From Siphonodentalium dalli (lineage: Eukaryota > Mollusca > Scaphopoda > Gadilida > Siphonodentaliidae): DNA of 64,000 nt. The stretch spans positions 52,219,349 through 52,283,348 of the forward strand of contig CP136062.1 of NCBI GenBank assembly GCA_032622095.1. The letters run 5' to 3'. The translations under genes were made by a program, and so were the position numbers. The notes under the pieces are model-generated. The model worked only from the letters and a program-made list of their open reading frames with translations. It did no database searches and was not told the origin of the DNA. Below, one piece after another: positions 1 through 64,000 of this stretch (position 1 is its first letter; each line of letters begins with the position of its first letter).

Positions 1-239
1 TTAAAGTTTGTTGGATAAAATAGCACACCGCGAGTACTGAAATATTTTTTTAGAAACGAAATATTTTAGCGCCCAATTTGCCAAGTATGTGTACATGTAA
101 TATCACATTGAACACTGACAATGCAATGACAAATCAAAAATGGCCTCTTCATCCACACCTTCCCATATTGTCACAAACAATACCATATCAGGTGTGTATA
201 GGATGAAGATATTTCCCGAGATCAAAGAGAGATAACGAT

Positions 240-402
240 ATATTTTTATTTATGACACCTAAACTATTTGCGAAGGCATACTAACTTGAGCGTTTACAGA
301 ATACATCTTCGACTCAAATTACTTATGTTTCTATATATTATCGATATTAGATCGTTGTTGTCACCGGAAATTTAATGAAAATGGCGTACAGTACCCCTTT
401 AA
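240..402. mobile_element. family G fragment (right end)
   Basis: Matches the last ~150 bp of full G copies, including ATCGATATTAGATCGTTGTT, and ends GTACAGTACCCCTTTAA. Confidence 0.8.
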
Positions 403-664
403 CCCTTTCATGACTGGAGCTTCCTGAAATTTTATGAAAATTCTGAGCCAATGCATTCTCTTATATATGCAAGTCACCCATATATATGCATATAGGGCGT
501 CTCGCATATATAAGAGAATGCATTGGCCTAACAATATTTACCTTGACCAGTGCAATATCTTATATATGCGAGGCTCCCATTGGGAGACAAGCATATATAA
601 GACAATGCACTGGCACAGGGTCTGTAATGCTGCACCAGCGCAGCTCCCGTCATGACATGGTTAA
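399..664. mobile_element. family D MITE, copy D1
   Basis: TTAACCCTTTCATGACTGGA at the left and CCCGTCATGACATGGTTAA at the right, with two diverged hairpins of the CCAATGCATTCTCTTATATA type. It shares its left TTAA with a family G fragment. Confidence 0.83.
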
Positions 665-714
665 GTATGTTGGTGATTTTTGGAACGTGCCTTGAAAAGG
701 AGTTCTAAATAAAT

Positions 715-747
715 GTTGTTGTTGTTGTTGTTGTTGTTGTTTTGTTG
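715..747. repeat. (TTG)n microsatellite
   Basis: TTGTTGTTG run just right of D1. (CAA)n runs also occur at 13709-13726 and 22727-22747, the first of them inside J1. Confidence 0.9.
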
Positions 748-1218
748 TTAAGTAGAAGTGCCACCGGGAAGATAAAGCATCGTTGCCGAAATATATATAT
801 TTGAATTCTATAAACCTATCTGCCAACAGTAACTGTTCTATTGATTAGCCCATGCCAAAATGATTGATATACAATGTATAATGCAGTGTAAATAAACGCA
901 AAGAATTATACCACGCACATTGCGCGTCCCAAGCTTTCTGCTGGTGACATAATGGCATTTGTAAACAAAGTCTGAATAATGTTACAAATATTGACTTTTG
1001 GTTAAAAAATTATTTTTAAATTGTATAAATACAGGGTGTAAAAATGACAGTTGAATATTTTAGAAAATTAATTACAAAATCAACAAAGGATGACATGCAG
1101 AAAACATTAAACCTATAAAACACTCGACCTATATATGCATCTGGTTAGGATTGTTATTCCATAAAATCTGAACTGTTGGCGCAAATTGAAATAAAATCAT
1201 GTTGATCTGCTGGTACAA

Positions 1219-1690
1219 TATGTGACCCGCTATATCAAATCCAGTCGTATATATAAGTCGGGATTATTTTTACCCTGTGCCAATGCATTCTCTTATATAT
1301 GCGAGTCGACCATATGTCGCCTCTCATATATAAGAGAATGCATTGGCCTAACAATTGTTTATCATTTTTTTTAAATAAATGTTTCTTACAATTTTTAGGA
1401 CATAAAATAAAAAAACATCCATTACCCTGCAGGGAGCCCCACACATATATAGAAGCATATAGAAGAGTGTCGTCTGCTCATGTTTGTCTGGGGCTCTGTG
1501 TGGGTAAAATTATAAAATTGTTAAAGAATACAAGAAAAAAGTATTAAAATTGTAAAAAATTGTTAGGCCAATGCATTCTCTTATATATGCGAGGCGACCT
1601 ATGGTCGACTCGCATATATAAGAGAATGCATTGGCACAGGGTTAAAAAAATCCAGACTTACGACTGGATTTGATATGGCGGGTCACATAT
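1219..1690. mobile_element. family A MITE, copy A1
   Basis: Terminal inverted repeats start ATGTGACCCGC(C/T)ATATCAA and end in the reverse complement. The 67-nt hairpins at 1280-1346 and 1568-1634 sit inside the termini as inverted copies of each other. The core contains CCCTGCAGGGAGCCCCACAC. Probably flanked by TA. Confidence 0.88.
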
Positions 1691-2028
1691 TGGATCCATT
1701 TAACCCCGTTCCGTGCATGTTGTTATAATGCTACAGGTCGAAGTTCTGGAGTAGCATTTCATATATATGGAAATCTTAAATATTCAAAAGCTCCTTATAT
1801 GGAATGCTACTACATAATTTTGACATGTATAGCACTAAAACACGGAACGGGGCTGGATGGATACAATGTCTGCGACTCAATGACAAGTCGTGGGTATTGA
1901 AAACATAAAATAAATAAACTTTTCAAGAATTTCCATTTGCAATGCACTGGGTGCTAGCGCTTACACATATGTATATCACTGTGTTCGGAAACGGTGAAAA
2001 GCCGACTGTAATTTGGATTTTACGCCTA

Positions 2029-2489
2029 TATGTGACCCGCCATATCAAATCCAGTCGTAAGTCGGGATTTTTTTACCCTGTGCCAATGCATTCTCTTATA
2101 TATGCGAGTCGACCATAGGTCGCCTCGCATATATAAGAGAATGCATTTGCCTAACAATTTTTTACAATTTTAATAATTTTGTCTTGTATTCTTTAACAAT
2201 TTTATAATTTCACCCATACAGAGCCCCAGACAAACATGAGCAGACGACACTCTTATATATGCTTCTATATATGTGTGGGGCTCCCTGCAGGGTAATGGAT
2301 GTTTTTTTATTTTATGTCCTAAAAATTGAAAGAAACATTTATTTAAAAGAAATGATAAAAAATTGTTAGCCAATGCAATCTCTTATGTATGCGAGGCGAC
2401 CTATGGTCGACTCGCATATATAAGAGAATGCATTGGCACAGGGTAAAAACATTCCGACTTTCGACTGGATTTGATATGGCGGGTCATAT
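2029..2489. mobile_element. family A MITE, copy A2 (inverted relative to A1)
   Basis: Same termini as A1. The core is the reverse complement of A1's core (GTGTGGGGCTCCCTGCAGGG). Hairpins at 2083-2149 and 2370-2436. Confidence 0.88.
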
Positions 2490-3384
2490 ATATATATATA
2501 ACGGTGTTCTCAGAGACTTTGGGCGTATATCAATATGAGGGGGGCTGGGGAGGGGGACACGTCTACGACATTTGCGAAACACGTTCAAGCTCATTGTTGT
2601 CTTTGATCATCACTAGACTTTGGCAGGGATATGTGGTAACAATATGAGACATTGCTTGCATAGAAATCCCCGAACGAAGACGATATATATGGCAACGCCC
2701 CAGTTATAAGGCGCAAACCACACATGTATACATATAGTTCGGCCAAACATGATATAAGATGGCACCTTAGATTACTGATCGCCCGATATGCATCACAGAA
2801 GCCGAGCCGGGGTACCATTCACCTCAAATGTTTGATATTCTGAAACTCGACCCTTTAATTTGACGGAACTCTTTGCAATTACATGCATGGCGTGTATTCC
2901 ACCATGAGATCATATGACTGAATCACGCCTTCTATTTACACGCGTGATGCCGACCCCGTCGCATTCTATTCGTATGCTAAATGACAGAATCGTCCCCAAT
3001 ATCATCATGCACCAGGTCACGCATTGCTACTTTAATATCTGAGTTTCAATTTCTTTTGTCCCACATCAAGGCCAATTTGATGTGGAGATGTGTGAGATAA
3101 CCGACTTGCAATTATATGTACGAAATACTATATATATATATATATGCTTGTCGGCCATGCGTTTATACTGTATAATTAATAAGCAACGGACATAGCTAGA
3201 AGGTCACCGTTGGGGGCATGTCCAATATGTATAGTTTCCAACTGCACCCCTTCACTGAGGTGTGCATGGCGTCTGACGCATGAAGATTACTCGAACATCA
3301 TTTTTGTCACCCAACAACCCAATTATTGAAAATTCCCCACCACTGTCATATCACGACTTCATCTGCCCATCTTGTCTTCTAGTC

Positions 3385-3410
3385 CCCCTCTCTCTCTTTC
3401 TCTCTGTCTC

Positions 3411-3447
<37 letters not shown>

Positions 3448-3454
3448 GTCTCTC

Positions 3455-3499
<45 letters not shown>

Positions 3500-3520
3500 A
3501 TATCTCTCTCTCTCTCTCCT
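3385..3520. repeat. (CT)n / (CTGT)n microsatellite
   Basis: Long CTCTCT and CTGTCTGT runs. Open frames across it are artefacts. Confidence 0.95.
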
Positions 3521-4123
3521 CACGTCCTGCTATCACTAACATGCACTATCTTCTTCCCCCCTTTTCCATCCCTAATAACTCATATTCAGTTATATATCTC
3601 CATTTCTGCTAAAACCATTATTTCCAACCCTTCCCGTCTGACATCGGGCTTGGGGGCAACACCTGAAGTGATGTATAAACACTTCCGATTTTAAGAGTGT
3701 ATTATGGCTAAAGTTGGTTGAAGTTTGGTGCGTTTGTGTCCACTGTGCTTGATAATAACTTTATGGTTAATTATGGGTGTTCAGAGATTAAGGCCTTGAA
3801 AATGAGTTAAGTATAATAAAAAGTAAAATAATAATAAAATGGCTATTACTCCGTCAAGAAAATTTGGACCGAAATCGTAAAACCTTCATTTTCAGCAGCC
3901 CTTAAATAGATGCCTACATTCCCTGAAATTTCGCGTTCTTATATTGCCATCAATTTCCAATTAAACAGAAAACGGCATCAATCGAAAACAATATGCTTCC
4001 TTGGCTACACCATGGAAGTATAATTAATATCGAAGCACTGTCTCCACTGGCAGAATTCAGCAATCAACAAAGATTGTCGAACATTCGAACCATATCGACT
4101 GTACCATTTCAGAGGACACATCG

Positions 4124-4663
4124 TGTAAAGGGATACTGTACCCACATGTTGTTGTTGGTTTCTTTAGTCTCAGAGTTGTAGAAAAGGGTAACTGGATTTC
4201 CATTATTTGAGTCTGTTGAGTACGAAGTAATGTTACGGATGGCAGATTAGCCGGAATGCGAAAATACCAATTGTCGTTGTCGAGTAATTTTTTTACAGTT
4301 TTCAGGCAAATGTATCAAATAAATGTTATATTATATACATATACTAGTCACATATACTCATTAAGTCATTACTTGTATAGTCATTATAGTCAGTGAGTTG
4401 TTTGAGTTTACGCCCCGTATATCAATATATTTTTAACACGATCATGTGTGCCACGCTTTGCCCAATCCACTATCCGTGAATTATTTTGATTACGTCTTGT
4501 ATACGGAAATTCGTAATTTAATTTATTTTAAGATAACCTATTAACCTGAACGTTTACAGAATACATCTTGAAATTACTTATATATAGTTTTCTATATGTT
4601 ATCGATATTAGATCGTTATTATCACCGGGAATTTATTGAAAATGACGTACAGTACCCCTTTAA
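4124..4663. mobile_element. family G element, copy G2
   Basis: GTAAAGGGATACTGTACCC at the left and GTACAGTACCCCTTTAA at the right; about 540 bp, no coding potential. The left TTAA is degraded. Confidence 0.83.
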
Positions 4664-4673
4664 AATATCAATA

Positions 4674-4976
4674 TATGTGACCCGCCATATCAAATCCAGT
4701 CGTAAGTCGGGATTTTTTTTACCCTGTGCCAATGCATTCTCTTATATGTGCGAGTCGACCATAGGTCGCCTCGCATATATAAGAGAATGCATTGGCCTAA
4801 CAATTTTTTATATTTAAAAAAAAAAAAATGTTTCTTACAATTTTTAGGACATTAAATTAAAAAAATCCATTACCCTGCAGGGAGCCCCACACATATATAG
4901 AAGCATATAGAAGAGTGTCGTCTGCTCATGAAAAAAACATGACTTACGACTGGATTTGATATGGCGGGTCACATAT
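4674..4976. mobile_element. family A MITE, copy A3, internally deleted
   Basis: Both GTGACCCGCC termini are present and one hairpin remains (4729-4795). The part between TCTGCTCATG and the right terminus, including hairpin 2, is missing. It lies 10 bp after a family G copy. Confidence 0.85.
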
Positions 4977-5492
4977 AGTTCCGCCAACAAAAGTCGATCA
5001 CTGCATATATATAATTCATTTATGACAATTGACTATTTGGATATAAACTTTATGAAAATAAATGATTTTGGCATGATTATTTGCTATTCATTCTGAACAC
5101 TTTAGCGGATCGTTACGCGCCATGCACTTGACATGAGGATTAGTACATGTGATAGAATAAACTTGTTTTACTGATGTTATTGGATATCAACCGTGGCAGA
5201 TCACAGCGGGTTATACTATATAACATAATACCATTGTAAATGTCACGCCCTTATATCACAATAAACCATTTAATTTGACATATTACTTGCAATGACTACC
5301 ACAGTAGATATGGGATTGCAGTTTGTATGGACATGTTTTATTATATTAATTTTATTTGACAGCCGCGGTGCATTTGGTATTGCAGTTTGAATGGCATGTA
5401 TGGATTCAACGGGGTTTACATTGTAGTTATACGGACCAGTAACAACCCTCTTACTTAATTATAAGCATGTGGTTCTTTGGTACATTTGAGCT

Positions 5493-5650
5493 TACAGTAA
5501 TGCTCAAAGTAATTGTCCACTTAACCACAGCAGAATTATGGGTAATTTTTCAGGATTTAGTCGGAAATATGGCTTGTTGCCATTCATCGGAAAGCTCTCG
5601 CCAATAATTATGCTGTGGTTAAGTGGTCAATTACTTTGAGCATTACTGTA
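5493..5650. mobile_element. family E foldback, shortened (E1)
   Basis: TACAGTAATGCTCAAAGTAA and GCATTACTGTA ends; the right arm is partly deleted after GCTCTCG. Confidence 0.82.
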
Positions 5651-7300
5651 TACTTGTATAGGCCTTGCTATTGTAATCGTACATCTATATATAGGTCTAT
5701 AGATCTATAGGTCATATGGATACGGGTCCATTCTGATGGAACGTTCAACGATACATATATATTGTAAACTAATTGAATCATGATGGCTCCGATGGTTTTG
5801 CAAGACGGCCGGAAAATACATCTTCATTGGGCGGGTTTGCAATAATTAGCCATGTAGGTTCATACACACGTACGTGTAACATGTAACGTGTGTTGCTACG
5901 TATAAAATAATAATAATAATAAGACCCTTGTCCGGAACGCTTCTATTAATTAATATTGATTTTATTTCGAATATTTGAGTATAATACATACAATCAATTT
6001 GGGACATGTGCGTCACACGGAGAGTAACAAGCGGGCCCGTTAACTCTATTTCTATCTGAGATCGCCTGAACGACTTTATTATAAAAATAGTAATACAAAA
6101 CTATCCTAATTGATTATCGCATTATATAAGAACATATCTATATAAATCAAACAGCGTTTTCGGAGAGATGTCTTCGATTCATTATTATATATGTGTATTA
6201 TATATACCCCGGAAACTCATTCTGGACTCGTCGACCTATGACCTCTTAGGCCTATAGCTACTCGAACAACAACTAATATTACTTTTACCATAAAAATGCT
6301 GCATGACGTAGGTTAGATTGTTAAAACTGCCATAATATCAGTCATATTTGTATTTCTTCGATGTGGGATAGTTGCCTAGCAACCGTTGTCACGGACGGTC
6401 TGCCGCGACATCTATACATCTGCAAATGATTAATAGTGTATAAGGAACCTATGTGCCAAGTTTCATAGTGTTATCACCATTTGTACAATTGTTACGTCAA
6501 ACGCCAGGACTATTATGTGGTATTTTGCCTTTCAGATACTCAAAGCCATGGGGTACGTTTTAGGGGGTAGTGTTATGTTTCCGGCTATACAATCTTAAAG
6601 ATGGTGATGGTTCGATATATCTCATCACTTTCCTGTTCTGAACTAACTACTCTTCTAGTATAATGGTTCATATTTTAGCTCATTGTCGTCTGAATATCTT
6701 TACTCGCCCTCTTTTGTTAGGAAAATTTTGAATCACCATGCGATTTATATACTCTCTTCGCCAATAAATGTCATCACAATTATGGAATATCGACTGTTAG
6801 TAAGCTCTAGCACCAATTACGCATATCTATCGACACATGCTTCATGATGGACGGGTATGTGTGAAGATTGAGTCCATACATTAGCCTACAAATGATTGCA
6901 TTCGCATATGGTCTAATGGAATTTCGTCAGAAATTGCACCATTGCGAAAATTCATGATATCTCAAAAAGCTCAACTCGGATTCTAGGGGACTTTTGCCAA
7001 GTTGATCATAAACATGTTCTTATTAATCCCTGAAAAATTCAGCTTTCCGGGATTTTTTGCACTAGTGAAACCTAATGTGCCTGGACTAATAGCCATCTAA
7101 TATTTATTACACTCATTAAACAGGGGGTGGCAGGAAGTCCATATTGGACTAAGCCGTCCCCTCTCAATATATCACATACATTTGTGATTGTTTATCTTGT
7201 TCTTTCTATGTTATGTATATATGTTATGTGTATATTGGAAATAAATTATCCTATCCTATTCCGCCAAAATCACTGTCAATTTTCTAACTTTTTTTTACAG

Positions 7301-7420
7301 GTCAACAGTGCAATACTCCCCTTGGATTAGAAGTTGGATCAATCACCAAAGAACAATTGTCTTCCTCACCTAAACGCGCCTCATCTTCAATAGATTACCT
7401 CCGATACGGATGCTGTGCAG
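7301..7420 (+). CDS. VWDE-like: exon 1: start of F5/8 type C (discoidin) domain
   Basis: The acceptor is a T-run ending in ACAG and the donor is GTAGGT. The translation begins QQCNTPLGLEVGSITKEQL, the classic opening of a coagulation factor 5/8 C domain (Cys, P-L-G-x-E, then G-x-I-x-x-x-Q-L). It enters in phase 1 and leaves in phase 1 after YGCCAG. The intron after it is 12.6 kb, the longest in the window, and full of repeats. F5/8C domains bind glycans, phospholipid or collagen at the cell surface. Confidence 0.85.
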
Positions 7421-10400
7421 GTAGGTCGACGTCAACCACACGCGATCAACCGGGCCTAAAACATTCGTGGTTGGGTCTCCATATCTATCACAACCCCCCC
7501 CCACCCAAATTTTATAGTAAAATTGAGATTTTTTTTTACGAAATATACATGTAAACATCAACCCTATAAGTATTGCACTAAAATGACTTGATTATAATAT
7601 AAGGAAAACTATATAAATCAACCGTTTTGCATTTATATAAGTTACGGAGTGTCATCTGATGATAAATCCATGTTCAGATAATAAGTTTGTTGAATATATT
7701 TGCTTATTCTTCACGAACACCCCTCCAGATCAATAGACTTTTGTATAACTGAATGGGAGAATCCATTCCGTATAGAAAGGGTTAAAGCAGAATGCACATA
7801 TATTCTACAACTTATTTCGCGCTCCGCGTGTATACTGGTGTAGAAATTCTTGTTTCGCCTGGGCGCTGGGGGGTTTTATTTATAGAAATGGGAATTTTTG
7901 GGACGATTTAAAAGTCGAACTGCGGACCCGGAGGCCGAGTTAGGTAAAAGGTGTTTTTGGGAATTTCAATTTCGTTTATTGTCCTTTACATTATTATGTC
8001 AATAATGTTGATTTTTGTTTTGTGACAAGCTTTGTCAATTACAAATAAAAGATATGAAAAAGATAATTTGTAAGTCTTATATTTCAACTTTTATAGACAT
8101 TTTTCGTTCTGCAGCCCACTGAGGGTTGTGGTCGGAGACGGCCATATCGGCCGCCGGTTCGTTAATTAGGTGCTGGTTAACGGAATTCTGAGTTGGTCAT
8201 TCGCGAAACCAATATATTTAATATTCTATAATTACAATCATGGGTATATAAATTATTATTTTGAGCGCGTTACCATTTCTGACATTGGTTTTCTTGTATA
8301 TTATTTCCAAGAATGACGTAAAAACCAAATTCGTCTTCAATATAACTCGCGCGCGCGACACTCGTCATATTTAATATTATATATCGCACTGTGGGCATGG
8401 CAAGTGACTGCATATAAACCATTTTAAAACAACTGCGTGTAATATGCATATGGTAGGCATGCGCGGTGGGTTCTGAGATGGGCTGGTTTGGACCCCTGTA
8501 GGTCAATAAGAAGATAATATTTCACTCAACGTGCAGCCTCTTCATTTGCGGCACGACATCCTGTTAACATAATGGCACCTATATAACATGTTACTATAGC
8601 TTGCTGTGACTAGAGAGTTTTACTGGCAGTTAAATTCCACACAAAAAAATCTACGTGTATTATATATGCATGGTCTGAATGGCCGATTGTCTCAGGCGAT
8701 TCCTGGTTCCCTGATCAATATTCACGGATGTTTTAATTGTCGTCTGGTAATTTTCAAACGGACTAATTGCTATTTTCCATTGATTGAAGTGTTTGCTTAC
8801 AATTCTAGTAGTGTGTGATGAACAGAAGTGCGTCGAATGTCCGTTAAATAGAGAGCAGTCGATAAACAGAGAATATATAGTTGGTAAAATACATGTATGC
8901 CATTCACCAGGTTTATATGAGAATGCGTCGCACTTCAAGTGTCGACATAAAATACATGTACTATTTAGACTGTATCTACACATGTACATGCGGAAAGACA
9001 TCGAGCGATTGTTCAATTAATGGTGGCTGTTGATATATCGCGAACTCGTCAATTAAGTTCGCATGTTTCCGTTGATTATATATGGTACCCAGGATTTACA
9101 AACGGCGAGTTTGGTATACAGAATCTCCGAAATCTTGATTTTAATTGGCACCCAGAACCCCCGAAACGTTTATTACGCCACACATTACGCCACACAGTGG
9201 TGTAAGCTGGTGTAGAGTTTTTCATATTCTGTGGTCGATCGATAATCCACTGGGCGACTGTATTATGGTTATTTCGTACTTGAGTATAAATCGTACCGAT
9301 AGAGTCACGATAGTACGACAAAGATTAGCACATGTGTTTTCGTCACCGGTGTAATTGTGGGGGCATGTTTCTATTATGAAGGTTCGCTATCCCGAAGGTC
9401 CGCTATTCCGAAGGTTCTCTATTCCGAAGGTTTTTTGTTATTTTTATGTTAATTCTATATTCTAAAGTATTGAGACTAATTTGAGAGGGTTCATTATCAC
9501 AAAGATTCTTTTTATGGAGTGTGCGCTCACATCCGAACTGATCCAGCGCGCATACCGATACAGATACAGGAGGAAATAACTTAACTTAGAACATTAAATG
9601 TGATTTTGTTTTGTTTTCGCGGGTTTTCTTGAGATTTAATGTCATTACGTGGGCCCATACTTTTGAATTCTTGGCATATAATATGAATGTTGTGGTATAT
9701 ATGGACCCTCCCGCATTGCGACATGACACAGGTACAGTTGACTAAAGTGATGTTCTGTGCGGGCTCCAATTTGGAGTTCAATATTTTAAGGGCCAAATTT
9801 AGGATTTTATGGGCCCATACCTTTGAACTCTGGGCATATAATATGAATATTGGGGGCATGTCTCTATTCCGAAGGTTCACTATCCAGAATGTCCACTAAT
9901 CCGAAATTTCTCTGAATGTTCGCTATTCCGAAGGTTCACCAATCAGAAGGTTCGTTATTCCGAAGGTTCTGTATTCCGAAGGTTTTTGTTATTTTAAGGT
10001 TAATTCTATATTCTAAAGTATTGGGAGGATTCATTATCACAAAGATTCTTTTTATGAAGGAAATAACTTAAAACATTAAATGTGATTTTGTTTTGTTTTC
10101 GCGGGTTTTCTTGAGTTTAATGTCATTACGTATGACTTTATTTCTCATTAATTATTCACGCCAAGCAGCCCACACAATTGCTATGTTTCCATGCGATTTA
10201 ATGTCATTACGTGTGACCTAATATCTCAATAATCTGAGGCAAGAGTACGCCTGCTAAAGGCGAATTATAACAGTGGGGCTATAACGCTCAATGAATACTG
10301 GGAGCTATAACAAACTGCGCAGCAGAATATCGCTGATTAGACGAGTATGAGATGATCCTAACTGCAATTGTGACTTTGTTTAAAGGCCCACTTAATTTTC

Positions 10401-13400
10401 GAGTCATTCATTTTTGTTATAGTATATACGGTTTTAATAACAATTTATGCCATAAAATTTGAATAAATTACTATAATTCATCATTATTTTAAACGCAGAA
10501 TCATTCTATCTCCTAGTTTGAAACACCTTTAAAATACCTCGACAAGTCGTGAGTCGTATATCTAGCAATTAGCAACTAACATGTCCTCTTCGGCTTTCCA
10601 TAGATTTCAACGTAATTTGATACTTATGGGTATTTGTGTCCGGGAAGTGTTTTGGACGGGTCAAATCGTGAGCCCGACCTGACCTTGACCTTTAAAATTG
10701 TCAATGCAAGGTCAATTTGGGTAAAACGGACAAATTTCGGCGAAATTTGATACCTATGGATACTTTTGTCCGGGGAGTGTTTAGAACGGGTCAAATCGTG
10801 ACATCGGCGTGACCTTGACCTTCAATGTGGTCAATCAAAGGTCAAATAGGGTAAAACGGATGAATTTCGACGAAATTTGATACCTATCGGTACTTTTGTC
10901 GGGGGAGTGTTTTGGACGGGTCAAATCATGACTCCGACCTTACCTTGACCTTCAAAATTGTTAATTAAAGGTCAAGTGGGATAAAACGGACGGATTTCGA
11001 CGAAATTTGATACCTAGGGGTACTTTTCTCCGGGTGGGGGTGTTTTGGACGGGTCAAATCATGACCCTGACCTGACCTTGATTTTCGAAATAGTCAATTG
11101 AAGGTCAAATCGCGCCTTTCGCCGGAAATCAGATGGGAAACATCCCGGACGAAGTCGGGCCCATCAGCTTGTGTAATAAAGAAGACATTTTGAAGAAAGT
11201 AATGTATAACACGAGAAACGGGAAAACTTGAAATATAGAAGTATGCAAATTTCCCACATAAAATTTGAAAGCTAGTTTATAGAATAATTGTATTATAATT
11301 TATATTTATGGCTAATAATATGATATTGGTGGCGTTCCCATTTCTGACTATGGTTTTCTTGTTTTAATTGGTACCCAGATCCCCGAAAAGTTGATTTGAA
11401 TGTGTACCCAGAATCCCGAAACGTTGATTTGAATTGGTACCCAGAATCACCGAAACGTTGATTTTAATTGGTACACAGAATCCCCGAAACGTTGATTTTA
11501 ATTGATACCCAGAATCACCGAAACGTTGATTTTTAATTGGTACCCAGAATCGCCAAAAACTTTGATTTTCATTTGTACCCAGAATCCCCGAAACGTTGAT
11601 TTTAATTGGTACTCAGAATCCCCGAAACGTTGATTTTAATTGGTACCCAGAATCCCCGATACGTTGACTTTAATAGGTACCCAGAATCACCGAAACGTTG
11701 ATTTTAATTGGTACCCAGAAACCCCGAAACGTTGATTTTAATTGGTACCCAGAATCACCAAAAACGTTGATTTTAATTGGTGCCCAGGATCTATACAAAA
11801 CGTTGATGTTGGTACCCAACATCGCCGAAGTGTTTATTTTAATGGGCACCCATTATCCTCAAAATGTTGATTAGAGTACCCCAGGATCTCCAAATCTCAC
11901 CCAATCGATTATTGAACATGTTCAGCTAAGCAGGTGGATTTATAATGTAAACATATAATATACATGTAATGTTGAGAGTTGTTTTTCGTTTAGTTAAATT
12001 AACATTGGCTTGCATGAATGGATTAGAAACGGCGATTTCTCATTGAATAAAACTTTCTAGAAGCAGACTACGTATCTAAGTCCATGGGGCTAGGTAATTT
12101 TCGAGATCACATGATGTGTACCATTATGATAATAAAATTTTCAGATGTCCTCGGTACTCAAATCAACGTCATAAGGATTAAAGGCCCACTTAATTTTTAA
12201 TCCCCAGATAATTTTATATAAAATATATGCCATATTATATACCATTTGAAAGAGGAAGCTTTAAAGCATTGTATTATCAATTTATTCGGTGTGATATTGT
12301 TGTTTTTGTTGAGATATCGACTTGTGTTCTGTGATCAAGTTTCATTATTTCCAATGGAAGGGGAATAACTCTATATCTTAAAATATAGAGTTATTCTCCT
12401 TCCATTATTATTTTTAATCTTGTTGCATTCTCTGAGCCATAACGTGGGAAATCTTTCTATGGTGTCAGCTGTTTTCTATTTCTCTATGGGCATATTCTGA
12501 GACACAGACTAAAAATGGTGATGAATTATAGTATTTTAATCATATTTTATGGCATAGATTGTTATTCAAACCGTATATCAAGGCACTATAAAAAAAATAA
12601 TCAGCGACTCGAAAATTAAATGGGACTTTAAGACATATTATGTACTTGTTCGGGTGCTTGAAACTGATAAGTTAGTAATCGGGAGCTATGCCAACTGGAG
12701 GAATGTAACATTATACTAACATCGCCGGAAACTTGTAGCAAATCGACCGTACCACTCCATAGAAAACGTCGTTTAAACAACGCTAAATTGTAAATATTTA
12801 CTATACTTGATTCGGGACACATCTATCGGCGATTAACGATTCACTACATTTAATTAATATATAAGAATGAATGTGTGTGTTGTCTATTTGGATATAATAA
12901 TTCTAAAAATTACAACATTGAACAAGATTATTCTCAATTTCTATTTGATCACCATACCGGGTTGTTTCACATCACTTTAAGTATTATATACTGCAATGGG
13001 GTGGAGTATTTCTTTTGGCCTGGTGACTTGTGGCTTAGATAGCTATATGTTAAAGGTACATGTTAAAGGGGTACTGTACCCAAGATGTTGTTGTTGGTTT
13101 CTATAATCCCCGAGTCGGAGAATAAGGTAACAACTTTTCCATTTTTTGAAAGTATGTTGAGTACGAAGTATTGTTACGGATGGCAAATTTACCGGAATGC
13201 AAAAATACAAATTGTCGTTGTCGAGTAATTTTTGTACAGTTTTCAACCAAATGAATCAAATAAACATTATAGTATATGCTTAGTAGTCCCATATACTCAT
13301 TTAAGTTAGTGTATGGTCACTAGTCAATGAGTGGCTTGGGTTTTCTCCCCGTATAAGCATAATGTTTCAAACGATCGTGTGTGCAATTGTTTTATTAATC

Positions 13401-16400
13401 CAGTATCCCTCAATTATAATTTGATTACGTTTTGTACACAGAAATTCCAATTTTAAGAGACGCCATTTTATGGCTGGAGCCATAAAATCAATTTATATTA
13501 AATTATTAACTTTTAAATTATTAAATTTTAAGATAGCCTATTAACCTGAGCGTTTACAGAATACATCTTCGACTCAAATTACTTATATTTCTATATAGTA
13601 TCGATACTAGATCGTTGTTATCACCGGGAATTTATTGAAAATGGCGTACAGTACCCCTTTAAAGGTACTAAATCCGATTCGATGGTCACCATATAATCAG
13701 ATTTCAACAACAACAACAACAACAACCAATTTGTTTGAAATGTCCAAAAATAATGCTAACGACAGTCAACTATAGTAACAAAAAATTCCCAAAACGTGTT
13801 ATGTATCAACATGTTGTTCAACGAAATCTGGCCGTATATCTAACACCCAAAGCAACTTGATTTTACGGTTATCCATCTTCATCGGTAACTGTCAGCTTGA
13901 TGAATATTTGACAGGCCGCCAAAAATGACATATCTCGAGAAATATTACATTTCAAAAATCGACATCTGATCACTCTTAGCTTTGATGGGTGGATTCATCG
14001 ACTAGAATAAAATATTTTTTGCCACCCCCCCCCAAGTCACATAAATAGTTATTTGGGAGCGTTAATTCGGATTATGCATCTTTAATTCACAAAGCATTAA
14101 TATGTGAGATGAAAATATATTATTAAAATGTTCGTTTAACCCTTTACCCAACAGAAGGGCCCTGTGCCAATGCATTCTCTTATATATGCGAGTCGACCAT
14201 AGGTCGCCTCGCATATATAAGAGAATGCATTGGCTTAACACATTAAAAATTATAAAATTGTTAAAGAATGTAAGAAAAAATGGTAAAAAGTGTTAAAAAA
14301 AGATTTTTTTTTAGGCCAATGCATTCTCTTATATATGCGAGGCGACCTATGGTCGACTCGCATATATAAGAGAATGCATTGGCACAGGGCATAACTGTAA
14401 CCATCACAATGTGGTCAATGAGCCGGTTCCAATGATATCCATATTTGTATGGTTTTATTGAGACAGACAGAAGATATTTTAGGCTGTTGAAGCTTTATTT
14501 GGCCGGTTTGTTGGGTAAAGGGTTAATTCCGCGAAATAGAAACTTATACATGCAGTAACTCCATTTGGTGGTGAATATCGAACAGTAGCTTGGTCTTTGC
14601 CCCAATGGAACCAGTCGCCAGATTCGTAGTAACCTGACCCTTTTTGCAAAGTTGGGGGAGGGGTTGAGATGTCATCCCAAACCTACCGTAGCTACGTCCC
14701 TGATCTGGGTACTCGAGTCCTCAGAACCACGAGGTATAATAGTATAATATTTACACCACAACGGAAGTAATTCACACGCATGAATTTGCCCCGTACCCGA
14801 CTCAATCGTTTACTGGCCTGGGTATACAAGGCTAGATCAGATAACCCCTCAAAAGTATTCTTAGTGAAATGACAAGAGAAATAATAAAAACTACGTATAA
14901 CAATATATCTATTCCATTTGCGCTGAGAAATGATGAAATATGACGATCGGTTAACTGCATGAAACTTGTAAAAAGACACGGTTTTAGACACCTATGTTGG
15001 ATCAAGTCTCATTTATATATATATAGAACGCCGTTATACACCAAACATTAGACACTATGTTGTCGCCCGCTCATGTATGTCATTTATAATATACCTGCAC
15101 ACAATTAAGGTAACCACTATAGTCACCGAAGATCGTTAAATTTCAATATAAAGGTATCTCATATATCAACCAGACGCGATTGTCTCAAACGATAACATTC
15201 AAATCACATCGAATCGAACAAACGAGATTTTATCCAACCTTGAAGTTGAACATAACTATCAGCGAACCTTTTTGTCTCTTTTGACAAGTTTTGCATGGGA
15301 ACCTGCATGGTTGCTTTTGATAAAAAAATCCACTTTACTATATACACCCGCGTAATCCGAGGGTGTCACCCTTTATAGGCCTGAATCCTGAATACCAGAT
15401 AAAACAGAGGGGTTAATCCTGCGTACCAGACTACCACTGAGTTAACTTGAAGAAACTATATATGATACAAGTCATATTTATTTAAACTTATATAATAGTT
15501 ATCACACATTTTGCTGATTTAACGTTCTACAAAATATCAAGATGTGTGATACTGAATTACATAAAAATATACTATTTTTGGTCAAGATATAATGAAAATT
15601 TGAAGAAAAAAAATGCAAAAAAGCTGCATATTAGCCTTGTTGTTAAATTATGAATACCGGTTAAAAACCCTCGTGCCGTGTGAAAATGGCCCGAACCACG
15701 AATCATAACATTTGTGTACGGGGTGCTGACGTAAAATATTGATAACTTTGTGTCACAGGGGCAGGCGCGTATATAGACGGAAGCGGCGTATATGGGCTGC
15801 GCAAAAGGGGGCGGGCAGCGGAGTGCGTTGCAGGCCCCTGTGCTTTGTGTGCTATAATGTGCATGCCCATACTGAGGCTGAAGGGGTCACTCTCACCAAA
15901 AAAAGTGATGAAGGGTACACAGGATTTTCAAAATGTGCTGAAGGGCACACAGGATTTGAAATGTCGTTCTAAATGACATTCAGTTTTCGTATCTGCCATG
16001 ATTTCTGTTAGTGAATAATTGTTTACGTTCAAATGAATATTAAAATGTACTGAAAACAAACTGCTAATGGGCGCAGACTTTCATAAACACAATTTAAGTA
16101 ATGGTGTTCGTGCCGATCACAAATCCTGTGTACCCTTCAGCACATTTTCAAACCCTGTGTACCCTTCAGCACTTTTTTTGGTGAGAGTGACCCCTTCAGC
16201 CATACTGAGACTACCGAGTGTACATAGGATGATTACGCCACACATTAGCACTCGGTCATTATTCATACCTGGATCTCGATCACACATGTCATCAGTGAAA
16301 TGGTCTAGCAACCAGTGCCTCTCGGCGTCTCAAACAGTTTAATGATCTTCCAGGATTGTAATGACAATTATAATTGATTGATTGATTGATTGATTTATTG

Positions 16401-19400
16401 CATAAGTCACATAACAGTGAAACAAGCAAAACATATATACACTATGTACACAACTTTGAATATCACATTAATCATTGTTCATTTCATATACACAGCAGTA
16501 ATTAAATTAGATTACACAATAATAGGCGATAGACTTAACAAGTATGATAATTACATGTGTTCACCCATAACAATAAATGATTTCGATTATATAGTATAAG
16601 ACACCTTCTTAAAGGCACACCTTAGGAATATGCATAGTCTTTTTATGAGGCTTATATTTTGAAGAGATAGGAGACCATGGAATTTCTCTCTCGTAGGGTT
16701 CTTCCAAAAGTACCCAGGGATATATTGTTTTCTGATTTCATCCAAATGACTGCATATAATAACTAAATGGTATTCGTCTCCTAAATATTCTCCACATATG
16801 GTGCATATCCTATTGTCATTATCATTCTGAGATTTCTTCTAGCTAACCTCGAACGGAGTCAGTTTTAGCGTTTTTCGTGATATATCCACGCCAGTGTATT
16901 TTACCATACTTTAAATTTGTATGGACTTTATATAATATGTTTATGTAATGAATTTTAATTATTCAAGTAATAGAATAAAGAAGAAAAAACCTCCCACAAC
17001 ATATAATCTGATCCATGCATAAATCAATATAATATATAGACCAAATTTTCATTACAAATTGTGTTGGACATGGGTTAAATCACCACATCAGTGTGCGCAC
17101 GCGCAATTCGACATGTATAATCACGTGACATCTAATGGGTTTCACTTGGAAAATACGGCGGTAAATGCTATTATTTTGTGAGATTATTCATATCGACACC
17201 AATCTCTAGACACTCGTGATATACTATCGATTCCCCCAACATATACATTGTTTGATTTTGAATGCATGCGTTTGTTAAATGCCACCAATTTATATGCCAA
17301 CAGCGGAGATCTTACAAAAAAATCTTGAATCTTTCAAAAAAGTTCTGTTTCTATATTTAGACATTTTCATTAAGCCACGTGTGGTGATTGTTTGTAAACA
17401 CTGTTCTCAAACAATGTGTATTATATGTGGGGGGGGGGGGGGGGGGGGGGTCGAGTCGAGATTATATCACGCGTGTCTAGAGTTTGATGTCGATATGAAT
17501 AATCTCAACAGGTGCATTTTTTAATTTAATGAGCAGCTTGGAGACAATTAAATAAAATAATTAGTCCAACAAATTACTATTTCCTATATTTTAATATTTG
17601 GATATTTACGATTATCTTAATCCTTTTATAAGAGGTTCGTAAATGTCCAATGCAATTACAATTAAGCGTAAAACAAATTAGATTACGCTTAAGTGTAATG
17701 GCATTAGGCTTATTAGTAAGCGTAATGGCATTATATGCTTAAGCATAATGTAATTACGCTTACCCGGTAAGTGACAGTGTAATGGAATTACGCTTAAGTG
17801 TAATTGTTTATTAAATGTGAATTTGGCCTCCCATACATGTACATGTACGTATATAGCCAGAGTAGAGATCGATTCATTGGATGATCTAGCTACTAGTTAT
17901 GCAGCCGATGCACCATGTTTTCATTTCTTATAATTATCAAACAATTTTGATCACAGTGACATTACAGCAGTATGACTGCAGGAGCATATGATTTACTAGT
18001 ATGTTTAATTTGAGGCTTTAAAAGTATGTCGTTTTAAAGATACGGTAAGCGTTGGTGGTCGGTATTGCTATTAAAGTAGTCACAGCTGTTAAAACTACCA
18101 TAAGCAGACAGATTATTGTATTATAGACAAATTTTGTTCCTATATATTGCCAATCATAATTATCACGTAAATTGCATGTTATTGCCATGTTATTACTCTG
18201 TGTTATGTAAACAAATGCCATGTTACGTAAACAAACAGAATGTAAAAGAGTATGTGATTGTGATATTAAGCAAAACACTCAACACAGGGGAGACCACACT
18301 AATTGAAATTTGGCTAGAAAGGGCCACCAATTTGTTTACAACATTCCGATATAGTGCTTGTTAATCCTTGCTACGCTATATTACGGTGTTGAATGGGTCG
18401 CTGAATCACTCTCCAAAAGATTTGTCACAGTGTTGAGTGTTTTGCTTATCACTCACTATTTACATGCTGTATATAAACAAACACGATCGGCTCACACAAA
18501 GCTTGTTCTGTTGATAATATTGCATACTATCATTATACCTCACCCTCAGTATATTCTTGAGGAAATTATCATAATTTGGTAAACATTTATTTCTAAATTA
18601 TAACCTACAGTAATGCTCTTAATTAATCGACTGCTTAACCACAGCAGAATTATGGGTAACTTTTCAGGATTTAGTCGGAAATATGGCTTGTTGCCATTCA
18701 TCGGAAAGCTCTCCCCGAGAGCTTTCCGATGAATGGCAACAAGCCATATTTCCGACTAAATCCTGAAAAGTTACCCATAATTCTGCTGTGGTTAAGCAGT
18801 CGATTACTTAGGGCATTACTGTATAACGAAGGCCATCTGTGTCTTTAAAACAGCAGGCTGAATTGTTGTTAGTTTAACCCATCAGGATCAAGATGCAATA
18901 CGATCTTTCTTTGCATGTATATTAAAGGATTAATTGCTATTCCTATAAGTCATCATTCCTCATGAAATAGTATCTTGGCAGCTTTATTTCACTTGTGATT
19001 AAATCGTCATTATATACAATGTAGGACACTATTTTTATAATTAACTTGTGTATATATAGACGTAAGATAATCTAGAGCAACAATGTTACTCTGAATACAT
19101 GTATGTCCATCTGCTACCATGGATACATGACTCTTCTCTACATGTAGGTATGAGTCAAGTCTTGCAAAAGTGTGTCTGTAATTTGCAGAGTGAGGTCCAC
19201 TGAGGGTGAATTTAGTGCAATATCCTGCATGGCAGGTTAGATTAACCAAATTCACCCTCTGGGAGCCTCATTCTGCTTAGGCCTCAACTGCTATGGGAAG
19301 CCTATAGGATCAGATTGAAGTTCCCCAGTTGAAGTTGGTGATGTTCACCCATTAATCAACATTTTATCTTCTGCAAATTATATAGAAGGGAAAAGGTAAT

Positions 19401-22400
19401 TAAAAACAATGTTAATTTATCTTCATTAGGGGATATACATGCAGAAACTGAACAGAAGGGAAAAAGTAACTAAAAACATTGTTAATTTCAATAATTTGAG
19501 ACTACAGATGCTTCCCAGAAGATGAGGCCTAAGCAGAATGAGGTCTCCAGATGGTGAGTTTGGTGTTGCTAGCCCATTGTGCTGTTTAGCATCACTAAAT
19601 TCCACCCTCTGGGGACCTTATTCTGCAAATGACAGACACACTATTTGCAGGCTCGTACTGTATATTTTGGGTAGGAGGTTCCGGAAACCAACAGAAAAAA
19701 ATGGCCTTATTAACCCTTTCAGTACCAAGTCCGATTTTTGTATCAACCCATATTTCCTTGATCATTTTTCAAATTTATTGATTATAATAATGTGATACAT
19801 TGATGGAAAGAGCTCTAAGAGCTCCTTCCATCAATGTATCACATTATTATAATCAATAAATTTGAAATTTTGAGCTCTTTCCATCAATGTATCACATTAT
19901 TATAATCAATAAATTTGAAAAATAAGGGTTGATACAAAAATCGGACTTCCTGGCACTGAAAGGGTTAAAAAACAATGCTGATATCTTTTTATATGCTCAC
20001 AGATCAAGAAGAAGGAGGATGGTGTCCGGCAGCTGAGGCACCTCACTGGGTCGATATAAGTTTCTTCAAGCTCAAGAAAATCACAGGATTAAAAATCCAA
20101 CAGCCAGCACAGTCAGCTGGCCAGACTAACAACAATTATGTGCTGGAGTTTACAATCAGTATTGAGAGCAAGGATGCCAAAACAGGTGTCCTTGACATTG
20201 AAATATCTAAGGTAACTTGAGAGCCAATACAAATGGCAAAATTATTAGTCTGACATTGTGTTGAATTATCATGACTCAGTTGAACATAAACAACAAGAGG
20301 TCAATGTCACACCATGTTACTGTCAATCAGCCGTATTAATGCATATGTTCTGGCAGAACAGTTCTGCGGACAGTCTGGTCATTCATAGCAATTTCCAAAT
20401 TTTACATTTACTCCAGAAAAATTACCAAAATGCGTAGTTAATGATGTCATCAAAAAAAGCAGGCCAGTGAGAACGGATGGAACCGTTGTCAGGGTTTCCC
20501 TTCTGTTGACGACTCTAGACGTAAACATAGGATAATAATGTGGCTCTCTGAACAGTCAAAGACTTGATTCTTGCTAGTTGCCCACCAACAAATTATGTAA
20601 TCACATAATACATGTATGTTTAGTCAAGTTTTTATCAAAACTTAACTATGAGGCCCCCACCCCCCCTTTTCGTACGCCGTATTCCATGCCCTGTTATGAG
20701 GTACGCCGTATTCCGGCCCCTCTGTTAGGAGGTATTCGGTATTCCAAATATACCGGTATTCGTACGCCGACCTTCCAAAAAATGAAGTTTTCATATATTT
20801 TTATGTGTTCCATATGGCTGTTAACCCTTTACCCAACAAACCGGCCAAAACCGGCCAAATAAAGCTTCAACAGCCTAAAATATATTCGGTCTGTCTCAAT
20901 AGAACCATACAAATATGGATATCATTGGAACCGTCTCCTTGACCACATTGTGATAGTTACAGTTATGCCCTGTGCCAATGCATTCTCTTATATATGCGAG
21001 TCGACCATAGGTCGCCTCACATATATAAGAGAATGCATTGGCCTAAAAAAAATCTTTTTTTAACACTTTTTACCATTTTTTCTTACATTCTTTAACAATT
21101 TTATAATTTTTAATGTGTTAAGCCAATGCATTCTCTTATATATGCGAGGCGACCTATGGTCGACTCGCATATATAAGAGAATGCATTGGCACAGGGCCGT
21201 TCTGTTGGGTAAAGGGTTAACTGGTATTCCGTATTCCACCCTCTGTATTAAGTGGTATTCCGTATTCCATGGGGGGTGGGGGTGGGGGCCTTAACTATTG
21301 GTATGGCGAGGGACGGTTAATTTGGCATCCGGGTTGGCGGCAACAAACCTAACATACATGTAGCCATTTATTGATGGATTCTGACAAAATATTTGGGTAC
21401 CGGTATGTGAGTTAATATTCATGCCAGTGTGTCACTGTATCCTTGCCCAGGTCTGTCCCAACTTTCTAACCAGAGTTATGCCATTTGTTTTTTTTGTGTA
21501 GAAATTTTATGTCTGTTGGCGCGATAACTTGAACAACTATTAACCATTTCATTCATATTTGGTATACAGATCTTTGACAACAATATCTCGATCAAGATCG
21601 AAAATATATTTTGACCCATTTTTTTACCTGAATTAAAAGCCCTTAGTTCGTCTATTTTTAGCAATTTTCAGAAATTCACGCGTGCCAAAAGCAGATTTGT
21701 CTGATTCTTGTTACCTGAGTTACAGTAATGCCCTAATTAATCGACTCCTTAACCACAGCAGAATTATGGGTAACTTTTCAGGATTTAGTCGGAAATATGG
21801 CTTGTTGCCATTCATCGGAAATATCTCACTGAGAGCTTTCCAATGAATGGCAACAAGCCATATTTCCGACTAAATCCTGAAAAGTTACCCATAATTCTGC
21901 TGTGTTTAAGGTGTCAATTAATTAGGGCATTACTCTACAGTCATTAGTTGTCTATTTTAGCAATTTTAGGAAATGTTATGTTCATTAACACAATAACTCA
22001 AACAAATGTCGACCATATTTCATATTTCATCCATATTTAATATGTGGACCTTTCGCAACAATATCTCGATCATGTTCGAAAACCAGGTATGTCTGATTTA
22101 TTTTACCTGAGTTATGGTCCTCAGTTTGTCTTTTTACGCAATTATATGACCATTAGCATGATAACTTGATCAAACTTTAACTGATTACATTCATATTGGG
22201 TTTATGGACTTTTCACAACAATATCTCAACAATTTCGAAAACCAGATTTGTCAGAATTTTTTAACCTGAGTTACAGATGTCGACCAATTCCACTCATATT
22301 GGGTATATTGATCTTTCACAACAATATCTTGATTGAGTTAAAAAACCAGGTTTGTCCATTTGTTTTATTTACCTGAGTTATGGCCCTTAGTTCTGAGATA

Positions 22401-25400
22401 TGGTTCTTTAGTTCGTCCATTTTTAGTGATTCTCACGTCGAACAGATTCACCAGAGCCATCTTTGATGAACAAACCTTGTTGTGTAATTGTTTTGTTTTG
22501 TCAATAAATTCAATCATATCTTATCTTGCAGAATTTCACCACAGGATTCAATGACTCAGTATTGGAAAAAGAGTTTTCAATCACTGAAGTCGAGGGAAGG
22601 CGAATTCGCATAATTCTCACAAAATCTGTTGGTCTTCCATGTCTACGACTTGATGTGCTTGGATGTGATGCTTCATGTAAGTGCTAGAGCATTTCTTAAT
22701 AAGAGTCTATCTTGTCCAGACCACAATTACAACAACAACAACAACAATTATTTGTTACAAAATAATTTACATCTATATTTCAGATAGCTTTTAAGTTTTC
22801 TTATTTAGTTTAGTTTCTCTATATCCCCAAATTGACAGACAACACAATGCATAATCGAGGTGTCCAATGGGTTCACATGACCACCTTCGCCTCTGGGAAC
22901 TTAAATCTGAGTCTTTGTCTCCAATAGCGGATGAGACCATGCAGAATAATGTCCCCAGAGACTTAATTCTGCAAATGCCTGGCACCGTATTTTAAAGCTT
23001 GTTCGCATGTTGAAACAAATGCCTGTAAACATAACTGTTATAGCACAAGTCATTTTATTCACTAACATTTGATCAAATCTTGAGGATATACGTGTATATT
23101 GGAAAAGTGGTATCCTGACAATTCCCCAAACGAACATTTCCCCACCCAGACATTTACCCACTGGTCATTTCCTGACCTCCATGAGCAGACATTTCCCCAC
23201 CCAGACAATTCCCCAACTGAACATTTCCCCACCCAGACATTTACCCACTTGTCATTTCCTGACCTCCATGAGCAGACATTTCCTCACCCAGACAATTCCC
23301 CAACTGAACATTTCCCCACCCAGACATTTACCCACTGGTCATTTCCTGACCTCCATGAGCAGACATTTCCCCACCCAGACAATTCCCCAAACGAACATTT
23401 CCCCACCCAGACATTTACCCACTGGTCATTTCCTGACCTCCATGAGCAGACATTTCCCCACCCCGAAAATTCCCCAAATGAACATTTCCCCACCCAGACA
23501 TTTACCCACCGGTCATTTCCTGACCTCCATGAGCAGACATTTCCCCACCCAAACAATTCCCCAACTGAACATTTCCCCACCCAGACATTTACCCACTGGT
23601 CATTTCCTGACCTCCATGAGCAGACATTTCCCCACCCAGACAATTCCCCAAACGAACATTTCCCCACCCAGACATTTACCCACTGGTCATTTCCTGACCT
23701 CCATGAGCAGACATTTCCCCACCCCGACAATTCCCCAAATGAACATTTCCCCACCCAGACATTTACCCACTGGTCATTTCCTGACCTCCATGAGCAGACA
23801 TTTCCCCACCCAGACAATTCCCCAACTGAACATTTCCCCACCCAGACATTTACCCACTGGTCATTTCCTGACCTCCATGAGCAGACATTTCCCCACCCCG
23901 ACAATTGCCCAAATGAACATTTCCCCACCCAGACATTTACCCACTGGTCATTTCCTGACCTCCATGAGCAGACATTTCCCCACCCAAACAATTCCCCAAC
24001 TGAACATTTCCCCACCCAGACATTTACCCACTGGTCATTTCCTGACCTCCATGAGCAGACATTTCCCCACCCAGACAATTCCCCAAACGAACATTTCCCC
24101 ACCCAGACATTTACCCACTGGTCATTTCCTGACCTCCATGAGCAGACATTTCCCCACCCAGACAATTCCCCAAACGAACATTTCCCCACCCAGACATTTA
24201 CCCACTGGTCATTTCCTGACCTCCATGAGCAGACATTTCCCCACCCCGACAATTCCCCAAACGAACATTTCCCCACCCAGACATTTACCCACTGGTCATT
24301 TCCTGACCTCCATGAGCAGACATTTCCCCACCCAGACAATTCCCCAACTGAACATTTCCCCACCCAGACATTTACCCACTGGTCATTTCCTGACCTCCAT
24401 GAGCAGACATTTCCCCACCCAGACAATTCCCCAACTGAACATTTCCCCACCCAGACATTTACCCACTGGTCATTTCCTGACCTCCATGAGCAGACATTTC
24501 CCCACCCAGACAATTCCCCAAACGAACATTTCCCCACCCAGACATTTACCTACTGGTCATTTCCTGACCTCCATGAGCAGACATTTCCCCACCCCGACAA
24601 TTCCCCAAATGAATATTTCCCCACCCAGACATTTACCCACTGGTCATTTCCTGACCTCCATGAGCAGACATTTCCCCACCCAGACAATTCCCCAACTGAA
24701 CATTTCCCCACCCAGACATTTACCCACTGGTCATTTCCTGACCTCCATGAGCAGACATTTCCCCACCCAGACAATTCCCCAACTGAACATTTCCCCACCC
24801 AGACATTTACCCACTGGTCATTTCCTGACCTCCATGAGCAGACATTTCCCCACCCAGACAATTCCCCAACTGAACATTTCCCCACCCAGACATTTACCCA
24901 CCGGTCTTTTCCCTGTGGTACACTGTTTTGATGAACGTCATAGAGTGTTTCAACTAGATTGCAATTTCAACTCAGTTGAAACAAATATTTCAACAATTAG
25001 CAACCTACAATTGTTGTTGAGTGAACTCTTGTACATAGCCTAGGCCTATATAATTCCTTGTTAAGTTGTCCTGGAATCATAAATATTCATCCATAAATTA
25101 TTATCTGTCGAAATATATTCGTATTCAGTAAAATTACATGTCCATTATGGAAATTTTGTATAATTTATTACATATTCAGCATTGGAATGATAAAGAGAGA
25201 TTATTATTCTTGTTACATTAAAATAAAAAATAGCGTTTCGGTCACTTCAGTGTGAAAAAATTAAAACAGCTGGAAACCTGCTTTAAGTTTGTTAAGTTTT
25301 TCAGAGAATGTAGAAAGCATGTATTGGCATTTCATATATTTAGAGATCTATCTTGTCCACCTGTTTCATACCTATCATGTTTTACATTAAAATACGTCCA

Positions 25401-28400
25401 TTGTGGAAATGTCTGACTCATATATCTAGAAAGTTGGGAAACATCCCGTGGGCAAATGTCTGGCTCATATATATAGAAAGTGGGAAAACATCCGGTGGGG
25501 AAATGTCCGGCTCATATATCTAGAAAGTGGGAAAACATCCGGTGGGGAAATGTCTGGCTCATATATCTAGAAAGTGGGAAAAAATCCGGTGGGCAAATGT
25601 CCGGCTCATATATCTAGAAAGTGGGGAAATCTCCAGTGGGGAAATGTCCATTTAACTAAAAAGTGGGAAAATCTCCGGTGGGTAAATGTCTGGGTGAGTA
25701 ATTGTCCATTTTGTCAATTTCAAGGAGGATGTAGAAATGTCGGGTGGGGAAATTTCCGGGATTCGCTTAATGTGTCAACATCATTAACAGAACAACAAAC
25801 ATTGAAATAATGAAAGCCTGTCAGATGTATATTATGAAATCTGGAAGATTCTAGCTGATCAACTTGGAACGAAGTGTCCAGGGACACATTATCGAACACT
25901 ATTCATAATTTAAAGAACAAAACTAACTCTGACAATTGAAGCAGTAATATGATTAATTATACCCCCATGTCAAAAGATGGGAGGTATACTGGATTACATG
26001 TGTCTAGCCATGCGTCCATGCAGCAGTCCGTCCATCCATCCGTCTGCCCATATATCTCAACCATGGGTTATCAGATCTCACTCAATTTTGGTATGCAGGT
26101 TTGTCATCAGGAGAGCTTTCAAATGAGGGTTCATTGACGTTGTTCACATTTTCCATTCAAGAGTTATCCCGCTTTGTTTATCTGAAAATGTTGGATTTCC
26201 CTCCGTCCGCTCTTATATCTTAACCATGGGTTATCGGATCTCAATTAATTTTGGTATGCAGGTTTGGCATCATGCGGGCTTTCAAAAGAGGGTTCATGGA
26301 CGTTGTTCCCATTTTCCATTCAAGAGTTATCCCTCATTGTTTATTTGAAAATGTTGGATTTCCTTCTGTTGTTTGTTAGAATTGTGAAGATATTTGTTCG
26401 TTCATCACATTTATTTTCACAATTTGGTTTTCCACCTGCCGATATTTCAATTTATCCCATCATGGTGCAACCTCTTGTTATTACTATTTTCAAAGAAAAT
26501 TTAATGAAATGAAACCTCCACATATAACACTCTATAACACACATGGTTATAAAAGACTGAAACTGAAGAGACAAGGACTTTTATAAATGCCACGGGCTTG
26601 TTGTCCGATCCTCGCTTTTTGTTTTTAGCCATTTTATCGAAGATATCTGGCATTGGTCTATAGTAATGCCCTAAATAATCGACTCCTTAACCACAGCAGA
26701 ATTATGGGTAATTTTTCAGGATTTAGTCGGAAATATGACTTGTTGCCATTCATCGGAAAACTCTCACTGAATAGTGAATAATCGACTCCTTAACCACAGC
26801 AGAATTATGGGTAATTTTTCAGGATTTAGTTGCCATATTTCCGACTAATTCCTGAAAAATTACCCATAATTCTGCTGTGGTTAAGGAGTCATTTACTTAG
26901 GGCATTACTGTAGCTTAGAAGTTTGTTTCTTTGCATGATGATATTTAATAATAAGTATTAATTTTCTTGATCAGCTGACATCATTCCGGAAGCAAAAACT
27001 CAGGTTACCGTTTCTATCGACTACAAGAGCTCGGCGAATATGGCATTGGTGTGCGATATTGACAACCTTGAATCATACGCTGTCCTGTACAAAGTCACAT
27101 GGTATAAGGATGACACTGCTCTTAACACGACCCTCCTCAATCGTAACCAGCTGCAGCATAAACTGGCGTTATCAACATCAGACTTCAAGGAGAACCATGT
27201 AAGTGTATCTGTTTTATGGTTTATGCCAGCATGGCAAAGGGGATGTCAGACCTAATAACTTCAAACTGGGTGCACAGCACCACACCGGCCCCCCAGACTA
27301 GCAGGAAAATACAAGTATGAAGGGTCGACTGGTAACCGAGAGTGACCCCTCGGCTATCTACATTTAGTCAACAAGGGATATAGAATAGTAAAATGACTGC
27401 TCATTCTACCGCTATACATATAATTTTTCAAGTGATATGTGTATAAAACAGTGTGTGCATATCATGATGGAAAAGGAATGTAGCTGCAAGACATATTAAA
27501 GATATGGGGGTGGTTTATGGTTCTGTTGCCCAATTTGAACATGTACAGGTTTCCTCGTCCATCATGATATAAGATTTGTGAGGCATGATCCTGGAGCGGT
27601 TTACACAAATTTGGAAAAGATTTTGAACGTACATACCAAAGTAAAGTTAAATAGCCAAAATAGATAATTTTGAACATTTAATAAAGAGATCCCATATTTA
27701 GGAAGGGTCGAAATGACACCGGAGAGTGTCATAAGTTGCTAGGTCTTCACTGCTCTTGATTCATGACTTCCTAAACTGTTGCCATGTTGATCCTTTTCGG
27801 CATTTATCAGGATGACACTGCTCTTAACACGACCCTTCTCGATCGTAAACAAATTGGCGTTATCATCGTCAGACTTCAAGGAGAACCGTATAAGTGTATC
27901 TGAGAGGCTGTCTGCCAAAAGATGAAAGCTAATTAAAACTGAAGGGTATACTCTCACCAAAAACAGTTCTGAAAGGTTCATAGGATTGGAAAATGTACTA
28001 AAGGGTACAATCCTGCAAGCACACTAAACTCAGGCTTGGGACCAGTCAAGGTGTTTAACCCTTTACCCAACAGAACGACCCTGTGCCAATGTATAAACAA
28101 TTTGCAATGAATTGGTCTCTCAATAAACGCTAATAGTTTGTATAAACAATGTGCAATGAATTGGTCTCTCAATAAACACTAATAGTTTCACTATGCACAA
28201 GTTACATAAAAGAATAAATAACGACCTTGCTAAAGAGTGAAATGAAGCCTTAACCAAAACCAGTAATGCACTGCTTGTGTGATGCCTTTTGATGGCCGGA
28301 TTATCTGGAGGTACACTCAATAGTAACTACTCAACAATATCTTTAATACTTTCTATACTAAATACTCATTGACGAGTAGTTATCCATCAGGAAATGTTCA

Positions 28401-31400
28401 GATAATAAGTTCAACAAACATTTGTTTGTAAAAATATTAGTGATCATGTCACTCACGTTTAACATCGCTCCATGTATCATAGCTCTCTTCTGGGTCACAC
28501 AGCTGACTGTCGTTTGCAGGGTTACGAACAAGGAAGCTGTAGCATTCATTATCAATGAAACAAGTATTTTGCTGGAAGCAGAAACAAGTTATCAGAGTCT
28601 CTGTACATGTACAGTTTCATTTGTTAACCCTTTACCCAACAGAACGGCCCTGTGCCAATGCATTCTCTTATATATGCGAGTCGACCATAGATCGCCTCGC
28701 ATATATAAGAGAATGCATTGGCTTAACACATTAAATATTATAAAATTGTTAAAGAATGTAAGAAAAAATGGTAAAAAGTGTTAAAAAGAGAATGCATTGG
28801 CACAGGGCATAACTGTAACTATCACAATGCAGTCCTTCGAATTTGGAAAACGTAGGTGCGCGATATATCGCTCGGAGCTTTTGGGATTTGCGCGCGCCTT
28901 TTTTGAGGGAGCACAATTCAAATTATCATCGATGAAATGATTACTGAATAAATACAAACTCAAGTATAATGATACACACGTATAATTCCAAGTGTGGCAA
29001 CAGAAACAGAAATAAAAACATGTTTATATTATACAATAGTCCACATGATAATAACATCAACAATCCCGGTGAATCTGATCACGGTAATTAGTCGACTTCC
29101 GCCTCTGAGAGCGCATGCTCATCAGACTCGATTAAAGCTTCAAACTCGGAAGTGGAATCCGAATCGCTACCGGAATCAGATTGCCAGGGAGCAAACTACT
29201 TTTAAAATTTTGATTAGTATATAGCTAGTCAATTATTGTAATTGAATAGCATCCATTCCGAATTGAATAGCTATTTTTATGGGCCTAATATCTCGGTGAA
29301 TTAAAAGTAATAATGTCACACCTGTGAATTACGTCCCAGTGAGCACACGCGACAGCTTGTCTGGGACTAATTTGTCACATATTATCTTTAGAATTAGCGC
29401 TTTTAAGATTGCACACTTTTGCCCTTTTAGGCAGTGTCACCATCACTATCCGACATGAATGATGATACAGTATAAACCCTAATCTAATATTCAAATGAAT
29501 CGGCGAATCCCGCATGCCGAAACATCAAACGAGGCCGCCAATGAATTGACACGCTTTTTGCGGGAACTCGCACGTGCAGCAGTTGTGATGAGGTGTCACC
29601 CCAATCATTGAGTGCGAAAGACGCCGCTTTGATCTTTGTTACCAGGTTCGTAATCAACGTCATCCCTGCTGAGAAAGATACATGGTGAATAGTCTTGTCG
29701 GCGTTTAACCATTGCTGTGTTGTTTGTTAAAATCTCGTTCACTGGTTGCAATTTCCGAGGCGCGCATTTGAAATTTTCGGCGTACGCATTTAATAACTCG
29801 CTGGTTTTTAGATCCGCGCGCGCCAAGGCGCGCAAGCGCAATTGCGCGCCTCAAAATCGAAGGACTGACAATGTGAGCCGGTTCCAATGATATCCATATT
29901 TGTATGGTTCTATTGAGACAGACCGAAGATTATTTAGGCTGTTGAATGCAAGAAATAAATGTATGTTCTCTGTCTTTTTATTTATGTATTTGTGTTGTTA
30001 CTTTTATAAACCGGATCTGTGCTGGCCCAAAATTTCCTCATTCCAATTTTTTTGCCAAATGAAAATATTTTTTGCCAAATTCTCTCAGCTGTTGCCAAAT
30101 GATATTAAGCGAAACTTAAGGATTTTATTAACTCTTTCGCTGCCACCCGCCACCACAGACGTACCCCCCAGTGCCACGCATCCTGTACATATATCCATGT
30201 ATTTCAGGTATATATGGGTAATACATTATATCTCAAGCAGTTTTTAATATAATTAGTTGAAACTTCACATGTATATAGACATAGGTATACCCTGTCGAAT
30301 GCCGCCGTGGACACGCCCACCAAGGTCACGTGACATTGGTGGCCATCTTGGATTTGTGGCTATTTGACTGTATATGTACAGTTTGTGTGGGTATGAATGG
30401 GTGTGTTGTTTGTTTTCTAATTTTCAACCCAATTATACGATGTCCAACAGTAAGGTACACGGGAGTAACCTATATGAACCCACTTTGGACATAAAATAGG
30501 TCACGTGACCTTGGCGTCCATCTTGGATTTATGCAAGTTGCCACCTATTTGTAGCAAAATGAGATACAATGGCGCACTATGTTGAGTTCGTGCTTTTGTT
30601 GCTTGAATATTCCCTGATAGATACAATTCCAAATATACATGTAGATATATATAATATAACCATACCCATATGTATATATACCTGCAGGGGGACATATGAA
30701 CCTGCACCGCCCCTTATAAGTCACGTGATCTTGACGGCCATCTTGAATTTCAGGAAAATTGGGTTTTTACGATGATTTATGTGAATTATATGGGTCACGC
30801 GGGCGTACGCATGGTCAACTCACCAGCATTATTAATTTAGTTGCCTGTTATCACCACTGGAAAATGACACAATAGACAAGGGTTGTTCAAAACCAGTAAA
30901 GGTGTATTATAAATAATAGGTATAAGTATCTTATGCGCCGCAGTCGCCCCTCGATCATTAGAGTATAGAGGTTAGTTACCCACCCACCACCCCATCCCGC
31001 CACCCATAGTATCTTATGCGCCGCAGGCGCCCCTATAGAGGCTACTGCCCACATAAATAATAGGTATAAGTATCTTATGCGCCGCAGGCGCCCCTCGATC
31101 ATTATAGTATAGAGGTTAGTTACCCATCCCACCACCCCATCCCGCCACCCATAGAATCTTATGCCACGCAGGCGCCCCTATAATAGAGGCTACTGCCCAC
31201 ACAAATAATAGGTATAAGTAACTTATGCGCCACAGGCGCCCCTCGATCATTAGAGTATAGAGGTAATAACAATAACTTCTTCAGTCCTGAGTCTTTTGCG
31301 AGCAGCCATTTTCGACTGATAACCATGTGCTAATAACAATGACGCAATATTCCGGCTCTGACTGTACCTCCATAACGTCAGAAATAGCATGACCTTGAGG

Positions 31401-34400
31401 ACATTGTCGCTTTAAATTGTTCGCGCGCAACAGTACTACAGATAAATACATTGTACACTCTCAAACATGCCGGAAAGAATAGAGTTATATCCCATACATT
31501 AGACAACATACCAAATTCGCAAAAATGCGCGATTGGCAGCGTCTACGAAGTTTGCATTTATGCGCGTTTGGCAGCGAAAGAGTTAACCTAAGAGCTGACA
31601 ATGGCCATTTCAGAGAATTCAGATTTGTTTAGACATATGCGTCATGATCAACACCATGATCAACTAAAACTTTTTGATTCTGATAACTGAGATGCTATTA
31701 ATACATCTACTAGTACAGCTGAATAGGTCATTGTCACATGGTATTGTATAAACCAATCACCCGCCAATAGACAGTCTACATTAACTTACGGATACCCCTA
31801 ATAAAAGGGGTTTAGTAATAACACAACCATTATACTCAACTTGAATAACCCTACAGTAATGCCCTAAATAATCAACTCCTTAACCAAAGCAGAATTATGG
31901 GTAATTTTTCAGAATTTAGTCGGAGATATGGCTTGTTGCCATTCATCGGAAAGCTCTAACTGAGAGCTTTCCTATGAATGGCAACAAGCCATATTTCCGA
32001 CTAAATACTGAAAATTACCCATAATTCTGCTGTGGTTAAGGAGTCGATTATTTAGGGCATTACTGTACTTCTTCAATATGCAATCAGATTAACTTTCCCT
32101 AACCTGCATAGGCTGCTGCTATAAAACTGATAATGTGTCCTCGTGGCATAGGTGGTTGAAGCAACCAATTTCTAAATATATAGTTTTTACTTTCTTGAGG
32201 TAATGATAACTCATTTGCCAAAACTTTTGCCAAATGAAAATAATTCTTGCCAAATATGAATTATTTTTGCATGGGCAAATTTGGGAAGTGGCAGCATGAT
32301 CCCGGTACATGTGCATCCTGAAAATTCATAGATGATTGTTCTCTCATACCATTCTGTTTATGCATTGTAATTGTATGAAATAATGAAGATTATCCCTTTA
32401 ATAATTTAAGTCACAATATGTCTTAATATTCTACAGGTCTGGAAGGCTGAAGTTCGAGCATGTTATTTTCCGTGTTCAAACCTGACTGACCCCATGTTCA
32501 GCAACCAGTTTACAGCAGAAATTAAGGTAATTTATCCACATGAGTGACCCCATTTTCAGCAACTAGTTCACAGCAGAAATTAAGGTAATTTATCCACCCC
32601 ACCCCCACAATAACCAGTTCACAGCAGAAATTAAGGTAATTTATCCACCTGACTGATCCAAATGTTCAGGAAACAATTCGTATCAAAAATGAAGGTAATT
32701 TATCCACCTGCCTGACTTGAGGGTAGGTAGGGTGAGGAGAACAAAGCATATTTAATGGACTTAAAGACATGTTATGGATTGTTCGGGTATGTGAAACTGC
32801 TAGTACTCAGGCGCTATGCCAACTGGGGGATTGTAGTATTCTACTAACATCGCCCAAAATCTCGAAAGAAATTGACCATACTACGTACTCCATAGAAAAC
32901 GTCTGAACTATGCTCAATTGTAAATATTTACATCTCAAGCAACAATCGGCGATAAACTAACGCAAATGATTTCGGCATCGATACTCCTTGCATTTAATAA
33001 ATATATAAGACTGACGGTATGTGTTGTAAATTTGGATTAATATTCATAAAAATAACTACTTTGAGCAAGATTATTCTCCATTTCTATTTGATCACCCAAC
33101 CGGAGTGTTTCACATCACTTTAACAGTTTGACCATATTCATTTTAGATTCTCGGAGACAAAAACACTACATTAGCAGAAAGCGAGACTCCTGAAACGAAA
33201 AATATAGAATTCACGTCGTCTGTGCCACCTGGCATCTACTGTATCCTCAGTGAACAAGGAGAAGATTGCGACGTGTTTGTCTCATCGTCCGTCACAAACA
33301 ACGAGATTGTACGATGTTCCGCCGGCAACACTCTTCCACAAGTTGTCTTCCCAAGATCCTCTGATGCAGAATCATGCCGTCAAGCACTAACGAAGGACAA
33401 TTGGTCGTCAACCAACACATTCGCAATTCAGGCAGCAAATGATGGGATCATTGATGGGACGCGTACATCTGTTGTGTCCTTGAACGTATTTGCTGGAATT
33501 TCAGCAGTTACAAGCGTAGCAACGCAGGATTTCCAGGTAACAACTTTTTATATATAATATAGTTATAAAAACTGTTTGTAGCAACGAATAATATTCTAGG
33601 CTCCAGATAGAACTGATCCTGATTATAATTTCTTTAATAGTGTCAAAATGTCCTACATGAACATCAATGTAATTGCAGTAATGACTCCTTAACCACAGCA
33701 GAATTATGGGTAATTTTTCAGGATTTAGTTGGATGATGTACTCTACACGACAGTTCCAAACAGAATGGCACCATGCTCAGGGCTGTAAAAAATCAGTTCA
33801 CGCCCATCATCCCAACTTATTATTGCGATTGCATACGTTTCTCAGCAGCATGCTCACCAGCCAGATATGTAACTGAATGGATGGCAATGTCGGCCCTGGC
33901 AGGATGTCGAAACATTTAATTTTCTACTTGTTAAATCAGTAATCTCTATGCAATAATTATGACAAATAAACTTAGTATCTATCTATCTATCTCATATTAG
34001 TATACAGCAATGCCCTAAATAATCGACTCCTTAACCACAGCAGAATTATGGGTAACTTTTCAGTGAGAGCTTTCTGATGAATGGCATCAAGCCATATTTC
34101 CGACTAAATCCTTAAAAATTACGCATAATTCTGCTGTGGTTAAGGAGTCGATTATTTAGGGCATTACTGTATACTTGCTGGTTCATGAAAATAGCTGTAG
34201 CTGGTGTCAAGTAGTACAAAGCATAATGGGCCTTCTGCAGTCCATCAAGTGTAATTTGCAAACAAACACTTTTGAAACAGGTTAAAGGGGTACTGTACGC
34301 CAAATGTTGTTGTTGGTTTCTATAGTCTCCGAGTCGGAGAATAAGGTAACAATTTTTCCATTATTTGAAAGTCTGTTGAGTACGAAGTCATGTTACGGAT

Positions 34401-37400
34401 GACAAATTTACCGGAATGCAAAAATACAAATTGTCGTTGTCGAGTAATTTTTGTAAAGTTTTCAACCAAATGAATCAAATAAAAGTTATATTATATGCAT
34501 ACTAGTCCCATATAATCATTTAAGTTATTGTATCGTCGCTAGTCAGTGAGTGGCTTGAGTGTTCTCCCCGTATCATCATAATATTTTAAGCGATCGTGTG
34601 TGCGATCGGTTTAACAATCCAGTATCCCTCAATTACTGTTTTTGATTACGGTAATTCGTAATTTAATTGATGCCGTTTTATGGCTCCAGTCATAAATTCA
34701 ATTTATATCAAATTATTAACTTTTAAATTATTAAATTTTAAGATAGCCTATTAACCTGAGCGTTTACAGAATACATCTTCGACTCAAATTGCTTATGTTT
34801 CTATATATTATCGATATTAGATCGTTGTTGTCACCGGAAATTTAATGAAAATGGCGTACAGTACCCCATTAAGCCTTTTTTAAATGAGTAATGGTTGTTT
34901 TACTTTTTATTATAACTTTGTTTTAAGCAATAACATCAAATCAACATGCACAAAGCTCTATACTTTTTTAGAGAACTTACTTTTTAGGTGTTTAATTGTA
35001 CTGGTGAAATGCTACTAATATTCCAGTACTCAATGGTAATAATATTTTATTTTGAGATGTTTTTAGCTGCAATCAATGTTAATAAAAGTTTATTTCGAAA
35101 TATTTTTATCAGTTCTATGAAAGTAAATATTTATTGTATTTTCAGGTTGAAACACTTGATACAGATGAAATAAAGGTCTGCGAATCCTTATACAATGGCC
35201 ACGTCCGCACATTTGATGACAGGTTCGTATTTACGAAAATCATCCAAAAAAGTAGATTATGATATGAATCTCTACTCTGGCTACATCCATAGAGATTGTA
35301 TTCCACTTGTTAAAAGCCTTGATGTTTTGATGGAGAACTATATAACATTGAAAAATATAATGCAGATAACTTATTTCTTATTCTTCCGCCCAGCAGAATG
35401 AGGTTCCCAGAGGGTGAATTTGGTGATGCTAGCCCGCTATGTGGGATAGCATCACTAAATTCACCCTCTGGGGACCTCATTCTGCAAATGACAAACACCC
35501 TATTTCAAGGCTTGGCACTATCTACATGATTCTTTAATTATGTGTCTAATTTATGAATGTCGAATTCTATCTACTATTCCAGTTCTTACGATGACTACAA
35601 TGAGGGAGAATTTATTCTATACAAGCATTCATCACGGCCTTACAAAGTGAGTATATTATTAATATTTACATGATTTGTCACATTCCAGGCAAGCCTGAAT
35701 TTAGTGTGTCTTTGCAGAATGAGGTCCCCAGAGGATGAATTCACCCTCTGGGAACCTCATTCTGCTTAAGCCTCATCTTCTGGGAAGTAGCTATAGTCTC
35801 AAATGAACATTGTTTTTAGTTACTGTTTCTCTTCTGGAAAGTTTCTATATCCCCTAATTTGCAGAAGATAAAATGCATAATCGAGGTGACTAATCACCAA
35901 CTTCAACTGGAGAACTTCAATCTGATCCTATGTCTCCCATAGCAGTTGAGGCCTAAGCAGAATGAGGTCCCCAAAGGGGTGAATTTGGTGATGTTAGCCT
36001 ACCATGCTGGATAGCGTCACTAAATTTACCCTCTGGGGACCTCATACTGCAAATTACAGACACACTATAATCAGACTTGGTTCCAGGGTTAAAAAAAAAT
36101 TTATTTTGGCTTCTACGGCTTTTAACGCTTCCATGACTAGCTTCCTGAAATGTTGCAAAAACCCTGTGCCAATGCATTCTCTTATATATGCAAGTCTCCC
36201 GTAGAGAGCCTCGCATATATAAGAGAATAAACTGGCCTAACAATATATACTTTGACCTTGTAATCCAGTGCATTCTCTTTATACTTCGAGTTGACGTTGT
36301 TGCCAAGAGTGATGATGCACATAACATCAATGATCTGCTCCGACTTGAAGCAATTTAAAGGTTGTTATATTAGCAATGGTAGGCAGTCATGACTTATCTG
36401 ACATAAGGCTGTGGAATAAATAAAGAATACAACTTGCATCATAATCATGTATCTTTTCGCAAACTCATTGCGGACAGCGCAACAAAATCTCATTTATCTC
36501 AAATTCCTCTTTCGTGAAATATATACTTGTGCGATCTGCAAGGATATATTCACTTGTAAATCTTCCATATACTGTTAGGTATATTTTAAAAATGCTTCTA
36601 CCAAATTACATATGCCTAATTTGTGGGTTAAAATGAACCAAGTTTGCTTAATATATCAACATAAAACACAGATTTGACAAGTGATATATATTATTTCAGG
36701 TTCACTCCTTCCAAAGAGCATGCAACGTGGATGATACCACAGTTCCTGGAACCTGCATATGTGCTGCCGCTGTGATAATCGAGGATGATGTCATATTGGT
36801 TGACAGGTGTGGCTCCATTCGACAGAAACCAAAGAAGGAAATGATGGTTGACATTTATCAGAATGGAGACTTGACTCCTCAAACAAAGATATTCAGGTCC
36901 AGTGGTGGCCAGGAGTACAATGTGAGTGATTGGTTGGATTACAGTAATGCCCAAAAATAATCGACTCCTTAACCACAGCAGAATTATGGGTAATTTTTCA
37001 GGATTTAGTGGGAAATATGGCTTGTTGCCATTATGGATGGCAACAAGCCATATTTCCGACTAAATCAGCAAAACAACGGCGAAAAATCTGCATAGAAAAG
37101 CTAGATTTCATTTAGCAATCACGCCCCTAAAAAGCTCCTAACTCTCGAAACATGCAAGAAAACCGTGACCTTCAATGTACGACGACAATAAAAAACAATG
37201 TCAATATCCCATATATATGCCTTTTAAAGTGAGTTTCCTAGAACTTTTGTTGTTGGAAGTGAATTCTGCTTCTATATTTTATTCTGTTATTTGCCTCCTC
37301 GTTTCAGGTGTATCTACCAACTGGTACCAGAGTGCAGATGACTGCCGTATTTGATTACTTGAGTGTTGCCATTTATCCGTCTATCACTGACCGTTCTAAT

Positions 37401-40400
37401 GTAGAGGGTAAGTAAGGTCCGCCGCAACTTGCCCCAATTGAATTTTATTCAAAAACGCTCTTGACATCCGATCATGCATTTTGTTTATCGAGTTCTAATA
37501 TTGTGCTTAACCGTCATGGTGTTCGCGGCTTTCTCCAGTTGCTTATATTTCACCTTTATTACTATAGTAGACGAGCCATATATCTCTATGCTGGCTATGC
37601 CCCTGGAGATCATATTCCACCAATTCAAAACATCGGAACTTTTTGAAGTTCTGACGGGAAACGTTATAACATTACAAAAATATAGCAGAATGTATTTCTT
37701 AGTTATTAAGTGTTCCTTAACCCTTCCATGACTGGAGCTTACCGAATTCATGTGCATATTTGACTCTCTGTATGGAGCCTTGTATATACAAGGGAATACA
37801 TTGGCCTAACAATATTTACCTTGATTTTAAGCCTGTGCATTCTGTTATATATGCAAGGCTCCCTGTGGGAGAATCGCCTATATAAGAGAATACATTGGCA
37901 CATGATCTTAATGTTGCACCAGCGCCACTCCCATCATGAGAAGGTTAATAATGTATTTTACGTGATATTTATGATTGGTAAAAGAACAAAATATGTCTAT
38001 ATTTTAATATTCTTTCTGTTTATGGCAGTTTCAACAGGTTTGACTATTTTAACGGCATACCCACCACAAAGGCCATCCATGCCTATAACTTGACTTTGAC
38101 ATGAAACATATTTTATTTGTATATAATACCACAAAAGGGATTGGGGCACAATGTTTTCAATTATGAAGCCCATCTCCCAATACAAACAATTAGGCATACA
38201 AAATGTTTATACACATTACACATATTACTTCAAAATACATCACAGTATCTCCTGCCTTTTTTCAGGCAAGTGTGGTTCATACAGTGGAAATTCTAGTTTC
38301 GTCTCCAAGGACGGCACAGTGTCTGATGCTTATACTGATTCATTCGCTACGAGCTGGAGGTCTGTATCATTAATTGTTTGATTACTAAGGGGATTCGTCC
38401 ATTCATTTATAAAAGTATATATTGGAATGGTCTATTGTTGATCTGAAGGGGTTTTCAGGTAAAATAAGCAGACGACAGATAATAATAAAAGTGCAGAAGG
38501 AGTTCAAATTTATTGAAGGGAAATGTTCAGATAATATGTTCAATTTTGATTATTACAGTAATGCTCTAATTAATCGACTGCTTAACCACAGCAGAATTAT
38601 GGGTAACTTTTCAGGATTTAGTCGGAAATATGGCTTGTTGACATTCATCGGAAAGCTCTCGGGGAGAGCTTTCCGATGAATGGCAACAAGCCATATTTCC
38701 GACTAAATCCTGAAAAGTTACCCATAATTATGCTGTGGCTAAGCAGTCGATTAATTAGAGCATTACTGTATCTTTTTTACAGTAAATCAATTTATTTTTT
38801 GGTCAGATGATCACTTCAGTCATATAGGTTATAGAAAGTTTTATAAATGTTAAATTTAAAGGGGTACTGTATGCCATTTTCAATAATTCCCGGTAATAAC
38901 ATCGATCTAATATCGATAAATATTTATAAAAATAAGTAATTTGGGTCAAATATGTATAAACGTACAGGTTAATAGGTTATCTTAAAATCAAAGTTAATAA
39001 TTTGATAAAAATTTAATATATGGCTGGATCCATAAATTAAATTAGGAATTTCCGTGTACAAGACGTATTCAAATTAATTGACGGATAATGGATTGAGCAA
39101 CTCGTGGCAAACACATTCATGTAAACAATTATGTTGTTACGGGGCGTAAACCCAAGCCACTCACTGACTAGTGAATATGCAATAACTTAAATGACGATAA
39201 GGGACTAGTGTGCATATAATATAATATTTGTTTGATACATTTGCTTGAAATACGTGATAGCATCACTAAATTCATCCTCTGGGGACCTCATTCTGCAAAT
39301 GACAGACACGCTATATGCAGGCTTGATCAGTGTACATACAGTCATCCAGGGGTTAATCTAAATATTTGTTTTCATTTCAGAGTTTCAAAGGAAAATTCTG
39401 TGTATAACGGTGTCTGCTTCCCAGAAACGTATCCAGTTTCCACGGCAACAGGGTTCTGTGAATGTCAGTCATCTAGTGCTGTTGGGTGCACGAAGTCTGA
39501 AAATATCAATTCATGTTCAAAATATTCAGGATTTGAAGCCAGTAAGTTTCACTGAATAGGATATCATTTGTGGGCTTCTAAAATGTTGAGTCTGGCATTT
39601 TATCGCAAAAACACTTTTTTTGCATATTTAGAATATATCTGTTTGATTACATAAGATCCTAAGAGAACTTGTCAGTTTTTTAAGTATAAATACTATCGGG
39701 AAGTTTAAAAAAAAATTGCTGAATCAGCGTTTCCCCATGAAATTTCATCATCAAAACTAAAATGTGATTTTAAAGGAATTATATCCCAATTGCTAGAATA
39801 TGGATGTTTGAATCAAATAGTTACCAGAAGATAAGATTTCATCATTTGTAACTATATGGTACACTGCGCTTTACATCAAGAAATCCTTTTAGTTAACGAA
39901 AAAGAAAATCTATCAATAGCAACTCAATTAGATAATTTATTCTGAGTACTGTAGTGCGGTCTTGTTTCTGTCTGTTGTGGGATGCGAGTTGCACGAAGAG
40001 TTGCCTGCGATCATTTCTGTTCTCTGAGCTTATCATAAATATCACTAATCGATACCCGTTTTTTAATGCAGCAAGCGACGACTCAATCGCTGATTGGTAG
40101 TATCTATCTCCTAATAATAATTTGACTAACATCTATGGAAAGCTCCATTGTCTATAGAATAAACATTTGTTTAACCCTTTCAGTGCCAAGTCCGATTTTT
40201 GTATCAACCTATATTTCCTTGATCATTTTTCAAATTCATTGATTATAATAATGTGATACATTGATGGAAAGAGCTCTTAGAGCTCTTTCCATCAATGTAT
40301 CACATCATTATAATCAATGAATTTGAAAAATGATCAAGGAAATATGGGTTGATACAAAAATCTGACTTGGCTCTGAAAGGGTTAACCATTCTATGACTGG

Positions 40401-43400
40401 AGCTTCCTGAAATTTTGCATAAAACCATGTCCCAATGCATTCTCTTATATACATGTATGCGAGTCTCCAATAGGGAGCCTCGCATATTTAGGAGAATACA
40501 TTGGCCTAACAATATTTACCTTGACCTTGTGAGCCAGTGCATTCTCTTATATATGCGAGGCTCCCCCTTTTTGAGACTTCCATATATAAGAGAAGGTACA
40601 GGCACAGGATCTTGTAGTAATTCTGCCTATTCCAGTAATTTTGTATTTTCTCTTTGAATATTGGTCTTTCAAATTCTTATGCAATATTCAAGATGGCTGA
40701 AAAATAGCCTTCGTAATTTATATTACGTAAGAGCTGTGAATTGCTTTACAAATTCTATGATCCTATTCCCAGAATAATAATTTCATTATTCTTCCAGAAA
40801 ATGAAGTAACTGCAAAACTGACCAAAAAATCCGTCAAAGCCCAGAATTGCTATCATAATGCCACCGACGTCAATGTGTTTGAATGGTCAGAAACCACCAG
40901 AACAGTGGTATGTATTCTATTTTGATATATTCTTTTTATACGGCCATTTCAAAAACAGTATGTCTTATCTTTTTGATCTGTTCGTTCATATCTCGTTTCT
41001 GGATGATAACTTTAGTTAAACTTAACTAAATGGAATAATATTTTATATATGGATACACTACCATAAAATACCAATTTTGACCTGCCAGCATACTGAAGGA
41101 TTAAAGGCCCACATAATTTTCGAATAACCAATTTTTTTTATAGTACTTTGATATACAGTTTTAGTAACAATCTATGCCATAAAATATGATTAAAATACTA
41201 TAATTCATCACCTTTTGGAACGTACCCATAGAGTAAAAGAAAATAGCTGAAAACATAAAATCATTTTCCCAGTTATCGCTCCCAGAATGCAACAGAATTC
41301 AAACTATAATTTTATTTTCAATGGAAGGGGAATAACTGTATATCTAAATATATAGAGCTATTCCCCTTCCATTGAAAATAATAAACTGCAAAAACTTGAG
41401 CATAGAACTGATGTCGGTAACTCAACAAAAACAACATGTTCACAGTTTATTACATTGAATAAGTTGAAAATACAATATTTTGGGGCTTCCTCTTTCAAAT
41501 GGTATATAATATGACATATATATTATATAATGTGATCTGGGGGTTCGAAAATTAAATGGGCCCTTATTATGTCTGTTGGAGATTTGTGAATTATCTTCTT
41601 ACCTGGGACCAGCCAAGAGGTTTCAAATTGGGAGAATCACTTCTTCCTGTTTGGTTATTAGGGAGAAGTGGACTGTTATCAGGGAGAAGTAACAATGGCT
41701 GAATTTCAATTTACACCCCAACGTCCCCATTATACTGTCCATTAAGTATTAATTAACACAATAGCCCATTTATAGAACCATTATAATCAGTAGATATAAT
41801 TTAAACTTGCTGTTGGGATATATGCATACAGGTATATAAGTGAGAAGTCACTTCTCCCTGTTTGGTTATTAGGGAGAAGTGAACTGTTATCAGGGAGAAG
41901 TAGCACGAGCTGAAGTTCAATTTACACCCCAACATCACACCTCTATGATCCAATAAATATTATGCAACAGAAGAGCCTATTTATAAAACAATTATAGTGA
42001 GTAAGAACACCATTATTATAGCAAATATACTTTAATGCCCTAAATAATCGACTCCTTAACCACAGCAGAGTTATGGGTAACTTTTCAGGATTTAGTCGGA
42101 ATATGGATTGTTGCCATTCATCGGAAAGCTCTCAGTGAGAGCTTTCCAATGAATGGCAACAAGCCATATTTCCGACTAAATCCTGAAAAGTTACCCATAA
42201 TTCTGCTGTGGACAAGGAGTCGATTATTTAGAGCATTACTGTACTTTAAACTTGCTGTTGGGAAATATCTATACTGGTATATGAGAGAGAAGTCACTTCT
42301 CCTGGAACAAAAATAGGGAGAAGTGGCACATAATTGAGAGAATATGTCTCCCAAGTTGTCCTCTAGGCTGGTCCTCTCCCAAGTTGTCCTCTAGGCTGGT
42401 CCTCTCCCAAGTTGCCCTCTAAGCTGGTCCCTGGTTGTTACATGTATATTATTAAATCATTGTACAATCTACGACTCGACCATTGTATACCTGAAAAATG
42501 TCAGGTGCTGATTGGGATTTACCTGACCCATTGATACTTATTTTGATCAAGCCTTGAAATAGTGTCTGTCATTTGCAGAATGAGGTCCCCAGAGGGTGAA
42601 TTTAGTGATGCTACCCCGCATAGTGGGCTAGCATCACCAAATTCACCCTCTGGGAACCTTATTCTGCTGATATGTAAGCAGAATGAGGTCCCCAGAGGGT
42701 GAATTTGGTGATGCTAGCCCGCTATGCGGGGTAGCATCACTAAATTCACCCTCTGGGGACCTCATTCTGCAAATGACAGACACATTATTTCAAGGCTTGA
42801 TTTTGATTACACGGAACAAACAGTTTTACATTTACTGAATATTTAATCAAACCCCAGGTGCTCTTATGTTTTTAGATTAATTTGTTGTTGATGTATAACT
42901 TTAATATGCATCTATTTTGCAGGATCCTAACGTTTGGCCCGGGAACTGGACAGCAGTTAGTGCAAGGAACCATTGTTTGGACTATCAAACTAGTGATAAA
43001 AAACTAGCGGCCTGCGCTAATGTCTCAGGAGTGTCCACATCTTTCTACATCGACAGCTGTGTCACAGATATCAAGGTAAATAATATATCTTATCTTACGT
43101 TTGTCTGTATAAACCGCTGATGATGGCGTAAATTAATGATTGTGATGCAACTCAGACCAGGACACAATCACTTAGTGGGTGGGGGGTAACCTGGAAGAAA
43201 CCTTTTTTTTCAGAGACTGGCAAAGTCAGGTATTTTTGTGGGCAACGATAGTGGCTTTGTGTGACCCACATTATGTGAGCAGAGGGGGGGGGGGATGCCC
43301 TATAGCAGAAGAGTCCACAATTAGAGGTACCATGTCTTACCCACCGGAAGCTGACATAAGCTAATGATAGGTAGAGCACTCTGCTGTATAGGCAGTTTCT

Positions 43401-46400
43401 GATATAGTCATAAAGAGTAGGAAAATAATAGATAGCAGAAACCCAGAGAACACATACAAATTTTGTGTTATGATTTATGTTTCATAATTAGATTTAATTT
43501 AAGCATTGTATGATCCACGTTATGTGAAAAGAAATAATCAATAAAGCGAGGTCCCCTGGTCATTTCTGTAAATTTAGTATCCACTCACATAATGTGGGTC
43601 ACACAAAGCAACGATAGTGGCCGAAAATGGAAACGTGACCACCTGACCCAGAGACAACCCGACCTGAGTGTATTTTGTGTCGGCTCGTTCTGATTGTCAG
43701 GAATGTGTTGTCACATGTTTTTCAGTAAATATTGTTATTGTGTTTATAATATTTTTCTTCGTATTTTCTTCTAACTTCTTTTACAGGACAAAACGAGCAA
43801 GCCTTGAAATAGGGTGTCTGTCATTTGCAGAATGAGGTCCCCAGAGGGTGAATTTAGTGATGCTACCCCACATAGCGGGCTAGCATCACCAAATTCACCC
43901 TCTGGGGACCTCATTCTGATTACACCTCAGCAGAATGAGGTTCCCAGAGGGTGAATTTGGTGATGCTAGCCCACTATGCGGGGTAGCGTCACTAAATTCA
44001 CCCTCTGGGAACCTCATTCTGCAAATGACAGACACACTATTTCAAGGTTTGAAAACGAGTGTAAAAATTCAGGGGACAAAAAAGAGTATTATATGTCATT
44101 GAATTTGGCTGATTATGGTCTAATGTTGGACAATTGAAACAGAATGGCAAAACAGCTGGTGTACGAAGCTTTTAATGTGCGAGCACACTGTTCAAATTTT
44201 ACAATTACTTTGTCTGCAAAGAGTTAGGCCTACTTTTATTACATACCGTTATATGCTATGTTAACAGTTAAAATTAAGAAACTTATTTATTCTCAGTTCG
44301 GGTTGGGTTGTCCCGCATTGGGTTGTCCCGGGTCGGTTGGGTTGGGGTGGTCAGGTGGTCCTTTTCCCACCAAAAATAGGATTTTCCCCTTGATGTTTTT
44401 ACCCTTTTATACTAAAGGGATTCTCGCATTCAGTTATAAATGTATACATTGGAATGATCTATTATTCATTTGGAGGGATGTTAAGGTGATAAAGGCAGAC
44501 GGCAGATAAATAAAAATGCAGAAGGAGCCCTGTTTATTGAGGGAAATGTTTAGTTAATAAGTTCAACAAATGTTTGGTGAACTTATTATCTGAACATTTC
44601 CTACGGGATAACTACTCATCAATGATGCTTTAGTATATAAAGGGCTAATCATATTACCCATTTATATTTGACAAAATTACTAATTTTTTATGACTCACAG
44701 ATTTAAGTAGGATAAAAAACAAACTTTTAAATCAAAATCAGTTATTATGAGAATGCATCTATTGCATAAAAAAGAAACATTATGTGAAAAAGAAATTTAT
44801 TATGCATCTATAATTATGGGGGTGTTTTTTTGCAGTTGACGGGAGAAACAAAGTCTGCTGAGATGTTACTGAGTCTGGCTATCACTCGACACTGCAGCTT
44901 TGCCATCGACATAAACTTTCAATCCAGCCAATCTACAAACCTGATTACGCTCAAAAACTCTGTTTGCGTGAATGACTGCAGCGGCAATGGAATCTGCCAG
45001 GGCAGTAAGTCAGCAGTTATTCTGGGTATTTTAGGGATATACATGTAATTCCCTAATTAATTGACTCTTTAACCACAACAGAATTATGGGTAACTTTTCA
45101 GGATTTAGTCGGAAATATGGCTTGTTGCAATCCATCGGAAAGCTCTCGGGGAGAGCTTTCCGATGAATGGCAGCAAGCCATATTTCCGACTAAATCCTGA
45201 AAAGTTACCCATAGTTCTGCTGTGGTTAAAGAGTCGATTACTTAGGGCATTACTGTACATATATTCAGAGCCCCTATAATTGGGAAAACTTGCAGTGAAG
45301 GCTCCATCTGTACCAGATGGTTTCCGGATGATAACTTTAGTTTTAGTTATCTGATTTTTTTTAAATTTTGTATGTGGATTAGCCACATGAAATACAGTTC
45401 AAGTTAAAATTTGGATTCTGTCGCCCATTTTTGCCAGAGCTATGGACCTTGTTGACTTAGAATTTGCCGATTATTTTAGTTTCTGGGTGATAACTTTAGT
45501 TATCTGTTTGTTTTCAAATTTGGTATTTGGTTTGCACATATGGGTTTCCGTTCGCCTATTTTTACGGAAGTTATTGTCCTTGTTGACTTATTATTTTGGT
45601 TTCCGAGTGATAACTCTAGTTTGTTTTAAAATTTGGTATATGGATTACTCTTATGAAAGTACAGATCAAGTTCAAAGTTAGGTTTGGTCTGCCCATTTTT
45701 ACTGCGGTTATTGTCGTTGTCATCTTATAATATTTCAAATTTGTATGCAGCTCAGTTATGAGACAATTTATGCACAAGTGTTTTATCCATATAACATATT
45801 TCATTCGAAATGAAGCCACCGTTTAGGAGACACTAAAGGTTGAGCTGCCTTTTATTTTCTGTGTTGGTGAGTTGCTGCACTAGCTGACATATTGTTTTAA
45901 TTATAGCTTTTACACATTCAGTGCCATATTTCTTGGAGACACACTCATGCGGTAACTGACAATATATATGTGTGTACCATAGGTTGTGGTTCCACTGTAT
46001 ATAATGTTAATTTAATATTCATGTTTGTCAATTTATGTCAATCTTCATTTATGGAGGAAATAAAGATGTAATAATAATAATAATAAATTATTACCTAAGT
46101 CATCGACTCAAAAATGATTTAAAAACCCACTTGCCAAATTTTTGCCAAATGCCGCATGAACTTTGGTCCCATAGGCACTGTTAAATGTCAATTGATTTCA
46201 TCTTTCAGAAAAATGTAAGTGTTCTGAAGGATTCACGGGTGCTGATTGTGCGATTGTCGTGTCTGTGAAGCCAACAATCCGTGTCACAAATGATGGGCTG
46301 TGTAACCAGTTGTCAGAGGACTGTGGCACCGCCAAGTTATATGGAGAATTTGACGAGGAGAAAACAACGTGTTACGTCACAGAGATAACTGTAAGTTGTT

Positions 46401-49400
46401 AATGTTAGGTGTTATAAGCAGACTCTTTCGAACATAAATCAATTAGTCAATACAACAATGAATAGAACCAGTTACCATCGTTCTGTAAAGAATTCTTTCT
46501 TATCTACCAGAAATCCATGTTTTAACCTTTTCATGATGGGAGCTGCGCTGGTGCAGCATTAAAGAACCTGTGCCAGTGCATTCTCTTATATATGTGAGTC
46601 TCCCATAGGGAGCCTTGCAACTATAAAAGAATACACTGGCTTAAAAGGTAAATATTATTAGGCCAATTTATTCTCTTATATATGTGAGGCTCCCTATGGG
46701 AGATGGGAGACTTGCATATATAAGAGAATGCATTGGCACAGGGTTTTTGCAAAATTTCAGGAAACTCCTGTCATGGAAGAGTTAGCCTGTATTCTTTACA
46801 GGGTTTGTATAAATGTTTTTGTTTTTGGTCTAGTTTATCTGCTTGTTTCAATATGGGCACTATATCGTCAATTTATTTAATTATTTCATTCCAGGTTGAT
46901 GCTGAAGGGTACACAAAGATCGTTCCTCAGCCGGTGCAGGTTGATGTCATATTCGACAATTTTGAACAGATACAGTGTAAACTGCCAAAATCCAATGCTA
47001 AATATCTCATCTTTACCAAGAACGGAGATGGCCCAATGTCAGCAGAAGCCATCTTTATTTCCCATAATGCCCAGTGTTATTCCTGCTCTGGACAGAAAGG
47101 GACTTGTCAAAAAAGGGTAGGTAGCTGTCAAAATATCACCATTGTAGTTGGGATGGGCACAGCATTACAGTAACAACCTTTTATTATATTTTCATTGCCT
47201 TTTTAGCTCAACTTTACTTTGTAAAGTTTGAGCTATTGCCATGGCTTGGTATCCGTCGTCCGTGTGTGCGTGCGTGTGTTTGTACGTGTGTGCGTGTGTG
47301 ATTCGTCAACAATTTCCTTTAGTACGGGCTACAGGTCGTACCTTTGGTCGGATCATTATAAAATTTGTCATAGCTGTTGACATTGACATGTAGATTGGAA
47401 CGAGTCATTTGGGGGTCATTCGGAAAAAAAACATGGCCGCCAGTGGCCATCTTGGATTTCAAAATTCAATCCATTAGCACGGGCTACAGGCCCTACTGTT
47501 ACAGGTCGTACTCTTTGTCTGGTCATCATGAAATTTGTCATGGATGTTAATATTGACATTTAGATGGGAAAGAGTAATTTTAGGGTCGTTCGGCCAAAAA
47601 ACATGGCCGCCAGCAGCTATCTTGGATTTTTCTCTTTGCACGACTAAATCCTTTGGCACCGGCTACAGGTCGTACCTTTGGTCGGATCATCATGAAATTT
47701 GTCATGGATGTTAACAATGACATGTAGATGGGAACGAGTCATTTTCGGGACATTCGGACAAAAAACATGGCCACCAGCAGCCATCTTGGATTTTACTCTT
47801 TGCATGACCAAATCCTTTGGCGCGGGCAACAGGTCGTACCTTTGGTCTGATCATTATGAAATTTGTCACAGCTGTTGACATTGACATATAGATGGGAACG
47901 AGTCATTTTGGGGTCATTCGGCACAAAAACATGACCACCAGCAGCCATCTTGGATTTCAAAATTCAATCCATTAGCACAGGCTACAGGCCATACTATATG
48001 TCTGATCATCATGAAATTTGTCATGGATGTTTATATTGATATGTAGATGGGAACGAGTAATTTTAGGGTTGTTCGGCCAAAAAACATGACTAAATCCTTT
48101 GGCACGGGCTACAGGTCATACCTTTGGTTGGATCATTATGAAATTTGTCATGGACGTTAACAATGACATCTAGATGGGAACGAGTCATTTTCGGGTCATT
48201 CAGCCAAAAAACATGGCCGCCAGCAGCCATCTTGGATTTTACTCTTTGCATGACCAAATCCTTTGGCGCGGGCTACAGGTCGTACCTTTAGTCGGATCAT
48301 CATGAAATTTGTCGTGGATTTTATTCTTTGCATGACTAAATTTTTTGGCACAGGCTACAGGTCGTACCGTTGGTCGTATCTTTATCAAATTTGTCATGGC
48401 TGTTAACATTGACATGTAGATGGGAAACGAGTCATTTTGAGTTATTCGGAAAAAAAAACATGGCCACCAGCAGCCATCTTGAATTTTACTCTTTGCATAA
48501 CTAGACCTTTCAACTTTCCACATTCCTAATCACTCCATTGACTGTAACACATGAAATTATTCTCTTTCCAAGTTGAGCTACAGTGTCATTGACACTTTCA
48601 TTACATCAAAATATTAATCTTATCCCCACTCGCAGGAGACCATATGTGTTATTCCACCCTCATGATGTCATCCTACTCTCAACAGTGCATCATGACATCA
48701 TATTTTTGCTTCATTCGGTATACTTGCGCATTGTTTTAACAGAAAAGGTTAGCGATGTAGCTTTAACTCTTGTGAGTGCCAGGTCCGATTTTTCTATCAA
48801 CCCATATACCCTGTGCCAATGCATTCTCTTATATATGCGAGTCGACTATAGGTCGCCTCGCATATATAAGAGAATGCATTGGCCTAACAATTTTTCATCA
48901 TTTGTTATTATTTTTTACAATTTTTTACAATTTTAATAATTTTTTAAAAATCTAAAAAAAAAAATGTTTTTTATTTTTTTAGGGCCGATTTTACAGACCG
49001 TAAATTAGGGATGACGAGATCGGCCCCTGGCACTGAAAGGGTTAAGAATGTGTTAGGTCTAGGTTTCATATGGTTTCACTGATCAGCTGGTAGGTAGCAA
49101 ACTGCTACAAAATCTTATTTCACTGCAGCTTGTAAGAGACCTACCGTTAGAAGTTGATATTCATTTTTATGTATGATTTTTCAGCTGTACCCAACGTGAG
49201 CGCCTTCTGTAGCTTTAATATTGTGTCGTTACAGGAAAACACTTGTTACACTGATGATATCTGTAGCTTTAATATTAAATGTGTCGTTACAGGAAAACAC
49301 TTGTTACACTGATGATATCTGTAGCTTTAATATTAAATGTGTCGTTACAGGAAAACACTTGTTACACTGATGATATCTGTAGCTTTAATATTAAATGTGT

Positions 49401-52400
49401 CGTTACAGGAAAACACTTGTTACACTGATGATATCTGTAGCTTTAATATTAAATGTGTCGTTACAGGAAAACACTTGTTACACTGATGATATCTGTAGCT
49501 TTAATATTAAATGTGTCGTTACAGGAAAACACTTGTTACACTGATGATATCTGTAGCTTTAATATTAAATGTGTCGTTACAGGAAAACACTTGTTTCATT
49601 GATGATATCTGTAGCTTTAATATTAAATGTATCGTTACAGGAAAACACTTGTTTCATTGATGATATCTGTAGCTTTAATATTAAATGTGTCGTTACAGGA
49701 AAACACTTGTTACACTGATGATATCTGTAGCTTTAATATTAAATGTGTCGTTACAGGAAAACACTTGTTTCATTGATGATATCTGTAGCTTTAATATTAA
49801 ATGTGTCGTTACAGGAAAACACTTGTTACACTGATGATATCTGTAGCTTTAATATTAAATGTGTCGTTACAGGAAAACACTTGTTACACTGATGATATCT
49901 GTAGCTTTAATATTAAATGTGTCGTTACAGGAAAACACTTGTTTCATTGATGATATCTGTAGCTTTAATATTAAATGTGTCGTTACAGGAAAAACTTGTT
50001 ACACTGATGATATCTGTAGCTTTAATATTAAATGTGTCGTTACAGGAAAACACTTGTTTCATTGATGATATCTGTAGCTTTAATATTAAATGTGTCGTTA
50101 CAGGAAAACACTTGTTTCATTGATGATATCTGTAGCTTTAATATTAAATGTGTCGTTACAGGAAAACACTTGTTTCATTGATGATATCTGTAGCTTTAAT
50201 ATTAAATGTGTCGTTACAGGAAAACACTTGTTTCATTGATGATATCTGTAGCTTTAATATTAAATGTGTCGTTACAGGAAAACACTTGTTTCATTGATGA
50301 TATCTGCTACATGAACAAGAGACTGAATCCTACAAAAAGAACGGAGATTTGTAACACATCTGTTTCCACCTCTTCTTGGTCCACAACTACAGGTATGCGT
50401 CTATGTCAGTCTGTATGTGTGTATGTATGTATGTTTGTATGTCTGTATGTCTGCATGTATGTATGTATGTATGTATCTATGTTTGTATGTATGTCTGTAT
50501 GTATGTAAGTATGTATGTTTGTCGGAATGTATGGTGTCATTAAAGCCATGCAAATTCAATTTCCCATTTCTCAAACGAAAATATTTTGAAAAGTATGTAT
50601 GCGCGATTTGGTATTATATCTTTTATTTCTGGTGCACAGCATTCTACATCAGCATTGGCTAGCTCCGGGTCTAATTTCAAGGGGGAATCGCATATGTAAG
50701 AAAATGTACTGGCATAGGATCTTTAATGCTGCACCAGCGCAGTTCCCATCATGAAAGGATTAAAGTGATGTGGAACACTCTGCTGAGGTGTTGAGAATGG
50801 AATATCATATGTGACCCGCCATATCAAATCCAGTCGGAAGACGGGATTTTTTTACCCTGTGCCAATGCATTCTCTTATATATGCGAGTCGACCATAGGTC
50901 GCCTCGCATATATAAGAGAATGCATTGGCCTAACAAATTTTTATCATTTTTTTAAAATAAATGTTTCTTACAATTTTTAGGACATAAAATAAAAAACATC
51001 CATTACCCTGCAGGGAGCCCCACACATATATAGAAGCATATAGAAGAGTGTCGTCTGCTCATGTTTGTCTGGGGCTCTGTATGGGTGAAATTATAAAATT
51101 GTTAAAGAATACAAGAAAAAATTATTAAAATTGTAAAAAATTGTTAGGCCAATGCATTCTCTTATATATGCGAGGCGACCTATGGTACAGGGTAAAAAAA
51201 ATCCCGACTTACGACTGGATTTGATATGGCGGGTCACATATAGCCATGTCAAAATGTGGTTATTTTTATAAATTTTATATCCAAATATAAATCGGATATG
51301 AACCCTGTCTTAATGGCAAGTGTAATTTTCAGACAGTGCAATTTGTTTTTTTGTGGATAGGGTCGGAATCGAACCCCGGCCCATGATGGTGAGGTGCGTC
51401 TTGCGACTCAAAGTCGGACGTCAATACCACACGGCCACCAAAGCGAAAAACAAATTATTTAATTTGCACTTCTCAAAATTACACTTGCCTTTAAAATAGG
51501 AACCTTATGTGTTATATAGTCCCAGACATGTTCAAAGAGCAACACTCGGCATGTCTCAGAGACGTATATATATAACATGCTACTGTGCCATATCTGCCTG
51601 TCATAATGCTTTTTCTGTCTTGTAGACCGATGCCCAAGATCATCAGTTGATTGGATCGCAACAGGAAATAAGGCTATTGGTTTCCACAATGATAAATCTG
51701 TATCAAACGTAACTCTAGAGGAATGTAAACAGGCCTGCCTTGAGGAACTCGAGTTTGACTGTGCATCTATCGACTACAATAGCGACACCCTGGAGTGCCG
51801 ACAGTCACGATACAGTCAACACAGTGTCGGACAATACTTTGGTAACTTCGGTAGTTGGTCGAATTACCAATGGCTTTGCACTGGTGGTAAGTAGAATCCA
51901 AGCCTTGGCATAGTGTGTCAAGACATTAGCAGAATGAGGTGCTCAGAGGGTGAATTTAGTGACTATCCCCGCGCAGAGGGCTAGCGTCCCCAAATTCACC
52001 CTCCAGGAACCTTATTCTTCTCAGGCCTCAACTGCTATGGGAGACATAGGATCAGATTGAAGTACCCCAGTTGAAGTTGGTGATGTAATGCTTCCTCGTT
52101 GGAGAATGGGAGTTACAACAGCCTCATGTTCACAATCACCAAGGTATTAAAGGTACTCAATCCGATTAAGCACCCCTAAATTACTATTTCTTTGGCTTGG
52201 GGGGTAAAAAATATTTGATTCGAGTCAAGGAACCTACCCATCAAGCTCAGAGTGATCAGACATCAATTTTTTAAGTTTGTTATTTCAATTGTTTGTGGCC
52301 TGGAAACATGCCGGTCAAAATTGCGGATGAAGATAGATAACTCTGAAACAAGTGGTAATACGACCAAATTTCATGAATACTCAAGTGATAATACGGCCGT

Positions 52401-55400
52401 ATTTCGTTATTTTTGGAAATTTTAGACCGTATTTTGTTGCAATTAATCGATTCTGATAACTAGAGTGTAATTTGAAGAAATAATGTTGTTGTATCTTGAT
52501 GATATGGGGACCCTCAGATCCGATTGAGTACCTTTAATCAATGTAAAGCACATTAAAATCTTTCACTCTATAATGTGCTATAAAAATTAATGGGTTGATC
52601 TATTTATTCCATTTATAGATCGGTGCACAGGCAAACACACCAGCTGGTCAGTGTCGTCAACTATGGGCATGGCTAGTGCAGATAAAGTCGATGTCAAGGT
52701 CGAGGGCATCTGGTCAATGGAGTTGTGCGAGAGTAAATGCTTAGAGTCGCCAACATGCAAGAGCGTCAGGCACAATCTAAAACGTGGACTATGTATCGGA
52801 TTTACAAACAACAAACAGGACAACCCGAGTGAGGCGCTAAAGACAATCCCATCCTGGGAGTATGCTGAGTTCGAATGTGTTGCCAGTATGTAGTTTATTC
52901 ATATACTGTCGATTTGCTGTAATTTCAGGGGTTTTTTTGGATGATTTTCCAGTCACAACTTTTGAGGTGTCGTCGCCGATAGTCATACAAATATAACTCG
53001 CCTAAAATTACTTTGTTGGGAGGAGAGATATGAAATACCGAAACAAAGGTTTCAAACCAAACTTTTATTATAATATGCTGTAAATTCCATAGTGATGTTC
53101 CGATAATCGGAATCGGAATCGGCCATCGGCCGATAATAGCCCATCGGAAATTAATCGTACCTCGCAGTTGAACATCGGATTTCACCGATTGTCAAAACAA
53201 ATAAAAACGTTCTAGTATCTAAGCAATGTGCACGCTTTAATAAACGTACGCAATACAACTGTAGTATTTAATGTAAAACGCAGTTGTAACAGCCTAAAAA
53301 GAAGCCATTCGCATTATCCAAACAGTCTGATATGATTATATATTATAAGAATGGCAATACACATGCCCGACATCCCGTGTAATGTGAAGTTATTGGTTCA
53401 ATCGCGTTAACACGAACTAGATTCAAAGAAAGCTTGACCTCATTACAGTGTAGCTTCCTGTAGAGCACGTGCCATGTGACGTCACATGCTATGTCAATAA
53501 CTTGAAGCACACTGAATTAATTAGTACAGTCGTGATCAGAACTGTCTTCAATAACGACCAACGTGAGTAGGGGCATAATTAGCTTTTTCGTCTGTACAAC
53601 GTATGCTATGAAATACGCTTAGATCCACATTGAACTTGGTTGAACTCGGTCTCGCGAAACAAAAATTGAGCAGGCGGAACTATAAAAGCTTCCGAGTTGT
53701 TAAAAGATAAAAGGTGTGACCAATGGAAACTTGGGAAATCTCAGACAAATATGACAGCAATTATTATCCATCAATCTAAATTTAGTTAATAATCATCGCC
53801 ATTCCATACATTGTTGCAACTTACAAGTATTCAATCAAGACTTTTACACCGCATGCAAGTGTTCCACACACGGTCATAACGTTACTCTGAGTCGTCACCT
53901 TTGATCTTTTTGTCAAAACAACTACCGGGTACATCAAAGGAAGCACACAACCGACGTCGGCAGAAATACTGTGGCGACAGTGTGTATATATTTCTTTGAT
54001 GTATTTGGCTTTGAAACTCTGCGGGATAGGGAGTGCATTAGGTGTATATAGGTCCATTATAGGAACAAACGCACAATATATATAAACATCGGAATCGGAA
54101 ATCGGCTGATTGTGCCTCCAGGTATCGGAAATCGGTCCGATAAGCTTTTTCATTATCGGAACATCACTAAAATTCCAAGTTGTTCATTCTGGTTTTCAAG
54201 CTCTTGGTGCCGATCTTTATAAAAAAAATGTTGCTGGCATAAAATTATGTAGATTTTGGGAAGATCTATAAGATTTCCAACCAAACTCATTGATATCGCA
54301 TTCAATACTTGTAATTGTTTCTTATAAGATCTGCATATACAATTTAAACACAGAATTCAGTCGCGTTTCACGTGATTACTTTGGATCCAGGGCCATAGTT
54401 TTTGACTGGTCTGACCTTTGTAGAATGAGGTTCTCAGAAGTTGAATTTAACTCATTAATTTTGTCTTTTAAATTAGCTTCACCTGGTGAGAGAAGTAATG
54501 TTGTTGCCTCAGACGTATCCATAGTAACGGAGTTCAGCATGAATGCCGATGTAGTGACATGTAACTATAAAATACCCGAATCTCCTGACGTAGAACTCGA
54601 GGCGTATGTTTTGTGGAACGTAGATGGAGAGTACATTGCCGAGGACAGTCCAGCAGGATCTAACCAACTTCCTGCTCAATATGTCAACGCCATTCAAGAT
54701 GGAACCAAAGTAAGCTTCCCACGCTGAACTGTATGAATTGTATCATTGCCACTGAACTGTATGCATTGTACATGTATTTCCGCTACTGAACTATATGAAT
54801 TGTATCTTTGGGGGTATTTGAGCTTGCAGACTGTAGCCGGCTGTGGCTTATAAGACATGCACAGTGGAAAGCTGCAGCAGCCAGGGAAATAAATGGCCAC
54901 TATCACTAAACTCCGACTCTGATAGGGGAATTTCTTATCAGGAAGATATTTGTTTGCTCCCTGGGGACCCATAATTGTCATTCCCATTTTGTTGGCGAAC
55001 AAACTAGATATTTTGTATCTATGATATATTTCTTGTTTGTTGAATAATTAAACTTATTTCGTAAAAACATATAGGCTATAATTATGTCTTGTTTATATAT
55101 GCCTACTTAGAGAAGAGAGAGATATATCTATATATGATCACATATCCTAATCTTTTAAATATCAGATTTATGGAAGCATTGACTCAGTAGGAGTATTAAT
55201 TACTTCAAATGTGCTGCTTCAGTGAGCGAGACCATTGGTGAATAGATATAGCAACATTATTCCGATATCATATTATCTATCAGCCACAATTTTATCCAAG
55301 TTCGGAGTACCAGTACGATAGTTAGTGACCACCGGCTGTGGCCGGCTGCAGCTTTCTACTGCACATACCTAGCCGGCTGTAGACCTGGCCGCCTGTAGCC

Positions 55401-58400
55401 TGTGATGCACAAATACACCCTTTGGCACTGAACAAAACAAAGTTTGCTGAACTTGCTGAATGACTCGACAATAAGTATTTGGTATAGAGAAGGTTAACAG
55501 AATAAGACATGAATTTATAGATATATATAAATTTTTATAACAAACAGTAATATTGATCAAACATAGTTGAATATATCGGCACATTTTACATAGAACCACT
55601 TCTTGAATGCCTTGGGAGTTTAACCATGAGATCACACATGTATGTATTACAGCGTTATATCGATTACAATATTACATCAATTACAGTGTTTACCTAGATA
55701 GTACATGTAAGGCAGATAGACTTTGTTCTTATTTTCATTATTAACCCTTTACCCAACAGAACGGCCCTGTGCCAATGCATTCTCTTATATATGCGAGTCG
55801 ACCATAGGTCGCCTCGCTTATATACGAGAATGCATTGGCTTAACACATTAAAAATTATAAAATTGTTAAAGAATGTAAGAAAAAATGGTAAAAAAGATTT
55901 TTTTTAGGCCAATGCATTCTCTTATATATGCGAGGCGACCTATGGTCGACTCGCATATATAAGAGAATGCATTGGCACAGGGCATAACTGTAACTATCAC
56001 AATGTGGTCAAGGAGCCGGTTCCAATGATATCCATATTTGTATGGTTCTATTGAGACAGACCGAAGATATTTTAGGCTGTTGAAGCTTTATTTGGCCGGT
56101 TTTGGCCGGTTTGTTGGGTAAAGGGTTAATATATCTCCAATAACAAGAATTCCCATATCGAAACCATTATTGATGTAAACATTACTGTTACAGTGGAATT
56201 ATAAAAGTCCAATAAGACACCAAAGTTTTATAAACAGTAAACATTGTAAAAGTTCAAAGCATTGAAAAATATTCTGAAAATCATATTCAGATAAAATATT
56301 TGAACTTACTACTATATTAGCGATAAGAGATTAATATTATTCACCATAAGGTGTCTGGGCTGTTCGTGCCCTCTGGATATAATGAGATTAATATTATTCA
56401 CCATTAGATGTCTGACCTGTTCGTGCCCTCTGGATATAATGTCCTTAGTAGGAACATCCAGTTATATTCTGTGTTTCGCCGGTGTCGACTGTTGTTCTCG
56501 ATATAATGGGTCAGTATCTGAGACTTGTATGACATGGTATGAGAGGTCACAGATGTTGTCTTCGCCTTCATTTATGGTGGCTTTGTATTATCGTAGCCTA
56601 ATTTGTGTTGGGGGGGGGGGCATATTGACCATGTGGAAGTTTATCATGTGTCAGGGCAGGAACGGTTAGTCATAATTTTTTGGCATTCCTAAACTCGGAC
56701 TCAAGTGTAACTGAGTTTGCTTGGGTTAAGTTAAGTTCTTCAGGTGACAATTCACCTGAAGAGCTTAATCCAAGTTAAATCAGTTACAATGTATTTTAAT
56801 ACAAAAGTCGGGATTTTTTTTACCCTGTGCCAATGCATTCTCTTATATATGCGAGTCGACCATAGGTCGCCTCGCATATATAAGAGAATGCATTGGCCTA
56901 ACAATTTTTTACAATTTTTTACAATTTGTTCTTGTATTCTTTAACAATTTTATAATTTCACCCATACAGAGCCCCAGACAAACATGAGCAGACGGCACTC
57001 TTCTATATGCTTCTATATATGTGTGGGGCTCCCTGCAGGGTAATGGATGTTTTTTTATTTTATGTCCTAAAAATTGTAAGAAACATTTATTTAAAAAACA
57101 TGATAAAAATTGTTAGGCCAATGCATTCTCTTATATATGCGAGGCGACATATGGTCGACTCGCATATATAAGAGAATGCATTGGCACAGGGTAAAAAAAT
57201 CAATACCAATTACCTAAGTTATCATTCTTAACAAGCGATTTACTTACGACAATTCATACCAACTTACACTTTACTAAGACAGTTAGGCTTCCCTTGCTAA
57301 AATATTATCTCTTCTATATTAGCGATGTTTGTTGACAAATAACTGTAACAGTTTTGTCTACATAACAGTGGTTTCAACTTGCAGAACTTAATTATTTGAG
57401 AACTATCAATAATTAATTTAAGAGCAATGTTTATCTATTTTTCACTTTCATTTTCTGTCATCTGCTTATATTTCCTGAGCACCCCTCCAAATGAATAATA
57501 GACCATTCCAATGTTTAGTTTTATGACTGAGTGGGAGCATCCATTTAGAATTAAAAACACATATATTCGTTCTTCATCATTAACCCTTTCTATAAAAAAG
57601 TGGATTCTCCCATTCAGTTATAAAAGAAAACATTGGAACAGTCTATTATTAATTTGGAGGGGTGTTCAGGTAATAAAAACAGATGACAGGCAGAAATTAT
57701 CTGAACATTTCCTAAAGGATCTACTTGTCAATGATTATTTAGTACAGAAAGGGTTAAAATTATTCTATATATCATTAATTGAGAAGGCAAGTATCATAAT
57801 TATTTATAATCATGTCAGTGTGGAATGTGTGTTTCTTTACCGATAGTCTATGTTATTAGCATGTCTACCAGTTGAACATGTCTGTAATATTTGTTTTTGT
57901 GTGTTTCTTTACAGATATTCTGTGCCGTCAGCGTGTGTACCAATGGAACATGTGAAGAAACAAGAGGAGATCTAACAATGAGTGACAGTTATACAGCAGA
58001 AATCAAGGTTACTAATTACATTTTTTTCATTAATAACTTATTTACTTTTATCAGATTATGGGATAAAAAATAGGCAGTTGAAGTTTATCAAATAAGTCTG
58101 AACTCATAGAGTGGAAAAAGTTTGTCAAATTATGCCGCAATTTTGAAGGCGGTTGAAGTTCATTGAAATAAGTCGGAATTCTTAGAAAGCAATAATTATA
58201 CCACCCGTAATGAAGTTATGGTTTGGGGGGGGGGGGGGGGGGGGGGGGTTACTGGAATCAGTATGGGCATCCATCTGTCCGTTGGGGCATCCATCCATTA
58301 GATTCCCAGAGGATCAATTTGTGGGCACTAGCCTTTGTGCAGAGCAGCATCACGAAATTCACCCTCTGGGGACCTCATTCTGCAAATATCCAGCACCATA

Positions 58401-61400
58401 TTTAGAGGCCTCGTTTAGACATTTGTGTCTGTCATTTGCAGAATGAGGTCCCCAGAGGGTGAATTAATGATCCTATCATGCATAGCGGGCTAGCATCACT
58501 AAATTCACCCTCTGGGGACCTCATTCTGCTTAGTCCTAATCTTCTCTGGAAAGTTTCTTTATTATCAAATTTCTATAGAAACTTCATCACGTCAATTCTA
58601 GTTCTTTTCTTAATTTAGTTTCTCTATATTCCCAAATTTGCAGACGACACATTGCATAATCGAGGTTCCTGATGCGTGTACATCACTATATTCAGCATTT
58701 GGGAACTTCAAGCAGTTGAGGCAATTCAGAATGAGGTCCCTGGAGGGTGAGTTTGGTGATGCTAGCCTGCTATATGGGATAGCGTCACTAAATCACCCTC
58801 TGGGGACCTCATTCTGCAAATAACGGGTACATGTACCATATTTCTAGGCCTGGTATAGACAGTTTGCTTGAAATTAATTTTTATTGAAGATCTGTTATAC
58901 AAACTAAGAAAGTTTGATATATCAATCTATTAATATCAAGTGAACTGGAGTGTTAATGATCGCTTTAATTTCAGATTGACGTACCTAGCTCATTGACACT
59001 GAACGAAGGTGAGGAGGGTATCTTGGGTAATGTCTCAGCCACTGCACCACCGTACATGCTGTGCAGAAATAAAATTAACAATTCACAAGGTTGTAAAATA
59101 AAGTTACAAGTTCTATCAACGGCTGATGACATCAAGTGCCCGTCAGGTACAAACATCTCACAGGTCGTGACTGGCGTGATTAAAATCGCTGATGGTGTGA
59201 AGACAACATCCTGTGGGCTTGTGTTTACAAATGAAGATTGGAATCAGAAATATCAGATACCTGTTAGAGCAGTGATGGACAATAAGGTTGACGGTGATCA
59301 CACCTCAAGTTTGACGGTATCGGCTGAATATACTGATGAAGTGGATCCAGGAAAAACAGAAGAAATGGCAACTGTATCCGTGAGTTTATTTTACCCTTTC
59401 ATTTAACCACTTCATGAGATTCATGACGGGAGCTGCGCTGGTGCCACATTAAAGATCCTGTGCCAGTACATTCTCTTATATTTGCTGGTCTCCCATAGGG
59501 GATAAGCGCTATATAAAAAATATTATTAATTATCATGAAAATCATGGCTGCAGGCAGCCATTTTGGATTTTACTCTTAGCTCCTTTGGTGCACCACATCC
59601 TTCAATTTTCCGAATTTCTTTGAAAATATTGCATTTTACTCTTTGCAAGACTGTTTCATTCGGCACACCCTACAGGCCACATCCCTCATCTGATCATCAC
59701 ATAAATTTTCAAATTGGAATCCATCAGCACACCCTACAGCACCAGTTATTGGAGAATTATTTTGAAAATTAATAGGCATGTTTAGGAACACCTCCAAATG
59801 ACAGCTATTAAATTTGAATGATTTCGATGAAAAACAAGGCTGCAGGCAGCCATCTTGTATTTTACTCTTTGCATGACTAAATCCTTTGGCACACTCTGCT
59901 GACCACATCCGTTATCCGATACTCAACAAACTTCATACGGATCTTCTGGGAGACCACTAAATGGGATAAATTTCTGCATTTCGTTTTGCAGGTGACCGCT
60001 GTTGACATGGACAAGAGAGCATTGTGTATCTCAGTCAATGATCCTCATCTCTTAACTTTTGATGGAAGGTTAGTAAATCTTATTACTAGTAGGGAGGATT
60101 AGGTACAGTAATGCCCTAAGTAATCGTCTCCTTAACCACAGCAGAATTATGGATAACTTTTCAGGATTTAGTCGGAAATATGGCTTGTTGCCATTCATCG
60201 GAAAGCTCTCACTGAGAGCTTTCCGATGAATGGCAACAAGCCACATTTCCGACTAAATCCTGAAAAGTTACCCATAATTGTGCTGTGGTTAAGGAGTCGA
60301 TTAATTAGAGCTTTACTGTAGAAAACTTCTAATTTCACCTGTCAAGAAATATGAGACCATACTATTTGTCACAGTGTGGTGGAAGATTGTGGCCAATCAT
60401 AGAACAACTATAATGAAAGAGACAACTTAATTGTCCTTCTTGTTCAGGCCAAGTGGTATAAGTCTGTGAAGGCTGTAGATCCATTTAAAATCTCTGAGTC
60501 CGGCCTGTGGCTCTTGGTCTTTGATACATTGCTCCAGAAAGGTTGCCTGGTGGCTACTCTTTTGTCATTTTAATGGAGATTATGGATGGTGTGGTATAAG
60601 GCTATAACCTCACTGATAGATACAGTAATGCTCTAAGTAATCGACTTCTTAACCACAGCAGAATTATGGGTAAGTTTTCAGGATTTAGTCGGAAATATGG
60701 CTTGTTGCCATTCATCGGAAAGCTCTCCCCGAGAGCTTTCCGATGAATGGCAACAAGCCATATTTCCGACTAAATCCTGAAAACTTACCCATAATTCTGC
60801 TGTGGTTAAGAAGTCGATTACTTAGAGCATTACTGTATGTCCTGGTTGGTGTCTCCTTCATTGTTTATTCTGTTGCGCTTGGCAGCAGGTCCTCTGTTTT
60901 GAAGGCTAACTACATTGGAGTGTGGGGCCTCTCAACAGTGCAGTATATGGTAAGCCTATACATGTTATGGCAAGATTGTTTATAGCCATGATAAAACAAC
61001 CCGGTTGGAGAAAACCAGTAAGCACAAGCCTGAGTTTAGTGTGCCTGTCATTTGCAGAATGAGGTTCCCAGAGGGTGAATTTAGTGATGCTATTTGCATT
61101 GAGTACTAGCATCACCAATTCATCCTCTGGGGACCTCATTATGTTTAGGCCTCATCTGCTGTGGGAGACATTGACTCAGATTAAAATTTCCAATTTGGTG
61201 AATATTGTGATGTACACCCATTGGGGACCTCAATTATGCAATGTGTCGTCTGCCAATTTGGGATATAGAGAAACTAAACTAAAAAAGAAATAGAATCTAT
61301 GTGAAGAATTTCCTATAAAAATTTGATAATAAACTTTCCAGAGAAGATGAGCTCGAAGCAGAATGAGGTCCCCAGAGGGTGAATTTAGTGATGATAGCCG

Positions 61401-63078: not shown

Positions 63079-63099
63079 GTTAGTAGAGCTTATTCTCTA

Positions 63100-63215
63100 T
63101 GCATTCTCTACATAGTATCATGGAATAATAATTATTATTACCACTTTATGGGCCATTCTCTACATAGTATCATGGAATTATAATTATTATTACCACTTTA
63201 TGGGGACTTCTATGC
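63100..63215. repeat. 56-bp tandem duplication after exon 26
   Basis: CATTCTCTACATAGTATCAT and TAATTATTATTACCACTTTATG twice, starting about 20 bp after the exon 26 donor. Confidence 0.82.
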
Positions 63216-63487
63216 ACAGTATCACAGTTTTCCCGGCCATTGAGAGACGGTAATGCTCAACATGTAATGTGATGTCAACTTTTAAAGTGATGAGTTTGGT
63301 CGATAATGAGTTGACAGCTAATTTTTCGGCCCTACATGTCACGTGATTGGTAATAAGAGTCCGATTTATGCTGTAGTTTATTCAAAATACCTTTGTTAGC
63401 AAAAATAAACATGATTTATGATTACTATAATTATTTGCCGACACCTGCATAATCCAAATGATTGATTATATTGTTACGGAGGTTACA

Positions 63488-63989
63488 TTAAAGGGATACT
63501 CTAATATTGTTGGTTTGTATAGTCTCTGAGTCGAAGAATAAGGAATTTAAACCAGATTTCCATTATTTGAAAGTCTGTTGAGTACGAAGTAATGTTACGG
63601 ATGGCAGATTAGCCGGAATCCGAAAATACCAATTGTCGTTGTCGAGTAATTTTGGACAGTTTTCAAGCAAATGTATCAAATAAATGTTATGTTATATGCA
63701 TACTAGTCCCATATACTCATTTAAGTCATTGTATAGTCACTATCATGTGTGCCAGGCGTTGCCCAATCCACTATCCATGAATTATTTTGATTACGTCTTG
63801 TACACGACAATTCGTAATTTAAATTAAATTTATGTAAAATTTTTAACTTTGATTTTACGATAACCTATTAACCTGAATGTTTACAGAATACACCTTTGAC
63901 TCAAATTACTTAGTTTTCTATATATTATCGATATTAGATCGTTGTTATCACTGGGAATTTATTGAAAATGGCATACAGTACCCCTTTAA
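63488..63989. mobile_element. family G element, copy G6
   Basis: TTAAAGGGATACTCTAATATT to GGCATACAGTACCCCTTTAA, downstream of exon 26. Confidence 0.85.
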
Positions 63990-64000
63990 ATGTTGTGTTG

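Follow-up and report, generated by a model that had tools for sequence, protein, structure and literature searches.

When an intron presents a series of near-identical acceptors before a single exon, which of them is spliced, and what becomes of the others? This question is raised by a locus within the 64,000-nucleotide window of Siphonodentalium dalli DNA that was analysed here, in which the end of an intron and the start of the following exon are repeated together. A run of 19 acceptors that hardly differ offers a natural test of how one 3′ splice site is chosen by the spliceosome from a set of equals; the choice could be decided by transcription order, by closeness to the donor of the exon, or by context. 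The features around the repeated boundary are as follows.

46895–47116, + strand: upstream exon (exon 17 of the preliminary description), phase 0 to 0, donor GTAGGT; from the open frame and from scores of 6.5 (acceptor) and 3.9 (donor); no Pfam match.
47117–50277, + strand: intron of 3161 nt containing the array and other repeats; from the repeat list and exon boundaries.
49206–50306, + strand: 58-bp minisatellite of 19 units that join the end of the intron to the start of the exon, all with a TTACAG acceptor and a branch-site-like TTAAT; from repeat finder, motif and unit alignment.
49235, + strand: first acceptor of the array, upstream context without AAAT, top score of the 19; from motif, matrix score and unit alignment.
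49989, + strand: acceptor 14, followed by a 57-bp unit in which a 1-bp deletion alters the frame; from spacing and frame translation.
50278–50392, + strand: productive exon of 115 nt, ENTCFIDDICYMNKRLNPTKRTEICNTSVSTSSWSTTT, donor GTATGC; from open frame and phase; no Pfam match.

A motif search with TTACAGGAAAA located 19 TTACAG/GAAAA acceptors, with their first exon-side bases running from 49235 to 50278. The steps from one acceptor to the next are 58 bp in 17 of the 18 cases and 57 bp in the remaining one. This was in agreement with Tandem Repeats Finder, which, without use of the motif, reported the stretch 49206–50306 as a repeat of period 58 with 19.1 copies and 97% matches, so the earlier count of 19 acceptor copies in a 58-bp minisatellite is upheld. 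The unit joins intron end to exon start, as had been described, with 29 nt from each. The intron part has the same sequence in 17 of the 19 units; the first unit deviates in being without AAAT upstream of its acceptor, and one unique substitution lies before acceptor 8. The exon part occurs in two types, with nine units each, plus one unit with a unique deletion (unit 14), and the types follow each other from 5′ to 3′ in the order YYYYYYFFYFYYFYFFFFF, where unit 14 is counted as Y. The productive exon carries the F type, and the last array unit shares its full 58-nt sequence with seven others. The preliminary description had ascribed the same TTACAG acceptor and the codons E-N-T-C to every unit. 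TTACAG is present in 19 of 19, although the context of the first acceptor differs and gives it a higher score, and E-N-T-C is read in 18 of 19, unit 14 (49989) reading EKLV through its 1-bp deletion. A 15-mer of the unit, with up to two mismatches, has 19 occurrences within the array and a single one in the rest of the window (shuffle mean 0.53). Three units (49235–49408) folded no better than their shuffles (z −0.12), the search against Rfam at gathering thresholds gave no match, and neither did a search of one 48-base unit pattern against viral contigs, from which little was expected.

Other repeats surround the array. Tandem repeats of ∼164 bp and shorter (47315–48399) occupy much of the same intron upstream of it. 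Inverted-repeat-like stretches (ccaatgcattctcttatatatgcgag...), perhaps of a mobile element, lie on both sides of the productive exon (48830–48895, 50855–50935 and 51145–51195), and translated stretches similar to them recur in the frame listing.

Only the last unit opens a full exon, which confirms the earlier claim. Acceptor 19 (50278) alone gives an open frame, of 115 nt up to the donor at 50392, and acceptors 1–18 give exons of 173–1158 nt, all with stops. The donors at 47116 and 50392 are both plausible, with generic scores of 3.9 and 4.4 and with phases that fit. A tail of about 25 residues had been predicted from any earlier acceptor; this holds for 16 of the 18, whose tails end at a stop in the unit after the acceptor used, but acceptors 13 and 14 give 44 residues. 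All 18 early-acceptor stops sit 95–1080 nt before the donor junction of the exon. In mammals, a stop is subject to nonsense-mediated decay by a 50–55 nt rule, and by this rule all 18 early-acceptor messages are expected to be decay targets. Decay is therefore likelier than a stable secreted isoform.

Splice sites were scored with a generic matrix, with which the boundaries of the gene model were also partly chosen. On this scale the first acceptor (49235) scores 3.79, acceptor 8 scores 2.49, and the productive acceptor scores 2.17, the lowest value among the 13 exons of the partial gene model. The productive site thus has no advantage in strength; its position beside the exon and the exon's donor may favour it. 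Branch sites were scanned at acceptors 1, 2 and 19, and the other units share the intron part save for one base in unit 8. In the unit alignment, every one of the 19 intron parts contains TTAAT. At acceptors 2 and 19, the A of this branch-site-like motif lies 21 nt upstream and the nearest other upstream AG begins 28 nt upstream; at acceptor 1 the two distances are 17 and 24 nt. Further branch-site candidates at acceptors 2 and 19 are found 39–43 nt upstream, beyond the nearest other AG. The units thus look like separate acceptors and not like many AGs sharing one branch site. As the array contains few distinct changes, selection on the acceptors cannot be deduced from their conservation, and we infer that the conserved acceptors need none.

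Several other arrangements were considered for the units. In short tandem acceptors such as NAGNAG, a few bases separate the sites, and a single branch site serves them. Both these and the array are competing tandem 3′ splice sites, but here each acceptor has its own branch-site-like motif, and a NAGNAG acceptor is ruled out by a spacing of 58 bp as against 3 nt. Separate microexons are ruled out by the best donor-like GT in the units, which scores −2.5 on the generic matrix, and recursive splicing or intron gain through AG/GT proto-splice sites by the sequence of the unit, which reads TTACAG/GAAA.

The array is probably an expanded minisatellite of the mirage type, spliced mostly at the exon-proximal acceptor, with leakage to the early acceptors that is mainly degraded. 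Repeats of this kind are already in print from lancelet genes, and the 58-bp array appears to be a further member: its unit spans the exon–intron boundary, and splice signals are present in many units, here as acceptors in 19 of 19 (sites found by motif; the repeat finder separately gave 19.1 copies). Another mark of mirages is that units at the edges escape homogenisation; of the two edge units here, the first deviates and the last does not. Such an array would have arisen by tandem duplication of the intron–exon boundary, followed by expansion through slippage or unequal exchange. The 4-bp sequence TCTG is common to the repeat junction, to the intron flank at 49206 and to the exon before CTACATG, which suggests that a microhomology-led duplication probably started there. 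Each unit would then be a self-contained weak acceptor with its branch-site-like TTAAT 17–21 nt before the exon side. Because long introns (3161 and 1233 nt) flank the productive exon, the acceptor nearest to the exon's own donor would mostly be paired with it, and the 18 upstream copies would be removed as intron; leakage to early acceptors would produce stop-containing messages, most of them degraded. In a survey of competing sites, long flanking introns are reported to favour the sites closest across the exon (PMC9225289). The text of the same survey on 3′ sites, however, describes an overall upstream preference that is ‘significantly reduced’ under exon definition (PMC9225289), which is weaker support for exon-proximal choice than the abstract alone suggests; since that preference is only reduced, substantial leakage is possible. 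It also counts against exon-proximal choice that the first acceptor outscores the productive one, which is the weakest of 13.

The scores and the upstream preference of competing 3′ sites (PMC9225289) are among the arguments for a different outcome, in which upstream acceptors are used appreciably, each use leads to a stop and decay, and copy number lowers productive output as a heritable rheostat. In line with it, all 18 early acceptors are unproductive and score equal to or above the productive one. Repeat number is also reported to matter in two human genes: more copies of a 31-bp VNTR in CBS go with lower activity (PMC5188458), and in TERT the choice of isoform is governed by how many 38-bp repeats intron 6 contains, through the different mechanism of RNA pairing (PMC3948165). 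Against appreciable upstream use, the earliest acceptors define exons of up to 1158 nt, a poor size for exon definition. The lancelet mirages, moreover, are thought not to disturb splicing (PMC3087553, PMC3902484), and we regard such an outcome as unlikely. A more specific form, in which the 18 decoy acceptors with their branch-site-like motifs, together with poly(A)-like hexamers, set the productive share, so that it changes as the array length does from one individual, or even one cell, to another, appears distinctly unlikely.

The hexamers are also relevant to the stable truncated secreted protein that the preliminary description had proposed, for which an early acceptor would open an alternative last exon with a 25-residue tail and polyadenylation within the array. 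The poly(A)-signal-like ATTAAA occurs 18 times at 49274–50259, once at 19 nt before each of acceptors 2–19, and is followed in most units by TGTGTCG; outside the array it is absent from this intron and occurs at 0.86 per kb across the remainder of the window. These positions make a polyadenylated truncated form conceivable, as does the stop of the 25-residue tails in the unit following the acceptor. The 18 hexamers are nevertheless one motif repeated with the unit, AATAAA is absent from the array, and two of the 18 early acceptors give a different tail. The claim of a stable form found no direct support, decay being expected from the position of all 18 stops 95–1080 nt upstream of the donor junction, and we consider it very improbable. 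The copy number itself might be a product of assembly, with boundary repeats that are real but miscounted. Arrays of 58-bp units that differ so little are prone to misassembly, and one lancelet mirage appears to be aberrantly assembled in the genome draft (PMC3087553). On the other hand, two exon types in mixed order, a unique substitution and a unique deletion are not the result of plain duplication of one read, and the repetition of the boundary as such can hardly be doubted, which leaves this explanation quite unlikely. Variation of array length between individuals is plausible by analogy, as lancelet mirages vary in length (PMC3087553).

A second boundary array, which does not figure in the preliminary description of the 58-bp array, is located on the donor side in the same gene.

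32437–32526, + strand: core 1 exon, with its donor repeated downstream; from open frame and boundaries.
32480–32716, + strand: second boundary array, four copies of the donor AAG/GTAATT at 32526, 32584, 32635 and 32694; from repeat finder and motif.

This array is the mirror case of the 58-bp array: all four units have a donor (found by motif), and only the first donor (32526) gives an exon without a stop. The repeat finder, with the motif not used, gave 4.2 copies. The copies are diverged, with 31 of 58 aligned columns invariant. Their last 15 nt, donor included, are invariant in 4 of 4, and the column-shuffle value of 0.0002 is biased, because the motif used to find the copies comprised 14 of these bases. 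At the counterpart exon of core 2 (57915–58007), the repeat list shows no corresponding array. The coincidence of arrays with splice boundaries was evaluated by placing the 15 merged arrays between 32000 and 60100 at random relative to the 26 boundaries of the 13-exon partial model, which leaves out candidate exons with ill-defined ends near 26971, 35577, 37308, 38266, 39381, 40798, 52619, 54493, 56480, 62210 and 62869. Two of the 15 arrays overlap model boundaries, against a random mean of 2.0 (P for two or more, 0.64), so for these 15 arrays and 26 boundaries there is no enrichment. Arrays over boundaries are thus not unusual here, and no special cause is needed for them.

The gene in which both arrays lie is predicted from sequence to encode a multidomain protein with two diverged VWD-like cores, two PAN domains and EGF. 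The PAN exons are located downstream of the 58-bp array.

51626–51886, + strand: PAN domain exon 1; Pfam PF00024, E 4.4e-9.
52619–52890, + strand: PAN domain exon 2, candidate end; Pfam PF00024 (PAN_1), E 1.1e-7; acceptor called.

Pfam searches with 10 segments gave two matches past the cut-offs (both PAN), two weak ones below cut-off, and six segments with none; neither exon flanking the intron of the array had a Pfam match. Among four joined proteins, one passed (EGF_Teneurin, 5.4e-7, above the Pfam cut-off), one had a VWD match under the cut-off, and two had none. On hand-joined exons, the VWD match of core 2 (E 2.1e-4, 22.1 bits) is just under the cut-off of 22.9, and that of core 1 (E 0.05, 14.4 bits) is well under it. 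Aligned over 282 positions, the two cores, which are the core 1 and core 2 of the preliminary description, match at 89 (E 5e-35). When the PDB was searched by sequence, the EGF-bearing part had 13 matches (best E 0.012), of which 11 were Notch, teneurin or reelin, and the VWD part had two weak ones, both aminopeptidases. A VWD domain with EGF is the architecture described as VWDE-like (PMC9117669), and a VWDE-like name for the gene would be a lead, not a test passed. The window also contains an 87-bp minisatellite (23117–24912; 20.6 copies, 97%) whose unit length is divisible by three and in which two forward frames are open throughout (23073–25040 and 23084–24928).

The 58-bp array bears on the tolerance of intron-boundary repeats to expansion, and gene output could be tuned by such repeats, for which human CBS is a reported case. 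By analogy, a lowering of productive splicing by array length would be a testable idea, although we would give it a low probability. The array resembles the lancelet mirages (Adh3, BflGb6, BflGb9, TnC and PGBD5) in its boundary-spanning tandem units with splice signals in many of them, a likeness by type only. The unit of BflGb6 consists of an intron 3′ end and an exon start, with six and three units in two haplotypes, and the mirage of BflGb9 lies over the other boundary (PMC3087553); both types occur in this window. The 58-bp unit with 19 copies compares with 150–160 bp and 3 or 6 copies in BflGb6 (PMC3087553) and with 60 or 108 bp and 2 to 7 copies in two assemblies in PGBD5 (PMC3902484), and the unit size with 10–72 bp in Adh3 (PMC3087553). 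Length instability, even somatic, is reported for the lancelet mirages (PMC3087553). According to the authors, the data on Adh3 and the RT-PCR of the globins suggest that splicing is regular, with cryptic-site use allowed for (PMC3087553); the Adh and TnC mirages are said to give no aberrant mRNAs, and for the 60- and 108-bp repeats over PGBD5 splice sites, normal splicing is the inference of the authors (PMC3902484). The human CBS 31-bp VNTR, which spans the exon 13–intron 13 boundary, is similarly a minisatellite over an exon–intron boundary, with a similar copy number (16–21); it repeats a donor, its variation has been measured and an effect on activity reported (PMC5188458), whereas the array here repeats an acceptor. 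In the 844ins68 allele of CBS, the intron 7–exon 8 junction is duplicated as well, and the distal of the two duplicated sites is strongly favoured (PMC2630376). The source calls these sites donor sites of intron 7, but a title in its reference list has 3′ splice site (PMC2630376). That allele has one extra copy of 68 bp, compared with 18 extra copies in the array described here.
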